Shown here piece by piece: positions 1 through 64,000 of a stretch of DNA of 64,000 bases (positions within the stretch are counted from its first letter, which is position 1; each line of letters begins with the position of its first letter). Below the pieces are notes generated by a model that was given only the letters and a program-made list of their open reading frames with translations, did not search any database and was not told where the DNA came from. Location of the stretch: NCBI RefSeq assembly GCF_000737325.1, contig NZ_CP011125.1, positions 8,370,001 to 8,434,000 of the forward strand, written 5' to 3'. This DNA is from Sandaracinus amylolyticus (GTDB taxonomy: Bacteria; Myxococcota_A; Polyangia; Polyangiales; Sandaracinaceae). A program made the translations under genes and the position numbers.

Positions 1-127
1 GGCGCACCTCGACGAGGTCCGGGCGCGTGAGCAGCGCCCTGCGACTGACGCGGATCGCCTCGTCGTAATTGCGCTCGGCGATGAGCCGCTTGGCGCGTGC
101 GGTCTGCTCCTCGGGGCCTTCGGCCAT
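1..127 (-). CDS. TPR-type protein, N-terminal fragment (cut by window edge)
   Basis: Only the first 42 codons are in the window; the gene runs leftward off the edge. The ATG at 127-125 begins MAEGPEEQTARAK, followed by a helical pair (NYDEAIRVSRRALLTRP) that fits a tetratricopeptide motif, with the A/Y/P spacing of a TPR. Proteins that start this way are usually TPR scaffold or tool-box proteins in myxobacteria. The ATG at 155 is in another frame and was not chosen. The function cannot be told from 42 residues. Confidence 0.6.
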   Translation of the reverse strand, partial: MAEGPEEQTARAKRLIAERNYDEAIRVSRRALLTRPDLVEVR

Positions 128-235
128 CTGGCGCGCGAGATCGTAGTCGATTCATGGGGGGGATCGCAGCGACAAAGACGCGTGCTCGTGGATCGCGCGT
201 TGCTGGAGCCCGGGAAACACGCGGAGAATGGCAGG

Positions 236-1162
236 ATGCGGCACACGGGGATGGGGGCGGCGCTCGGAGCGGCGCTGGTGATGGGCGGCTGTTTCGGCGC
301 GCACGGGCGCGGCGACGACGCGGACGCGGGGCCGCTCGGTGACGGCGGGCTGGTCGGCGACTGCGCGGCGGCATCGGCGGCGCCCGAGGGCGCGCCCTGC
401 GTCGACGGGCTGCACTGCGACGACTTCGGCAGCTGCGGGCCGAGCACGACGATCCGGTGCGTCGACGGGCGGCTCCGCCGCATGTCGCGCATCTGCTCTC
501 CGCCCCCGCGCGCGCGTGACTGCGACGAGTACGCGCGCTTCGCCGGCGGCCCGGTGCTCTGCGACGCGGCCGAGTTCGTCGGGTGCACGCGCGACGAGGG
601 CGACTGCTGCTTCACCCGGATCGACTGCGAGGGCGGCATGGTCGTCGAGACGCGGCTCTGCGGCGACTGCGAGGGCGAGTGCCCGGGCTACACCCCGCCG
701 CCGCCCGAGCACCCGATCTGCACGTCGAGCGTCGCGTGCGAGGGCTTCCCCTGCGTGCCGCCGGGCACGCCGCGCGCGTGCGGGATCTGCCGGCCCGCCG
801 AGCACCAGTGCGAGGTCGACGGCGACTGCGGGCCCGGCTCGTTCTGCGTGGAGCGCGCCGCGTCGTGCCTGTGCGACGGAGCGACCCAGCGCGTCTGCGA
901 GATCGACTGCCGCACCGCGGAGAGCGATCCCTGCGCGGCCGGCGAGCGCTGCGGGAGCGACGGGCGGTGCCGCGTGCTCTCGTGCGAGGGCGAGTGGACC
1001 TGCGGCGTGAACCAGCGCTGCACGCCGGGCGCCGACGCGCCGACCGACGCGCACGGATGCAGCCGCGTCGCCTGCGACACCGCGCTCGACTGCGACTGCG
1101 GCGCGTGCATCGACGGGCTCTGCTACGACGGCCCCGGCACCTGCGAGCCGCCGGTGCCCTGA
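236..1162 (+). CDS. Cys-rich lipoprotein, 308 aa
   Basis: The N-terminus MRHTGMGAALGAALVMGGC is a short lipoprotein signal peptide. The lipobox (MGGC) is imperfect, with Met at -3. After an Asp/Gly-rich linker the mature part carries more than 35 cysteines in irregular CxxxxxC and CxxxDC patterns (for example CEVDGDCGPGSFC), as in secreted disulfide-rich myxobacterial lipoproteins. The start at 236 was preferred to the upstream in-frame start at 182 because it puts the signal peptide at the N-terminus and has GGAG about 10 bases upstream. No enzymatic motif is visible; the surface role is inferred. Confidence 0.8.
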   Translation: MRHTGMGAALGAALVMGGCFGAHGRGDDADAGPLGDGGLVGDCAAASAAPEGAPCVDGLHCDDFGSCGPSTTIRCVDGRLRRMSRICSPPPRARDCDEYARFAGGPVLCDAAEFVGCTRDEGDCCFTRIDCEGGMVVETRLCGDCEGECPGYTPPPPEHPICTSSVACEGFPCVPPGTPRACGICRPAEHQCEVDGDCGPGSFCVERAASCLCDGATQRVCEIDCRTAESDPCAAGERCGSDGRCRVLSCEGEWTCGVNQRCTPGADAPTDAHGCSRVACDTALDCDCGACIDGLCYDGPGTCEPPVP

Positions 1163-1166
1163 CCCG

Positions 1167-1530
1167 TCAGTCGACGCGCGCTTCTTCGCGCGCGCGCCGG
1201 GGATCGTAGAGCTGCGGCATCCGCCACCGGATGCCGCAGCTGACCGACCAGCCCTCGTCGGTGCTCGGGAACGTCGTGCCGAAGGTCGCGTCGATCTCGC
1301 GTCGTCCGAGAGGATCGAGCGCGGCCCGAGCTGCGCCCACGTCTCGAGCTCGACGTAGCCGCCGCCCACCACACGCGGGTCGTCGGTCAGGTACGGGCGC
1401 TGGGGGTCGGCGCGTGAAGGGAGCAAGAGCGCGCAGAGCGCGACCGCTGGAACGAGAGAGCGGGTCGTAGCGCTCCGGCGCGCCCGTCGGTCGGGCGGCC
1501 GATGGGTATCGAGGACGTCACCGAACACCC
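1167..1530 (-). pseudogene. Remnant of a secreted/outer-membrane-type protein with internal deletion
   Basis: On the minus strand a signal peptide (SLVPAVALCALLLPSRA) is followed by QRPYLTDDPRVVGGGYVELE, which looks like an intact mature N-terminus. Near 1300-1320 the frame is lost. The next frame at once gives a coherent C-terminus (EIDATFGTTFPSTDEGWS, then GIRWRMPQLYDPR) ending at TGA 1169-1167. The two ends are joined with the middle of the gene missing, so this is a deletion remnant rather than a simple frameshift. The original start is not certain; 1530 is approximate. The stop lies only 4 bases beyond the stop of the convergent lipoprotein gene. Confidence 0.6.
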
Positions 1531-1577
1531 TCGATCGCGGACGCTCCGGCCGCTCCGGGGACATCCGAGCGCGTGTG

Positions 1578-1835
1578 GAGCCGGCCCGACCCCCTCTCCC
1601 GCATGTGCGGATCGCGGGTAGAGCCGGCCCGACCCCCTCTCCCGCATGTGCGGATCGCGGGTAGAGCCGGCCCGACCCCCTCTCCTGCATGTGAGGATCG
1701 CGGGTAGAGCCGGCCCGACCCCCACTCCCGCATGTGCGGATCGCGGGTAGAGCCGGCCCGACCCCCGCTCCCGCATGTGAGGATCGCGGGTAGCGCCGGC
1801 CCGACCCCCGCTCGCGCATCTGCGGAGCGCTCGTG
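1578..1835. repeat. Tandem repeat, six copies of a 43-bp unit
   Basis: Units start at 1578, 1621, 1664, 1707, 1750 and 1793, exactly 43 bases apart, each beginning GAGCCGGCCCGACCCCC. The unit holds a small hairpin (CCGCA-TG-TGCGG), mutated in some copies (TGAGG at the third and fifth), followed by GATCGCGGGTA. A 43-base period is not a multiple of three, so coding is unlikely although frames are open on both strands. There are no unique spacers, so it is not a CRISPR array. It fills the gap between two decayed genes. Confidence 0.9.
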
Positions 1836-1843
1836 CGAGACGC

Positions 1844-2001
1844 TCAGACGTGCTGGTACACGACGCGAATCGGCATCCCCAGCGCGCGCTCGACCTGCAC
1901 GACGACGCGAGGCGCGCCGGCCGCACACGCGCGAGCCCGGGCACCGACGCCAGCACGCGACGGGCGTGCTCGAGCGCCGCCTCGTCGCACGTCGCCGACA
2001 C
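1844..2001 (-). pseudogene. Remnant of a small gene, frame-broken
   Basis: A GTG at 2001 opens SATCDEAALEHARRVLASVPG, just downstream of the transglutaminase stop (2017) and on the same strand. After about 30 residues the frame changes, and the shifted frame reads VVVQVERALGMPIRVVYQHV then TGA (1846-1844), which looks like a natural C-terminus. The two parts fit one short protein that has lost internal sequence. It would be the last gene of the leftward run. The function is unknown. It could instead be two chance open segments in GC-rich DNA. Confidence 0.45.
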
Positions 2002-2016
2002 GCTCGGGGACCACGC

Positions 2017-4173
2017 TCAGCTCGGCTTCACGTCGCGCAGCTTCTCGCGGAGCTGCGCGAGCTCGCTCGGATCGAGCGTCTCGCCGCCGAAGCGCACCGA
2101 GAGGTAGCGCTCCGTCACCTCGCGCACGATCGCGGCATGCACGAAGCCCTCGGCCTCGAGCAGCGCCGCGTGCTCGCGCGGCGTGCGGTCGAGGGGCCTC
2201 GCGCGACCGAGCGTCTCGAGCGCGCGCTCGAGCGCGCGATACAGCGCGACCACCTCGCGCGCATTCTCCGGCACCTGCGGGCCTCGAGCCTGCGCGCCGC
2301 GACGACGGCGCAGCATCACCGCGAGCGCGCCGAACGCGAGCACGATCCCGCTGATCGCGAGCACGCGCGTCCACGGCAGCGGCGCACCCGCCCGCGCGCG
2401 CGTCGGCTCGTCCGGCGAGATGCGCGCGCCGCCCGAGGGCGACGACGCGCCGAGCTCGCGCAGCCACCGCGAGAGCCGGCGCGCGAGCGAGCGCTGGGCG
2501 CGCAGGTCGTAGCCGATCACGTCGGACTCCCAGCTCGTGCGCAGCGCGTCGATCATCGCGGAGAGCTCGTCGAGCAGCCCGCGCGCGAAGTCGACCTCGC
2601 CGCGCGACGGCGGCGTCGGATCGAACGTCACCCAGCCCTCGCCCTCGAGCCACACCTCGACCCAGCTGTGCGCGTCGCCGTTCGTGATCGCGTACCAGCG
2701 TCCCCAGGCGTTCCAGCGCCCGCCGAGGAACCCCGTCGCGTTGCGCGTGGGCACGCCGAGCGAGCGCAGCATGATCGCCATCGCCGTCGAGAAGTACTCG
2801 CAGTGCCCGGCGCGCCACTCGAAGAGGAACGCGTCGAGCGGCAGGCGCGTGCCGGGGTCCTGCATGTCGAGCGAGTAGCGCATCGCGCGCAGGTGCTCCT
2901 GGATGCGCTCGGCGCGATCGCGGTCGCTCGTCGCGCCCTCGGTCCACTCGCGCGCGAGGTGCGCGACGCGCTCGTGGCCCGCGGGCACCTGCAGGTAGGG
3001 CGCGGCCGACGCGACATCGAGCGGCTCGGGGTCCTCGCGGCGCGAGCCCGGCGCGGCCACCCACGCGCGATAGCGCAGCCCGAGCCCGTCGTCGGCCTCG
3101 TAGCGGATGTCGAGCCCGGGCTCGAGCGTCAGGCGCCGGCCGACCTCGATGCCGGTGGTGAGGCGCCCCGGGATCTGCACCGCGACCGCGCGATCGGGGA
3201 GGAACACGACGGGATCGTCGAGGTGATCGAGCACGATCTCGAACGGCAGGTCGCGATCGAGATCGGGCACGCGCTCGATCGGGTAGTAGTCGTCGTAGCG
3301 ACGCACCGCGCGAGGGTCGCGCAGCGAGCGCGACCAGCGCCGGCCGTCGTAGCGATCGAACGAGGTGCCGCGCATGCGGATCGCGGCGCGCGCCGGCGGG
3401 GTGATCCCGGCGCCGATGCCCGGCGGCACGACGCGCATGACGACCGTCGGATCGTCGCGCACGAGGCCCACCTGTCCGAGCTCGACGTCGCCGCCGAAGC
3501 CCGCGACGTGCGTCGGCGAGCCGCGCCCGAACGAGAGCATGCCGAGCCCGACGCGCGGGAAGAGCACGAAGAGCGCCGCGGTCATCACGAAGAGCGGGAG
3601 CGAGAGCGCGGCGGTGCCGAGCAGGAACGAGGGACCGACGACGCGGCGCGAGGCGAGCACGCGGCGCACGTCGGCGGCGCGACCGGGATCGGGATCGCCG
3701 GGATAGTGCCCCTCGATCTCGCTGCGCAGGTGGGTGAGCGCGAGCATCCACGGCGCGACCACGACGAAGCCGAGGAACGCGATGCCGTACGTCAGCTCGG
3801 TCGAGAGCACGGTCGCGGCACAGAGCTGGAGGAACGCGAGCATCGCGATCTGCTGGTGCTCGGCGGCGCTGCGGCGGTTGCAGAGGCGCGAGATCTGGAG
3901 CGCGGCGGTGAGCTCGAGCGCGAGCGGGAGCAGCGGCTCGCCGAGCACGCCGCGCACGATCGCGAGCGCGAAGAGCACGAGCAGCGCGACGTTCCATCCG
4001 CGCTGCCAGCCCGGCTGGTGCAGGCGCGGCCCCTCGACGAACACCGACGCGACGAAGCCCGCGACGATCACCGCCTGCACGAAGAACGAGAGCTCGCCGC
4101 CGAGGAAGAGCGCGGCGAGGCCGAGCCCCGCCATCATGTACGTGACGTGCTTGTGGAGCGCGGCGAAGCTCAT
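2017..4173 (-). CDS. TgpA-type membrane transglutaminase-like protein, 718 aa
   Basis: The N-terminal third is a set of transmembrane helices (DUF3488-type). A periplasmic transglutaminase-like domain follows, with a visible triad: Cys458 in GHCEYFSTA, His502 in DAHSWVEVW and Asp518 in FDPTP. Another hydrophobic segment and a cytoplasmic DUF4129-like tail (TPREHAALLEAEGF) complete the TgpA layout. The ATG at 4173 overlaps the stop of the DUF58 gene (ATGA), which supports translational coupling. TgpA proteins usually accompany MoxR and DUF58 partners, as here. The substrate is unknown; a cell-envelope role is inferred from the family. Confidence 0.93.
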   Translation of the reverse strand: MSFAALHKHVTYMMAGLGLAALFLGGELSFFVQAVIVAGFVASVFVEGPRLHQPGWQRGWNVALLVLFALAIVRGVLGEPLLPLALELTAALQISRLCNRRSAAEHQQIAMLAFLQLCAATVLSTELTYGIAFLGFVVVAPWMLALTHLRSEIEGHYPGDPDPGRAADVRRVLASRRVVGPSFLLGTAALSLPLFVMTAALFVLFPRVGLGMLSFGRGSPTHVAGFGGDVELGQVGLVRDDPTVVMRVVPPGIGAGITPPARAAIRMRGTSFDRYDGRRWSRSLRDPRAVRRYDDYYPIERVPDLDRDLPFEIVLDHLDDPVVFLPDRAVAVQIPGRLTTGIEVGRRLTLEPGLDIRYEADDGLGLRYRAWVAAPGSRREDPEPLDVASAAPYLQVPAGHERVAHLAREWTEGATSDRDRAERIQEHLRAMRYSLDMQDPGTRLPLDAFLFEWRAGHCEYFSTAMAIMLRSLGVPTRNATGFLGGRWNAWGRWYAITNGDAHSWVEVWLEGEGWVTFDPTPPSRGEVDFARGLLDELSAMIDALRTSWESDVIGYDLRAQRSLARRLSRWLRELGASSPSGGARISPDEPTRARAGAPLPWTRVLAISGIVLAFGALAVMLRRRRGAQARGPQVPENAREVVALYRALERALETLGRARPLDRTPREHAALLEAEGFVHAAIVREVTERYLSVRFGGETLDPSELAQLREKLRDVKPS

Positions 4174-5216
4174 GCGACCGCGTCGATCGCGAGCTCGGGG
4201 GTGACGATCACGCTCGATGCGCGCGGCGTGGGCAGCGGCGCCGCGTCGTGCGCGACGGGCCCGAGCAGCGCGAGGTAGCGGAGGATGGGATCGGGCGCGC
4301 CGCCTCCGAGCACGACCGGCGAGCCACCGCTGCGCGTGATCACGTCGACGCTCGAGCCGTGGGCGAGCGCGCGCTCCGCGATCGACGCGGCGTGGGAGAT
4401 CGCGCGCTCGAACGCGAGGGGCCACGCGGCGTCGTCGAGGTCCGGGGGGCGCGCGTTGTCGAGCACGATCGAGAGGCGCGCGCCGCTCTCGCGCTCGCGC
4501 TCGCGCACCACGAGGCGACCGAGCGCGGCGCTGCGACGCGCGTGCACGGAGCGCGCTTCGTCGCCGGCGCGGTACTCGCGGAGCCCGGCGGGCTCGGTGC
4601 CCGGACCGCGCCGCGGGCTCGCACGATCCTCGGCGCGCGCGCCCGCGGGCAGCGCCGGCGCGACGACCGGGACGAGCGCGGGATACACGACGAGCTCGGT
4701 GCGATCGTCGACGAGGCGCCACTTCTCGAAGAGGCCGAACGGGTACCGCGTGCTGAGCCGGAAGCGCGAGAGCACGAGCACGCCGCGCTTGCTGGGCACG
4801 CGACGGTACGCGGCGACCTGCTCGGCGCGCGCGCCGACCTTGAGGAAGTAGCAGCGGCGATCGGTGGGCTCGTCGGCGGCCTGGTCCTCGACCTCGATCG
4901 AGAAGCTCGGGAGCCACTTCTTGTCGTTCGCGAGCGCGAGCTCGATCACGCACGGCGTGCCGACGAACGCGCGCGACGGCAGCGAGCGACGCACGCGCAC
5001 CCACCACAGCACGAGATCGCTGAGCACGCCGGAGAGGACGATCAGGCTCAGCATCAGGCCGAGCACGAGGTAGAGCAGGTTGTTGCCGGTGTTCACCGCG
5101 CCCGCGCCGACGCCGAGCGTGGTGAGCACGAAGACGCGCCCTTCGCGGGTGAAGCGCAGCCCGCGCCGCGCGCGACGCGCCTTCTTCTCGGCCGCGGCGG
5201 CGCGATCCCGCCGCAT
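4170..5216 (-). CDS. DUF58 domain protein, 348 aa
   Basis: A basic N-terminus (about residues 1-25) is followed by two close membrane helices (GNNLLYLVLGLMLSLIVLSG), then a soluble region ending in the DUF58 signature GLREYRAGDEARSVH with a VWA-like fold (LSIVLDN). DUF58 proteins are regular partners of MoxR AAA+ ATPases. The start is 2 bases from the MoxR stop, and the stop overlaps the transglutaminase start by 4 bases, so the three form one transcription unit. The molecular role is not established beyond this association. Confidence 0.92.
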   Translation of the reverse strand: MRRDRAAAAEKKARRARRGLRFTREGRVFVLTTLGVGAGAVNTGNNLLYLVLGLMLSLIVLSGVLSDLVLWWVRVRRSLPSRAFVGTPCVIELALANDKKWLPSFSIEVEDQAADEPTDRRCYFLKVGARAEQVAAYRRVPSKRGVLVLSRFRLSTRYPFGLFEKWRLVDDRTELVVYPALVPVVAPALPAGARAEDRASPRRGPGTEPAGLREYRAGDEARSVHARRSAALGRLVVRERERESGARLSIVLDNARPPDLDDAAWPLAFERAISHAASIAERALAHGSSVDVITRSGGSPVVLGGGAPDPILRYLALLGPVAHDAAPLPTPRASSVIVTPELAIDAVA

Positions 5217-5218
5217 GA

Positions 5219-6157
5219 TCAGACGGGCACCGGCACGCCCGCGACCACGTCGCGCACGACGCGCGCCGCGTCGCCTCGCGCGCGCGGTCCGTCGCCGGCG
5301 CCCGCGACGCGGACGCGATGCGCGAGCACCGGCACCGCGAGCGCCTTCACGTCGTCGGGCGTCGCGTAGGCGCGTCCCGACACGAGCGCGTGGGCGCGCA
5401 CCGCGCGCTCCAGGGCGAGCGCCGCGCGCGTGCTCGCGCCGAGCTCGAGCAGCGGCGTGGTGCGCGTCGCGCAGACGATCTCGTGCAGGTAGTCGAGCAC
5501 GAGGTCCTCGGTGCGCACCTCGTTCACCGCGCTCTGCGCCGCGAGCAGCTCGGGCAGCGTGACGATCGGCGCCAGCGAGTCGACGGGATCGGCGCCGCGC
5601 CGCGCACCGAGGAGACGACGCTCGACGTCGCGCGGCGGATAGCCGATCTCGACGCGCAACAAGAAGCGATCGAGCTGCGACTCCGGGAGCGGGTACGTGC
5701 CGTGGAACTCCTCGGGGTTCTGGGTCGCGACCACGAAGAAGGGCTCTTCGAGCGCGCGGGTCTCGCCCTCGATCGAGACGCGTCGCTCCTCCATCGCCTC
5801 GAGCAGCGCGGACTGCGTGCGCGGCGTGGTGCGGTTGATCTCGTCGGCGAGGAGGATCGGCGTGAACACGGGCCCGGGCTTGAACGTGAGCGCGCCGGTG
5901 CTCGGATCGTAGATCGAGCCTCCGAGGACGTCCGCGGGCAGCAGGTCCGAGGTGAATTGGATGCGCCGGAACCCGACGCCGATGGAGCGCGCGAGGGTGC
6001 GCGCGAGCGTCGTCTTGCCGACGCCCGGGACGTCTTCGACGAGGAGGTGACCGCGCGCGAGGAGCGCCGTCACTGCGAGCGAGACGACCTCGCCCTTGCC
6101 GAGGAGGACACGACCGACGTGCTCGACCAGACGCGTCGCGAGAGAAGGACCGCTCAC
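5219..6157 (-). CDS. MoxR-family AAA+ ATPase, 312 aa
   Basis: Walker A (PGVGKTT, residues 44-50) lies after a short N-terminal helix. Walker B is in PILLADEINR, and sensor residues follow (VVATQNPEEFHGTYPLPESQ), a hallmark of MoxR proteins. The length is normal. The start is taken as the GTG at 6157; an in-frame GTG at 6175 would add six residues. MoxR ATPases act as chaperone-like remodelling enzymes for partner proteins, here most likely the DUF58 and transglutaminase proteins encoded just downstream. The gap to the upstream kinase gene is 44 bases. Confidence 0.95.
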   Translation of the reverse strand: MSGPSLATRLVEHVGRVLLGKGEVVSLAVTALLARGHLLVEDVPGVGKTTLARTLARSIGVGFRRIQFTSDLLPADVLGGSIYDPSTGALTFKPGPVFTPILLADEINRTTPRTQSALLEAMEERRVSIEGETRALEEPFFVVATQNPEEFHGTYPLPESQLDRFLLRVEIGYPPRDVERRLLGARRGADPVDSLAPIVTLPELLAAQSAVNEVRTEDLVLDYLHEIVCATRTTPLLELGASTRAALALERAVRAHALVSGRAYATPDDVKALAVPVLAHRVRVAGAGDGPRARGDAARVVRDVVAGVPVPV

Positions 6158-6201
6158 CGCGTCCGAAGGTACCACGCGACGATGGCCGGACGGCCGGCGA
6201 C

Positions 6202-7791
6202 CTAGCCGTCCGCCGAGGCGTCCAGCGGCACGGCGACGACGTAGCGCGTGCTCGTCGCGTCGCGGCACTCGGCCCACACGTCGCCGTGGTGGAGCCGCAC
6301 CAGCTTGCGCGCGAGCGAGAGCGCGAGGCCGAGCCCTCCCACCCGGCGCCCGCTGGTCGAGTCGCGCAGGTCGCCGAACGCGTCGAAGATGCGCGCGAGG
6401 TCCTCCTCGCCGAGGCAGCGCGCGTCGTCGCGCACCTCGATCAAGAGGGCGGGCGCGCCGCTGCGCGCGTTCCCGATCGCGGCGCGCACCGTGAGCACGC
6501 CTTCGCTCTTGCCGCGCGCGGCGTGACGGAACGTGGCGACGACGGCCTGCACGATGCGCGCGCGATCGACGTACACCGGCGGGAGCCCCGCTTGGACCTG
6601 CGGGTCGATCTTCACCGAGGTGCCCTCGACGATCGAGCGGCCGAGCCGCACGGCCTCGGTGACGATCTCGACCGAGGGCGTCCACTCGCGCTTGATGCGC
6701 AGGCGACGCGCGTCGAGGCGCGCGGAGTCGAGGATGTCGCCGAGCAGGCGCAGCAGATCCTCGGCGCTGCGGCGCACCATCACGACGCTCTCGCGCTGAT
6801 CGTGGGTCATCGGTCCGTCGGCGCCGTCCTCGAGCAGCTGCGCGAAGCCGACGATCGAGTTGAGCGGGCTGCGCAGCTCGTGGCCCATCGCAGCCATGAA
6901 GCGCGAGCGGACCTGCTCCTCGCGCTCGATCTGTCGCTGCGCGTTCGCCTCGCCGCGGCGCGCGACCGACGCGGCGTCGACCTCGGCGCGCACGTCGGCC
7001 CACGCGCCGAGCGCGATCTCGGTGCGCAGCGCGGGAGGACGGACGTCCTGCTCGTCGGCCTCGGGATCGAGCGCCTCGACGTGGGCCGCGATCGCGTCGA
7101 GCTCGCCGCGCGCGATCGTGGTGCGCGCCATCTCGATCAGCGCGATGGCCGCGCCGGGCACCAGCGCGAGCGCGGCGGTGGGCGTCGGCGAGAACGCGAG
7201 CGCGGCGAAGCCGACGGAGAGCGCGGGCGCGGCGGCGATCGTCGCGTCGCGCAGCGCGATCTCGACGCGCGTGGGGTCGGGCAGATCGCGCGCGGGGAGG
7301 CGCGCGATCCACGCCTCGACCGGCGCTGCGACGACGCGCGCGGCAGGCGCGGTGACGAGCGCGCCCGCCGCGAGCACCGCGGGGACCACCGCGGGATCGA
7401 GCGGCGCGAGCAGCAGCGCGACGACGAGAGTGCCGAGCGCCGCGATCACGAGCGGCACACGCTCCGCGGATCGCAGCACGCGCGGCGAGGGCGCGAACGG
7501 CGCCGAGCCGGGATCGGATCGCGCGGCGCGATGCAGGATGCGCTGCGCGTGCACGAACGCCGCGCCCGCGAGGGCGCGCGCGACCGCGGCGAGCATCACG
7601 GCGGCGAGCGCGAGCTCCACCTCGCGGTGCGCGAGCTCGCAGAGCGCACCGAGCGCGACGATCTCGATCGCGCCCAGCACGACGAGCCCGATGAGCACGC
7701 GGCGCGCGCCGCCGACGCGCGTCGGCAGCGGGAGCACGATCGGGAGATCGCTCTCGAGCAGCTCGCTCGTCGTCATCTCCTCGCTGGTCAC
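6202..7791 (-). CDS. Membrane sensor histidine kinase, 529 aa
   Basis: The N-terminal half holds several hydrophobic helices (for example VLIGLVVLGAIEIVALGAL), giving a membrane sensor with no recognisable ligand domain. The HisKA box GHELRSPLN has its phospho-acceptor at about His304. The HATPase domain is divergent: the G1 region reads EVRDDARCLGEEDL rather than a clean DxGxG, while GRRVGGLGLALSLARKLV keeps the G2 glycines. GTG 7791 overlaps the stop of the upstream kinase (GTGA), so that start was chosen; an ATG at 7776 is the alternative. No response regulator is adjacent. It is probably co-transcribed with moxR. Confidence 0.87.
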   Translation of the reverse strand: MTSEEMTTSELLESDLPIVLPLPTRVGGARRVLIGLVVLGAIEIVALGALCELAHREVELALAAVMLAAVARALAGAAFVHAQRILHRAARSDPGSAPFAPSPRVLRSAERVPLVIAALGTLVVALLLAPLDPAVVPAVLAAGALVTAPAARVVAAPVEAWIARLPARDLPDPTRVEIALRDATIAAAPALSVGFAALAFSPTPTAALALVPGAAIALIEMARTTIARGELDAIAAHVEALDPEADEQDVRPPALRTEIALGAWADVRAEVDAASVARRGEANAQRQIEREEQVRSRFMAAMGHELRSPLNSIVGFAQLLEDGADGPMTHDQRESVVMVRRSAEDLLRLLGDILDSARLDARRLRIKREWTPSVEIVTEAVRLGRSIVEGTSVKIDPQVQAGLPPVYVDRARIVQAVVATFRHAARGKSEGVLTVRAAIGNARSGAPALLIEVRDDARCLGEEDLARIFDAFGDLRDSTSGRRVGGLGLALSLARKLVRLHHGDVWAECRDATSTRYVVAVPLDASADG

Positions 7792-8819
7792 GCCGAGGGC
7801 CCTCCCTGCGCGGGAAGCACGAGCGTGAACGTCGAGCCGCGACCGACCGTGCTCTGCACCTCGATCCGACCGCCGTGCCACTGCGCCATCTCGCGCGCGA
7901 TCGCGAGGCCGAGCCCCCAGCCCTCGGTGCGACCGCGGTTCGTGTCGACGCGCTCGAACGTGCGGAAGATGCGATCGAGATCCTCGCGCGCGATCCCGGG
8001 CCCGGTGTCCTCGACGGCGAGGCGCACCTCGCGCGTGGCGCCGCCCTCGGCGCGGAAGCGCACGTGACCCTTCTTCGTGAACTTCACCGCGTTCGCGCCG
8101 AGGTTCAGGAGGATCTGCCGGATGCGCCGCGCGTCGGCGGGCACGCGCGCGAGATCGGGCGCGATGTCGACCTCGATCGTGATCGGCTTGTCACGACGCT
8201 GCACCTCGACGAGGCGCGCGACCTCGCGCACCAGCGCCGCGAGATCGACGAGCTCGAGGCGCGACGCGATCGGCGTGCGGCGCGACGACGAGTCGAGCAC
8301 CTCGTCCACGAGCTCCTTGAGGTACGCGCCCGCGGTGTGGATCGCCTCGACGTCCTCGCGCTGCGAGGGCGAGAGCGGTCCTTCGATCTCCGAGAGCAGC
8401 ACCTCGGCGAAGCCCTGGATCGAGTTGAGCGGAGTGCGCAGCTCGTGGCTCACCGCGGCGAGGAACTCCTCCTTCGATCGCTGCGCGCGCTCTGCGATGC
8501 GGCGCTTCTCGTGAGCGCGCGTGCGCAGCGCGTCGAGCCGCGCGCGGAGCCGCGCGCGCGCCTGGGCGAGCGCGACGCTGCGCAGGGTCGGACCGCCGAG
8601 CGTGGTCGCGGCGCGGCGCATGCGCCCGAGGCGCGCCGCGCCGTACACCGACGCCAGCGCGAGCAGGCCCCACGCGAGCACGACCCACCCGAGCGAGAGC
8701 GCGCGCCACGACGCGCCTTCGCTCGTCGCCCAGGGCACGATCGCGACCGTGCTCGCCGCGATCACCGCGAGCGATGCACGGACGCGGAAGCTCGAGCCGA
8801 CGCGCGCCCGAGATCCCAT
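7788..8819 (-). CDS. Sensor histidine kinase, 343 aa
   Basis: Two membrane helices (about residues 13-30 and 42-62) with almost no periplasmic loop are followed by a coiled-coil linker, a HisKA box SHELRTPLN (His125) and a complete HATPase domain (N-box NLGANAVKF, G1 DTGPGI, G2 GWGLGLAIAREM). The short membrane part suggests sensing in the membrane or through partners. Its stop overlaps the next kinase start (GTGA), and its ATG shares one base with the stop of the upstream CNB-domain gene. Two kinases in tandem without a receiver gene are unusual. Confidence 0.92.
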   Translation of the reverse strand: MGSRARVGSSFRVRASLAVIAASTVAIVPWATSEGASWRALSLGWVVLAWGLLALASVYGAARLGRMRRAATTLGGPTLRSVALAQARARLRARLDALRTRAHEKRRIAERAQRSKEEFLAAVSHELRTPLNSIQGFAEVLLSEIEGPLSPSQREDVEAIHTAGAYLKELVDEVLDSSSRRTPIASRLELVDLAALVREVARLVEVQRRDKPITIEVDIAPDLARVPADARRIRQILLNLGANAVKFTKKGHVRFRAEGGATREVRLAVEDTGPGIAREDLDRIFRTFERVDTNRGRTEGWGLGLAIAREMAQWHGGRIEVQSTVGRGSTFTLVLPAQGGPSA

Positions 8820-10156
8820 CAGACGAGGACGACGTCCTCCACGTCGAGCGCCTGCTGCGCGACGACCGAGCGCGTCTCTTCTTCGCGCTTGGTCGCGAGC
8901 TCGTAGAGCTCGGAGAGCAGCGTCGGGTGCGCGCGGATCGCGTCGTGGAACTGATCGCGCGACAGGTGCAGCGCGATGGTCGGCGTCGTGGCGGTGACGG
9001 TCGCGGTCGCGGGGCGACGCAGCACGAGGCCGATCTCGCCGACGACGTCGCCGGGGCCGAGATCGGCGAGCAGGATGCGATCGCCGTCGGCGTCGGTGCT
9101 CGTGACGCGCACGTGCCCGCTCGCGATGAGGAAGAGCCCCTCGCTCTCCTCGCCTTCCTTCACGAGCACGTCGCCCGTCGCGAAGTCGCGGCTCGCGAAG
9201 CGCGCGACGAGGTCGTCGCGCTGCGCGGGCGCGACCGCGGCGAGGATCGCGCCGTGGCGAAGCAGGTTCGCCATCATGCGGTGGCGGCAGAAGAGCGCGA
9301 GCTCGCTGCCGATCGCCGCTTCCTTCTGGGCGAGCTTCTCGAGGACGTCGCGGCTCGCGACGAGGAGCTGCACCGGCTCGAGCGCGACGACCGAGGCCGC
9401 GCGCGGCGCTTCGCTCACGAGGGCCATCTCGCCGAAGATCGCGCCCGGGCCGAGCACCGCGAGCACCTCGGGCTGCGCGCTCTCCTCGCTGGCGCGGCGC
9501 TCCGCGCGCAACGCGCCGCGGACCACCACGAACGCCTCGCGGCCTTCGTCGCCCTGGGTGATCGCGAGCGCGCCGGTCGCGAGGTCGCGCAGCGTGAAGC
9601 CCGCGAGCAGACGCTCGAGCGCCTCGGGGCGCAGCGCCGAGAAGAGCGGGAGCTGGCTCACCTTGCCGCTCTCGGGCGCGGTGTCGTCGGCGGCGCGCAT
9701 CGCGGCGAGCGCGGCCTCGGCGCGGGTGATCAGCGCCGCGCCGTCGAGCGACGCGAGCGCGCCCTCGACCGGCGCGGGCACCGGGAGCGGCGGCGGCGCG
9801 GCCGACACGTCGGCGAGCCGGGCGCTGCCCTTGCCGAACGCCTTCGCGATCGTCTTCCGCAGCGCGCCGGCGTCGATCTCGGCCTCGCTCGCGATCGCGG
9901 CGATCGCGGTCGCAGCGGGGAGGTCGCTGCGGCGCACGTAGGCGTCGACCAGGCGCGCCGCGCTCGCCTCGAGGGCGTCGCGATCGAATCCGTCGGCGCG
10001 CGCGATCAGCTGGACGGCGAGCGCGGCCGCGCCGAGCTGCATCGGGTCGGCCTCGAGCAGCGCGGTGCAGCGCTTCAGCGCGTCGTCGCGCTCACCCGCC
10101 AGCGCCAGCGCCCACGCCTCGTCGAGCGTTCCGTTGTTCGTGTGGGAAGCCGCCAT
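8819..10156 (-). CDS. Protein with two cyclic-nucleotide-binding-type domains, 445 aa
   Basis: The N-terminal 100 residues look like a TPR-like helical region (WALALAGERDDALKRCTALL). Two cNMP-type beta-barrel domains follow. The first has the phosphate-binding-cassette pattern (FGEMALVSEAPRAASV) with the key Glu and Arg. The second (VGEIGLVLRRPATATV) has a changed cassette and may not bind nucleotide. There is no DNA-binding domain, so it is not a Crp-type regulator. It heads the leftward run of two kinases and MoxR genes and may feed a second-messenger or protein signal to them; that is inference. Confidence 0.88.
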   Translation of the reverse strand: MAASHTNNGTLDEAWALALAGERDDALKRCTALLEADPMQLGAAALAVQLIARADGFDRDALEASAARLVDAYVRRSDLPAATAIAAIASEAEIDAGALRKTIAKAFGKGSARLADVSAAPPPLPVPAPVEGALASLDGAALITRAEAALAAMRAADDTAPESGKVSQLPLFSALRPEALERLLAGFTLRDLATGALAITQGDEGREAFVVVRGALRAERRASEESAQPEVLAVLGPGAIFGEMALVSEAPRAASVVALEPVQLLVASRDVLEKLAQKEAAIGSELALFCRHRMMANLLRHGAILAAVAPAQRDDLVARFASRDFATGDVLVKEGEESEGLFLIASGHVRVTSTDADGDRILLADLGPGDVVGEIGLVLRRPATATVTATTPTIALHLSRDQFHDAIRAHPTLLSELYELATKREEETRSVVAQQALDVEDVVLV

Positions 10157-10181
10157 CGGGCGCGCAGCCTATCAGACGGGG

Positions 10182-10217
10182 TCCGGGTCGGGGCCCGGGT
10201 CGGGCCCCGATCCCGGG
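10182..10217. other. Strong GC hairpin
   Basis: TCGGGGCCCG (10188-10197) and CGGGCCCCGA (10201-10210) are perfect inverted arms with a 3-base loop, extended by imperfect CCGGG/CCCGG flanks. It lies between the slyD stop and the CNB-domain gene start, both leftward. It has no T-tract, so it may be a leader structure or a Rho-independent-like pause site. Nothing else is visible in the 10157-10411 gap. Confidence 0.6.
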
Positions 10218-10411
10218 CTGGGCGGCGCTCGGGGCTCGAGACGGCAGGACGCCGATGGGCCATCGCGCGGCGGGAGACGGGGGCTCAGCGGCATCCGGTG
10301 GCGAGCACGGCGCGGAGCGGACTTCGGTCCGTGAGCACCGCGCGCAGACAGCGGATGACGATCAGCCCCCGTATCGCGCCGCGTCCCTCCCGGTGGATCG
10401 AACGCCAGCGA

Positions 10412-10921
10412 TCAGTGATGGTGGCCTTCGTGGCCGTCGGCGCCGTGGGGGTGGCCGTGCTCGAGCTCTTCGTCGGTCGCCTTGCGCAGCGACACCACCT
10501 CGACGTCGAAGTGCAGCACCTCACCCGCGAGCGGGTGGTTCAGGTCGACGTGCACGACGTCGCTCTCGACCTTCGAGATCCAGATCGGGACGATCTGGCC
10601 CGACGGATCACGCAGCGCGAGCTGGACGCCCTCCTCGAGCGGCGTGCCCGGCGGGAACGCCTCGCGCGGCACGCGCTGCTCACCACGCGGATCACGCTCG
10701 CCGTAGCCGTCCGCGGGCTGCACCGTGACGTTGAGCTTGTCGCCGACCTTGCGGCCGCTGAGCTTCCGCTCGAGCCCCGGCACGATGTTGTCGTGGCCGT
10801 GCAGGTAGTAGAGCGGCTCGTCCCCGGAAGAGCTGTCGATCACCTCGCCGGACGCGTTCTTCAGGGTGTAGTGGATGCCGACGACCTGATCGGCCGCGAT
10901 GCTCTGGACGCTCTCGGACAC
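10412..10921 (-). CDS. slyD: SlyD-type FKBP peptidyl-prolyl isomerase, 169 aa
   Basis: The sequence follows SlyD: an FKBP N-terminal strand (VVGIHYTLKNASGEVIDSS), the insert-in-flap domain (AFPPGTPLEEGVQLALRD), the return strand (VDLNHPLAGEVLHFDVEV) and a His-rich metal-binding tail (HGHPHGADGHEGHHH). It catalyses prolyl cis-trans isomerisation and acts as a cytoplasmic chaperone that can bind nickel or zinc. The length is normal. It is followed by a 255-base gap before the next leftward gene, so it may have its own promoter. Confidence 0.93.
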   Translation of the reverse strand: MSESVQSIAADQVVGIHYTLKNASGEVIDSSSGDEPLYYLHGHDNIVPGLERKLSGRKVGDKLNVTVQPADGYGERDPRGEQRVPREAFPPGTPLEEGVQLALRDPSGQIVPIWISKVESDVVHVDLNHPLAGEVLHFDVEVVSLRKATDEELEHGHPHGADGHEGHHH

Positions 10922-11051
10922 GGTGCCTCCGCCCGCTCGTTCGCGCGGGTAGTACGTTGCTCGCGGGCGATTCGCGCGCGAACGCCCACCCTAGCCCGCC
11001 TCGAAGCTGCGCACCACGCCCCACGTCCGGGGCCACTCACGGCATCGCACC

Positions 11052-11086
11052 AAAGAGAAAGGGGCGGCCCGATCGGGCACGCCCCT
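11052..11086 (-). terminator. Rho-independent terminator of the DUF4215 lipoprotein gene
   Basis: Read on the minus strand, AGGGGCG-TGCCCGATCGGGC-CGCCCCT forms a GC stem with an inner palindrome, followed directly by TTTCTCTTT. It begins about 30 bases after the stop of the leftward lipoprotein gene (11118). This is one of the few hairpins in the window with a real T-tract. Confidence 0.75.
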
Positions 11087-11117
11087 GCTCCTCCGAACGC
11101 CGCGCGCGCCTGCGTGA

Positions 11118-12593
11118 TCAGCCGCCCGGCGGCGGCTCCGGCACCGGCTCACCGCCGCCGCCGCCCTCGCCCACGCCGACGATCTCCGCGCGCTGCGCGG
11201 TGAACGTCAGGCCCGCCGAGTACCCGTCCACGAAGCGCGGGCGCCCCGCGACCTGCTCGGTCACGCAGCTGCGGCCCTCGAAGCGCGTTCCGTCGCCGTC
11301 GATGCACGCCGTCACGACGGGCTGACAGCCCTCGGGCCCGTCGCGCGTCACCTCGAACGTCTCGAGCCCGTCGCCGTCGACGTCGACGTCCGGCGGCACG
11401 TTCCCGATGCGCAGGATCGCGATCATCGCGCCGCCGACCATCATGTCGAAGAGCGTCGCGGGCTCGGTGCTTCCGTCGCACGGGTCGCCGATCTCGATCG
11501 AGAACCCACCGCCGCCGCCGCCGCCCAGGTTCTCGAGCAGGTCCGCGTTCACCAGCGTGAGCAGCTCGGGCCCGATCGCGCCGCAGAGCAGACCATCCGA
11601 GATGCTCGACATCTCGCCGCCCGACGCGACCGTCGTGCCGCGCACGTGGCCCTGGTTGAGCGTGATCGGGAAGAAGTCGATCGGGAGCTCGATGTCCTCG
11701 GGGCCCGCATCGAGCGCACGCGACATGATCGCGCCCTGCAGCGACGTGCGCGCGTTGCCGCGATCGTCGAGCGCCGCGGGGTCGACGACGAACGTGCCCG
11801 AGCTCGGCCCCGGCTGGCCGGTCATCCACGCGACGCGCAGCGAGTCGTCGTTCGCGCCGGTGCGATCCTCGAGCCCGACGAACGACATCAGGAACGTCGG
11901 ACCACCACCGCCGCCGCCGCCGCCGAGGAACATGTTGAGGAACGACGCCGCGGGCCCGAGCGCGCGCGCGAAGCGGTTGTCGGGCATGCCGTCGCCGCTG
12001 AAGTCGCAGCCGGTGCGCGCGTCGCCGAACTCCAGCATCTGGAGCTGCATCGAGATCTCTTCCTGGCAGTCCGCGCCGCAGCCGTCCCAGCGCGACGTGT
12101 TGCCGTCGTCGCAGGCCTCGCCGTCGTCGACGGTGCCGTTGCCGCAGCCGACGAGCACGGTGCACTCGTCGGTGCAGGTCGCGGCGTCGCCGTCGCAGAC
12201 CTCGCCGACCGCGTGATCGACGATGCCGTTGCCGCACGTCTCGTTCGAGCGGCAGTCGGAGCGACAGCCGTCGGCGCTCCGGTTGTTGCCGTCGTCGCAG
12301 ACCTCGGGCGCGGTCGTGGTGCCGTCACCGCAGTACGGCTCGCGCGCGCAGGTCGCGTCGCAGCCGTCGCCGGGCGTCGTGTTCGCGTCGTCGCATCCCT
12401 CGCCGGCCTCGAGCGTGCCGTTGCCGCACTCGGGGCCGGGCATGAACGCGTCGGGACGCGGCGCGGCGTCGATCATCAGGATGATGCCGGCGTCGTTGCC
12501 GAGGGTGCGCGACTCGCTGCACCCGACCAGGAACGAAGGTGTGCCGAGCGCGAGCACGATCGCGCACGACGACCACAAGCGAAGTCGAGCCAT
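11118..12593 (-). CDS. DUF4215 Cys-rich lipoprotein, 491 aa
   Basis: A signal peptide with a lipobox-like end (PSFLVGC) is followed by four DUF4215-type repeats (CGNGTLEAGEGCDDANTTPG is the first), each with the CGNG...EXCDDGN...DGC..C pattern seen in myxobacterial surface proteins. The C-terminal half is a beta-rich region with poly-Gly tracts (8 Gly around residue 225, 7 around 378) and no known domain. GGAGG lies 6 bases before the ATG at 12593, favouring it over the ATG at 12608. It ends in a Gly/Pro tail and a terminator follows. It is probably an outer-surface lipoprotein of unknown ligand. Confidence 0.88.
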   Translation of the reverse strand: MARLRLWSSCAIVLALGTPSFLVGCSESRTLGNDAGIILMIDAAPRPDAFMPGPECGNGTLEAGEGCDDANTTPGDGCDATCAREPYCGDGTTTAPEVCDDGNNRSADGCRSDCRSNETCGNGIVDHAVGEVCDGDAATCTDECTVLVGCGNGTVDDGEACDDGNTSRWDGCGADCQEEISMQLQMLEFGDARTGCDFSGDGMPDNRFARALGPAASFLNMFLGGGGGGGGPTFLMSFVGLEDRTGANDDSLRVAWMTGQPGPSSGTFVVDPAALDDRGNARTSLQGAIMSRALDAGPEDIELPIDFFPITLNQGHVRGTTVASGGEMSSISDGLLCGAIGPELLTLVNADLLENLGGGGGGGFSIEIGDPCDGSTEPATLFDMMVGGAMIAILRIGNVPPDVDVDGDGLETFEVTRDGPEGCQPVVTACIDGDGTRFEGRSCVTEQVAGRPRFVDGYSAGLTFTAQRAEIVGVGEGGGGGEPVPEPPPGG

Positions 12594-12660
12594 CGAGACC
12601 TCCCCCATCGAAGCGGAAAAGAACGGGGAACCGAGCCGGGGGAGCCTACTGAATGCCGCT

Positions 12661-13731
12661 TCAGCGTTGGAAGCGAGAAATCGTGAGATCGCTCATCTCC
12701 AGGATGCGGCGCGTCAACGTGGAGACCCCGACCGAAGCGAGATCGTCCGCGCCGACCGCCCGCGCGCCAGTGCCAGCGCTGGCACTCGCAGTGCCAGCGC
12801 TGGCACTGGAGAGCCGCGCGACGAAGACCTCCACGTCGAGCCGGCGATGCGTGAGCACGTGCTCGATGTGCCCCGCCGGCTCCCGCGTCAGCCGCGCGTC
12901 GATCGCGTGCTCGCGCAGCGCCTCGCGCGCCGTCTTCGCGCCGCGTCCCTCGCGCATCGGCACGCCCCAGAGCCCGCCGAAGAGCGCCTTCTCGCCGCGC
13001 ACCATCATCGCCCTGCCCTGCGCGTCGTGCGCGACCACCGCGACCATCGCGACCTCGCGCGGCGCACGGCGCGCCTTCGCGACGGGCAGCACGTCGGTGC
13101 GATCGCTCGCGAGCGCGACGCAGGATCGCGTGATTGGGCACGACAGGCACTTGGGGCTCGACGGCGTGCACACGGTCGCGCCGAGCTCCATCAGCGCTTG
13201 GTTGAGCGCGCCGGGGCGCGGCCCGCGCACCACCTTCTCGGCCTCGTCCCAGAGGCGCGCCTCGGTGTCGCGACGGCCGAGCGGCGTGTCGATCCCGCGC
13301 AGCCGCGACAGCACCCGCGCGACGTTGCCGTCGACGAGCGGCTCCTCGCGATCGAAGGCGATCGATCCGATCGCGCCCGCCGTGTAGCGACCGACACCGG
13401 GAAGCGCGCGCCGCGACGTCGCGTCGTCGGGAACGCGCCCGCCGTAGCTCGCGACGACCTCGCGCACCCCCGCGTGGAGCAGCCGCGCGCGCCGGTAGTA
13501 GCCGAGCCCGCTCCACATCGAGAGCACGTCGTCCTCGCTCGCGCTCGCGAGGGCGTGCGCGTCGGGAAAGCGCGCCAGGAAGCGCTCGTAGTAGCGCAGC
13601 ACCGTCTCGACGCGCGTCTGCTGCAGCATCACCTCGGAGACCCAGATCGCGTACGGATCGCGGGTGCGGCGCCACGGGAGATCGCGCGCGTTCGCGTCGA
13701 ACCAGGCGAGCAGCGCGTCGCGCTCGTTCAT
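12661..13731 (-). CDS. mutY: A/G-specific adenine DNA glycosylase MutY, 356 aa
   Basis: This base-excision-repair enzyme removes adenine mispaired with 8-oxoguanine. The catalytic Glu is in WVSEVMLQQTRV, the helix-hairpin-helix is LPGVGRYTAGAIG, and the Asp is in VDGNVARVLSRL. The [4Fe-4S] loop has exact C-X6-C-X2-C-X5-C spacing (CTPSSPKCLSCPITRSC). The C-terminal NUDIX-like 8-oxoG recognition domain follows, with FGGLWGVP. That domain contains an odd in-frame repeat (SASAGTA SASAGTG) encoded by two copies of a perfect palindrome. The start MNERDALLAWF at 13731 fits the family. Confidence 0.95.
   Translation of the reverse strand: MNERDALLAWFDANARDLPWRRTRDPYAIWVSEVMLQQTRVETVLRYYERFLARFPDAHALASASEDDVLSMWSGLGYYRRARLLHAGVREVVASYGGRVPDDATSRRALPGVGRYTAGAIGSIAFDREEPLVDGNVARVLSRLRGIDTPLGRRDTEARLWDEAEKVVRGPRPGALNQALMELGATVCTPSSPKCLSCPITRSCVALASDRTDVLPVAKARRAPREVAMVAVVAHDAQGRAMMVRGEKALFGGLWGVPMREGRGAKTAREALREHAIDARLTREPAGHIEHVLTHRRLDVEVFVARLSSASAGTASASAGTGARAVGADDLASVGVSTLTRRILEMSDLTISRFQR
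12769..12807. repeat. Two tandem copies of a perfect 18-bp palindrome inside mutY
   Basis: AGTGCCAGCGCTGGCACT occurs at 12769-12786 and again at 12790-12807, separated by CGC. Each copy is fully self-complementary. The 21-base period keeps the mutY frame and adds seven residues per unit. No other copy was seen in the window. Confidence 0.9.
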
Positions 13732-13758
13732 CGGCGAGGCGGTGTATCGTCGTGCGCC

Positions 13759-14625
13759 ATGCGCGTCCACCATCTCTCGTGCCTGACCTTCTGTCCGCTG
13801 TCCGCGCGCCTCGTGAACGGGCGCGGATCGCTCTTCGAGCGCGGGCGCATGGAGGCCCACTGCCTGCTAATCGAGACCGAGCGCCACGGGCTCGTGCTGG
13901 TGGACACCGGCATCGGCGTGGACGACTGCGCCGATCCGAAGGGGCGCCTCGGCGGGCTCTTCACCCGCGTGCTGATCGGCACGAGCACGCCCTCGGTCGC
14001 GCAGACCGCGCTCAAGCAGATCGAAGCGCTCGGCTTCCGCGCGAGCGACGTGCGGCACATCGTGCCGACGCACCTCGATCTCGATCACGCGGGCGGCCTG
14101 CCCGACTTCCCGCACGCGACGGTGCACGTGATGGCGGCGGAGAAGGACGCGGCGCTGCTGCGGCGCACGATGCCCGAGAAGAGCCGCTATCGCCCGGTGC
14201 ACTTCGCGCACGGGCCGAAGTGGTCGACCTACGAGGCGAAAGGGGAGCGCTGGCGCGGCTTCGAGGCGGTGCGCGCGCTCGAGGGGCTGCCTCCCGAGAT
14301 CTTCCTGATCCCGCTCGCGGGCCACTCGCGCGGCCACGCGTGCGTCGGGGTCGAGGGCGCGAGCGGCGGGCCGCTGGTGCACTGCGGCGACGCGTACTTC
14401 CATCGCGCGGCGATCGACGACGCGCGCGCGCCGATGCCCGCGGGGCTGCGCGTGTTCGAGCAGCGCCTCGCGTTCGATCGATCGCGGGTCGCGGAGAACC
14501 ACGCTCGGCTGCGCGCGCTGCGCGAGGGCGGCGACGTGCGCGTGTTCTGCGCGCACGATCCCGAGGAGTACGACGCGCTGCGCACCGCCGCCGAGGTGGC
14601 GCCCGAGCTCCGCCGCGCCGGTTGA
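13759..14625 (+). CDS. MBL-fold metallohydrolase, 288 aa
   Basis: The metallo-beta-lactamase metal motif is THLDLDHAGG, where the usual HXHXDH has Asp as its middle ligand. The other ligands are His in PLAGHSRGHACV, the bridging Asp in HCGDAYFH and a late His (FCAHDPEEY). This set resembles lactonase-like and glyoxalase-like MBL hydrolases of small molecules. The ATG at 13759 opens MRVHHLSCLTFCP. The gene is divergent from mutY with only 27 bases between the starts, so promoters overlap. The substrate is unknown. Confidence 0.9.
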   Translation: MRVHHLSCLTFCPLSARLVNGRGSLFERGRMEAHCLLIETERHGLVLVDTGIGVDDCADPKGRLGGLFTRVLIGTSTPSVAQTALKQIEALGFRASDVRHIVPTHLDLDHAGGLPDFPHATVHVMAAEKDAALLRRTMPEKSRYRPVHFAHGPKWSTYEAKGERWRGFEAVRALEGLPPEIFLIPLAGHSRGHACVGVEGASGGPLVHCGDAYFHRAAIDDARAPMPAGLRVFEQRLAFDRSRVAENHARLRALREGGDVRVFCAHDPEEYDALRTAAEVAPELRRAG

Positions 14626-14642
14626 TCACAGCGCGCGCTTGC

Positions 14643-14678
14643 GACATCGCGCGGGCTCCCCCAGGACTGCGCGATGTC
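14643..14678. promoter_or_regulatory. Perfect 10-bp inverted repeat spanning the U32 start codon
   Basis: GACATCGCGC (14643-14652) pairs exactly with GCGCGATGTC (14669-14678) over a 16-base loop. The right arm contains the ATG (14674) of the U32 gene, and the left arm begins 17 bases after the MBL stop. It could be an mRNA hairpin that hides the start codon, an operator, or part of a terminator for the MBL gene. Confidence 0.5.
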
Positions 14679-17313
14679 CTCGACGCGCCCCGCTGATCCG
14701 GGGACTGTTCTCCCCGCTGTGTTCGCTGGCTCGGGGACTCATCGCCCCGCTGTGTTCGCTGGCTCGGGGACTCATCGCCCCGCTGTGTTCGCTGGCTCGG
14801 GGACTCATCGCCCCGCTGTGTTCGCTGGCTCGGGGACTCATCGCCCCGAGGTGCTGGCCCCCGCGGGCGATGCGGACGCGATGCGCGCGGCCGTGCGCGC
14901 CGGGGCCGACGCGGTGTACTTCGGGCTCACCGGGTTCAACGCGCGCGCTCGCGCCACGAACTTCGACGCGCGCGAGCTCGAGAGCACGATGCGCTTCCTC
15001 CACGCGCACGGCGTGCGCGGGTACGTGACGCTCAACACGCTGGTCTTCGAGGACGAGCTGCCGATCGTCGAGCGCGCGATCCGCGCCTGCGCCGAGGGCG
15101 GCGTCGACGCGGTGATCGTGCAGGACCTCGGGGTCGCGAAGATGGTGCGCGCGATCGCGCCGAGCCTCCACCTGCACGCCTCGACGCAGATGACGTGCAC
15201 CGACGCGGGCTCCGCGTCGTTCGCGGCGTCGCTCGGCGCGTCGCGCATCATCCTCGCGCGCGAGCTCTCGCTCACGGAGATCGCGGCGATCCGCGCGTCG
15301 GCGCCCGAGCTCGAGCTCGAGGTGTTCGTGCACGGCGCGCTCTGCATCGCGTACTCGGGCCAGTGCCTCACGAGCGAAGCGCTCGGCGGCCGCAGCGCGA
15401 ACCGCGGCGCGTGCGCGCAGGCGTGCCGGCTCCCCTACGACCTCGTGGTCGACGGCGTGGTGCGCGACCTCGGCGATCGCGCGCACCTGCTCTCGCCCGA
15501 GGATCTCGAGGCGAGCTCGCTGGTGCCCGAGCTGATGAAGCTCGGGATCACGTCGCTGAAGATCGAGGGCCGCCTCAAGGGCCCCGACTACGTCGGCGCC
15601 GCGACGACGCTCTATCGACGCGCGATCTCGGCCGCGATGGGCACGCAGGAAGGCGATCTCGACGAGACCCGGCGCGACGCGCTGCAGGCGTACTCGCGCG
15701 GCTCGGGGCCGGGCTTCCTCGCGGGCGTCGATCACCAGCGGCTCGTCGACGCGCGCGGCTGCGATCACCGCGGGCTCCACGTCGGCACGCTCGCGCAGGT
15801 GCAGCGCGAGCGCGGTCGTGTGTGGCTCGTGATGCGCGATCTCGAGGCGCCGATCGCGCGCGGCGACGGCCTCTTGATCGAGGGCGCGCGCGCCGGTGAG
15901 GGCGAGGTCGGCGGGCGCGTCTGGGACGTCGACGGCGATCGCGTGTGGCTCGGTCCCGACGTCGACGCGAGCGCCGCATGCGTCGGTCATCGCGTGTTCA
16001 AGACGAGCGATCCCGCGCGCGAGAAGGCGGTGCTGACGCGCCTCGAGCGCGAGCCGCATCGCATCGCGCTCGACCTGCGCATCGCCGGCATGCTCGGCGA
16101 GGCGCCGATCCTCGAGGCGCGCACCGAGCGCGGCCAGACCGCGCGCGTGACCTGCGACGCGCCGCTCGCCCACGCCGACAAACACCCGCTCGACGAAGCG
16201 CGCCTTCGCGAGCAGCTCGGTCGGCTCGGCGACACGCCGTTCTCGCTGCGCGCGCTCGACGTCGATCTACCGAGCGCCGCGCACCTGCCGATCTCGTCGC
16301 TCAATCGCGCGCGCCGCGCGCTCACCGACGCGCTGTCGACCGCGAATCACGCCGCGCACGCGACGACGTCGATCACCGCGAACGATCTCGTGCGCGCCGC
16401 GAGCGTGCCCGATCGCGCGCCGCCGCGCCTCGGTCGCGAGGACGCAGCGCTCTTCGTCCTCTGCCGCACGCTCGAGCAGGCGAACGCTGCGCTCGATGCT
16501 GGTGCCGACGGCATCACGCTCGACTTCCTCGAGCTCACCGGCACCGGCGAGGCGGTGCGTGCGCTGCGCGCGCGCGGCACGCCGTTCCACCTCACGCTCG
16601 CGCCGCCGCGCATCCGCAAGCCGGGCGAGGAGAAGATCGAGAAGTTCCTGCGCTCGCTCGCGCCCGACGCGCTGCTCGTGCGCGGGCTCGGCGCGCTGCT
16701 CGAAGCGCAGAGCGCGAGCGATGGGATCGAGCGCATCGGAGACTTCTCGCTGAACGTCACGAACCGCGTCGCCGCGGGCGAGGTGCTCGGGCGCGGCCTC
16801 GCGGCGTTCACGCCGTCGTTCGATCTCGACGCGCAGCAGCTCGTCGGGCTGCTCGGCTCCGTCGATTCGGACGGCAGGTCGCTCGCGCCGTTCGCCGAAG
16901 TGGTGCTGCACCACCCGATGCCGCTCTTCCACATGGAGCACTGCGTGATCGCGGCGCTGCTCAGCGAGGGCAGCGACTACAAGACGTGCGGCAGGCCCTG
17001 CGAGAAGCACCAGATCTCGCTGCGCGATCGCGCCGGGATCGATCATCCGGTCGAGGCCGACGTCGGGTGCCGCAACACCGTGTTCCACGCGAAGGCGCAG
17101 AGCGGCGCGGACCTCGTGTCGCGGCTCCGCGAGCGCGGCGTGCAGCGCTTCCGCATCGAGCTGGTGCGCGAGCGCGCGTCGGACGTGCACCGGCTCGTGC
17201 GCGCGTATCGCGCGCTGATCGAGGGCCGTACGAGCGCGAAGGACACGCTGCGCGAGCTGCGCACCGAGGGCGGCTACGGCGTCGTGAAGGGCACGCTGCG
17301 CGTCCTCCAGTGA
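14674..17313 (+). CDS. U32-family protein with DUF3656, RlhA-like, 879 aa
   Basis: After the repeat-encoded N-terminus the U32 core begins at [18 protein letters not shown], continues through ADAVYFG, ASTQMTC and [13 protein letters not shown], and holds a Cys cluster ([12 protein letters not shown]) typical of the iron-sulfur-binding U32 group. The C-terminal half is DUF3656-like, with a second Cys set ([16 protein letters not shown]). This layout matches RlhA/YdcP, which makes 5-hydroxycytidine in 23S rRNA; that assignment is by family. The first 58 or so residues are 11-residue repeats ([11 protein letters not shown]) not found in the family. Each repeat also offers a GTG start, so the true start is uncertain. 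Confidence 0.88.
14700..14850 (+). repeat. 33-bp tandem repeat, five units, inside the start of the U32 gene
   Basis: Units begin at 14700, 14733, 14766, 14799 and 14832, each reading GGGGACTCATCGCCCC followed by GCTGTGTTCGCTGGCTC. The first unit differs (ACTGTTCTC) and the last runs into the gene core. Each unit forms a CGGGG/CCCCG hairpin. The 33-base period encodes exactly 11 residues. Confidence 0.92.
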
Positions 17314-17374
17314 ACAGCCGCAACGGAACAAATTGATAATCCCAGAACGAGGAGTACCTTCGGCGTCCGCCTCG

Positions 17375-19750
17375 ATGACCCACTCCTCCATTCGGATCGC
17401 TCGCACTCTCGCGCTCTGCGCGCTCTCGCTCGTGCCAGCCGCCTGCGGCGGTGAGGCCTCGAGCGCGCCTCCCTCGGTGCTCGTCTCCACCTCGCTCGAG
17501 CCCGCCGGCGCGAATTGCGCGAGCGGGGGCGCGCGGATCGACACCGGCACCGACTCCGATCGCGACGGCACGCTCGACGCCGACGAGATCGACGCGTCGC
17601 GCACCCAGCTCGTCTGCAACGGCACCGACGGCGCGAGCGGCGCGACCGGCGAGCGCGGCGCGCAGGGCGAGCAGGGCCCGATGGGGCCCGCGGGGATGAG
17701 CCTGCCCGGCCCGAGCGGCATCAACGCGCTCGTGTCGGTGAGCGACGAGCCGCCCGGCGAGAACTGCGAGGTGGGCGGCACGAAGCTCGAGGTCGGCCTC
17801 GACGCGGACGCGAGCGGCGAGCTCGACGAGACCGAGATCGACGAGGCGATGACCCGCTATGTCTGCAACGGCGGCGGCACCGGACCGCAGGGCATCCCGG
17901 GCGTCGACGGCCTCACGACGCTGGTCGCGCTCACCCCCGAGCCGGCCGGCGCGAGCTGCGACGCGGGCGGCAGCCGTCTCGACGTCGGCCTCGACGCGGA
18001 TCGCGACGGCACGCTCGACGCGAGCGAGATCGACCCGGCGCGTACGCGCTTCCTCTGCGACGGCGCGACCGGCGCGACCGGCGCCAGCGGCGCGCAAGGA
18101 CCCGCGGGCATCGCGGGCGCGGACGGGCTGACGACGCTCGCGCAGCTCACGCCCGAGCCGAGCGGCGCGACGTGCGCGGACGGCGGCACGCGGCTCGAGC
18201 TCGGCCTCGACGCGAACCGCAACGGCACGCTCGACGCCGGCGAGATCGACGCGGCGCGCACGCGCTACCTGTGCAACGGCGCGCGTGGGGCGATCGGGCC
18301 GCAGGGCCCGGCGGGCGTCGCGGGCGCGAACGGCTTCGACACGCTGGTGCGCCTCGACCCCGCGGGCGCGGCGTGCGCGTCGGGCGGCGTGGTGCTCACG
18401 TCGGGCACCGACGACGATCGCGACGGCGCGCTCGACGCCGGTGAGGTCGAGTCGACGCGGCCGATCTGCGACGGCGACGACGGACGCTCGATCGCGATGC
18501 GCACCTCGGCCGACCCTCCGGGCGCGAACTGCGCGACCGGCGGCGTGCGCATCGAGGCCGGCATCGACGCGAACGCGAACGGCACGCTCGACGCGGCCGA
18601 GGTGAGCGCGGCGCTCACGCGCTACGTGTGCAACGGCGCGCAAGGACCGCAGGGCGTCCAGGGCGCGACCGGAGCGCAGGGACCGCAGGGCGCGACCGGA
18701 GCGCAGGGACCGCAGGGCGCGACCGGAGCACAGGGACCGCAGGGCGCGACCGGAGCACAGGGACCGCAGGGCGCGACCGGAGCGCAGGGACCGCAGGGCG
18801 CGACCGGGCCGCAGGGTGCGCAGGGACCGCAAGGACCGGCCGGCGCGCTCGCGGCGTACGGCGACGGCAGCGCGGGCGCGCTGAGCGTCGCGGTCGGCAA
18901 CACGCTCGACCTGACGACGCCCGCAGGCGTCGCGGCGCTCGGGGCGACGCGCACGAGCCTCCAGTTCACGTCGATCACGATCGCCGGCACGTTGGTCGTC
19001 CCGTCCGGCGTGACGCTCCGCGCGACCGGCGCCGCGACGATCACCGGCCAGATCGTCGTCGACACCGGCACGATCGACGGCGGCGGATATCGCGCCGACC
19101 CCGGCATCGCGCGCTCGAGCGCGGGCCCGCCGAACGGCGGCATCGCGATCGCGCCGCTCTCGATCACGAACCTCGTCGAGCTTCCGCTCTACGGCGGCGG
19201 CGCAGGCGGCCGTCCGGCGAACGCCGGCGGCGGAAGCGAGGGCGGCGGCTCGTTCGCGCTCTTCGCGCGCGGCGGGATCTCGATCCCGGTGGGCGGGTCG
19301 ATCCTCGCGAACGGCGCGCACGGGCAGAACCCGATGACCGCCGGGCAGGGCATCGCGGGCGGCGGTGGCGGAGGCGGCGGCGTGGTCGTGCTGCTCAGCG
19401 CGGGCTCGCTCTCGGTCGGCGGCGCGGTCCGCGCGAACGGCGGCAACGGCGCGGTCGGCTTCAACGGCAACGGCGGCACCGCGGAGGGCGGCGGTGGTGG
19501 TGGCGGCGGCGGCGTCGTCCTGCTCGTCGCGGCGTCGGCGCCGTCGATCACCGGCACGCTGCAGGTGAACGGCGGCACGGCGGGCGCGAATTCCGGCCCG
19601 GCCGCGACGTACGTGTTCGGCGGCGGCGGCGGCGCGTCCGGCGGCCACGGCGGCTCGGGCTCGACCGGCACCGCGCCCGACGCGACGGCGGGGAGCATCG
19701 GCCGGACCCTCACGATCGTGGTGCCGACCCCCGAGAACCTCGTGCTCTGA
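17375..19750 (+). CDS. Collagen-like mosaic lipoprotein, 791 aa
   Basis: The signal peptide ends in a lipobox (LVPAACGG). Next come about six repeats of roughly 60 residues with the pattern EPAGAxCxxGGxRLDxGLD, [12 protein letters not shown] and RxxCNG, joined by short Gly-X-Y linkers; this resembles DUF7151-type repeats. A collagen-like stretch (GATGAQGPQ repeated) follows. The last third is a Gly-rich beta-helix-like domain with Gly tracts. ATG 17375 was chosen for the signal peptide; an upstream TTG is in frame. It is probably a long surface stalk or adhesin; that role is inference from architecture. Confidence 0.85.
18662..18823 (+). repeat. 27-bp collagen-coding tandem repeat, six units
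   Basis: Units start at 18662, 18689, 18716, 18743, 18770 and 18797, each coding GATGAQGPQ (the last GATGPQGAQ). The copies are nearly identical at the DNA level, including silent positions, which indicates recent expansion. Copy number is likely to vary between strains. Confidence 0.9.
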
Positions 19751-19757
19751 TCGGCAG

Positions 19758-20180
19758 CTAGCGACGGCGGACGGTGAAGCGGCCCGGGATCGCGCTCGGG
19801 CCCTCCCACCGTCCGGCGAACGAGCGGAAGTCGGCGCTCGCCGTCGCGTGATAGACGCCCGGCACGAGGTGCTCGCTAGCGATCGACTCGGTCTGCAGCT
19901 CGATCGCGCGCGACGCGCAGTCGATGGTGCCGCGCACGCGCTCGGTCCCGGTGTGGCCGTTCGAGCCGTGCCACTCGATCGTCGCGCGCACGGTCGCGCC
20001 TTCCTGCTGCACGTGCATCGGGAAGGTCCAGCGCGTCCCCGCGTCGTCGACCGCGTCGCCGATCCACTCGCCGGTCAGGTCGCAGCTCGTGGCGCCGCGC
20101 GGCGGAAGCGCCGACGCGCTCGACGCGAGCATCACCGCGATGGTCACGATCCCGAACGCTCCGAGCGCGCGTGCGTGCAT
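19758..20180 (-). CDS. Small secreted protein, 140 aa
   Basis: MHARALGAFGIVTIAVMLASSASA is a clear Sec signal peptide. The mature part begins with CDLTGEWIGDAVDDAGTRW and contains alternating strands typical of a small lipocalin-like beta-barrel (the TGEW opening is often seen in such folds). There is no catalytic motif. The gene converges on the collagen-like gene, with 7 bases between the stops. The function is unknown. Confidence 0.8.
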   Translation of the reverse strand: MHARALGAFGIVTIAVMLASSASALPPRGATSCDLTGEWIGDAVDDAGTRWTFPMHVQQEGATVRATIEWHGSNGHTGTERVRGTIDCASRAIELQTESIASEHLVPGVYHATASADFRSFAGRWEGPSAIPGRFTVRRR

Positions 20181-20250
20181 CGACGCGATGATACCTATGG
20201 TCGGAGCGGATCGTTCCCGACACACCGTCCGATCGCGTACCCTGGATCGC

Positions 20251-20781
20251 GTGAGCGTCCACGACTCCGCGCCCGCCGGCCTCCCGCTTCCCAGCGATCT
20301 GCCCCCGGCCGCGCCGGTGACGCCGCCTGCGCGCCCGGGCGTGTTCTCGATCAAGAACCCGACGCCTGCCGAGCAGATCAAGCCGACCGCCGACGTGAAG
20401 CCGGTCGTCGACGATCGCCTCGCGTCGATCGAGCGGCTCGTCGGGCGCAACCAGTGGGCCGACGTGTGCGAGCTGCTCGCGCCCGAGCCGGGCTCGGCGG
20501 AGCGACTGCCGCCCGCGCTCGCGTTGGTCTACGCGGTCGCGCTGAAGGAGAGCTCGCCCGACGTGCGCGACGCGGATCGCCGCGCGATCGGCGCGGTCGC
20601 GGACCTGCTCGGGATCACGCGCGAGAGCCCGCTCGCGCTCGTGCTCGGCAAGCGGCTCACGCGGCGGCGCAACTGGGCGGAGGCACCGGCGCCGAGCAAG
20701 ACGGTGTCGACGGTGGTGGTCCTCGGTGGTCTCGCGATCGGCGCGATCATCGGCTGGGTCGTGACCTACTGGGTGTTCTGA
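20251..20781 (+). CDS. C-terminal tail-anchored protein, 176 aa
   Basis: A Pro-rich N-terminus is followed by a helical soluble region (VDDRLASIERLVGRNQWADV, about residues 50-130). A single C-terminal membrane helix (TVVVLGGLAIGAIIGWVVTYW) ends the protein, leaving the body in the cytoplasm. The start is the GTG at 20251. The last 16 bases overlap the 3' end of the convergent LysR gene. No known domain was recognised. Confidence 0.75.
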   Translation: MSVHDSAPAGLPLPSDLPPAAPVTPPARPGVFSIKNPTPAEQIKPTADVKPVVDDRLASIERLVGRNQWADVCELLAPEPGSAERLPPALALVYAVALKESSPDVRDADRRAIGAVADLLGITRESPLALVLGKRLTRRRNWAEAPAPSKTVSTVVVLGGLAIGAIIGWVVTYWVF

Positions 20782-21689
20782 GCGAGCCGTCGCTCGACCC
20801 AGCCGGGCGCCCACGCGGTCACCGCCTCGATGAATGCGCGCACCTGCGGCGGCACGAGCGTCCGCTCCGGGTACACGAGCGCGAGCCGGCTCTCGCCGCG
20901 GAGCACGCCGGGCAGCACGCGCACCAGCGCGCCGCGCGCGAGGTCGTCGGCGACGAGCGTCGTCGGCAGCATGGCGATGCCGAGATCGCGGATCGCCGCG
21001 GCGCGGAGCAGCCGGATCTCGTTGGAGAAGAACGCACCGTCGACGTGCATCACGCCGCCGCTCGCGGGCCACTGCGACTGCGGCACGTCTCCGCGCTCGA
21101 AGCCCATCAGGCAGCGGTGCCGCCGGAGATCGCGCCTCGCGCGCGGGGTCCCGTGTCGCGCGAGGTAACGCGGTGACGCGACCGCGATCACCGGCATGCG
21201 CGCGAGCGTTCGCGAGACGAGCCCCGGCTCGGAGATCGATCCGGCGCGCAGCGCGACGTCGTAGCCGTCGCGGCGCAGATCGACGTGCACGCTCGCGAAG
21301 TGGACCTGCGGCCGCACGTCGGGATGCGCTGCGGCGAAGCCGGCGAGCATCGCGAAGAAGTCCTCGTCGATCATCGGCGGGACCGACACGCGGAGGCTGC
21401 CCGAGAGCGTCGCGCGATCGCTGCGCACGCTCGACTCGGCCTCGCCGAGCACGTCGAGCACGCGCCGCGCGTGCTGGTAGAAGCGCTCGCCGGGCTCGGT
21501 GAGCGCGAGGCTGCGCGTGGTGCGCCGCACGAGCCGTACGCCGAGCCGCTCCTCGAGCCGCGCGAGGCGCCGTCCGATCGTGGCGCGGGGAACGCCCAGC
21601 TCCGCGGCCGCGCGCGTCATCGAGCGCGCGTCGATCACGCGCACGAACGTGAGCAGCTCGGCGGTCTCGGGCGGCTCCGTTTGGATCAT
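20766..21689 (-). CDS. LysR-type transcriptional regulator, 307 aa
   Basis: The N-terminal winged helix-turn-helix reads FVRVIDARSMTRAAAELGVP followed by ATIGRRLARLEERLGVRLV, typical of LysR proteins (an AaeR/DmlR-like sub-type by feel). The C-terminal effector domain has the usual two-lobed pattern (GSLRVSVPPMIDEDFF, DVALRAG, VAVASPRYL-type). The ATG at 21689 sits in a divergent intergenic region shared with DoxX and pirin genes, which it most likely controls. The inducer is unknown. Confidence 0.93.
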   Translation of the reverse strand: MIQTEPPETAELLTFVRVIDARSMTRAAAELGVPRATIGRRLARLEERLGVRLVRRTTRSLALTEPGERFYQHARRVLDVLGEAESSVRSDRATLSGSLRVSVPPMIDEDFFAMLAGFAAAHPDVRPQVHFASVHVDLRRDGYDVALRAGSISEPGLVSRTLARMPVIAVASPRYLARHGTPRARRDLRRHRCLMGFERGDVPQSQWPASGGVMHVDGAFFSNEIRLLRAAAIRDLGIAMLPTTLVADDLARGALVRVLPGVLRGESRLALVYPERTLVPPQVRAFIEAVTAWAPGWVERRLAQNTQ

Positions 21690-21704
21690 TTTCGAGCAGA
21701 TGAT
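21685..21704. promoter_or_regulatory. Candidate LysR binding site (ATCAT-N10-ATGAT)
   Basis: An inverted repeat ATCAT (21685-21689) and ATGAT (21700-21704) overlaps the LysR start codon, in the 87-base gap before the DoxX gene. LysR proteins commonly bind such dyads and repress their own gene while controlling the divergent one. Only the dyad is seen; binding is inferred. Confidence 0.35.
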
Positions 21705-21776
21705 GCCATTCGATCGACCGTAGCGACAGATGACGCGGACCCCCACGTTGAGCGCGTTCCGAAGAGGAGGCTCGAC

Positions 21777-22196
21777 ATGAACGCGCTACGTCCGATCGCC
21801 TACTGGATCTCCACCGCGCTGCTCGCGCTCGCGCTCGGCGCGGGCGGTGTGCTCGACCTGACGCGCGCGCCCGAGGTGATGACCGGCCTCGAGCGGCTCG
21901 GCTATCCCGCGTACCTCGCGACGCTGCTCGGCGCGTGGAAGCTCGCCGGCGTCGCCGCGCTCCTCGCGCCGGGGCTCGGCCGGCTGAAGGAGTGGGCGTA
22001 CGCAGGGATCGCGTTCGACCTCACCGGCGCCGCGTTCTCGCACGTCGCGAGCGGAGACGCGCCCGGGGCGGTCGCGCCGATCGCGCTCTTCGTGATCGCG
22101 GCGGCGTCGTGGGCGCTCCGGCCCGCGTCGCGCCTGGCGCGCCCGCTTCCGTGGTCGACGGGGCGCGTCCCCGCGCTCGAGAGGAGGATGGCGTGA
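21777..22196 (+). CDS. DoxX-like membrane protein, 139 aa
   Basis: Four hydrophobic helices are visible (YWISTALLALALGAGGVLDL, YLATLLGAWKLAGVAALLA, EWAYAGIAFDLTGAAFSH, VAPIALFVIAAASWAL), matching DoxX-like/DUF4383-type small membrane proteins. A strong GAGGAGG ribosome site lies 7 bases before the ATG. The stop overlaps the pirin GTG (GTGA), so the two are coupled. The LysR-DoxX-pirin arrangement suggests a quinone, aromatic-compound or oxidative stress response. Confidence 0.88.
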   Translation: MNALRPIAYWISTALLALALGAGGVLDLTRAPEVMTGLERLGYPAYLATLLGAWKLAGVAALLAPGLGRLKEWAYAGIAFDLTGAAFSHVASGDAPGAVAPIALFVIAAASWALRPASRLARPLPWSTGRVPALERRMA

Positions 22197-23038
22197 GCAG
22201 GCTGCTCCCGAGCATCGACACGCCCGCTCCCTCGGTCGGCTTCCTCGGAGCCGGGCACACCGCGGTCGCGGTGCTCTCGCCGCACGATCTCGCGGCGAGC
22301 GATCCCTTCGTGCTGATCACCGACGATCGCATCGACCTCGCGCCCGGTGCGCCGATCGGCGAGGCGCACCCGCACGCCGGGCTCGAGACGTTCACGCTCG
22401 TGCTCGAGGGCTCGGTGCTCGATCACGACGAGGGCGCGCTCGACGCGGGCGACGCGGCGTGGATGACCGCGGGCCGCGGCGTCGTGCACGGCGAGCACCT
22501 CGAGTCGCGCGGGCCGACGCGCATCCTGCAGGTCTGGATCGCGCTGCCGGCGCATGCGCGGGGCACGAAGCCGTCGTTCCGCGTGATCCGCGGCGCGCCG
22601 GTGCGACGCGAGCGCGGCGCGGAGGTGCGCGTCTACGGTGGCCGGAGCGGCGACGTGGTCGCACCGAGGGCCAACGTGGTGCCGATCACCGCGCTCGAGG
22701 TGCGGCTCGACCCGGACGCGTCGTTCGAACAAGCGCTGCCCGACGCGTACGGCGGGCTCGTCTACGTCGTCGACGGCTCGCTCGATCACGCCGCGACCGG
22801 GCAGGTCGCATGGCTGGATCGCGAGACCGAGTCCTCGGTCGTCCTGCGCGCCGGACCGCGCGGCGCGCGCGTCGTTCTCCTCGCGGGAGAGCGGCTCGAC
22901 GAGCCGATCGTGCAGCACGGGCCCTTCGTCGCGGGATCGCGCGCCGAGATCGCGGAGATGTTCCTGCGCTACCGCGCGGGGCGCTTCGCGACGGTCCGCG
23001 AGCTCGCGACGGCGCCCGGCGTTCTCTTGTCGCGATGA
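22193..23038 (+). CDS. Pirin family protein, 281 aa
   Basis: Two cupin domains are present. The N-terminal one carries the pirin metal set (EAHPHAGLETFT with His/His and the later HGE in GVVHGEHLE), as in iron-binding pirins with quercetinase-type activity. The length is close to the family norm. The GTG start at 22193 overlaps the DoxX stop and has GAGGAGG 5 bases upstream. It is likely controlled by the divergent LysR gene. The substrate is not evident. Confidence 0.92.
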   Translation: MSRLLPSIDTPAPSVGFLGAGHTAVAVLSPHDLAASDPFVLITDDRIDLAPGAPIGEAHPHAGLETFTLVLEGSVLDHDEGALDAGDAAWMTAGRGVVHGEHLESRGPTRILQVWIALPAHARGTKPSFRVIRGAPVRRERGAEVRVYGGRSGDVVAPRANVVPITALEVRLDPDASFEQALPDAYGGLVYVVDGSLDHAATGQVAWLDRETESSVVLRAGPRGARVVLLAGERLDEPIVQHGPFVAGSRAEIAEMFLRYRAGRFATVRELATAPGVLLSR

Positions 23039-23063
23039 CTCCGTCGCACTAGATGCGGTCCTC

Positions 23064-23510
23064 ATGCTCACCTGGAACGACGTCGTCTCCCTCGCCGACA
23101 AGGGCAATCTGCCGCCGCCGCGCACCGTGCGGAAGACCGAGGCGGAGTGGCGCGCACTCCTCACGCCCGAGGAGTTCCACGTCACGCGGCAGCACGGGAC
23201 CGAGCGCGCGTTCAGCTCGGAGATGTGCTCGCTCTTCGAGCCGGGGCGCTACGAGTGCAAGTGCTGCGGGACGTTGCTGTTCGACGCGTCGACGAAGTTC
23301 GAGTCGGGCACCGGATGGCCTTCGTTCACGCAGCCCGTCGCGCAGGACGTGATCGCGTACCACGTCGATCGCGGCTACGGGATGGTGCGCGTCGAGACGC
23401 TCTGCAACGTCTGCGAGGCGCACCTCGGGCACGTGTTCCCCGACGGACCGCAGCCGAGCGGGCTGCGCTACTGCATGAACGCGGTCGCGCTGAAGAAGCT
23501 CTCCGAGTGA
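23064..23510 (+). CDS. msrB: Peptide-methionine (R)-S-oxide reductase MsrB, 148 aa
   Basis: This enzyme reduces methionine-R-sulfoxide in oxidised proteins. The zinc site is formed by two CXXC pairs (CKCC and CNVC), the conserved stretches GTGWPSFTQP and HLGHVFPDGP are present, and the catalytic Cys137 is in RYCMNAVAL. N-terminal RQHGTERAF is also typical. The length is that of a stand-alone MsrB. It follows the pirin gene by 25 bases and may be read from the same transcript, which would fit an oxidative-stress theme. Confidence 0.96.
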   Translation: MLTWNDVVSLADKGNLPPPRTVRKTEAEWRALLTPEEFHVTRQHGTERAFSSEMCSLFEPGRYECKCCGTLLFDASTKFESGTGWPSFTQPVAQDVIAYHVDRGYGMVRVETLCNVCEAHLGHVFPDGPQPSGLRYCMNAVALKKLSE

Positions 23511-23525
23511 GAGAGCTCGCGATCG

Positions 23526-23562
23526 GCTCGCGGGCGGAGGGCCCTTCCCTCCGCCCGCGAGC
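23526..23562. terminator. Perfect 16-bp hairpin between convergent genes
   Basis: GCTCGCGGGCGGAGGG (23526-23541) pairs without mismatch with CCCTCCGCCCGCGAGC (23547-23562) over a 5-base loop. It lies between the stops of msrB and the convergent gene, so it can stop both transcripts, but it has no T-tract. A related element with the same flanks (ATCGGCTCGC and GCGAGCACTCC) occurs at 59212-59280. Confidence 0.7.
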
Positions 23563-23577
23563 ACTCCAACCGAGCAC

Positions 23578-25776
23578 TCACTCCGGCGTCGCGACGCGAT
23601 CGACCTCGTCGGCGACGTCGGAGCGCAGCTCGAGCACGGGCGGCGGGAGCGTCGGTGCCGTGTAGAGCGGCCACGTCACGATCACGCGGCCATCGAACCC
23701 GGGCACGTCGAGCCCGTCGAGCGCGCCTTCGAGACAGGTGCGCAGCGCCTCCTCGATCGCACCGCCGACCTGCACCGCGACGATCTCGCGATCCGCGAGC
23801 TCGACGCGCAGCTCGGCGCGCTCCTGGTACGACGCGCGCCCCGCGCGATCGGCGCGGAAGCACGCACGGGCGGGCGGGATCACCCGACGTCGCAGCGACG
23901 CGAGCAGCACGCGCGCGGGGACGCCGCTGCGATGCTCGCGCCGCGGACGATCGAGCGCGCTCGTGGCGGGCGGGGGATCACAACGCCGGGTGTGCGCGAG
24001 CGCGATCGTCTCGCCGCGCGCGACCACGCCGCTGTTGGACGCGTAGGGCCCGCGCGCGCGGCACGAGCCCGCGTCGCCGCGCGCGACGTCGCTGGCGTCG
24101 ATCGCGGCCAGCGCGGTGGCGCCGCGATCCGCGAGCGCGGTGAGCGCCGGGCCGATCTCCGCGCCGGCCGCGGACGCGCGCGTCGTGGTGCCGTCCACGG
24201 TGATCGACGCCGACGTGGTCGCGCCCGAGAGCGGGCCTTCCCACACGAGCTCTTCGCCCTCGCGCAGCACACCGAGCGCGTGGCGGGTGTCGCCGATGCG
24301 CACGCTCACCGCGCGCATCGCGACCGGCGCGAGCGCCGACGTCAGCCGCGCGACGAGCGGCTCGCTCCCTCTGCCCGCGGTCGCGCCCTGGGCCTCGGCG
24401 CCGGCGTCGATGACCACACCGTTCGCGCCCTCGATCGCGCTGCGCAGCGCGGTGGTGCTCGCGCGATCCGCGACGTCGACCGACGCGAGGATCACGCCCT
24501 CGCGCGCTGCCGAGGCGAACGCGCCGGCGCCCGTGGCGCTCGCGGTGAGCCCGCCGTCGCCCACGATCACCACGCGCGTGCCGCGACGCGCCCACGGGCC
24601 CACGAGCGCCCACAGCGCCTCGAACCGCGTCGCCGAGCCCAGCTCACGCTCCACCGCGAGATCGAGCGCGCCCGAGTCGACCGCGGTGGGCGCCACCCAC
24701 GACGCACCGACCTCTTCGGCGCGCGCCGCGAACGCGACCACGCGCACCCGCGCGCCGCTCGGGAGCATCGAGAGCAGCGTGCGCACCGTCGGCGCGATCC
24801 GTCCGCGCGCCGACGCGACGGTCGACGGCGACGCGTCGATCGCGACGATCACGTCACCGCCCGCGATGCTCGGACGTCCCGCGACGACGCGCAGCCGCGC
24901 GCATCGTCCCGCGGCGCACGGCACGCTCGACGCGGTCGCGCGCACGCCCGCGGTGAGCGGCAGCGTCGCGCCGAGCGCGATCGGGACGCTCGAAGGGCGC
25001 GTCTCCTCGCGCGTCTCGATCGGCACTCCGTCGATCGAGGGCGCGACGAGATCGATCGCGCGCACCGTCCATCGCGTGTCCACCACGCGCGCGTCGTTGC
25101 CGCGCGCCGGTACCAGGAAGCGCACGCGCCCGCCGCGCACGATCGTCCGGACCGCCCAGGCGACGCGCACCTCGAGCCCGGCGCGCCGCACCGGCGCGGC
25201 GCGCACCACGATCGCGTCGCCGCGCTCGTCGCGCGCGTTCGTCGCATGCGCAATCGGCGCCGCGCTCGATCCGCTCGCACGCGCCGCGTCGTCGTACGCG
25301 CCGAGCGGGCCCGTCGTGCGATCCGCGATCCCCGTGCGGCACGCGCCCGCTGCGCACACTTCGAGCGCGACGAGCACCGCGCCTTCGGGCACCGCGAGCC
25401 GATACCGCGCCTCCGCGGGCACGCGCGCCGAGCTCGTCAGCGTGATCCGCTCGTGCACGATCGCGACGCCCTCGCGCAGCTCGATCTCGGCGCGATGCTC
25501 GGTCTCGCGCACACCCGGGATCGCGGTGAGCACGTCGCCGCTCACCGGCGGGATGCGCTCCTCCACGATCTCCTCGGGCTCGGGGAGGCGCATCGTGCGC
25601 ATCTCGGCGTCGCCCGCGGACGTGCCGATCGGATCGCTCTCCTCGGCGGTGAACGGATCGGCGTCGACCATGCGCCGGAACTCGTCGAGCTCCGGCGTGC
25701 CCGCGTCCTGCGCGCTCGCGCCGCTCGCGACGAGGCCGGACGCCACGATCGAGATCACGAGCGCGACGATTCGCAT
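23578..25776 (-). CDS. Secreted VIT/VWA-like protein, 732 aa
   Basis: Signal peptide MRIVALVISIVASGLVASG is followed by an acidic linker. A beta-rich VIT-like domain (REGVAIVHERITL, RYRLAVPEGAVLVALEVC) comes next, then a VWA-like domain with a DASPS motif (VIVAIDASPSTVASARG, the place of a MIDAS DxSxS), IVGDGG and further strands. The C-terminal 110 residues contain Cys pairs and a TonB-C-like IVTWPL ending. The VIT plus VWA layout resembles inter-alpha-trypsin-like bacterial surface proteins. It is divergent from the SPFH gene, with 132 bases between the starts. Confidence 0.8.
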   Translation of the reverse strand: MRIVALVISIVASGLVASGASAQDAGTPELDEFRRMVDADPFTAEESDPIGTSAGDAEMRTMRLPEPEEIVEERIPPVSGDVLTAIPGVRETEHRAEIELREGVAIVHERITLTSSARVPAEARYRLAVPEGAVLVALEVCAAGACRTGIADRTTGPLGAYDDAARASGSSAAPIAHATNARDERGDAIVVRAAPVRRAGLEVRVAWAVRTIVRGGRVRFLVPARGNDARVVDTRWTVRAIDLVAPSIDGVPIETREETRPSSVPIALGATLPLTAGVRATASSVPCAAGRCARLRVVAGRPSIAGGDVIVAIDASPSTVASARGRIAPTVRTLLSMLPSGARVRVVAFAARAEEVGASWVAPTAVDSGALDLAVERELGSATRFEALWALVGPWARRGTRVVIVGDGGLTASATGAGAFASAAREGVILASVDVADRASTTALRSAIEGANGVVIDAGAEAQGATAGRGSEPLVARLTSALAPVAMRAVSVRIGDTRHALGVLREGEELVWEGPLSGATTSASITVDGTTTRASAAGAEIGPALTALADRGATALAAIDASDVARGDAGSCRARGPYASNSGVVARGETIALAHTRRCDPPPATSALDRPRREHRSGVPARVLLASLRRRVIPPARACFRADRAGRASYQERAELRVELADREIVAVQVGGAIEEALRTCLEGALDGLDVPGFDGRVIVTWPLYTAPTLPPPVLELRSDVADEVDRVATPE

Positions 25777-25908
25777 CGCTCCATCGACAGCGTGCTTCGG
25801 ACGCGGTTCCCGAAGCTTTCGCAGGGAACGCATGGCGGTTATCCTGCGTTGTCTCGATCGCGCCGCATCGTCAGCGGCCTCATACGCGTCGATACGGGAG
25901 GGCCCAGG

Positions 25909-27051
25909 ATGGGAATCATGGACTTCGTTCGTGGTGGTGTGCGCGAGATGATGATCGCGCGCCCCGACTCCGCGAAGGATCTGATCGTCTACAAGCATCC
26001 CGAGCGCACGATCCCGAAGTACTCCCAGCTCACGATCGACGCCGACGAGGCGGCGGTGTTCTTCCGCGACGGCTCGCTGGTCGGCGTGCTGCGCACCGCG
26101 GGGGTCGGACAGCGCCACCAGCTCGACACCGGCAACATCCCGTTCCTCTCGAACCTGGTCGACTCGTTCACCGGCGGGAACATCTTCGTCACCGATCTCT
26201 ACTTCGTGAGCATGCGGCCCAACCGCAACACGAAGTTCGGCGGGCCCTTCCCTCCGATGAAGGATCCCGAGCTCGAGATCACGGTGAGCCCGCGCATCTT
26301 CGGCACCTTCATCTGGCGCGTGGTCGAGCCCGACAAGTTCATCGTCAACTACGTCGGCATGGGCGGCACGCCCAGCAACGACCGAGTGGAGTCGTTCATC
26401 CAGACGAAGTTCATGAACTCGGTCAAGAAGACCGTGCCGAACTTCGTGATCCGCCAGAAGATCGAGATCCAGGCGCTGCCCGCGTACCACGACGAGCTCG
26501 GCCAGTCGTTCCTCCAGAAGTGCGACGATCTGAGCGAGATCGGCGCACAGTTCCTCGGGCTCGGCGACTTCACGATCAACTTCAGCGACGACGAGCTGAA
26601 GCGCATCCAGGGCGCGCAGGATCGTTACGCCGACATCAAGGCGAAGAAGCGCGCGAAGGACGAGCTCACCGGCGGCAACTTCATGCAGTACGCGGCGGGC
26701 GAGGCGATGCTCGGCGCCGGTCAGGGCATGGCGAAGGGCGGCGAGGGCACGGGCACGGTGGGCGCCGGCGCGGGGCTCGGGATGGGCTTCGCGATGGCGA
26801 ACATGTACGGCCAGCAGATGGGCCAGCCCGGAGGGCAGCCGCAGCAGCAGCCGCCTCCGCAGGCGTCGCCCGCGCCGCAGGGTGGAACGGTGACGTGCCC
26901 GGGGTGCAGCGCGAAGGTGCCGCCGGGGAAGTTCTGCGCGGAGTGCGGCACGTCGCTCGCGCCGCCGCAGCCGAAGCCCTGCGCGGCGTGTCAGACGATG
27001 CTCGCGCCGGGGACGAAGTTCTGCCCGAATTGCGGAACTCGAGCGACCTGA
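25909..27051 (+). CDS. SPFH-domain protein with zinc-ribbon tail, 380 aa
   Basis: The N-terminal two thirds match the SPFH/band-7 group often named 'virion core protein' (MDFVRGGVREMMIARPDS, DEAAVFFRDGSLVGVL, VSPRIFGTFIWRVVEP). A Gly/Met/Gln-rich linker (about residues 260-320) leads to two zinc ribbons: CPGCSAK...CAECG and CAACQTM...CPNCG. Such proteins form membrane-associated assemblies. GGGAGG lies 8 bases before the ATG. Fifteen bases separate it from the next gene, so it likely heads the unit with the lipoprotein, MoxR and VWA genes. Confidence 0.9.
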   Translation: MGIMDFVRGGVREMMIARPDSAKDLIVYKHPERTIPKYSQLTIDADEAAVFFRDGSLVGVLRTAGVGQRHQLDTGNIPFLSNLVDSFTGGNIFVTDLYFVSMRPNRNTKFGGPFPPMKDPELEITVSPRIFGTFIWRVVEPDKFIVNYVGMGGTPSNDRVESFIQTKFMNSVKKTVPNFVIRQKIEIQALPAYHDELGQSFLQKCDDLSEIGAQFLGLGDFTINFSDDELKRIQGAQDRYADIKAKKRAKDELTGGNFMQYAAGEAMLGAGQGMAKGGEGTGTVGAGAGLGMGFAMANMYGQQMGQPGGQPQQQPPPQASPAPQGGTVTCPGCSAKVPPGKFCAECGTSLAPPQPKPCAACQTMLAPGTKFCPNCGTRAT

Positions 27052-27066
27052 CAGGGTTCTCCCTCG

Positions 27067-27411
27067 ATGTCTCGTGAAGCAGCACTCCGGCTCGGCGCGG
27101 TCGCGCTCGTCGCCGGCGTGCTGCACGTCGGGCTCGGCGGGTATGCGTGCAGCGATCTCGAGCTCCGCAAAGGCGAGGGCGAGCCGTGCGTGCGCGCGAG
27201 CGAGTGCGAGGTCGGCCTCGAGTGCATCGGCGGCGTGTGCCGCGCGGCCGATGCGGGACCTCCGCGCGATGCGGGCTCGCGCGACGCGAGCGCGATCGAC
27301 GCGGACGTGAGCGACGCGGACGTGAGCGACGCCGACGTGAGCGATGCAGCCAGCGACGATGCGGAGAGCGACGATGCGGAGAGCGTGGATGCGAGCGACG
27401 ACGCCAGCTGA
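27067..27411 (+). CDS. Small Asp-rich lipoprotein-like protein, 114 aa
   Basis: The hydrophobic N-terminus (LGAVALVAGVLHVGLGGYAC) ends at a Cys in lipobox-like position. A four-Cys segment follows (CVRASECEVGLECIGGVC), as in myxobacterial Cys-rich lipoproteins. The last 55 residues are an acidic low-complexity tail made of DADVS and DDAES repeats encoded by 15-base tandem units. The gene fits tightly between the SPFH and MoxR genes (15-base gaps), suggesting co-expression. No function is recognised. Confidence 0.75.
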   Translation: MSREAALRLGAVALVAGVLHVGLGGYACSDLELRKGEGEPCVRASECEVGLECIGGVCRAADAGPPRDAGSRDASAIDADVSDADVSDADVSDAASDDAESDDAESVDASDDAS

Positions 27412-27426
27412 GCCGCGCTGATCGCG

Positions 27427-29811
27427 ATGTTGCGCTCCGACTCCCGCCGCGCCGCCGCGCTCGAGCACTTCGCACGCTTCTTCGCCGAGCTCGAGGATCG
27501 TTTCGTCGAGCGCCGCGATCCGCTGCGGCAGATCGCGCTCGCGCTGCTCTCGCGACAGCACGTGCTGATGACGGGCCCGCCCGGCACCGGCAAGAGCCAG
27601 CTCGCGGGCGCGGTGGTCGCGCGCATCGTCGACGAAGCGACCGGCGAGCCGAGCCTCTTCGCGCGGCAGATCACCGAGAGCACGGTGCACACCGAGCTGA
27701 TCGGCGCGGTGGACTTCCGCACGCTGATGGACTCGGGGCGCACGGTGCACTTCACCGACGAGGGCCTGCTCGGCTCGGTGCACGCGTTCCTCGACGAGGT
27801 GCTCGACGGGCGCGACATGCTGCTCCGCTCGACGCTGAACCTGCTGGAGGAGCGCGAGCTGAAGCAGGGCGCGCGCATCACGCGCGGCGCGATCGAGTGC
27901 GCGGTGATGACGACGAACCGGTACCTCACCGAGGTGCTCGAGGAGAACCGACGCACGCTCCTCGCGTTCGTCGATCGCGTCGCGTTCGTGAGCTTCGTCC
28001 CGCGCACGTTCGCCGATCCCGCGAACCTGCGACGGCTCGTCGCGGGCTCGGTGGGCGAGCGCGTCGCGCCGAGCGCGCGCCTGACGATCCAGGACATCGA
28101 CGCGCTCCAGGCGATGGCCTCCGAGGTGCGGGTGCCATCGAGCCTCGCCGAGCGCGTGGCGGATCTGGTGGTCGCGTTCGAGCGGCGCACGGGCGAGCTC
28201 GAGCGCGCCGATCCGAGCTTCGTCGCGACGCGCTACGTCTCGGCGCGCACCGCGGTGCGGCTCGCGCAGCTGCTGCGGACGATCTGCGTGCTCGACAAGG
28301 CGCTGCACCGGCGCGATCGGCCGCTCGTCGCGGAGCTCTCGGACCTCGCGACGCTGCGGCTCGCGCTGGTGGTCGCGGGGCCGGATCCCGCGGTGCTCGA
28401 CGCGCTGCTCGCGCAGGAGCACGAGCCTCGCGAGCGAAGGCAGCTCGCGATCATGAAGGCCGAGCACGATCTCTGGGACGAGTGCCTGCGCGAGATCGTG
28501 TCGCGCCCGCTGCCCGAGGAGGCGACCGAGACGCTAGAGCCCTCCCTCGAGCTCGCGCCGATGACGCCGCGCGAGAGCGTGCCGCCGCCCGCCGTCGAGA
28601 CGAAGGAGCCCGAGCGCGTCGAGCCGATCGCGCTCGAGGCGGACGATCTCCACGCGCTCCGCAGCGTGCTCGAGCGATCGCGCGCGCTCGAGCGCGACGA
28701 TCCGGGAGCGCGGGAGATCGCGCGCGAGATGCGGACGCGCGCGCTCGGGGCGCTCACCGAGCACGTGGCGTTCGGCGGGTTCGTCGATGCGACGAGCGCC
28801 GCCGACGATCCCGAGGACGTCGCCGCCGAGATCGCGCGGTATCGCGATGCCGCGGAGCTGCGCGAGGCGCTGCTCGCGGAGGGCGCGACGATCACGAGCC
28901 CCGACGTGCACGCGGCGCGATGGGAGCGAGCGTTCGCGACGCTGGTTGATCGCGCGCGTCTCGCGCTCGACGCACACGCGGCGCAGCGGGTGACCGGCAT
29001 CGACGCGCGAGGCGCGCGCGGGCTCTCGGCGACGCTCGATGCGCTCGCGCCGCTCGCGCGCGCGTTCGACCGACTGGAGCGCGATCTCGCCGCGCTCGCG
29101 CCGGGCGCGCCGCCCGAGCCGCTGCGCGCGACCGTCCTCGGCCCGCGGCTCTCGCCGCTCGTCGAGCGCTGCTACGCGACCGACCTCGCGCTGCCGAGCC
29201 GCGATGCGATGCGCGACGTCGTGCGCGGCGTGCTGGGGCATCTCGCGCGGCTCGGGGTGCACGACGCGGTGCCGGCGGGGGCGCACCTCACGTGGGTCGC
29301 GGGCGCGCTGTTGGCGCGCGAAGCCGCGCCGGGCGCGGTGGACGCGACGTTCGACCTGCCGGGCTATCGCGCGCTGCGCGGCGCGGAGGATCGCGCGCTG
29401 CTATGCCTCGTGCTCGGCGAGATCGCACTGCTGCTGCACGAGCCGGATCGCCCGCGCGGCGCGACCGCGCGGGCCGAGGAGGCGCTCGGCGCGCTGCCCG
29501 CGGAGACGCGCGCGCAGCTCGCGTCGATCGACGTCGCGCGCATCGAGCGCGTCGTCGCGTACCTGGAGGCGTGGCACGCGCACGCGGGGGCGGACGCGAC
29601 GCTCGTGCAGATCGCGCACGACGAAGCATCGCTGCGCCGGATCTCGCTGGAGGCCGAGCTCGTCGCGATGCTGCTGCCCGAGCGCGCCGACGACGCGCGC
29701 GCCCTCGCGTCGCGGTTGCATGCGCTCGACACCGCGCTGCGCAAGGCGCTGCACGACGCGCGCGCCGCGACGACCGATGCGCGCTGGGCCGCGATCGTGC
29801 GTGCGCCGTGA
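27427..29811 (+). CDS. MoxR/RavA-like AAA+ ATPase with long C-terminal helical region, 794 aa
   Basis: Walker A (GPPGTGKS, residues 50-57), Walker B region (VHAFLDEVLDG), the MoxR-like sensor (VMTTNRYLTEVLEENR) and an Arg finger area are in the first 330 residues, as in RavA. The remaining 450 residues are Arg/Ala/Leu-rich and helical, with no known domain. The stop overlaps the GTG of the VWA gene (GTGA), so the products are made together. RavA-ViaA pairs provide the model: an ATPase plus a VWA co-chaperone acting on membrane complexes. The length is much greater than RavA. Confidence 0.88.
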   Translation: MLRSDSRRAAALEHFARFFAELEDRFVERRDPLRQIALALLSRQHVLMTGPPGTGKSQLAGAVVARIVDEATGEPSLFARQITESTVHTELIGAVDFRTLMDSGRTVHFTDEGLLGSVHAFLDEVLDGRDMLLRSTLNLLEERELKQGARITRGAIECAVMTTNRYLTEVLEENRRTLLAFVDRVAFVSFVPRTFADPANLRRLVAGSVGERVAPSARLTIQDIDALQAMASEVRVPSSLAERVADLVVAFERRTGELERADPSFVATRYVSARTAVRLAQLLRTICVLDKALHRRDRPLVAELSDLATLRLALVVAGPDPAVLDALLAQEHEPRERRQLAIMKAEHDLWDECLREIVSRPLPEEATETLEPSLELAPMTPRESVPPPAVETKEPERVEPIALEADDLHALRSVLERSRALERDDPGAREIAREMRTRALGALTEHVAFGGFVDATSAADDPEDVAAEIARYRDAAELREALLAEGATITSPDVHAARWERAFATLVDRARLALDAHAAQRVTGIDARGARGLSATLDALAPLARAFDRLERDLAALAPGAPPEPLRATVLGPRLSPLVERCYATDLALPSRDAMRDVVRGVLGHLARLGVHDAVPAGAHLTWVAGALLAREAAPGAVDATFDLPGYRALRGAEDRALLCLVLGEIALLLHEPDRPRGATARAEEALGALPAETRAQLASIDVARIERVVAYLEAWHAHAGADATLVQIAHDEASLRRISLEAELVAMLLPERADDARALASRLHALDTALRKALHDARAATTDARWAAIVRAP

Positions 29812-32030
29812 GCGCGCCCGACGCGCTGCACCTGCGCATCGAGCGGCTCCTGCGCCGGCCCGAGGAGGTGCGCGCGCGCGTTCCGTGGTGGTCGCGGCTG
29901 CGCGCGCGCTTCTTCGGTGTGGACGAGACGTTCCGCACCGTCGCGCTCGAGGACGCCGCCGCGCGCGCGCTCACCCGGGACACGTGGCCGGGCCATGCGA
30001 GCGCGCTGATCGCCGAGCTCGAGGAGAACGTCGCGCTCGCCGAGCATCGCGTCGCGGCCGGCGAGCCCGTGGCGAGCGAGGACCTGATGTGGCTCGCGTC
30101 GCTGCATCGGTGGATCGTGCGCGTCGAGGAGGCGCTCGATCGTCCTCACGCGCTCGATCGCCTCGTGCGTGGGCTCGGCCGGCGGCCGCTCGATGTACGG
30201 CCCGGGCCCCGGCCGCCGCGGACGCGCGCGATCGACGCGCTGCTCGACGAAGCCGCACACGAGACCGCGCGGCTCGGACGTCGCCAGCGCCTGCTCGAGG
30301 CCGCGCGCCGCGCGCTGCTCGACGGCGGCGGCGCGGATGGCACGGCCAAGCGCATCGTCGCGCACGAGCTCGCGCAGGTGCGCCGCATGATCGCGAGCGG
30401 CGCGCGCGCCGACATCGATCTCGCGCATCAGATCGAGAGCGCGATCGCGCGGCGCGCGCCGGTCGCGACGACGCTCGCCGCCGCCGCGAGCTACCTCGGC
30501 GGCCACCACGACGCGCATGCGCACGTCCACGATCGCCTCGCGCGCCCGCTCCACGACGCACCGGCGAGCGACGTCCCCGACGCGATCCCACCCGCGCTCG
30601 CCGCACGCATCGAGCGCGCCTACGACGACGCGCGCGCACGGCTCGAGCGCGATCTCGAGCTCGCATCCCCTGCGCGCGCGCTCGCGCTCCGCCGGCGCCG
30701 CTCGTTCGTCGCGCCTGGCGCGCACCTGGCCGCGATGCGCGCGATGCTCGCGGCCGATGCGCGCCTCGAGATCGGCGGTGCGCTCTCGCAGGCGCGCTTC
30801 CTCGCCGAAGATCCCCGCGACGAGGAGGTCGCGTTCCCCGCCGAGCGCATGCGGCTCGCGCACGCGCGCAGCGTCGAGGATCTGCGCGATGCCGTGATCG
30901 ACGATCCGCGGCGCGTGGTGCACCAGCTCGCGTCGGGCGAGCTCCTCGTGCGCCGTCATCTGCGTCCCCGTCGCACCGATCGCGCCCGCAGCGGCGCGAA
31001 CGCGGAGGTGCGGCTCTTCCTGCTCGACGGGTCGACCTCGATGCACGGCGCGCGTGCCCGCATGCGCGACGCCGTGATCCTCGCCGAGCTCGCCGCGCTG
31101 ATGGAGCGCCTCGAGGGCGGTGGCCGCGTGCAGCAGCTCCTCTACTATCGGTTCTTCCACACCGAGAGCGAGCCCACCCGCCGGGTGCGTACCCTCGACG
31201 AGGCACGGCGCGCGATCGACGACGTCGTCGGCGTCGAGCGCTCGGGCGGCACCGACATCGAGCGCGCGATCGTCGACGCGCTGCGCGAGATCGAGTGGGC
31301 GCGGCGCCACGACGTCGCGCTCACGCGCGCGCAGATCGTCCTGGTGAGCGACGGCGAGGCGACGCTCGACGCGAGCGCGATCGTCTCGTTGCGCGAGCGG
31401 CTCGGTGTGCCGACGCGCATCGCGATCGTCGCGCTCGGTGGCGAGGGTCCTTCGCTGCGCGCGCTCGCGGACGCGCAGCGCCGCGACGGCGGCGCGCGCG
31501 TCTTCTACCACCACGTGTCGGACGTGGAGCTCGAGGCGTGGGAGCGCGGCGACGGTGCGCCGAGCCCCTCGTACGCCGCGCAGGAGCCGCCCTGGGACGA
31601 GATCTCCGCGCTGCTGCCGTCGTCGGGCGTTCCCGACGAGGATCCGCGCCCGCTCGAGGATGCGCTCGCCGAGCTGGGCATCTCCGACGACGCGAGCGCC
31701 GCGCGCCTCGACGCGACGCGCCGCGATCTCCGCGCGCTCGAGGCTCGCTTCGATCGCTGGCTCCCTGCGCTCCCGAGCGGCCCCGACACGCTCGCCGGCG
31801 CGGACGACGACGACGACCTCTCGCGCACGCTCGACGCGATCGCGGTGCTCGAGACGCTCGACACACCCGGCGTGCCGCGCATCGAGCGCATGGCGGACGC
31901 GATCGCGGTGCTCGTGCGCGTGCTGCACGCGCTCGCGATCACGCCCGCGCGCTACGCCGAGCTGATCGCGCGCCACCCCGCGCGCTTCGCCGCGCCGATC
32001 GCCGCGCTGCGACGTCGTCACGGGCGCTGA
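29808..32030 (+). CDS. VWA-domain protein, partner of the MoxR ATPase, 740 aa
   Basis: The first 400 residues are helical and charged. A VWA domain follows with the MIDAS motif LLDGSTSM (Asp407), a Thr loop (GGTDIERA) and IVLVSDGEA. The layout of long helical N-part plus C-terminal VWA resembles ViaA-type partners of RavA. The GTG start overlaps the ATPase stop. The C-terminal 150 residues are acidic and helical. The target of the pair is unknown; the neighbouring SPFH protein is a candidate. Confidence 0.87.
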   Translation: MSAPDALHLRIERLLRRPEEVRARVPWWSRLRARFFGVDETFRTVALEDAAARALTRDTWPGHASALIAELEENVALAEHRVAAGEPVASEDLMWLASLHRWIVRVEEALDRPHALDRLVRGLGRRPLDVRPGPRPPRTRAIDALLDEAAHETARLGRRQRLLEAARRALLDGGGADGTAKRIVAHELAQVRRMIASGARADIDLAHQIESAIARRAPVATTLAAAASYLGGHHDAHAHVHDRLARPLHDAPASDVPDAIPPALAARIERAYDDARARLERDLELASPARALALRRRRSFVAPGAHLAAMRAMLAADARLEIGGALSQARFLAEDPRDEEVAFPAERMRLAHARSVEDLRDAVIDDPRRVVHQLASGELLVRRHLRPRRTDRARSGANAEVRLFLLDGSTSMHGARARMRDAVILAELAALMERLEGGGRVQQLLYYRFFHTESEPTRRVRTLDEARRAIDDVVGVERSGGTDIERAIVDALREIEWARRHDVALTRAQIVLVSDGEATLDASAIVSLRERLGVPTRIAIVALGGEGPSLRALADAQRRDGGARVFYHHVSDVELEAWERGDGAPSPSYAAQEPPWDEISALLPSSGVPDEDPRPLEDALAELGISDDASAARLDATRRDLRALEARFDRWLPALPSGPDTLAGADDDDDLSRTLDAIAVLETLDTPGVPRIERMADAIAVLVRVLHALAITPARYAELIARHPARFAAPIAALRRRHGR

Positions 32031-32033
32031 GCG

Positions 32034-32588
32034 TCAGCGCGACACCGGGTACTTCGAGAGCTTGCGCTGCAGCGAGCGACGATGGAGCCCGAGCAGGCGC
32101 GCCGCCTGCGACACGTTGCCGCCGCAGTCCGTGAGCACGCGCTGGATGTGCTCCCACTCCGCGCGCGCGAGCGAGGGCACGGTCGCGGGCGGCGAGAGCT
32201 CCGGCGAGAGCGGCAGCTCGTCGCGGTGGAACGCGGCGAGGATCTCGTCGACGTCCGCGGGCTTCTGCAGGTAGTGCACGGCGCCGAGCCGCACCGCCTC
32301 GAGCGCGGTCGCGATGCTGCCGTAGCCGGTGAGCACCACCACGCGCGTGTGCGGGTCGATGTCGAGCAACGTGCGGATCAGCGCGAGCCCCGACGGACCG
32401 GGCATCCGCAGATCGACGAGCGCGAGCTCGGGGCTCTCGGCGTTCGCGAGCGTCGCGGCTTCGTCGGCGTCGCGCGCGGTGCGCACCGCGAGGCCACGCT
32501 GCGCGAGCGCGCGCGCCAGCCGCTCGCGGAACACGTCGTCGTCGTCGACGACGAGGATCGACGGTGCGTGCTCGCGTGCGTTCGTCAT
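32034..32588 (-). CDS. RegA/PrrA-like response regulator, 184 aa
   Basis: The receiver domain (SILVVDDDDVFRERL; acceptor Asp in ALVDLRMPG; Lys in YLQKPADV) is joined by a Pro-rich linker to a Fis-type HTH (GNVSQAARLLGLHRRSLQRK), the layout and length of RegA/PrrA/ActR. These factors turn on redox-controlled genes. The ATG overlaps the kinase stop (ATGA), which pairs it with the adjacent RegB-like kinase. There is no AAA+ domain, so it is not sigma-54 dependent. Confidence 0.93.
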   Translation of the reverse strand: MTNAREHAPSILVVDDDDVFRERLARALAQRGLAVRTARDADEAATLANAESPELALVDLRMPGPSGLALIRTLLDIDPHTRVVVLTGYGSIATALEAVRLGAVHYLQKPADVDEILAAFHRDELPLSPELSPPATVPSLARAEWEHIQRVLTDCGGNVSQAARLLGLHRRSLQRKLSKYPVSR

Positions 32589-33823
32589 GCGCTCGCCCTC
32601 GGGATCGTCGCCTCGACCACGGTGCCGCGCCCGACCTGCGACTCGAAGCGGAGCGTTCCGTCGAGCTGCTCCACGACCGCGCGCGCGAGGAACACGCCGA
32701 GCCCCATGCCCGCGCCCGGCGGCTTGGTCGTGAAGAACGGCTCGCCCACGCGCGCGAGCGTCTCGTCGCTTATGCCGCTGCCGCGATCCTCGACGCGCGC
32801 GGTCAACGTCCCGTCGCGCACCGCGAGCGCGAGGTCGACCGGCGCCTCGCTCGCGTCGAGCGCGTTGCGCACCAGGCTCGCGAGCGCGTGGGTCATCGCG
32901 CGCGGCGGGACCGACACCTCGCCCGCGTCGACGTGCATCCGCACCCGCGTCGCGCGCGCGCCGATCGCATTCGTGATCGACTCGCCCAGCGCGTCGAGCG
33001 TCCGCCGCTCGCGCAGCTCGCCGGTCATCGCGCCCGCCTCGAGCGAGAGCCGATCGAGCACCGCGCGGCTGCGCTCGACCTCGCGGTGCACCAGCTGCGC
33101 ATCGTCGAGCAGCGCCGCGAGCTCGGGCCGTGCCTCGAGCTCGCGCACCAGCTCGCGCGCGGCGATCTTGATCGTCGCGAGCGGCGTCGCGAGCTCGTGC
33201 GCAGCGCCTGCCGCGAGCGTCGTCGTCGCCGCCAGCTTCGCGGCGCGCGCCGCGCGCTCGCGCTCCACCTCGAGCGCCCGCCGCACCCGCGTCACGAACA
33301 CCGCGATCGCCGTCGCCGCGATCGCGAACGCGAGCCACATGCCCTGCAGGTGCACGTCGAACGCGTCGCGCTGCGTGTGCGACGCGTGCCCGTGCGCGCC
33401 GTGCCCGCCGAGCTCGGGCGGCAGCGGGAGGTGCCACACGAAGAGCGCGCCGTACCCCGCGAGCGCAGCCGCGACGACCACCCACGTCCACCGCGCGCTC
33501 GCCGCGACCGCCGCGAGCGTGACGTACACGAGGAAGAGCACGCCGAACGGGTTCGAGGGCCCGCCCGAGAGCGCGAGCATCACCGAGAGCAGCAGCGTGT
33601 CGAGCAGCAGCACCGGCCCGACGAGCCGCTCTCCGCTGCGCCACACGATCGCGAGCACCGCGTTCGACGCCGCCGCCGCCCCGACCACGCCGAGCAGCGC
33701 GCCCCACGGCAGATCCGCGGTTCCGCGCGCGAACGCGACGCCGAGCAGCGCGAGCTGACCTGCGACCGCGGCCCAGCGCAGCGCCACGATCCAACGGTGC
33801 GTCTCTCCGTTCACGCGAGGCAC
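32585..33823 (-). CDS. RegB/PrrB-like membrane sensor kinase, 412 aa
   Basis: Six or so membrane helices carry the RegB quinone-binding motif GGPSNPF (residues 87-93) followed by VLFLVYVTLAAV. The H-box AAHELATPLATI has its acceptor at His209, and HATPase boxes follow (VRNALDAS, EDRGSGIS, GMGLGVFLARAV). The RegB redox Cys, expected in a VxRC motif about 40 residues after His, is Ser252 here (VERSRAVL). A His-rich loop (HGAHGHASH) lies before the last helix. The start is uncertain: GTG 33823 or 33814, with longer options upstream. The product probably senses the quinone pool. Confidence 0.88.
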   Translation of the reverse strand: MPRVNGETHRWIVALRWAAVAGQLALLGVAFARGTADLPWGALLGVVGAAAASNAVLAIVWRSGERLVGPVLLLDTLLLSVMLALSGGPSNPFGVLFLVYVTLAAVAASARWTWVVVAAALAGYGALFVWHLPLPPELGGHGAHGHASHTQRDAFDVHLQGMWLAFAIAATAIAVFVTRVRRALEVERERAARAAKLAATTTLAAGAAHELATPLATIKIAARELVRELEARPELAALLDDAQLVHREVERSRAVLDRLSLEAGAMTGELRERRTLDALGESITNAIGARATRVRMHVDAGEVSVPPRAMTHALASLVRNALDASEAPVDLALAVRDGTLTARVEDRGSGISDETLARVGEPFFTTKPPGAGMGLGVFLARAVVEQLDGTLRFESQVGRGTVVEATIPRASA

Positions 33824-33958
33824 GTACCCTAAGCGCTGCGCCGATCCGGGCCGTGCGGCAAATGGTCGCAGCAGCTCACATGTCGCCGCGTCGCTCGTGA
33901 CCGGCATGTCACGCGACGGATGGCCGGTGGTTGCGCTCGCAGCGCACGGTCGCGCCGC

Positions 33959-34309
33959 ATGAGAGCCCAATCGACCTCGACCTTCCTCGCGTCCCCCGTC
34001 GAGACCCGCGTCGCGCGCGCCGAGCGCATCGCCGCCGAGGCCACGCGGATCCTCCGCCATGCGATCGCGACCGCCGAGCCGGGCGCGATCGCGACGCTCC
34101 TCGGTGAGATCGACGACTTCTTCGCGATCCTGGAGGCGACGGAGTCGCTCGTGCGGAGCGCGCGCGCCGCGGACCGCGGCACGTCGAGCGCGAAGGAGCT
34201 CGCGCTCGACGCCGAGCTCCTCGCGATCGCGGCGCGCCGTGATGCGCGCATCCGCGCCGCGCAGCTGCGCGGATCGTCGCCGCCGCCGCGCTGGCTCGGC
34301 GACGCGTGA
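33959..34309 (+). CDS. Small helical protein, 116 aa, unknown function
   Basis: MRAQSTSTFLASPVETRVAR opens a soluble, Ala/Arg-rich, fully helical sequence with one acidic patch (LGEIDDFFAILEATES). There are no cysteines, membrane helices or known domains. It is divergent from the RegB-like gene and converges on the large hybrid kinase with a 16-base gap. The composition is not repeat-like and the amino-acid pattern is plausible for a real protein, but GC-rich shadow coding cannot be excluded. Confidence 0.5.
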   Translation: MRAQSTSTFLASPVETRVARAERIAAEATRILRHAIATAEPGAIATLLGEIDDFFAILEATESLVRSARAADRGTSSAKELALDAELLAIAARRDARIRAAQLRGSSPPPRWLGDA

Positions 34310-34325
34310 GCGCGCGCCTCGACGG

Positions 34326-37300
34326 CTAACGCGCGCCGCGCAGCCGCGCGATCGCGGCGACGAGCTCGGCGGGCTCGACCGGCTTGCTGAGGTGCAGCTG
34401 GAACCCGGCCTCGAGCGCGCGCCGCCGATCTCCCTCGCTCGCGAACGCGGTGAGCGCGAGCGCCGGCACGCGACGCGCGCGATCGTCGTCGCGCTCGCGC
34501 AGCGTCCGGATCAGCTCGTAGCCGTCGGTGCCCGGCATGCCGATGTCGCTCACGAGCACGTCGGGCCGCGCCGCGTCGAACGCCGCGAGCGCGTCGTCCG
34601 CCGACGACGTCGCGGTGACGGGCATCCCGCAGTGCTCGAGGATCGCGCGCAGCACGTCGCGCGTGTCGGGCTCGTCCTCCACGAGGAGCACGCGGATGCC
34701 CGCGAGCTCCGGCAGCCGCGTGAGCTCCGACGTCTCGAGCTCCACCCGCGGTCGCTCCGTGGCCACGACGCCCGCCGGCATCGATCGCAGCGGCACGATC
34801 GGGATGCGCACCACGAAGCGCGCGCCTCGCGCTTCGCCCTCGCTCTCCGCGTGCACCGAGCCGCCGTGCAGCTCGACGAGGTGCTTCACCACCGAGAGCC
34901 CGAGCCCGAGCCCGCCGTGCTTGCGCGTGCTCGACGCGTCGGCCTGCCGGAACCGCTCGAACACGTGCGGCAGGAACTCGTGCGGGATGCCCTGCCCCGA
35001 GTCCTGCACCGCGATCTCGACGTGCGCGGCGCCGCCGTCGATCACCACGCGCCGCATCGTGACCACGACGTGCCCGCCGCGCGGCGTGAACTTCACCGCG
35101 TTCGTCAGCAGGTTCCACACGATCTGCTGGAGGCGCGTCGCGTCGCCCATCGTGCGGCACGCGCCGCCGAGCGTGACGTCCAGCGCGATGCCCTTGCTCT
35201 CCGCCGCGGGCCGCACGATCTCGACCGCGGCCTGGACGACCTGCGCGATGTCGAGCGGCGCCGCGTCGAGGCGCAGCTTGCCCGTCGAGATCCGCGCGAC
35301 GTCGAGCACGTCCTCGATGAGCGCGGTCTGGATCCGCACGTTGCGCTCGATCGTCTCGAGCGCGTGCGCTCGCTTGCTCTCGGGCAACGCGCCGCTGCGC
35401 AGCATCCGCGCCCATCCGAGCATCGCGTTGAGCGGGGTCCGCAGCTCGTGGGACATCGTCGCGAGGAACTCGTCCTTGAGCCGGTTCGCGTCCTCGGCGC
35501 GCCGTCGCTCGCCCTGCGCGAGCTCGTAGAGGCGCGCGTTCTCGAGCGCGATCGACGCGACGCCCGCGAGCTGCACGAGCACCGCCTCGTCCTCGCCGGT
35601 GAACTCTCCCGCGGATCGATGCGTGAGCTGCAGGAGCCCAAGGTTGCGCCCGTCGGAGCCCACCAGCGGCGCCGCGAGCCACCCGCGCATGCGCGGCGCG
35701 CGCTCCGCGTCGCGGAACGACGGATGCGCCACCAGCTCCGCGTGCGAGAGGCGCACCGGCCGATTCGTGTCGCGCACCAGCGCGTCGAGCTCGTCGACCG
35801 ACGAGTCGTCCGTCCCCGCCGCGAGCGCGTGCTCCTCGGACCGCGACACCGCGCGCGTCGGCGGCCCACCGTCGAGATCGCTCGCGACGATCGCGATCGC
35901 CTGGTGCGAGGGCACCAGCGCGCGCGCTCGCTCGGCGGTGATGCGCAGCAGCGCCTCGATCGTGCCCGAGCCCACGATGTCGAGCGCTGCTTCGGCGAGC
36001 CCGCGCAAGCGCGCGGAGTGCTCGCGCTCGCGCTCGAGCAGCCGCGCGCGCTCGTCCTCGATCGCGCGCCGCGCCGTCACGTCCTCGGCGATCAGCGCGA
36101 TGGCGTCGGGCCGCGGGCGCACCAGCGTGACCCGCACCCAGCCCGCGAACGACGGGCTCTCGTAGTGGAGCTCCCGCTGCCAGGTCACGCCGGTCTCGGC
36201 GACGCTCAGATAGCCCTGCCAGCGCTCGCTGGTCGGCAGCGTCGGCACCGTCTCGCGCAGGCTGATCGGCGGATCGTGACGTCCCGAAGGCAGCCCGTTG
36301 AGGCGCGCCGCCGCGCCGTTCTGGTAGAGGAGCTCGAAGTCGAGGATCGCGCCCGACGGGTCGCGCACCGGCGCGAAGTACGAGAACCCGAGCGGCGAGA
36401 TCTCCTGCGACACGCGGAAGAGCTCCTCGCTCTCCGCGAGCTCCTGCGCGAGCGCGCGCCGCGTGCGACCGAGCTGGACGTGCGCGCGCACGCGCGCGAC
36501 GAGCTCGCGCCCCGAGAACGGCTTCACCACGTAGTCGTCGGCGCCCGCGCCCATTCCGTCGACGCGCGACTCCTCGCCCGCGCGCGCCGAGAGCAGGACG
36601 ACCGGGAGCGCTGCGAGCGTCGGATCGGCGCGCACCGCGCGCACCAGTCCGAGCCCGTCGACGCCCGGCATCATCACGTCGCTCACGAGCACGTCGGGCA
36701 CCGCGACGCGCATCGCCTCGAGCGCGCGCGCGCCGTCCTCGACGCACTGCACGTCGAACGACGGCGAGAGCAGGCGCGTGAGGTACGCGCGCATGTCCGC
36801 GTTGTCGTCGGCGATCAGCACGCGGGCCTTGGTGCCCGGCGCGGGCGTCGCGACGCGCTCCGGCTCGGGCTCGGGCAGCCAGCGCTCCGCCTCTTCCACG
36901 AAGGGCCGCGCGCCGATGCGCGTGCTCTGCAGCGCGTGCGGAGACGAGACGCGATCCGCCGGCAGGTGCGCGTGCCCGGCGCGCAGCGTGACCGTGAAGG
37001 TCGTGCCGCGCCCGAGCGTGCTCTCGACGCCGATGGTCCCGCCGTGGAGGTGCACGAGCTCGTGCACCAGCGCGAGGCCGATCCCGGTGCCCTCGTGGGT
37101 GCGCGAGCGCGTGCCCTCGACCCGATGGAAGCGCTGGAAGAGCTGCGGCACCTCGTGCGGCGGGATGCCGCCGCCGGTGTCGGAGACCTCGAGCACGATG
37201 CGCTCGCCGCGCTCGCGCATCCGCACCGTGATGCGCCCGTCGAACGTGAACTTGAACGCGTTCGAGAGCAGGTTGAGGACGACCTTCTCCCAGAGGTCCG

Positions 37301-38624
37301 CGTCGACCCACACCGGCTGCGAGAGCGGCGGACAGTCGACCTCGAGCGCGAGCCCGCCGCGCTCGATCGGACCGCGGAACGCGCTCGCGAGATCGGTCGT
37401 GACCTGCGCGAGATCGAGCGGCTCGAACGACGCGCGCGCGCGCCCTGCCTCGATGCGCGCGAAGTCGAGCAGCGAGTTCACGAGCCGCAGCAGGCGGAGC
37501 GCATTGCGATGCACGCTCGCGAGCGAGTCGCCCTCGAGCCGGCCCGGCGGCGCGCGCATCGCGTCCTCGAGCGGCGCGAGGATCAGCGTGAGCGGCGTGC
37601 GCAGCTCGTGGCTCGCGTTGCTGAAGAACGTCGTCTTGAGGCGATCGAGCTCCGCGAGCTCCTCGGCGCGGCGGCGCGCCGCCTCCGCCGCGCGCGCGTG
37701 ATCGAGCGCCGTCGCGACCTGATCCGCGAGCAACGAGAAGAACCCGCGGTAGCGATCGTCGAGCGCGATCCGCGGCGAGCACCCCGCCACCACGAAGCCC
37801 TGCGGGCCCGCGCCGCCCGGCGTCGCGAGCGGGAGCACCACCACGCAGGTCGCCGGCTCGGGCCACGGCCCACCCGGCAGCGGACCGAGCCCGTTCAGCG
37901 CCTCGCCGTGGACCACCACGAGCCCCTCGCGCGCCGCGCGCGCGAGCGGCCACGGCGTGCTCTCGCCCTCGAGCGCGATCTCCTCGGCGCACGCGATCGA
38001 GTCGATCCCGACCTGCGCCGCGAGCCGCGCGCTGCGCCCGTCGGGCGCGCTCAGATAGAAGAGCGCGAACGGCACGTCGGCCGACGCCGGCACGAGCGCC
38101 CGCGCGGTGCGCTCGCACGCGTCGATCGGCGACGTCGCGGTGCCCACGACCTTCGCGAGCGTCCGCAGCGTCCCGAGCCGCCGCTCGCCGAGCACCTTCG
38201 CGGTCGTCTCCTGGACCGCGGTGAACACGCCGCCGATGCCGCCGCTCTCGTCGCGGATCGGGCTGTACGAGAACGTGAAGTACGTCTCCTCGACGAACCC
38301 GTGTCGGTTCATCGGGAGCATCTCGTCCTCGGCCCACGTGCCCTCGCCGCGCTCGACGACGGTGGCGAGCATCGGCCCGATGATGTGCCAGATCTCCGGC
38401 CAGACCTCGCGCCCCGGCCGCCCCAACGCGCGCGGGTGCTTGTCGCCGAGGATCTCGGCGTACGCGTCGTTGTAGAGCTTCACGAGCTCCGGTCCCCACC
38501 ACACCAGGATGGGGAAGCGCGAGCTCAGGCACGTGCTCACGCTGGTGCGGAGGCTCTGCGGCCAGCGCTCGACCGGCCCGAGCGGCGTGCGCGACCAGTC
38601 GACCGCGCGCATGCGCGCACCCAT
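34326..38624 (-). CDS. Double hybrid histidine kinase (PAS-GAF-HK-REC-PAS-GAF-HK-REC), 1432 aa
   Basis: Order: PAS (about 10-140, VDWSRTPLGPVERWPQSLRT), GAF (160-300), HisKA with His339 (SHELRTPLT) and HATPase, receiver with Asp649 (VSDVMMPG), PAS (720-830), GAF (860-1020), HisKA with His1059 (SHELRTPLN) and HATPase (GLGLGLSVVKHL), receiver with Asp1360 (VSDIGMPG). There are no membrane helices and no DNA-binding domain, so it is a soluble phosphorelay hub. Two complete kinase-receiver modules in one chain are unusual. The start at 38624 follows GGTGAG; 38612 is an alternative. Confidence 0.92.
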   Translation of the reverse strand: MGARMRAVDWSRTPLGPVERWPQSLRTSVSTCLSSRFPILVWWGPELVKLYNDAYAEILGDKHPRALGRPGREVWPEIWHIIGPMLATVVERGEGTWAEDEMLPMNRHGFVEETYFTFSYSPIRDESGGIGGVFTAVQETTAKVLGERRLGTLRTLAKVVGTATSPIDACERTARALVPASADVPFALFYLSAPDGRSARLAAQVGIDSIACAEEIALEGESTPWPLARAAREGLVVVHGEALNGLGPLPGGPWPEPATCVVVLPLATPGGAGPQGFVVAGCSPRIALDDRYRGFFSLLADQVATALDHARAAEAARRRAEELAELDRLKTTFFSNASHELRTPLTLILAPLEDAMRAPPGRLEGDSLASVHRNALRLLRLVNSLLDFARIEAGRARASFEPLDLAQVTTDLASAFRGPIERGGLALEVDCPPLSQPVWVDADLWEKVVLNLLSNAFKFTFDGRITVRMRERGERIVLEVSDTGGGIPPHEVPQLFQRFHRVEGTRSRTHEGTGIGLALVHELVHLHGGTIGVESTLGRGTTFTVTLRAGHAHLPADRVSSPHALQSTRIGARPFVEEAERWLPEPEPERVATPAPGTKARVLIADDNADMRAYLTRLLSPSFDVQCVEDGARALEAMRVAVPDVLVSDVMMPGVDGLGLVRAVRADPTLAALPVVLLSARAGEESRVDGMGAGADDYVVKPFSGRELVARVRAHVQLGRTRRALAQELAESEELFRVSQEISPLGFSYFAPVRDPSGAILDFELLYQNGAAARLNGLPSGRHDPPISLRETVPTLPTSERWQGYLSVAETGVTWQRELHYESPSFAGWVRVTLVRPRPDAIALIAEDVTARRAIEDERARLLEREREHSARLRGLAEAALDIVGSGTIEALLRITAERARALVPSHQAIAIVASDLDGGPPTRAVSRSEEHALAAGTDDSSVDELDALVRDTNRPVRLSHAELVAHPSFRDAERAPRMRGWLAAPLVGSDGRNLGLLQLTHRSAGEFTGEDEAVLVQLAGVASIALENARLYELAQGERRRAEDANRLKDEFLATMSHELRTPLNAMLGWARMLRSGALPESKRAHALETIERNVRIQTALIEDVLDVARISTGKLRLDAAPLDIAQVVQAAVEIVRPAAESKGIALDVTLGGACRTMGDATRLQQIVWNLLTNAVKFTPRGGHVVVTMRRVVIDGGAAHVEIAVQDSGQGIPHEFLPHVFERFRQADASSTRKHGGLGLGLSVVKHLVELHGGSVHAESEGEARGARFVVRIPIVPLRSMPAGVVATERPRVELETSELTRLPELAGIRVLLVEDEPDTRDVLRAILEHCGMPVTATSSADDALAAFDAARPDVLVSDIGMPGTDGYELIRTLRERDDDRARRVPALALTAFASEGDRRRALEAGFQLHLSKPVEPAELVAAIARLRGAR

Positions 38625-38836
38625 CTCACCGCCGCCGGCGAGGCACTCTTCGGTGCGTGCTCCGTCCGCCAAGTGGTCGAGCCTCGAACGCCGCCCACCT
38701 AGCCCCTCCACTGCCCATCACAAGGGACCCCGCCCGAGCCGGCAGGTCCACGCGTGCCTACGATCCTCCCCATGCGGTCGAGCTTTCCTCCGTCGTTCGC
38801 GTCCTCCCTGCGCTCGGCTACACTCGCCGGCACGAG

Positions 38837-40540
38837 ATGAAGCTCTGCACCGCATGCGGCACGCGGTTCAGCGAGCCGGTGGCGTTCTGCCCGCACGACG
38901 GCACGCCCACGCAGGAGCTGAACGACGCGCCCCCGCCCGACCCGCTCCTCGGCCGCGTCATCGACGGTCGCTATCGCGTCGAGAAGGCGATCGGCGAAGG
39001 CGGGATGGGCATCGTGTACCTCATCTCGCACGCCGTGCTCGGCAAGCGCATGGCGCTGAAGGTCCTGCGCGGCGACATGGCGAAGGACAGCGACGTCGTG
39101 CAGCGCTTCATGCAGGAAGCGCAGAGCGCGACGTCGATCGGTCACCCCAACATCATCGACATCAGCGACTTCGGTCGCCTGCCCGACGGCTCCGTCTACT
39201 TCGTGATGGAGTTCCTCGACGGCACGTCGCTCACGCACTTCATCGGGACCGGCGGGTCGATCCCGATGCAGACCGCGCTGCACGTCATCCGGCAGATCGC
39301 GAGCGCGCTCGACGCGGCGCACGCGCGCGGGATCGTCCACCGCGACATGAAGCCGGACAACGTCTACCTCGTGAAGCAGGGCAAGGACCCGCACTTCGTG
39401 AAGGTGCTCGACTTCGGCATCGCGAAGGTGGGCGGCGCCTCGAGCAAGCTGACGAAGACCGGGATGATCTTCGGAACGCCCCACTACATGTCGCCCGAGC
39501 AGGCGTCGGGGCAGAGCGTCGACCGGCGCACCGACGTCTACGCGCTCGGCGTGATCATGTACGAGATGTTCACCGGGAAGGTGCCGTTCGACGGCGACAC
39601 CTTCATGGGGATCCTCTCGAAGCACATGTTCGAGCAGCCGCTGCCGCCCTCGCAGGTGCAGGGCACGAAGGGCCTCGGCGCGGTGGAGGACGTGATCCTC
39701 CGGTCGCTCGCGAAGAAGCCGGAAGATCGCTACCAGTCGATGTCCGAGCTGATCGAGGACCTCGACAAGATCGCGGGCGGCGGGCAGGTCCACATCGCGC
39801 GGCGCGGCGGGATCGCGCCGCCGGGCAACCTCGCCGACGCGCTCGAGCCGCCGACGCGCACCGAGATGCGCCTCGGTCAGGCGTTCGGCGCGGACGGGAT
39901 GCCGCCGGCCGAGCCCGACGTCGTGCCGAAGAGCCGGGCGCCGATGATCGCGCTCGCGATCGTCGTGCTGCTCGTCGTCGGCGTGGGCGTCGGCGGCGTG
40001 GTGTTCTGGGCGAGCGGGACCGCGGCGACCGCGGGGACGACGACGGGGCCGGCGCCGATCGTGGTGCCGCCGCTGCCGCCGGGCACGACGCCGACGACGC
40101 CGGTCACCACGCCGACGCCGACGCCCGCGGTCACGACGACGACCCCGGTGACCACGACCACGCCGACGGCGCCGGTCGTCGCGCCGCGGCCGCGCGTGGT
40201 GCAGATCGCGTCCGAGCCGGTCGGCGCCGAGGTGGTGATCGACGGAGCGATCGTCGGGAACACGCCGCTCGAGCTGCCCGCGCCGGAGACCGGCGAGCGC
40301 GTCGCGGAAGTGCGGATGCGCGGGTACGAGAGCGCGAGCGTGATGGTCGGCGCGACGAGCCCGGAGACGGTGCGCGTCACGCTGACGCCGGTGCGCGTCG
40401 CGAGCGGTGGCGGCACGGGACGCCGTCCGCCGCGCGAGACGACGACCACGACGACCGAAGCGCCGACGCCCACGCCGACCCCGACGCCCACGCCGCGGAC
40501 GCGGCCGCAGAGCGAAGTCGTCGATCCCTGGGCGCAGTGA
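38837..40540 (+). CDS. PknB-type Ser/Thr protein kinase with zinc ribbon and PEGA domain, 567 aa
   Basis: An N-terminal zinc ribbon (CTACGTRF...CPHDG) precedes a complete Hanks-type kinase domain: GEGGMGIVY, catalytic HRDMKPDN, DFGIAKV and FGTPHYMSPEQ. One membrane helix (IALAIVVLLVVGVGVGGVVF) and a Thr/Pro-rich stalk lead to an extracytoplasmic PEGA domain (VVQIASEPVGAEVVIDGAIV, GNTPLELP) and a Thr/Pro tail. The myxobacterial layout is common. Start codon ATG 38837 opens MKLCTACG. The gene is divergent from the hybrid kinase across a 212-base gap. Confidence 0.95.
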   Translation: MKLCTACGTRFSEPVAFCPHDGTPTQELNDAPPPDPLLGRVIDGRYRVEKAIGEGGMGIVYLISHAVLGKRMALKVLRGDMAKDSDVVQRFMQEAQSATSIGHPNIIDISDFGRLPDGSVYFVMEFLDGTSLTHFIGTGGSIPMQTALHVIRQIASALDAAHARGIVHRDMKPDNVYLVKQGKDPHFVKVLDFGIAKVGGASSKLTKTGMIFGTPHYMSPEQASGQSVDRRTDVYALGVIMYEMFTGKVPFDGDTFMGILSKHMFEQPLPPSQVQGTKGLGAVEDVILRSLAKKPEDRYQSMSELIEDLDKIAGGGQVHIARRGGIAPPGNLADALEPPTRTEMRLGQAFGADGMPPAEPDVVPKSRAPMIALAIVVLLVVGVGVGGVVFWASGTAATAGTTTGPAPIVVPPLPPGTTPTTPVTTPTPTPAVTTTTPVTTTTPTAPVVAPRPRVVQIASEPVGAEVVIDGAIVGNTPLELPAPETGERVAEVRMRGYESASVMVGATSPETVRVTLTPVRVASGGGTGRRPPRETTTTTTEAPTPTPTPTPTPRTRPQSEVVDPWAQ

Positions 40541-40621
40541 CCGTTCACGGATGGGGCGTCGCGGCGACGTGACGCCATCCGTGCCGTCCTGACGCGCCCG
40601 ACCCGACCGACGTTCGATTTT

Positions 40622-40639
40622 CATCCCTATACGGGGATG
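40622..40639. other. Short inverted repeat in an AT-richer spot
   Basis: CATCCC (40622-40627) and GGGATG (40634-40639) flank TATACG, just after a TTTT run and ahead of the 84-bp array. It could be an operator-like dyad or part of a promoter. It is not a good terminator for the kinase gene because the T-run is on the wrong side. Confidence 0.3.
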
Positions 40640-40644
40640 GTGAT

Positions 40645-41078
40645 GACCCCGACCCGACGCCGTACGCGCCGTTGTGGCACGGTCATCACCCTCCATGTTC
40701 GACGTTCACCGCGATCGAAGACGGTCGAGACCCCGACCCCACGCCGTCGATCGCGCTCCCCCGCGGTGATCACCATCCACCCGCGGAATTCACGCGACCG
40801 AGGTTGGGTCGAGACCGCGACCGCGCGCCATCGATCGCGCTCCCCCGCGGTCATCACCCTCTCCCAGCGCGGCCCACCGCGATCCGAGATGGTCACGACC
40901 CCGACCCGGCGCCTTCGATCGCGCTCCCCCCACGGCGATCACCCTCTCCGGTCGCGGTCCACGCCGCTCCCCCGCGGTCATCACCCTCCACCACCGCGAT
41001 CGATCGCGACCGAGGTTGGGTCGCGACCCCGACCCGACGCCGTCGACGCCGCTCCCCCGCGGTCATGCCCCTCGCGTG
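40645..41078. repeat. Imperfect 84-bp tandem array
   Basis: GACCCCGACCC-type unit starts lie at 40645, 40729, 40813 and 40897 (84 bases apart), then a shortened unit near 40956 and a last one at 41025. Each unit carries TCGCGCTCCCCCGCGGTCAT followed by CACCCTCC. The 84-base period is a multiple of three and several frames stay open on both strands, but none has a start with a ribosome site, a signal peptide or a sensible composition. It occupies almost the whole gap between the PknB and CAP genes. Confidence 0.85.
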
Positions 41079-41111
41079 ACACGCACGCCGGCCCCGTGTA
41101 CGCATCCTGCC

Positions 41112-42740
41112 GTGCACAAAGCCATCGCCCTGCTCCTCGCCCTCGTCACCGTGATCGGCTGCGGTGGACGCCAGCGCACGCGGCTCGGTCGCGAGCAGAC
41201 CGACACCGAGATCGCCGCGCCCGCGCCGACCGTCGCGCAGTACGAGACGAACGTGCCCGCGGGCTCGCCCGTCACCGGCGGTGGCGACTCGGCCGCGGTG
41301 CAGACCGCGATGACGAACGCGTCGACCGCCGCGTCGATGCCGCTCACCGGCGATCCGCGCCTCGGCACGCTCGCCGAGTGGGTCGCAGATCGGCTCGGAC
41401 CGAGCGGCGATCCGCCGCCGCCCGAGGTGATCGACTTCCTCGCGTGGAACCTCGGCCTCGTCGAGCCCACGCCGCACGTCATCGTGCTCGGCCTGCCCGA
41501 TCACGTCTCGATCGCCGAGCACGTGCAGCGCAGCGCGTCGCAGTTCCTCGGGCGACAGACCTACACGCACTGGGGCGCGACCGTGCTGCCGCGCAGCGGC
41601 GTGTGGCTCGTGGTGGTCGTGCTCTCGTGGCGGCACCTCTCGCTCGATCCGATCGCGCGCACGCTCCCCGCGGGCTCGCCGATCCGCGTGAACGGCCGGC
41701 TCGAAGAGGGCTACGCGAACCCGACGATCGTCGTGCAAGCGCCCGACGGCGAGGTGACGCGTCTGCCCGCGGGCAGCGGTCCCGACTTCGACGTGCGGGT
41801 GCCGACGACGACGAACGGCGGCTTCCAGGTCGAGGTGATCGCGCGCGGCCCCCACGGCGAGAGCGTGCTCGCGAACGCGCCGGTCTACGTCGGCACCGAG
41901 CCTCCGCGCAGCGTGCGCGTGTCGCCCGCGAGCGAAGAGCCGAGCGGCCCCGCGCCCGACGTCGCGACGCTGCGCGCGCAGCTCCTCGAGCAGCTCAACC
42001 GCACGCGCGCCGAGGTCGGCCTACCGCCGCTCCAGGAAGATCCGCGCCTCGACGAGATCGCGCTCGCGCACAGCCAGGACATGCTCGAGCACGACTTCCT
42101 CGGGCACGTCTCGCCGCGCACGGGGAGCGCCGCGGATCGCGTGTCGCGCGGCGGCATCCGCAGCGGGCTCGTGCTCGAGAACATCGGGCGCGGCTACTCG
42201 GCGAGCGAGATCCACCGCGGCCTGATGGACAGCCCGGGGCACCGCGCGAACCTCGTGAACCCCGACGCGACGCACGTCGGCATCGGCGTCGTGTCCGAGG
42301 AGGAGAACGGGCGCGTCGCGTTCCTCGCGACCCAGGTGTTCATCCGCGAGGCGCAGGAGATCGACGTCGCGTCGGCCCCGGCGCGCCTGCTCGAAGAGAT
42401 CAACCGCGCGCGCGTCGCGCGCGGGGCGCCCGAGATGCGCATGGAGGAGAACCTCCAGCGCGCGGCGCAGGAAGCCGCGCAGGCGTACTTCGCGGAGCCC
42501 ACGCTCGATCAGCAGTCGACGACCGATCGCGCGACCCAGAACATGCGCCGCTTCGCGATCGCGTTCCGCCGCGTCGGCGCGGTGATGGCGGTGGTGAGCT
42601 CGCTGGAGGAAGCGCGCCAGCTCGAGCCCGCGCTCGACGACACGGTGCGCGTCGCGGGCATCGGCGTCGCGCAGGGGGATCGCCCCGATCACCCGCCGAA
42701 CTCGATCGCGGTGGTGATCCTGCTCGCGTGGGAGCGCTGA
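41112..42740 (+). CDS. CAP (SCP-like) domain lipoprotein, 542 aa
   Basis: GTG 41112 opens a lipoprotein signal peptide (AIALLLALVTVIGCGG). A middle domain of about 200 residues has strands but no recognised fold. The CAP domain starts near residue 280: LLEQLNRTRAEVGLPPL, IALAHSQDMLEHDFLGHVSP, then VLENIGRGYSA and GLMDSPGHRANLVNPDATHV, the classic SCP/YkwD His-Glu-Glu-His pattern. A partial second CAP-like repeat follows (LLEEINRARVARGAPEM). It is an envelope protein of unknown activity. Its stop abuts the convergent broken gene (TGATCA). Confidence 0.9.
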   Translation: MHKAIALLLALVTVIGCGGRQRTRLGREQTDTEIAAPAPTVAQYETNVPAGSPVTGGGDSAAVQTAMTNASTAASMPLTGDPRLGTLAEWVADRLGPSGDPPPPEVIDFLAWNLGLVEPTPHVIVLGLPDHVSIAEHVQRSASQFLGRQTYTHWGATVLPRSGVWLVVVVLSWRHLSLDPIARTLPAGSPIRVNGRLEEGYANPTIVVQAPDGEVTRLPAGSGPDFDVRVPTTTNGGFQVEVIARGPHGESVLANAPVYVGTEPPRSVRVSPASEEPSGPAPDVATLRAQLLEQLNRTRAEVGLPPLQEDPRLDEIALAHSQDMLEHDFLGHVSPRTGSAADRVSRGGIRSGLVLENIGRGYSASEIHRGLMDSPGHRANLVNPDATHVGIGVVSEEENGRVAFLATQVFIREAQEIDVASAPARLLEEINRARVARGAPEMRMEENLQRAAQEAAQAYFAEPTLDQQSTTDRATQNMRRFAIAFRRVGAVMAVVSSLEEARQLEPALDDTVRVAGIGVAQGDRPDHPPNSIAVVILLAWER

Positions 42741-45317
42741 TCAGCCGCGGCGACGACGGCACGCGAGCGCGGCGGCGGTCACCACGAGCCACGGCCACCA
42801 CGCCGACGCACGACGCGACACGGGACACGAGCACCCGCCGCCGAGCAAGTGGCTCCCGGCGTCGGGGGCGGATGCTCCTCCGTCCGCCGGCCCCGCGTCG
42901 TCTCCGTCGGGCGGGAGCACGCCGGCGTCCTCCGCCGCGGCGTCGTGGGGCCCCGCGTCGATGCCGGCGTCGCACGTGAGCCGGCACGCGCCGGCGCCGT
43001 CGCAGAGACCCGAACACCCGCTGCTCGCGCATGCGCTCGCCGCCGCGCGGGGTGCGCAGTGCCCGTCGACGTCTCCGCCCGACGCCGCGCTGCACGCGAG
43101 ACAGTCGTCGGGATCGCCGCCGCCGCACGCGTCATCGCAGCACACGCCGTCGACGCAGTGAGCGCTCGCGCACTCGTGGTCGGCGTCGCACCGCACGCCC
43201 TCGGGCGCCGCGAAGAGCACGCGCGAGCGGGCGCGTTGGTTGCGGTACGGGCTCTCCACGACCCACCGCGCGTACGCGACGACGCAGTCGCCGCTCGGCT
43301 GGCAGCCGATCCCACCCGATGGGTACGTCATCGAGACGAGCGGCTGGATCACGAACGGCGCTCCCGGGACGAGCGCGTCGTCCACGTCGAGCCCGTACAG
43401 CGCGTGACCGACTCGCTCGGGATGGTCGGTGGTGAGCACGGTCCAGCCGTGACCGCGTGCCGCGATGCCCAGCGCGACCCAGCGGTCGGGCAGCGCTTCG
43501 CCTGTTCAAACCGAGAGCACGGCGGCGGCCGTGTCGACGGTCGAGAGGCGCGCCGACCACGCTCCGCCGTCGTGCGATTCCTCGGTCCATAGCGCGACCG
43601 TCGCGCCGCGCGCCGCGAGCGCCTCGACGTTGCCGGACACCGTCACTCCGGCGCCATCGCGCCAGCCGAGCTCGCGATCCCAGCGCGCCAGCACCCAACT
43701 GCCGCGCCACGACCGGATCGCGGCGAGCGCGCCACTGGGGACCGTGACCAGGAGCAGCTCGCGATCCGACCACTCCGCGCTCGGGACCGGGATCGCGACG
43801 GGCGGGAGGTCCGGCTGGGGCGCGTGGCGCATGAGGGAGTCCGACGTGCCCACGACGAAACGCTCGCCGTCCCACGCGATCGACGACCCGAATGGGACCG
43901 GGACACCATCTCCGACCGGACGCAGCGATCGGTCGAAGCGGTACAGCGTGTCCATCGCGTCTCGCGACGCGACGAGCGCGACCACGTCGCCGCCGATCGC
44001 GAGGCGCGCCCGATACGCGTGCTCGACGGAGGTGCTCGCGGTCACGGCACCATCGCTCGCGAGGCGCACGAGCCTCACGCGCTCCTCGGTGAAGTGATCC
44101 TCGGTCTCGCGCCACGCCGCGAAGTGGGCGCCCTCGTCGCTCGCGAGCACGAGGTCGTCGTGCGTCGACGCGCGGAGGTCCTCGTCTCCTTCGAACCGCT
44201 CTTCCACGTCGAGCGATCCGGGAGCCACGCGCATCCAGTCGGGCTCCTGCCACTCCCAGGAGCCGAGCACGCGCCCGCGGAGGTGGCCCACCAGCCACCC
44301 GGTCCCCGACCACACGGGGAACGGCGCGTGCCACCAGCCGGCGAACGCGCGCAGAGCGAGCGTCGGCGGCGGTAGACGAGGGTCGATCTCCGCGAGCACC
44401 AACCCGGCCTCGGTCGCGCCGTAGACGAGGATCGTGTCGCCGCCCGACGCGACCAGCATGTGTCGGGTGGTCGAGGTCCGGGCGGTGGGCGTGCCATCGA
44501 GCGCGAGCCACTCGATCTCGCTGTCGTCCCAGCGCCATACCGCATATCCGTAGCGAGACGCGGCGAACGCGCCCGGTGCGACGGCCGACGTCCGGGCGCG
44601 CGCGGGGCTCTCGTCGCGGCGGAAGAGCACGGTCCGCCCGCCGATTGCAGCGATGCACTCGACGGGGCCGCACGTCACCCGGTACGGCGCGTCGGGGAGC
44701 GGCGCGCGATCCAACACGCCCCCGGTCGCCGGGTCGACGCGAGTCATCGTGATGGCGCCGCTCGCGTCACGAGTCGTGGCGACGTATGCACGGCCGTCGA
44801 ACCACAGCTCGGCGTACGAGTCGGCGTGCTCGGCGTGCTCGGCGAGCGCGATTCGCTCGCGGGAAGGGCCGCCATCCGGGCCGAGGAGCTGCAGCCAGCG
44901 CCGCCATCGCCACGGGCCGTCGCGGCTGACGGTCTCGTAGTACGACACCGCGAATCCGGCGGTGCCCGCCGCTGCGAGCACCCTGCGCTCGAGCCCGAGC
45001 TCGGTCGACGCCGCGACCACGCGAGGGGTGCCGGTCGGTGTGCCGTCGTGCCGAAGCGGAAACGCGAGGATCTCGAGCACGGGATACACGTCCTCGAACC
45101 CGATCACGACGCACGCGTCGCGCTGATCGCAGAACATCGACGGCTGCGGGTAGCCCGTCATACCGGCCACGTCGGTGCCGTGCAGCGGCGCGAGCTCGCG
45201 CTCCTCGCCGACGCGGAGCGCCGCGCCCGCAATGGAGACGGCCGAGGGTGGCTCCGGCGCGCAGCCGAGCGCGATCAAGGAGACCGAGAGCGCGAGGGCC
45301 GCGCGGATCCAGCGCAT
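42741..45317 (-). pseudogene. MYXO-CTERM-type surface protein gene interrupted by in-frame TGA
   Basis: The first part (45317-43506, 603 codons) has a lipoprotein-type signal (LSVSLIALGC) and beta-propeller-like repeats (YRVTCGPVECIAAIGGRTVL). It ends at TGA 43508-43506. The same frame continues without another stop (TGEALPDRWVALGIAARGHG and on) through a Cys-rich domain (CDADHECASAHCVDGVCC) to a MYXO-CTERM-like tail (GGGCSCPVSRR, one helix, then RRRR) ending at 42741. So one TGA splits an 858-residue surface protein. It may be a true nonsense mutation, readthrough, or an assembly error. The first half could still be secreted, without its sorting tail. Confidence 0.85.
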
Positions 45318-45350
45318 GCGAGGAGCATAGTCCGCCGCGTCGTGGCGCGA

Positions 45351-45908
45351 TCAGTCGGCGCGTCGGTACTCGAGCCGGTACTGCACGGGCGCGGGGAGCA
45401 GCGCGCCGCTCATCGTCACGTCGAGCGTGAGGCGCTGACCGTCCGCGCTCGGCGCGAACACGTTCCAGCGACGGCCCTGATCGGTCGAGAAGATCTGCTC
45501 GAGGCGACCGCCGCGCACGAGGTGCACGACCTCGACCGTCTCGCCCGCGTAGCCCGGCACCGGCATGCGGCGCGGACGACCGGGCGCGGTCGCGAACGCG
45601 TTCGCGCCGAGGCGCACCTCGATGCGCTCGGGCGCCAGGTCGATCGCGACGTCGCGATCGATCGGCGTGCGCGCGCGCAGCTCTCCCTGCGCCATGCCGC
45701 GCACGAAAGGGAGCATCCCGTCGATGGCGCGGTCGATCGCCCGCTCGATCGTTCCGCGCGCGTCGGGCTCGCGCGTGGCGAGCGACCACGCGCCGCTGAT
45801 CGCGTGGTCCACCGCCGCGTCGCCGACGCTCTGACCGCGCGCGCGCGGCGGTGCCGACACGAGGCCGAGCAGCAGGGTCATGGTGATGGCGAGGACGAAT
45901 CGCTTCAT
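45351..45908 (-). CDS. Secreted protein, paralogue of the divergent neighbour, 185 aa
   Basis: Signal peptide MKRFVLAITMTLLLGLVSAP precedes a domain beginning ISGAWSLATREPDARGTIER and ending LEQIFSTDQGRRWNVF, SADGQRLTLDV and YRLEYRRAD. The same landmarks occur in the divergent gene at 46039, so the two are paralogues. No known domain was recognised. The mature part is basic, helical at first and then beta-rich, which suggests a periplasmic or secreted binding protein. The start ATG 45908 lies 130 bases from its partner start, giving a shared promoter region. Confidence 0.82.
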   Translation of the reverse strand: MKRFVLAITMTLLLGLVSAPPRARGQSVGDAAVDHAISGAWSLATREPDARGTIERAIDRAIDGMLPFVRGMAQGELRARTPIDRDVAIDLAPERIEVRLGANAFATAPGRPRRMPVPGYAGETVEVVHLVRGGRLEQIFSTDQGRRWNVFAPSADGQRLTLDVTMSGALLPAPVQYRLEYRRAD

Positions 45909-46038
45909 GGGCGCCTCCGGTGACCGGGAGTGCCCGCTCGACGTGGGTTCGTTCACAGGGCGCGCGCAAGGAGCGCAACGTTTCTTCGCGTTGAGCGAGA
46001 GCTGGTCGGACGCACGTGACGCGAGAGGAGGCACGGCC

Positions 46039-46626
46039 ATGCGACACGCCGCTGCGATCTCGGTCTCGCTGCTCCTCGCGCTCGGCGCCTTCGCGCTCGC
46101 GGCGCCCATCGGTCACACGCAGGAAGGCGCGGAGGGCGAGAGCGCCCAGCCCTCCGGCGACACCAGCATCGCCGAGCGATTGAACGGACGCTGGGCGCTC
46201 GTCCACGGCGAAGAGGCCGCGCAGCGCACGGTCGATCAGGCGATCGAGCACACCACCGACGGCATGGTGCCGATCGTGAGCGGCGTGACCGCGAACGAGC
46301 TGCGCGAGCGCAACCCGGTCAACGGCGCGTTCACCATCCAGATCTCGCCCGAGCGCATCCGCACCGAGTTCGAGACCGCGACGTTCGACAGCGCGCCGGG
46401 CGCGTCGGTGCGCACGAACATCCCCGGCGAGTCGGAGGAGATGCAGCTCGTGCAGGTGCTCCGCGAGGGGCGCCTCGAGCAGATCTTCACGACCGATCGC
46501 GGCCGCCGCTGGAGCGTGTTCGTCCCGAGCGCCGACGGTCAGCGGCTGACGATGCAGGTGACGATCACGTCCGGCATCATCCCGCGCCCCCTGCGCTACG
46601 AGCTCGAGTACCAGCGCGCGCAGTGA
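46039..46626 (+). CDS. Secreted protein, paralogue of the divergent neighbour, 195 aa
   Basis: Signal peptide MRHAAAISVSLLLALGAFA precedes LNGRWALVHGEEAAQRTVDQ, then LEQIFTTDRGRRWSVFVPSA, SADGQRLTMQV and YELEYQRAQ. These landmarks match the divergent gene at 45351-45908 in order and spacing. GAGAGGAGG lies 8 bases before the ATG. It is more acidic than its partner. The function is unknown; head-to-head paralogues suggest duplication by inversion and possible joint regulation. Confidence 0.84.
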   Translation: MRHAAAISVSLLLALGAFALAAPIGHTQEGAEGESAQPSGDTSIAERLNGRWALVHGEEAAQRTVDQAIEHTTDGMVPIVSGVTANELRERNPVNGAFTIQISPERIRTEFETATFDSAPGASVRTNIPGESEEMQLVQVLREGRLEQIFTTDRGRRWSVFVPSADGQRLTMQVTITSGIIPRPLRYELEYQRAQ

Positions 46627-46747
46627 GCGGCGGCCGGTGGCGGCCGCCTGCCGAAGCTCAACCACGGTCGGTTGCGCGCGGCGCCGCGGACCGCGAAACC
46701 ATTGAGGAAAACCTCAACCCCGGTCGGCCCGACGATGGCGCCCGCCC

Positions 46748-46768
46748 GACGGCCGCCAGGCGGCCGTC
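46748..46768. terminator. Hairpin between convergent genes
   Basis: GACGGCCGCC (46748-46757) and GGCGGCCGTC (46759-46768) are perfect arms around one base. It lies between the stops of the secreted protein and the IPT lipoprotein genes, so it may end both transcripts, but no T-tract follows. The rest of the 226-base gap holds no gene. Confidence 0.45.
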
Positions 46769-46852
46769 ACGCCGGGCAGAGCCAGTGAGCCATCTGCGCG
46801 CGCTCGGATGTCGGATCCGAGGATGCGCGCGCGACGACGGCTCGAGGACCGA

Positions 46853-47296
46853 TCAGAAGCGCTCGGCCGGGCGCTCCTGCACGCCCTCGCCGACCTGCTC
46901 CATCACGTTGCCGCCCTGATCGTTGTAGGTGAACCCGTTGACGATGCGGAACGCGGGGCCGTCGTCCGCCGCGACCACCACGTCGACCGCGCCGGGATCG
47001 TGCGCCGGGCTGGCCACGAGGAGCGTCGTGTCGTCCATGATGGTGACTTGCGGTGCACGCGTGGCGCCGAAGTAGACCGTGTAACCGATGTCCTGGCGGA
47101 AGTTCGAGCCGGTGATGCGCACGGGCTGCTCGCCCTGCGTCGCACCCGCGCGCGGCTCGAGGTTCAGCACGGCCAGCTCGCCGCCTTCCGCTCCGCAGCC
47201 CGCGGTGATCGCTCCGCCGAGCCCGACGAGGACCCAAACCAGCAGCGACTTCGTGGCTCCGATGCTTCGGAAGATGCAGTGCCCAGTACGCGTCAT
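46853..47296 (-). CDS. IPT/TIG-domain lipoprotein, 147 aa
   Basis: A signal peptide with lipobox (VGLGGAITAGC) is followed by one Ig-like IPT/TIG domain: LNLEPRAGATQGEQPVRITG, FRQDIGYTVYFGA, TTLLVASPAH and VDVVVAADDG. A short Gln/Glu tail ends the protein. GGGAGA lies about 8 bases before the ATG at 47296; the ATG at 47302 is possible. It is probably a small cell-surface lipoprotein. It is divergent from the REC-PATAN gene across 230 bases. Confidence 0.85.
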   Translation of the reverse strand: MTRTGHCIFRSIGATKSLLVWVLVGLGGAITAGCGAEGGELAVLNLEPRAGATQGEQPVRITGSNFRQDIGYTVYFGATRAPQVTIMDDTTLLVASPAHDPGAVDVVVAADDGPAFRIVNGFTYNDQGGNVMEQVGEGVQERPAERF

Positions 47297-47478
47297 GACC
47301 ATCTTCTCCCGCGAGACCGGCGGCCACCTTACGAAAGCGCAGTGCGAGAGGTCAAGCGTTCGCGGCGAACCGTGCGCGAACCAGCCAGAGCCGCCGGGAC
47401 CCACGCTTGACGTGCGCTCGCGAGGCCCCGCAGACTTCTCCGACTGCGCGCAGCTCTCGCGGGCGAGGGCCCACGTGA

Positions 47479-50430
<2,952 letters not shown>

Positions 50431-50454
50431 TCACGTCACGACGCGCTCGATGAG

Positions 50455-50484
50455 ACGCCCCGGGCCGGAAGGCTCGGGGCGTTT
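50455..50484 (+). terminator. Terminator of the REC-PATAN gene
   Basis: ACGCCCCGGGCC-GGAA-GGCTCGGGGCGT forms a long stem, with one G-T step, 25 bases after the stop, followed by TTTCG. It lies before the convergent catalase-like gene. Confidence 0.65.
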
Positions 50485-50497
50485 CGCGTTCCGTCGC

Positions 50498-51541
50498 TCA
50501 CCACGCTTCGCTGCCGTCGGGCTCCTTCGCGGCGCTGCGTGCGATGACGCTCTCTCGGTACGCCGCCTTGCGCGCGCGGTTCATGCTGCCGAGCGGGCGC
50601 ATGTCCTCGCGGGCGTGCCACGGGTCGAACGAGAGCGTGTCGACGTACTCGTGGATCTTCCGCCCGCGCTCGCTGCGCAGGTCCTGCTGCGGGATGCGCA
50701 GCGTCGCGACCGTCACGTGCGGCGCGACGTCGTCGGGCCACTCCGCGGAGTGATCCTCGATCGGCGTGCGCGCCTCGTCGACGAAGAACTGCAGGCGCAG
50801 GTCGTACACGATCGGACCCTTCGCGAGACGCTCCGCGAGGTCGAGCCCGAGGCCGTCGCGATCCTTCGGCGCGCTCGACGGCGCGACGGGCGCGTGCGGG
50901 CGCGCGGAGTAACGCACCGCGTACGGGCCCAGACGGATCGGCGGCGGCGCCCAGAACGTCAGCTCCGCGAGCGAGCCGATCGGCTTCGTCCCCGCGACGA
51001 ACGCGCGCAGCCATCCCGCGAGCGTGCCGACCCCGTGCTTCCACCCGACGCGCGGCAGCTGCGTGAGCGGCGAGACCGCCGCGAGCGCGACGTCGACGAA
51101 CTGGTGCGCATCGCGGAACGGCGTCGCGCGCGTCTGGATCAGCAGGAAGTCCTGGGTGCGCGCGTCCTCCATGCCCGGGATCAGCTTGCGCCCGTCGACC
51201 CCGACGACCTTCACCGCGAGCCCGCGCACGTCGCCGCGTCGATCGTGCTGGTGCACACCGTTGCCGGGCGAGAACCGCACGTACGCGCGGTACGTGCGCG
51301 GCGTCGTGAAGAGCCCGTGGCGCGCGTGCTCCGGCAGATCGCCGAGCACCTCGAGCTCCGCGAGCACCCCCGCGTGCGACTTCGCGTGGAGCGCGCGATC
51401 GAGCTTGCCCGCCTTCGCCCGCGCGCGTTGGACCTCGGCGAAGCGCTTCGCGTAGCCCTCGAAGCGTGCTCCTTCGTCCTCGTCGACGAGCTCGCGCCAC
51501 TCGGTCGATGGTCGATGCGCGATCGCGATCGGTGCGTTCAT
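50498..51541 (-). CDS. Catalase-superfamily heme protein (y4iL-like), 347 aa
   Basis: The distal His is in RALHAKSHAGVLAELEVLG, the catalase strand is YVRFSPGNGVHQHD, then DVRGLAVKVVGVDG. The proximal end has FDPWHAREDMRPLGSMNRAR, as in catalase-related proteins without the C-terminal domains. The usual catalytic Asn (NNTPVFF in true catalases) is absent: the matching stretch is QDFLLIQTRATPF. It probably binds heme but may be a peroxidase or oxygenase-like enzyme rather than a true catalase. ATG 51541 is divergent from the enoyl-CoA hydratase gene. Confidence 0.85.
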   Translation of the reverse strand: MNAPIAIAHRPSTEWRELVDEDEGARFEGYAKRFAEVQRARAKAGKLDRALHAKSHAGVLAELEVLGDLPEHARHGLFTTPRTYRAYVRFSPGNGVHQHDRRGDVRGLAVKVVGVDGRKLIPGMEDARTQDFLLIQTRATPFRDAHQFVDVALAAVSPLTQLPRVGWKHGVGTLAGWLRAFVAGTKPIGSLAELTFWAPPPIRLGPYAVRYSARPHAPVAPSSAPKDRDGLGLDLAERLAKGPIVYDLRLQFFVDEARTPIEDHSAEWPDDVAPHVTVATLRIPQQDLRSERGRKIHEYVDTLSFDPWHAREDMRPLGSMNRARKAAYRESVIARSAAKEPDGSEAW

Positions 51542-51635
51542 GATGTGCCCCTCCAGTCGGAGGTCGCATCGTGAAGCCTTTCGTGAGGGCTCGCATCGAC
51601 TCTTCTCGGACGTCGTGGGAGGGCTTGGGCCACCC

Positions 51636-52466
51636 ATGACTCCGATGAAGAACGGCCTGGTCCGCTACGCGCGAGACGAGCACGGCGTCGCGCGCATCGA
51701 GCTCACCAACCCTCCGGCGAACGCGTACTCGTACGAGATGCTGCGCGACCTCGACGACGCGATCCTCGAGGCGCGCTTCGACGAGAAGGCGCACGTCATC
51801 CTGCTCACCGGCGCGGGCGAGCCTCCTCCTCCCGGGGCTCCGCCCCGGACCCGCTTCTTCTGCGCGGGCGCGGACATCGCGATGCTCGGGCGCGTCACGA
51901 CCCGCTTCAAGTACATGTTCTGCCTGCACGCGAACGAGACGATGCTGCGTCTCGAGCACACGCCGAAGCTCGTCATCGCCGCGATCGAAGGGCACTGCGT
52001 CGGCGGCGGGATGGAGATCGCGATGAGCGCGGATCTGCGCGTCGCGGCGCGCGGCACCGGCAAGATGGGCCTGCCCGAGGTCGCGCTGGGCGTGCTCCCC
52101 GGCACCGGCGGCACCCAGCGTCTGTCGCGCTTGGTCGGCAAGGCGCGCGCGATCGAGCTCATGACCGAGGGCACGCTGATCGACTTCGATCGCGCGCAGA
52201 CGCTCGGCCTCGTCAACCACGTCTGGGAGAAGGACGGCTTCGTCGATCGCGCGCTCGAGTACGCGCGCGGCTTCTGCCCGCCGAACAAGGCGTCGCTCGC
52301 GGTCGGCCACATCAAGCGCGCGGTGCAGACCGGCGCGGAGATGGCGCTCGAGCAGGGCCTCGCGCTCGAGCGCGAGCTGCAGCAGCGCCTCTTCGAGAGC
52401 GACGACGCGCGCGAGGGCATCGCGGCGTACAACGAGAAGCGCAAGCCGACGTTCGCGGGAGAATGA
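51636..52466 (+). CDS. Enoyl-CoA hydratase/isomerase family protein, 276 aa
   Basis: The crotonase fold is clear: oxyanion-hole [31 protein letters not shown] and [20 protein letters not shown], with both catalytic Glu-type positions. It likely hydrates enoyl-CoA in fatty-acid or aromatic-CoA oxidation. The loop before FFCAGADI holds an extra Pro-rich stretch ([13 protein letters not shown]) encoded by a GC hairpin. The stop overlaps the thiolase ATG (ATGA). The start at 51636 was chosen; 51645 is near. GGGAGGG lies about 13 bases upstream. Confidence 0.93.
51832..51848. repeat. REP-like hairpin inserted in frame in the hydratase gene
   Basis: CCGGGGC (51832-51838) and GCCCCGG (51842-51848) pair over TCC, within CTCCTCCTCCCGGGGCTCCG. 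Hairpins of the form CGGGGCTCCGCCCCG are common dispersed elements in high-GC bacteria. Here it adds about 11 residues next to the oxyanion hole. Confidence 0.6.
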
Positions 52467-53677
52467 CGGAGATGGAAGACGCACTGATCCTCGATGGGCT
52501 GCGCACGCCGATCGGAAAGCACCGCGGGGCGCTCGCGTCCGTGCGGCCCGACGATCTCGCCGCGCACGTGATCACGCAGCTGCTCGCGCGCAACGACGTC
52601 GCGAAGCGCGGCCTCGAAGAGGTGATCTTCGGCGCGACGAACCAGGCGGGCGAGGACAACCGCAACGTCGCGCGCATGGCGTCGCTGCTCGCCGGGCTGC
52701 CCGACGAGGTCACCGGCGTGACCGTCAATCGTCTCTGCGGCTCGGGGCTCGAGGCGGTCATCCAGGCCGCGCGCGCGCTGAAGGTCGGCGACGCCGACGT
52801 GATCCTCGCGGGCGGTGTCGAGTCGATGACGCGCGCGCCGTACGCGATGGCGAAGGCCGACGAGGCGTTCCCGCGCACGCCGCCGACCGTCTACGACACG
52901 TCGCTCGGGTGGCGCTTCCAGAACCCGAAGATGGCGGAGCGCTTCCCGCTGATCTCGATGGGCGAGACCGCGGAGAACGTCGCGGCCGAGCACGAGATCT
53001 CGCGCCAGGACCAGGACGCGTTCGCGGTCGAGTCGCACCGCAAGGCGGCGCGCGCGTGGGAGGCGAATCGGTTCGCCGACGAGATCGCGCCGGTGTCGAT
53101 CCCGTCGGGCAAGAAGGGCGCGCCGGACACGATCGTCGATCGCGACGAGGGCGTGCGTCCCGACTCGAGCGTCGAGGCGCTCGCGAAGCTCAAGCCGGTC
53201 TTCAAGAAGGACGGCAGCGTCACCGCGGGCAACTCGTCGCCGCTCAACGACGGCGCGGCCGCGGTGCTGCTCGCGTCGAGCAAGTGGGCGAAGGCGAACG
53301 GCGCGAAGCCGCTCGCGCGCGTCGTCGCGAGCGCGGTCGCGGGCGTGCACCCGAACGTGATGGGCATCGGCCCGATCCCCGCGACGCGGAAGGTGCTCGC
53401 CAAGGCGGGCCTGCGCGCGGATCAGATCGATCTCGTCGAGCTCAACGAGGCGTTCGCCGCGCAGTCGCTCGCGTGCATCCGCGAGCTCGGCTTCGACCCC
53501 GCGAAGGTGAACGTGAACGGCGGCGCGATCGCGCTCGGACATCCGATCGGGTGCAGCGGCGCGCGCATCGTCGTGACGCTCGCGCACGAGATGAAGAAGC
53601 GCGGTGCGCGCTACGGCCTCGCGACGCTGTGCATCGGCGTCGGCCAGGGCCTCGCCGTGGTATTGGAGCGCGCGTGA
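52463..53677 (+). CDS. Acetyl-CoA C-acyltransferase (thiolase), 404 aa
   Basis: The nucleophile Cys92 is in [10 protein letters not shown]. The second active-site loops are [16 protein letters not shown] (His) and CIGVGQG (Cys). [13 protein letters not shown] and [16 protein letters not shown] resemble beta-ketoadipyl-CoA/3-oxoacyl-CoA thiolases (PcaF/PaaJ/FadA type). It cleaves 3-oxoacyl-CoA to acetyl-CoA and a shorter acyl-CoA. It overlaps the hydratase stop by 4 bases and the next gene start by 4 bases (GTGA), so it is in one operon. The exact chain specificity cannot be told. Confidence 0.96.
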
Positions 53678-54699
53678 GCGAAACGATTGGCGTCGCGGTC
53701 GTCGGCGCGGGCGGCTGGGGCAAGAACCACGTGCGCAACTTCGCGTCGCAGCGCGGCGCGTCGTTGCGCTGGGTCTGCGATCGCAGCGAGGCCGCGCTCG
53801 CCCCGGTCACGCGCGCGTGGCCCGACGTGAAGACCACGACGTCGATCGACGACGTGCTCGCCGACGAGGGCGTGCGCGCGATCGTGATCGCGACCGACGC
53901 GCCGACGCACCACGACCTCGCGAAGAAGGCGCTCGAGCGCGGCCGCGACGTGCTCGTCGAGAAGCCGCTCACGCTCGGCGCGTCGACGAGCGCGGAGCTC
54001 TGCGACCTCGCGGAGCGTGGCCAGCGCATCCTGATGGTCGGGCACCTGCTGCTCTACCATCCGGCGGTCGAGCGCCTGAAGCAGATCGTCGACAGCGGCG
54101 AGCTCGGCGAGGTCCTCTACGTCACGTCGCAGCGCACGAACCTCGGCGTGGTGCGTCGCGACGAGAACGCGTGGTGGTCGCTCGCGCCGCACGACCTGAG
54201 CGTCGCGGCGTACCTGCTCGGTGCGGAGCCGGAGAGCGTCAGCGCGAGCGGCGGTGTGTTCCTGCAGAAGGAGCGCGGAATCGAGGACGTGGTGTTCGCG
54301 ACGGTGCGCTATCGCGGCGGGAAGCTCGCGCACGTGCACGTGAGCTGGCTCGATCCCCACAAGACGCGCCGGCTCACCGTGGTCGGCACCAAGAAGATGG
54401 CGGTGTTCGACGACGCATCGCCGGACATGAAGCTCACGCTGTTCGACAAGGGCGTGGAGCCGCCGCCGGCCGCGCTGACGTACGAGCAGGGCGTTCGCAT
54501 CCGCACCGGCGACATCGTGGTGCCCGCGCTCAAGATGGCGGAGCCGCTGGGGCGCGAGACCGAGGCGTTCCTCGAGGCGGTGCGCACGCGCGTCCCGCCG
54601 CTCGCGAGCGGCCGCAGCGGTCACGCGGTGGTGCGCGTGCTCGAAGCCGGACAGCGCTCGCTCGCGGAAGCGGGAAGGCGCGTCGACATCGGGCTCTGA
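53674..54699 (+). CDS. Gfo/Idh/MocA family oxidoreductase, 341 aa
   Basis: The N-terminal Rossmann domain starts at [18 protein letters not shown], continues with [10 protein letters not shown] (the conserved EKP) and ends with a substrate domain including [15 protein letters not shown]. This family oxidises or reduces sugars and cyclitols with NAD(P). The GTG start overlaps the thiolase stop. Its place after beta-oxidation genes is unusual, since family members usually sit with sugar genes. The substrate is unknown. Confidence 0.93.
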
Positions 54700-54710
54700 C
54701 CGCGGCGCGC

Positions 54711-55289
54711 TCAGCGCTTCCAGGTCGTCGAGAGCGCGCAGTAGACCGCTTCGTCGGTGAAGCGGTCGTACTGCTCGTCGTAGTAGCTCTCGCGGAAGTA
54801 TGCCTCCTGCGCGAAGCCGACCTTCTCGAGCACGCGCGCCGAGCCGCGGTTGTCGGGATCGATGCGGCCCTCGATGCCGTGCAGGCGCAGCACGTCGAAC
54901 CCGAAGCGCACGATCGCGCGTAGCGCCTCGGGCATCAGGCCGCGGCCCCACTGCTCGGGCGCGAGCTCGTAGCCGACCTCGCCGCGCAGGTGCTTGCGGT
55001 CGATGCGCCAGATGCTGCAGCTCCCGATCATCCGCGGATCGCCGCGCAAGGAGAGCACCCAGCGGATGCCCTCGCGCGCGCGGAACGCGTCGTCCGTCAT
55101 CGTGAGGCGCTCGCGCGCTTGCTCGACCACCGTCGCCGGCGCTCGGCCGAAGTACCGCATGACCTGGGGATCGGAGAGGATGCGGAAGAGGTCGGGCGCG
55201 TCGTCGTCGGTCGCCGCGCGCAGCACGAGGCGTTCTGTCTCCAGCACCGGGAAGGACGCGAACGCCGCGTCGAGATCGAGGGAGCGCAT
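54711..55289 (-). CDS. GNAT acetyltransferase (RimJ/RimL-like), 192 aa
   Basis: ETERLVLRAATDDDAPDLFR opens the fold, MIGSCSIWRID follows, and the acetyl-CoA pyrophosphate loop is LAPEQWGRGLMPEALRA. DPDNRGSARVLEKVGF is the usual RimJ/RimL-type ending. It acetylates protein N-termini or amines; the target is unknown. The gene converges on the oxidoreductase gene with a 11-base gap and starts at ATG 55289. Confidence 0.94.
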   Translation of the reverse strand: MRSLDLDAAFASFPVLETERLVLRAATDDDAPDLFRILSDPQVMRYFGRAPATVVEQARERLTMTDDAFRAREGIRWVLSLRGDPRMIGSCSIWRIDRKHLRGEVGYELAPEQWGRGLMPEALRAIVRFGFDVLRLHGIEGRIDPDNRGSARVLEKVGFAQEAYFRESYYDEQYDRFTDEAVYCALSTTWKR

Positions 55290-55372
55290 CGCTCGTCCTT
55301 GCGATGGGCGCGCGCGACGCGCAACGAGCCGCGGACTCCCGATCGCACGCTCGCCGGCTCTACGCTCCTCCC

Positions 55373-56077
55373 ATGACCAAGAGACCGGTGTGCGTGGTGA
55401 TCGGCGTGGGACCGGGGATCGGCGCGTCGCTCGCGCGGCGCTTCGCGCGCGAGGGATACGCGGTGGCGCTGCTGGCGCGCAGCCTCGAGCACACGCGAGC
55501 GCTCGAGGGCGAGCTGCCGGAGTCGCGCGCGTTCGCGTGCGACGCGTCGGACGGAGCGAGCATCGCGAGCGCGTTCGCGCGCATCCGCAGCGAGCTGGGC
55601 GAGCCCGAGGTGCTCCTCTACAACGCGGGGTCGGGCGTGTTCGGCACTTTCGAGGACGTGAGCGCGGAGCAGCTCGAGCAAGCGTGGAAGGTGAACACGC
55701 TCGGGCTCTTCCACGCGTCGCGCGAAGTGATCGGCGCGATGAAGGCGCGCGGCCGCGGCACGGTCCTCGTCACGGGCGCGACCGCATCGCTCCGCGGTGG
55801 CGCGCGCTTCGCGGCGTTCGCCCAGGCGAAGGCAGCGCAGCGCAGCCTCGCGCAGTCGATGGCGCGGACGCTCTGGCCGAGCGGCGTGCACGTCGCGGTC
55901 GTGATCGTCGACGGCATGGTCGATCTGCCGCGCACGCGCGCGATGCGGGGCGACCTGCCGCAGGAGGCGTTCCTCGCGCCCGACGACGTCGCGGAGGCGA
56001 TGTGGACGCTGCATCGCCAGCCGCGCTCGGCGTGGACGTTCGAGCTCGACGTGAGGCCGCACGTCGAGACGTGGTGA
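55373..56077 (+). CDS. SDR-family protein with Phe in place of catalytic Tyr, 234 aa
   Basis: The dinucleotide site is VCVVIGVGPGIGASLARRF (Gly-rich loop, variant GVGPGIG), with LLYNAG and VNTLG later. The Y-x3-K motif reads F-A-Q-A-K (in FAAFAQAKAAQRSL), so Tyr is Phe. Such FAxAK members are a known offshoot and may have another proton donor or no dehydrogenase activity. The C-terminus is short. Start ATG 55373. It is divergent from the GNAT gene and followed by a convergent gene. Confidence 0.88.
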   Translation: MTKRPVCVVIGVGPGIGASLARRFAREGYAVALLARSLEHTRALEGELPESRAFACDASDGASIASAFARIRSELGEPEVLLYNAGSGVFGTFEDVSAEQLEQAWKVNTLGLFHASREVIGAMKARGRGTVLVTGATASLRGGARFAAFAQAKAAQRSLAQSMARTLWPSGVHVAVVIVDGMVDLPRTRAMRGDLPQEAFLAPDDVAEAMWTLHRQPRSAWTFELDVRPHVETW

Positions 56078-56083
56078 GCGCGC

Positions 56084-56593
56084 TCAGCGTCGCCGCGGTC
56101 CTTTCAGGTGCGCGTCGATCACGTGCGGCTCGACGCCGAGCTCCTCTCCGACGCGCGCGAGCACGACACGATGCAGCCGCCCACCGGGAGGGCGCAGGAT
56201 CGCGCGCAGCGTCTCGTCGTCGAGCGCGCGCGGATCGACGTCGTCCTCGTGCTGACGGGTCGCGACCTCGAGCCACGCGCGCGCCCGCGCCTCGCTGCGC
56301 TCGGTCGCGCACGCGAGACGCACCCGCAGCGCGAGGCGCATCCACGCGTGATAGCGCGCGAGCGCGCGCATCCACGGCTCGACCTCGCCGCCCGCGAGCG
56401 CGCGATCGAGCGACGCGATGCGCGCGTCGATCTCGTCCATCGGGAGCTCGTCGATCTCGCGCAGCGCGCCCGGGAAGCGCGACGCGAGGGCGCGCATCGC
56501 CGGGCGCGGATCGACCGGCGAGCCCGCGTCGTGCTGCTCGCGGAGTCTCTTCATCTCGCGATACTTCTCGCGCAGCGCGTGCAGATCGATCAC
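56084..56593 (-). CDS. Conserved helical protein, 169 aa, unknown function
   Basis: MIDLHALREKYREMKRLREQ opens a soluble helical protein. Notable parts are FPGALREIDELPMDEIDARI and ARYHAWMRLALRVRL, with no cysteine pattern and no membrane segment. The Trp- and Arg-rich middle and the defined domain-like lengths suggest a real gene. The C-terminus is basic (KGPRRR). The stop is 6 bases from the SDR stop. The family was not recognised. Confidence 0.78.
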   Translation of the reverse strand: MIDLHALREKYREMKRLREQHDAGSPVDPRPAMRALASRFPGALREIDELPMDEIDARIASLDRALAGGEVEPWMRALARYHAWMRLALRVRLACATERSEARARAWLEVATRQHEDDVDPRALDDETLRAILRPPGGRLHRVVLARVGEELGVEPHVIDAHLKGPRRR

Positions 56594-56612
56594 GGGCTCG
56601 CGAGCATAGCGC

Positions 56613-56960
56613 TCAAGCCGAGCGCGGCGCGTTCACCGCGCGCAGCGCGCCGATCGTCGTCGCGACCAGCCCCGCGCCCACGAGGATCAGCGCGAGCGCG
56701 ACGTTGTTGAGCGACTCCCCGAGCCCGATCAGCCACACGCGATGATCGGGAGCGCTCGCGATGTAGTTCGAGGACGCGATGAGCCCGGTGACGAACCCGA
56801 GCGACCCCGCCGCGAGCGTGAGCAGCGAGCTCGAGACGAGCAGCGGGACGAACCGCGTGTCGGGACGCACCGCGTAGCGGAGCGACGCGGCCACCGCGAG
56901 CAGGCCGAAGACGAGCGTGGGGAACATGCCCCAACCACCGAGCCGGAACGCTTCGAGCAT
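56613..56960 (-). CDS. Small membrane protein, 115 aa
   Basis: Three hydrophobic helices are visible: [38 protein letters not shown] and [20 protein letters not shown]. The layout is weakly MotA/ExbB-like but too short to assign. GGAGGAGG lies 6 bases before the ATG at 56960, so the start is firm. It is in the same direction as the preceding small gene, 19 bases apart, and is divergent from acs. Confidence 0.82.
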
Positions 56961-57092
56961 GGGATCCTCCTCCTGGTCGGAGGCTCCGACACCACGCGCG
57001 CGAGCTCGGTTCCGACGAGCAGCGCGCGGGGTTCCCAGCCTCTCTCGTCCCGTGGAAGACTCCTCGATCCGCATTCGAATGGAGGCCAGGGG

Positions 57093-59048
<1,956 letters not shown>

Positions 59049-59080
59049 CTCGGCAGCAAAAAGTGATATCGATCGGCACC

Positions 59081-59197
59081 ATGTCGGCACCGCAGGACTC
59101 CCCCACCCGTAAGAAGCAGAAGGCTCGTCGTCGCAGGAAGCTCGCGAAGTGGCGCGAGAAGCAGGCCGCCGCCAAGGCGACCGGCGCGAAGAGCTGA
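59081..59197 (+). CDS. Basic microprotein, 38 aa
   Basis: The ATG at 59081 opens MSAPQDSPTRKKQKARRRRK, and the chain ends in LAKWREKQAAAKATGAKS. More than a third of residues are Lys or Arg and the chain is a likely amphipathic helix, as in small nucleic-acid-binding or ribosome-associated proteins. A relatively AT-rich stretch (AAAAAGTGATATCGATCGG) precedes it and could hold its promoter. It starts 33 bases after acs. The function is unknown. Confidence 0.6.
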   Translation: MSAPQDSPTRKKQKARRRRKLAKWREKQAAAKATGAKS

Positions 59198-59211
59198 GCA
59201 GTCCGAAATCG

Positions 59212-59280
59212 GCTCGCCGGCGGAGGGCCCTCCCGTCCGCGCGCTCCGCACGCTCTCGTGCGGGCCCTCCGCCAGCGAGC
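59212..59280. terminator. Long hairpin, relative of the element at 23526
   Basis: GCTCGCCGGCGGAGGGCCC (59212-59230) pairs with GGGCCCTCCGCCAGCGAGC (59262-59280) with one mismatch. The loop contains a second perfect stem, CCGCACG-CTCT-CGTGCGG. The outer flanks (ATCGGCTCGC and GCGAGCACTCC) match the 23526 hairpin. It follows the microprotein stop by 14 bases. Confidence 0.65.
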
Positions 59281-59305
59281 ACTCCCCAGCGGAGCCACCG
59301 CACGC

Positions 59306-59337
59306 ACGCCCGGGCGCTCGTTCGAGAGCCCGGGCGT
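59306..59337. terminator. Second hairpin after the microprotein gene
   Basis: ACGCCCGGGC (59306-59315) and GCCCGGGCGT (59328-59337) form a perfect 10-bp stem with inner CTC/GAG pairs. It is followed by CGTCGTTCC, a weak T-rich tail. With the element just upstream, it probably ends the acs/microprotein transcript. Confidence 0.5.
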
Positions 59338-59412
59338 CGTCGTTCCGTCGTAGCCAGCAGTGGCGCGATCTGGATCGCGAGACGCGCGCGCGAAGCTCGA
59401 CGTCGAGGTGAT

Positions 59413-59640
59413 CTGGGCAGCGTGCGAGCGCTTGCTCGTGGCGCTCCGGTCTCTGCAGCGATCTCGGGCCCGCCGACTGCGGCGTGTTCCGGAGCGACGA
59501 GCGCATCCGCGGCTCGGTCATCCCGCAGCGTCGACGCTCCGCGGAGCGCAGCCAGTGCGAGATGTTCGCCGACGACGCGAACTACGCGGGCTACACGCTG
59601 CCGTACGTTCGCTATCAGGTGCAGCAGCGGAGCAACCCCA
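59413..59640 (+). pseudogene. Possible remnant of a Cys-containing protein
   Basis: After a stop near 59412 the frame reads CSWRSGLCSDLGPADCGVF, then SQCEMFADDANYAGYTLPYV and RYQVQQRSN. The Cys spacing and the Tyr/Asn-rich end look like protein rather than GC-rich noise. There is no start with a ribosome site, and the frame runs straight into the 21-bp array. It may be the decayed end of a secreted protein gene. Confidence is low. Confidence 0.3.
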
Positions 59641-59656
59641 CGCTCGCGATGCCGGC

Positions 59657-59955
59657 CCTGACCCGCACGACGTTGCGCGCGACCCGCAAGACGTTGCGCG
59701 CGACCCGCAAGACGTTGCGCGCGACCCGCACGAAGCTGCGCGCGACCCGCACGACGCTGCGCGCGACCCGCACGACGTCGCGCGCGACCCGCACGACGTC
59801 GCGCGCGACCCGCAAGACGTCGCGCGCGACCCGCACGACGCTGCGCGCGACCCGCACGACGCTGCGCGCGACCCGCACGACGCTGCGCGCGACCCGCACG
59901 ACGCTGCGCCCGACCCGCACGACGTTGCGCGCGACCCGCACGACGCTGCGCCACG
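59657..59955. repeat. 21-bp tandem array, 14 units
   Basis: ACCCGCA occurs at 59661 and then every 21 bases to 59934 (14 times). The unit is ACGTTGCGCGCGACCCGCAAG with variants (ACGCTG, ACGTCG, AAGCTG; CACG or CAAG ends). A 21-base period gives open 7-residue repeats in several frames on both strands (TLRATRT or VRVARSV). None has a convincing start, so I treat the array as non-coding. It lies 22 bases beyond the 3' end of the DASS transporter gene. Confidence 0.92.
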
Positions 59956-59977
59956 GCCGCGCCTCTCGCCGTCGCGT

Positions 59978-61453
59978 CTACACCCATCCCATCAGCGGGC
60001 AGATCAGGCGCAACAGCACGAGCACGAGCACCAGGCAGGCGACGTCGAGGAACAACCCGGCGCGCATCATCGACGTCTGGGGGACGCGGCCCGTCGCGTA
60101 GACCATCGCGTTCGGGCCCGTCGCGATCGGCAGCATGAACCCGACGCTCGCGCCGACGCCGACCGCGAGCGCCGGGGGGATCGGCGAGACACCGAGCTGC
60201 TGCGCGATCGCGATCACGAGCGGCACGAGGATGTTCGCGGCCGCGGTGTTCGACGCGACCTCGCTGAGCACCACCGTCGCGAAGCACGCGATCGCGCTGA
60301 GCGTCCACACGTCGGTCGCGCCCGTCGCCTCGACGACCCATCGACCGATCGACGCGGCGAGCCCGGTGCGCTCGAGCTGCGTGCCGAGCGAGATGCCGCC
60401 GCCGAAGAGGAGGATCACGCCCCAGTCGATGCGCACCGCGACGCTCCACGGCAGCACCGGCGGGACCTCGCCCTCGTCGTTCTTCTTCGCGGGATCGGGC
60501 ACCAGGAAGAGCGGCAGGCACGCGAGCACCGCGACCGCGCCGGGGTGCATCGCGTCGTTCATCGCCTCGGCGAACGACGCGCCCGCGACCTCGGCGATCG
60601 CCGGCGCGGTCCAGCCGATCACCGCGAGCACGAACGCGAGCGCGGTGACCTTCTCACCGCGCGTCCACGCGCGCGCCATCGGCTGCACCGAGACCGGTGC
60701 GCTCGATGCCCCGCCGCGACGCAGCGTGATCGCGGCCGCGACGAAGGAGAGCACGAGCGCCGCGGGCACGCCGAGCGCCATCCACTCGAGGAAGCCGATG
60801 CGCACGCCGGCGTTCTCGAGCAGGCGCGTGGTGATCAGGTTCGGAGGCGTGCCGATCAGCGTGCCGAGCCCCGCGGTCGAGCACACGTACGCGAGCGCGA
60901 GCAGCGGGCCGGTCGCGGGATCCTTCTCGCGGCGGCTCTCGGGTCGCTCGAGGCCGGGCAGGCCGAGCAGGATCGGCAGCATCATCGCGCAGGTCGCGGT
61001 GTTGCTGATCCACATCGAGACGATCACCGCCGCGGCGACGAGCGCGGCCTGGGTGCGCCACGCCGATCCGCGCACGAAGGGCAGCGCGACCACCGCGTTC
61101 GCGAAGCGGCGATCGAGCCCGTGTCGCTGCATCGCCTCGGCGAGCATGAACCCGCCGACGAACAGGAAGAGCAGCGGATCGGCGTAGTAGCGGAACGCGG
61201 TGCCGGCGTCGGTGATCTGCAGCGCGACGAGCGCGGGGCCGATCATGAGCGCGGTCACCGCGACCGAGACGACCTCGGTGACCCACGCGATCAGCACCGC
61301 GGCGAACAGCGCGACGAGTCGATGCGCGGCGGGCTCGAGCGGCAGTGGCGCGAGCCAGAGCGCGACGAACGAGAGCGGCGCGAGGAACGCGCCGGTGATC
61401 ATGCGCGCGTTGCCCGGCGCGCCCTCGGCGGCGTCCTTCGTGTCCCCGCTCAC
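59978..61453 (-). CDS. DASS family (SLC13-like) anion transporter, 491 aa
   Basis: About 12 membrane helices are present. The two SNT substrate/sodium motifs are SNTATCAMM and SNTAAANI. The stretch GTPPNLITTRLLENAGV is also typical of DASS/SdcS/CitT proteins. It should import di- or tricarboxylates or sulfate with sodium. The GTG at 61453 was chosen; GTG 61459 and ATG 61402 are alternatives. It is the nearest neighbour downstream of the RCC1 gene (54-base gap) and could share its transcript. Confidence 0.93.
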   Translation of the reverse strand: MSGDTKDAAEGAPGNARMITGAFLAPLSFVALWLAPLPLEPAAHRLVALFAAVLIAWVTEVVSVAVTALMIGPALVALQITDAGTAFRYYADPLLFLFVGGFMLAEAMQRHGLDRRFANAVVALPFVRGSAWRTQAALVAAAVIVSMWISNTATCAMMLPILLGLPGLERPESRREKDPATGPLLALAYVCSTAGLGTLIGTPPNLITTRLLENAGVRIGFLEWMALGVPAALVLSFVAAAITLRRGGASSAPVSVQPMARAWTRGEKVTALAFVLAVIGWTAPAIAEVAGASFAEAMNDAMHPGAVAVLACLPLFLVPDPAKKNDEGEVPPVLPWSVAVRIDWGVILLFGGGISLGTQLERTGLAASIGRWVVEATGATDVWTLSAIACFATVVLSEVASNTAAANILVPLVIAIAQQLGVSPIPPALAVGVGASVGFMLPIATGPNAMVYATGRVPQTSMMRAGLFLDVACLVLVLVLLRLICPLMGWV

Positions 61454-61507
61454 GATGACGCTGTGTGTCGCCCGAGCGCGCGGCGACGTCAACCGCGCGC
61501 TCGTCGA

Positions 61508-63022
61508 TCACGCGCCGCCGGCCGGGCTCCTGCGCGCGCGACCGGGCTCGCCGGTCTCGCTCGACGTCTCGCGCGCGAGCTGCGCCTCGACGTTGCGGCC
61601 CCAGCACCACGTCTCGCCGTCGTAGGTCCGGGCGCACGCGTGATCGCGACCGCTCGCGACGGAGAACGACGCGGGCATGGCCTCGACGGGGCTCGGCGCG
61701 CCCTGCGCGACCGGCGTCGCGCCCCAGCACCACACGCGATCGTCCGAGAGCAGCGCGCACGAGTGAGCGCGTCCGACGTCGATCGCGAACGCCGCGAACG
61801 GCAGCGCGACGGTCCCGCCTGCCTGGCCCGCGTCGTTCGCGCCCCAGCACGTCACCACGCCGTCGGTGACGATCGCGCACGCGTGCGATCCGCCGACGGC
61901 GATCGACTCCGCGCCCTCGATGCCCGGGACCTCGAGCGGCGTGGTGCGGCACGTCGTCGCAGTGCCGTCGATCGTGCAGCTCGTCGTCCCCTCGGGCGCG
62001 TCGCCGAGCAGCTCGGCGCGGCCCCAGCACGACACGCGTCCGTCGGCGCGCAGCGCGCACGTCGCGTGATCGCCCGCGTCGAGATCGACGACGTCCTCGA
62101 GGCCCGCGACGACGACCGGCGTCGCGCTGCACGGCGCCCCCGCCTCGCACGCCGCGTGATCGGTCGCGTCGCCGAGCTGTCCCGCGTCGTCGCTCCCCCA
62201 GCACTCGATCGCGCCCGACGCGCGACGCACGCACGCGTGGTGCGCGCCCACGGCGATCTCGTCGATCACCGACGCGTCCTCGGTCGGCGCCGCGATCGCG
62301 ATCATCGGCGCGTCGACGCTGCCCGCTATCGCCGTCTGCCCGCGGTCGCCGCGGCCCCAGCAGCGCACCTCGCTCGTGTCCATCACGACGCACGCGTGCT
62401 GCGCGCCGACGCCCAGCATCATCGCCGGCTCGTCGAGCACGATCGGCAGCAGGAGCCCGCGCAGGCCGCCCTCTTCGGGCTCGGTCGGTCCGTCGCCGAG
62501 CATCCCGTCGGCGTCGCTGCCGGCGCAGTCGACGTCGCCCGAGACGCGCAGCGCGCACGTGGTGATCGCGCTGGGCGCGATCGCGAGATCGTCGTCGCAC
62601 ACGTCGAAGTCGCAGACGCCCGAGCCGCAGTACGCGAGATCCTCGCAGTAGATGCGCGAGACCGCGGGGTCCTCGCACGTGCCCGCGACGCACTCGGTCC
62701 CACCACACGTCGCCGAGCTCGTGCACGACGCGACGCACGCTCCGTTCGTGCACGCCGTGTCGTCGGGGCACGCGCCCTCGGTGCACTCGTTCTCCTCGGG
62801 GAGCCGGCAGCCGCGCGCGCCGTCGTCGCCCTCGAGGCACGCGGAGCCGATCGGACAGTCACCGTACCCCGTGCACTCCTCGCGACACGCGCCGAGCACA
62901 CAGAGCAGTCCGTCCGCGCACTGCTCCGACGTCTCGCAGCCTCCGCCTTCGCCGGGCGGGTCGTCGTCGCCGCCACACGCGACCAGCGCGATCACGAGCA
63001 CTGAGATGATCGATGTCCTCAT
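61508..63022 (-). CDS. RCC1-repeat Cys-rich lipoprotein, 504 aa
   Basis: The signal peptide MRTSIISVLVIALVACGG has a good lipobox (LVAC). The N-terminal 140 residues hold many Cys pairs (CETSEQCADGLLCVLGAC). Then six RCC1-like blades follow, each with HACxxxxDGxxxCWG (HACVVMDTSEVRCWG, HHACVRRASGAIECWG, HSCALLSDDRVWCWG and others), forming a beta-propeller typical of myxobacterial surface proteins. The start at 63022 was chosen for the signal peptide. The C-terminus is a basic, Ser/Gly-rich tail. Confidence 0.9.
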   Translation of the reverse strand: MRTSIISVLVIALVACGGDDDPPGEGGGCETSEQCADGLLCVLGACREECTGYGDCPIGSACLEGDDGARGCRLPEENECTEGACPDDTACTNGACVASCTSSATCGGTECVAGTCEDPAVSRIYCEDLAYCGSGVCDFDVCDDDLAIAPSAITTCALRVSGDVDCAGSDADGMLGDGPTEPEEGGLRGLLLPIVLDEPAMMLGVGAQHACVVMDTSEVRCWGRGDRGQTAIAGSVDAPMIAIAAPTEDASVIDEIAVGAHHACVRRASGAIECWGSDDAGQLGDATDHAACEAGAPCSATPVVVAGLEDVVDLDAGDHATCALRADGRVSCWGRAELLGDAPEGTTSCTIDGTATTCRTTPLEVPGIEGAESIAVGGSHACAIVTDGVVTCWGANDAGQAGGTVALPFAAFAIDVGRAHSCALLSDDRVWCWGATPVAQGAPSPVEAMPASFSVASGRDHACARTYDGETWCWGRNVEAQLARETSSETGEPGRARRSPAGGA

Positions 63023-63109
63023 GGTCTCCATCACGAGCGCGCGTGCGCCATCCACGGCGGCGTGCCCTGCCATGAATGGCGCGCGCGAGCGATCCCTTCG
63101 CGATGTCGC

Positions 63110-64000
63110 TCAACGAAGCGTGAACGTGCGGCGCTCGGTCCTCACCACGCGGCCGCTGCCGTCGAGCATGCGGATCTCGAAGGGCCGGGTGCGCAGGCCG
63201 AGGAACTGGTAGCGCACCGCGAGGCGCGTGCTGCGGGTGTCGCCGCTCACGCTGTCGCGCAGGAGGTAGCCGTCGTCGACGCGGACCTCGATGCTGCGCA
63301 CGCCGCTCGGCGCGCGCTCGACGCTGAACTCGTACGTCGCGTGGCCGGTCTGCCGGATCGCGACCGCCGTCGCCGGCACCGGCTCGATCAGGCCGTAGGC
63401 GCGCGCGACGATCGCGCCGCTCGAGTTGTAGCCGCGCGCCTCGAAGCGGCGGTTGCGGGTCTCGCTGCTGAAGCGATAGCGGATCCGCAGATCGCTGCTC
63501 GCGCTGCGACGCACGGTGCCGATGCGCCAGCCGTCGACGTAGTAGTCGACGCGCACGACCGCGGCGGGCGCGCTCGAGGTGAACGTGTACGTGCGATCCG
63601 AGCCGCGCGACCAGCGCACCGCGACCGTCGACGGCGTCGCGAGCGGAGGCGGACGCGTGTCGCCGCCGGACGAGCCACCACCGCCCGAGCGCGCGAGCGA
63701 GCGGATCGTGTCGAGCCGCGCGAGCAGCTGCGAGCCCGGGCACGACGTGCTCTGCCCGCTGTGCTGGCGATGACCGAGCACGTTCCGCGAGGAGACCGAG
63801 ATGCCGTAGATGCGCGAGAGCTTGTGGATGAGACGGCCCGCGGCGCGCACCGCCGCGTCGCTCGGGGTGCGCGAGCCGTAGCTGCGCGGGCACACGCCGT
63901 CGAAGCAGCCGACGAACGCGATGCCGATGTTGCCGCTGTTGTGACCGCCGACGTGCGCGCCGAGCTGCTCGAGCGGGCGCCCCTCGTAGATCGTGCCGTC
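63110..64000 (-). CDS. PGRP-like N-acetylmuramoyl-L-alanine amidase, C-terminal part (cut by window edge)
   Basis: The gene enters from the right edge in frame (DGTIYEGRPLEQLGAHVGGH). The Amidase_2/PGRP fold is clear: VGGHNSGNIGIAFVGCF, then a zinc-site stretch GHRQHSGQSTSCPG with His and Cys ligands. Two beta-sandwich-like repeats of about 85 residues follow (YTFTSSAPAAVVRVDYYVDG, then YEFSVERAPSGVRSIEVRVD), probably carbohydrate- or wall-binding. It should cleave the peptide-sugar bond of peptidoglycan. The start and the first zinc His are outside the window. A Gly/Ser linker joins the domains. Confidence 0.9.
   Translation of the reverse strand, partial: DGTIYEGRPLEQLGAHVGGHNSGNIGIAFVGCFDGVCPRSYGSRTPSDAAVRAAGRLIHKLSRIYGISVSSRNVLGHRQHSGQSTSCPGSQLLARLDTIRSLARSGGGGSSGGDTRPPPLATPSTVAVRWSRGSDRTYTFTSSAPAAVVRVDYYVDGWRIGTVRRSASSDLRIRYRFSSETRNRRFEARGYNSSGAIVARAYGLIEPVPATAVAIRQTGHATYEFSVERAPSGVRSIEVRVDDGYLLRDSVSGDTRSTRLAVRYQFLGLRTRPFEIRMLDGSGRVVRTERRTFTLR

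Follow-up and report, generated by a model that had tools for sequence, protein, structure and literature searches.

Does a lone in-frame TGA in a surface-protein gene reflect a true nonsense mutation, a boundary between two genes, a recoded or leaky stop, or an error in the sequence? This question is raised by a minus-strand locus of the soil bacterium Sandaracinus amylolyticus (genome G000), located in a window of 64,000 nucleotides at 8,370,001-8,434,000 of the contig (the whole stretch of DNA that was analysed, to which positions refer unless a chromosomal coordinate is given). It was verified by translation that 45317-42741 forms a single 859-codon frame, counting the final stop, which is interrupted solely by the TGA at 43508-43506. 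From the ATG at 45317, the frame runs through 603 sense codons, this TGA, 254 further sense codons and a terminal TGA. The evidence discussed below makes it probable that a lineage-specific accessory gene for a large exported protein carries here one nonsense codon, which most likely arose recently by ordinary mutation in the strain or lineage. The features of the locus are the following:

43506 to 45317, minus strand: upstream part of the gene (603 codons and the in-frame TGA), encoding a signal peptide with the lipobox-like ALGC19 together with most of a region resembling a beta-propeller
43506 to 43508, minus strand: in-frame TGA, codon 604, followed by the base A and predicted to lie at the boundary of two propeller blades
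42741 to 43505, minus strand: second part of the gene, 254 codons plus the terminal TGA, with the last propeller strands, a Cys-rich domain, an Asp/Ala-rich linker and a MYXO-CTERM-like tail
43046 to 43205 (approximate), minus strand: Cys-rich domain, about residues 705-757, CDADHECASAHCVDGVCCDDACGGGDPDDCLACSAASGG
42741 to 42850 (approximate), minus strand: MYXO-CTERM-like tail, with LGGGCSC, a hydrophobic helix and CRRRRG
42741 to 43439, minus strand: separate 232-aa gene with a GTG start according to a simple gene caller; this gene start is probably not real

One gene across the stop codon

The coding properties of the frame are equal on either side of the TGA, with GC3 values of 0.90 and 0.89 and CAI values of 0.58 and 0.60 for the first and second halves, respectively, and the alternative frames of the second half scored below frame 0 when coding signals were compared. 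A 254-codon open frame has a chance of about 4% in random sequence of the same base composition and, by itself, is not rare in GC-rich DNA; therefore, it is homology that provides the real evidence for one gene. Significant homologues of the second half were found in 10 of 10 family genomes and in 55 of the 377 genomes sampled from the phylum; among the matches listed, each one lies within a longer frame that runs upstream without a stop. The best relative (L082, in genome G007) gives a single alignment to query residues 427-788 that spans the TGA (E 4e-16, 29% identity), and weaker homologues likewise align across its position. Translation, equal GC3 and CAI, and homologues continuous across the stop thus bear out what had been proposed from the letters of the DNA, namely one frame with a single in-frame TGA, and this interruption of an accessory surface-protein gene is real. 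The Cys-rich domain, which had been placed in the downstream half, was also recovered there and is intact, the nine Cys columns that are invariant in a 31-sequence alignment all being present in this protein.

The possibility that the second half is an independent gene starting at GTG 43439 corresponds to the call made by the simple codon-usage gene caller. However, the domain was never found alone, and the two parts, whose occurrence as separate genes in relatives the sequence-only reading had named as a refutation, were never separate among the relatives found, with the downstream domain always accompanying an upstream part. Additionally, the coding signal and the predicted propeller strands continue directly from the TGA, ahead of the GTG. 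No signal peptide of its own was seen in the second part (42741-43505), and a Cys-rich MYXO-CTERM-like protein devoid of a signal peptide would stay unexported. Two separate genes are, in view of these observations, very improbable.

The position of the stop relative to the protein fold was addressed with a structure model of residues 470-790, in which the TGA was read as Trp and the 31-sequence alignment was used. The model reached a mean pLDDT of 74 and displayed strands arranged as propeller-like blades, and its best matches among solved structures were mostly beta-propellers (GH130, GH43, XusB and WD40), with TM-scores of about 0.35-0.4. The TGA corresponds to model position 135, directly after the last strand of a blade (131-134) and ahead of the next blade (144-192). 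According to this model, a truncated protein would be deprived of roughly the last two blades and of all that lies downstream of them. An AlphaFold model of the full read-through protein, built from an 8-row alignment, was discarded due to its pLDDT of 39.8.

An accessory gene in Sandaracinus

Comparison with the congener G001 revealed that the gene lies in a segment without a counterpart in that genome:

42741 to 45332, no strand assigned: segment without a counterpart in G001, with conserved DNA on either flank

At the corresponding site, G001 carries about 0.9 kb of unrelated DNA, composed of a hemerythrin-domain gene and a small ORF. The flanking DNA of the two genomes is about 90-95% identical, and the neighbouring CAP protein is 97% identical. 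Judging from this arrangement, the gene is an accessory one, present or missing as one unit, and it is dispensable, considering that the congener has other genes in that place. In the adjacent region, the minus-strand ORF 45351-46109 probably starts further inside, at MKRFVLAI (about 45908), since the part upstream of this motif overlaps the divergent gene 45880-46626 and contains a TGA in G001.

The first half of the gene had no ortholog in the 377 phylum genomes, in which two weak local matches were obtained, or in a collection of 84,980 species searched by a peptide-pattern scan. Consequently, no ortholog displays the ancestral codon of the TGA site. The gene being missing from G001, the counterparts available for comparison were paralogs or distant homologues, all of which are single-frame.

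Assessing a sequence error

The genome of S. amylolyticus DSM 53668T comprises 10.33 Mb in a single contig with 72% GC, and it was assembled from PacBio reads of about 85x coverage with HGAP/Quiver, the Illumina data having served for a plasmid check (PMC5010890). The TGA would be absent from the real chromosome if one base was wrong or if two nearby indel errors compensated each other; one indel could not create it, because both sides of the TGA are in the same frame. The site is represented by a single assembly, and residual errors do exist, as proven by indel differences between the redundant contig ends. However, across about 18 kb of these duplicated or overlapping ends, 15 bases were gapped and the number of substitutions was 0. 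The errors observed to persist in the assembly are therefore indels, making a substitution-type error at the TGA unlikely, and a frame-restoring pair of indels within about 30 bases is improbable. The fit of codon usage to frame 0 is poor in the nine codons around the TGA, as would suit a short out-of-frame stretch, but dips of this size are ordinary, occurring in 19 of 846 gene windows (2.2%). A sequencing error at 43506-43508, which had been raised as a possible refutation of the interrupted gene, is thus an unlikely origin of this stop codon.

Regarding the redundancy itself, the contig start (L153, C1:1-10877, 10.9 kb) duplicates the internal segment 599399-610275 (L154) and overlaps the contig end (L155), with indel differences only. 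This duplicated start is probably an unresolved assembly end, as a result of which four tRNA genes are falsely duplicated.

A nonsense mutation as the probable explanation

To evaluate the occurrence of comparable lesions, the genes of G001 were compared by tblastn with a syntenic stretch of 400 kb from S. amylolyticus, which provided 264 ortholog hits and 101,209 aligned residues. This ortholog-based count replaced an earlier codon-score scan for interrupted genes, which returned mostly neighbouring same-frame genes and missed the gene under study. Two internal stops were observed in S. amylolyticus, one of them clean. This is a TAG at C1:8497261-8497263 (L203:3261-3263, minus strand), interrupting a tRNA-editing-type gene (domains tRNA_SAD and DHHA1), whose frame is open beyond the TAG and whose G001 copy is intact. 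Although the count is small, a clean single nonsense codon is neither unique to the present gene nor confined to TGA.

The locus resembles nonsense-interrupted bacterial pseudogenes in being an accessory gene whose homologous frame is open but for a lone stop, with a second case, the TAG, within 400 kb. It differs from them in that no ortholog exists here in the intact state, so that none displays a sense codon at the site. The conserved Cys residues are intact and no further lesion was observed, which fits a recent mutation but would also fit a full protein that is still made. From this set of observations, we infer a true mutation.

If so, translation would end after 603 residues, and the product would be devoid of roughly the last two propeller blades and, beyond them, of the Cys-rich domain and of the sorting tail at the C-terminus. 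Due to its signal peptide with the lipobox-like Cys19, this product would probably still cross the inner membrane and may be lipoprotein-anchored. The downstream 254 codons would be silent, and a start at GTG 43439 would yield a protein without a signal peptide.

Phase variation by point mutation, which the sequence-only reading had also considered possible, did not gain support, as the site has no repeats and neither a phase-variation tract nor an invertible element was found at 43506.

The two ends of the protein

The C-terminal tail had been described as MYXO-CTERM-like, and this description holds for its layout only. By inspection, the tail displays the tripartite arrangement of a Cys motif, a transmembrane helix and an Arg-rich end (LGGGCSC...WWPWLVVTAAALACRRRRG), and a helix was placed at residues 842-857 in the low-confidence model of the full protein. 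However, it scored 6.9 bits against TIGR03901, below the cut-off of 20, and its membership in the MYXO-CTERM family is not supported by score. Five paralogs in the same genome reached 16.9-28.4 bits, and the lower score of this tail could result from decay or from mere divergence. Compared with the MYXO-CTERM proteins sorted by myxosortase (TIGR03901; PMC11980579), the protein shares the Cys motif, the hydrophobic helix and the Arg cluster behind a Cys-rich domain and linker, a layout also found in the paralogs, most of which pass the model. Unlike those proteins, its tail is sub-cut-off, the gene is broken upstream of the tail, and the N-terminus carries a lipobox-like Cys.

This last difference bears on the proposal that a protein deprived of the second half would be released. 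In Myxococcus xanthus, TraA without its MYXO-CTERM is released (PMC11980579), and the analogy would be a fair one for a protein without a lipobox. However, the N-terminus of the present protein (MRWIRAALALSVSLIALGC) exhibits a lipobox-like ALGC19 behind a hydrophobic stretch, and although this motif differs from the canonical lipobox, lipobox-like motifs also occur in most of twelve homologues. Release is thus not secured, since the truncated product could be held by an N-terminal lipid.

Possible recoding or readthrough of the UGA codon

The frame would also stay functional if a dedicated recoding system inserted selenocysteine or a different amino acid at the TGA, or if TGA were reassigned. 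One tRNA gene does exceed the tRNA-Sec threshold, but its anticodon is CGA, and no SelB scored over its cut-off. No UCA anticodon, as expected of a suppressor tRNA or tRNA-Sec, was present among the tRNA loci found. The gene was consequently rejected as a selenoprotein candidate, as neither a tRNA-Sec(UCA), nor a SelB over the cut-off, nor a SECIS-like structure at the site was observed. TGA is also the normal terminator in this genome, closing 87% of the called genes in 400 kb, and the CAP-domain genes end at TGA where the domain ends. A reassigned UGA was discarded as well, because the family members recorded with one or two TGA codons presented ordinary C-terminal stops or noncoding extensions in the regions examined. 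Recoding of either kind is hardly conceivable at this locus. The tRNA-Sec-shaped gene (G000:C1:8691243-8691328; L134:444-529, plus strand) scored 50.4 bits against RF01852, whose cut-off is 47. It is the third in a row behind tRNA-Tyr and tRNA-Pro genes, was missed by ARAGORN at default settings, and is possibly an allo-tRNA reading UCG.

A different route to the second half would be leaky or selected UGA readthrough by the tRNA-Trp. In the tRNA-Trp(CCA) of S. amylolyticus (G000:C1:3144322-3144394; L137:220-296, minus strand), apparently the sole tRNA-Trp found, the uppermost pair of the anticodon stem is replaced by a C27.A43 mismatch, leaving a stem of 4 bp, with A9 and G24 being normal. The congener G001 has the identical gene, five other Sandaracinaceae genomes have a G-C pair at 27-43, and no tRNA-Trp match was obtained in G002, the third Sandaracinus genome. 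On the basis of these gene sequences from the two testable genomes, the 4-bp stem appears to be a derived state in the genus Sandaracinus. A previous study reported that a 4-bp-stem tRNA-Trp, when overexpressed in E. coli, increased UGA readthrough about 2.5-fold, and that about 6.5% of standard-code bacteria have no tRNA-Trp other than such forms (PMC13092985). The Sandaracinus tRNA resembles the 'Blastocrithidia-like' tRNA-Trp CCA of that study in the C27.A43 mismatch, the CCA anticodon, the retention of A9 and G24, and its apparently being the sole tRNA-Trp. It differs in that Sandaracinus uses the standard code with TGA still as the main stop.

This tRNA, together with the otherwise intact second half, is consistent with the insertion of Trp in a fraction of passages, which would result in a minor full-length form bearing the MYXO-CTERM-like tail besides a truncated lipoprotein-like form. 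On the other hand, TGA accounts for 87-89% of stops in Sandaracinus versus 82% in G009, which has a 5-bp stem, and back-up stops are not in excess relative to that genome. Since TGA stops are not fewer and back-up stops not more than in G009, strong genome-wide readthrough is unlikely. Furthermore, no special RNA structure or stem-loop was detected across the TGA (z 0.24), no ortholog was found that could display conservation of the TGA, and the frequency of the same tRNA state among standard-code bacteria also weighs against it. Minor readthrough at the TGA is possible, but its being the explanation of this locus is doubtful, slightly less so than a sequence error. That the tRNA reads UGA as Trp often enough to provide two surface-protein forms, a short lipoprotein-like one and a long one with the Cys-rich domain and sorting tail, is more doubtful still.

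As an interrupted accessory gene, which is the preferred interpretation, the locus has little import beyond annotation, and the two called ORFs belong in one interrupted-gene record. If the two-form alternative were true, it would represent a natural case of a standard-code bacterium in which readthrough driven by a tRNA determines the surface localisation of a protein. If the Sandaracinus tRNA-Trp reads UGA at a useful rate, this gene would offer a natural reporter with which to address the question, raised previously, of whether 4-bp-stem tRNA-Trp exerts physiological effects at native levels in standard-code bacteria (PMC13092985).
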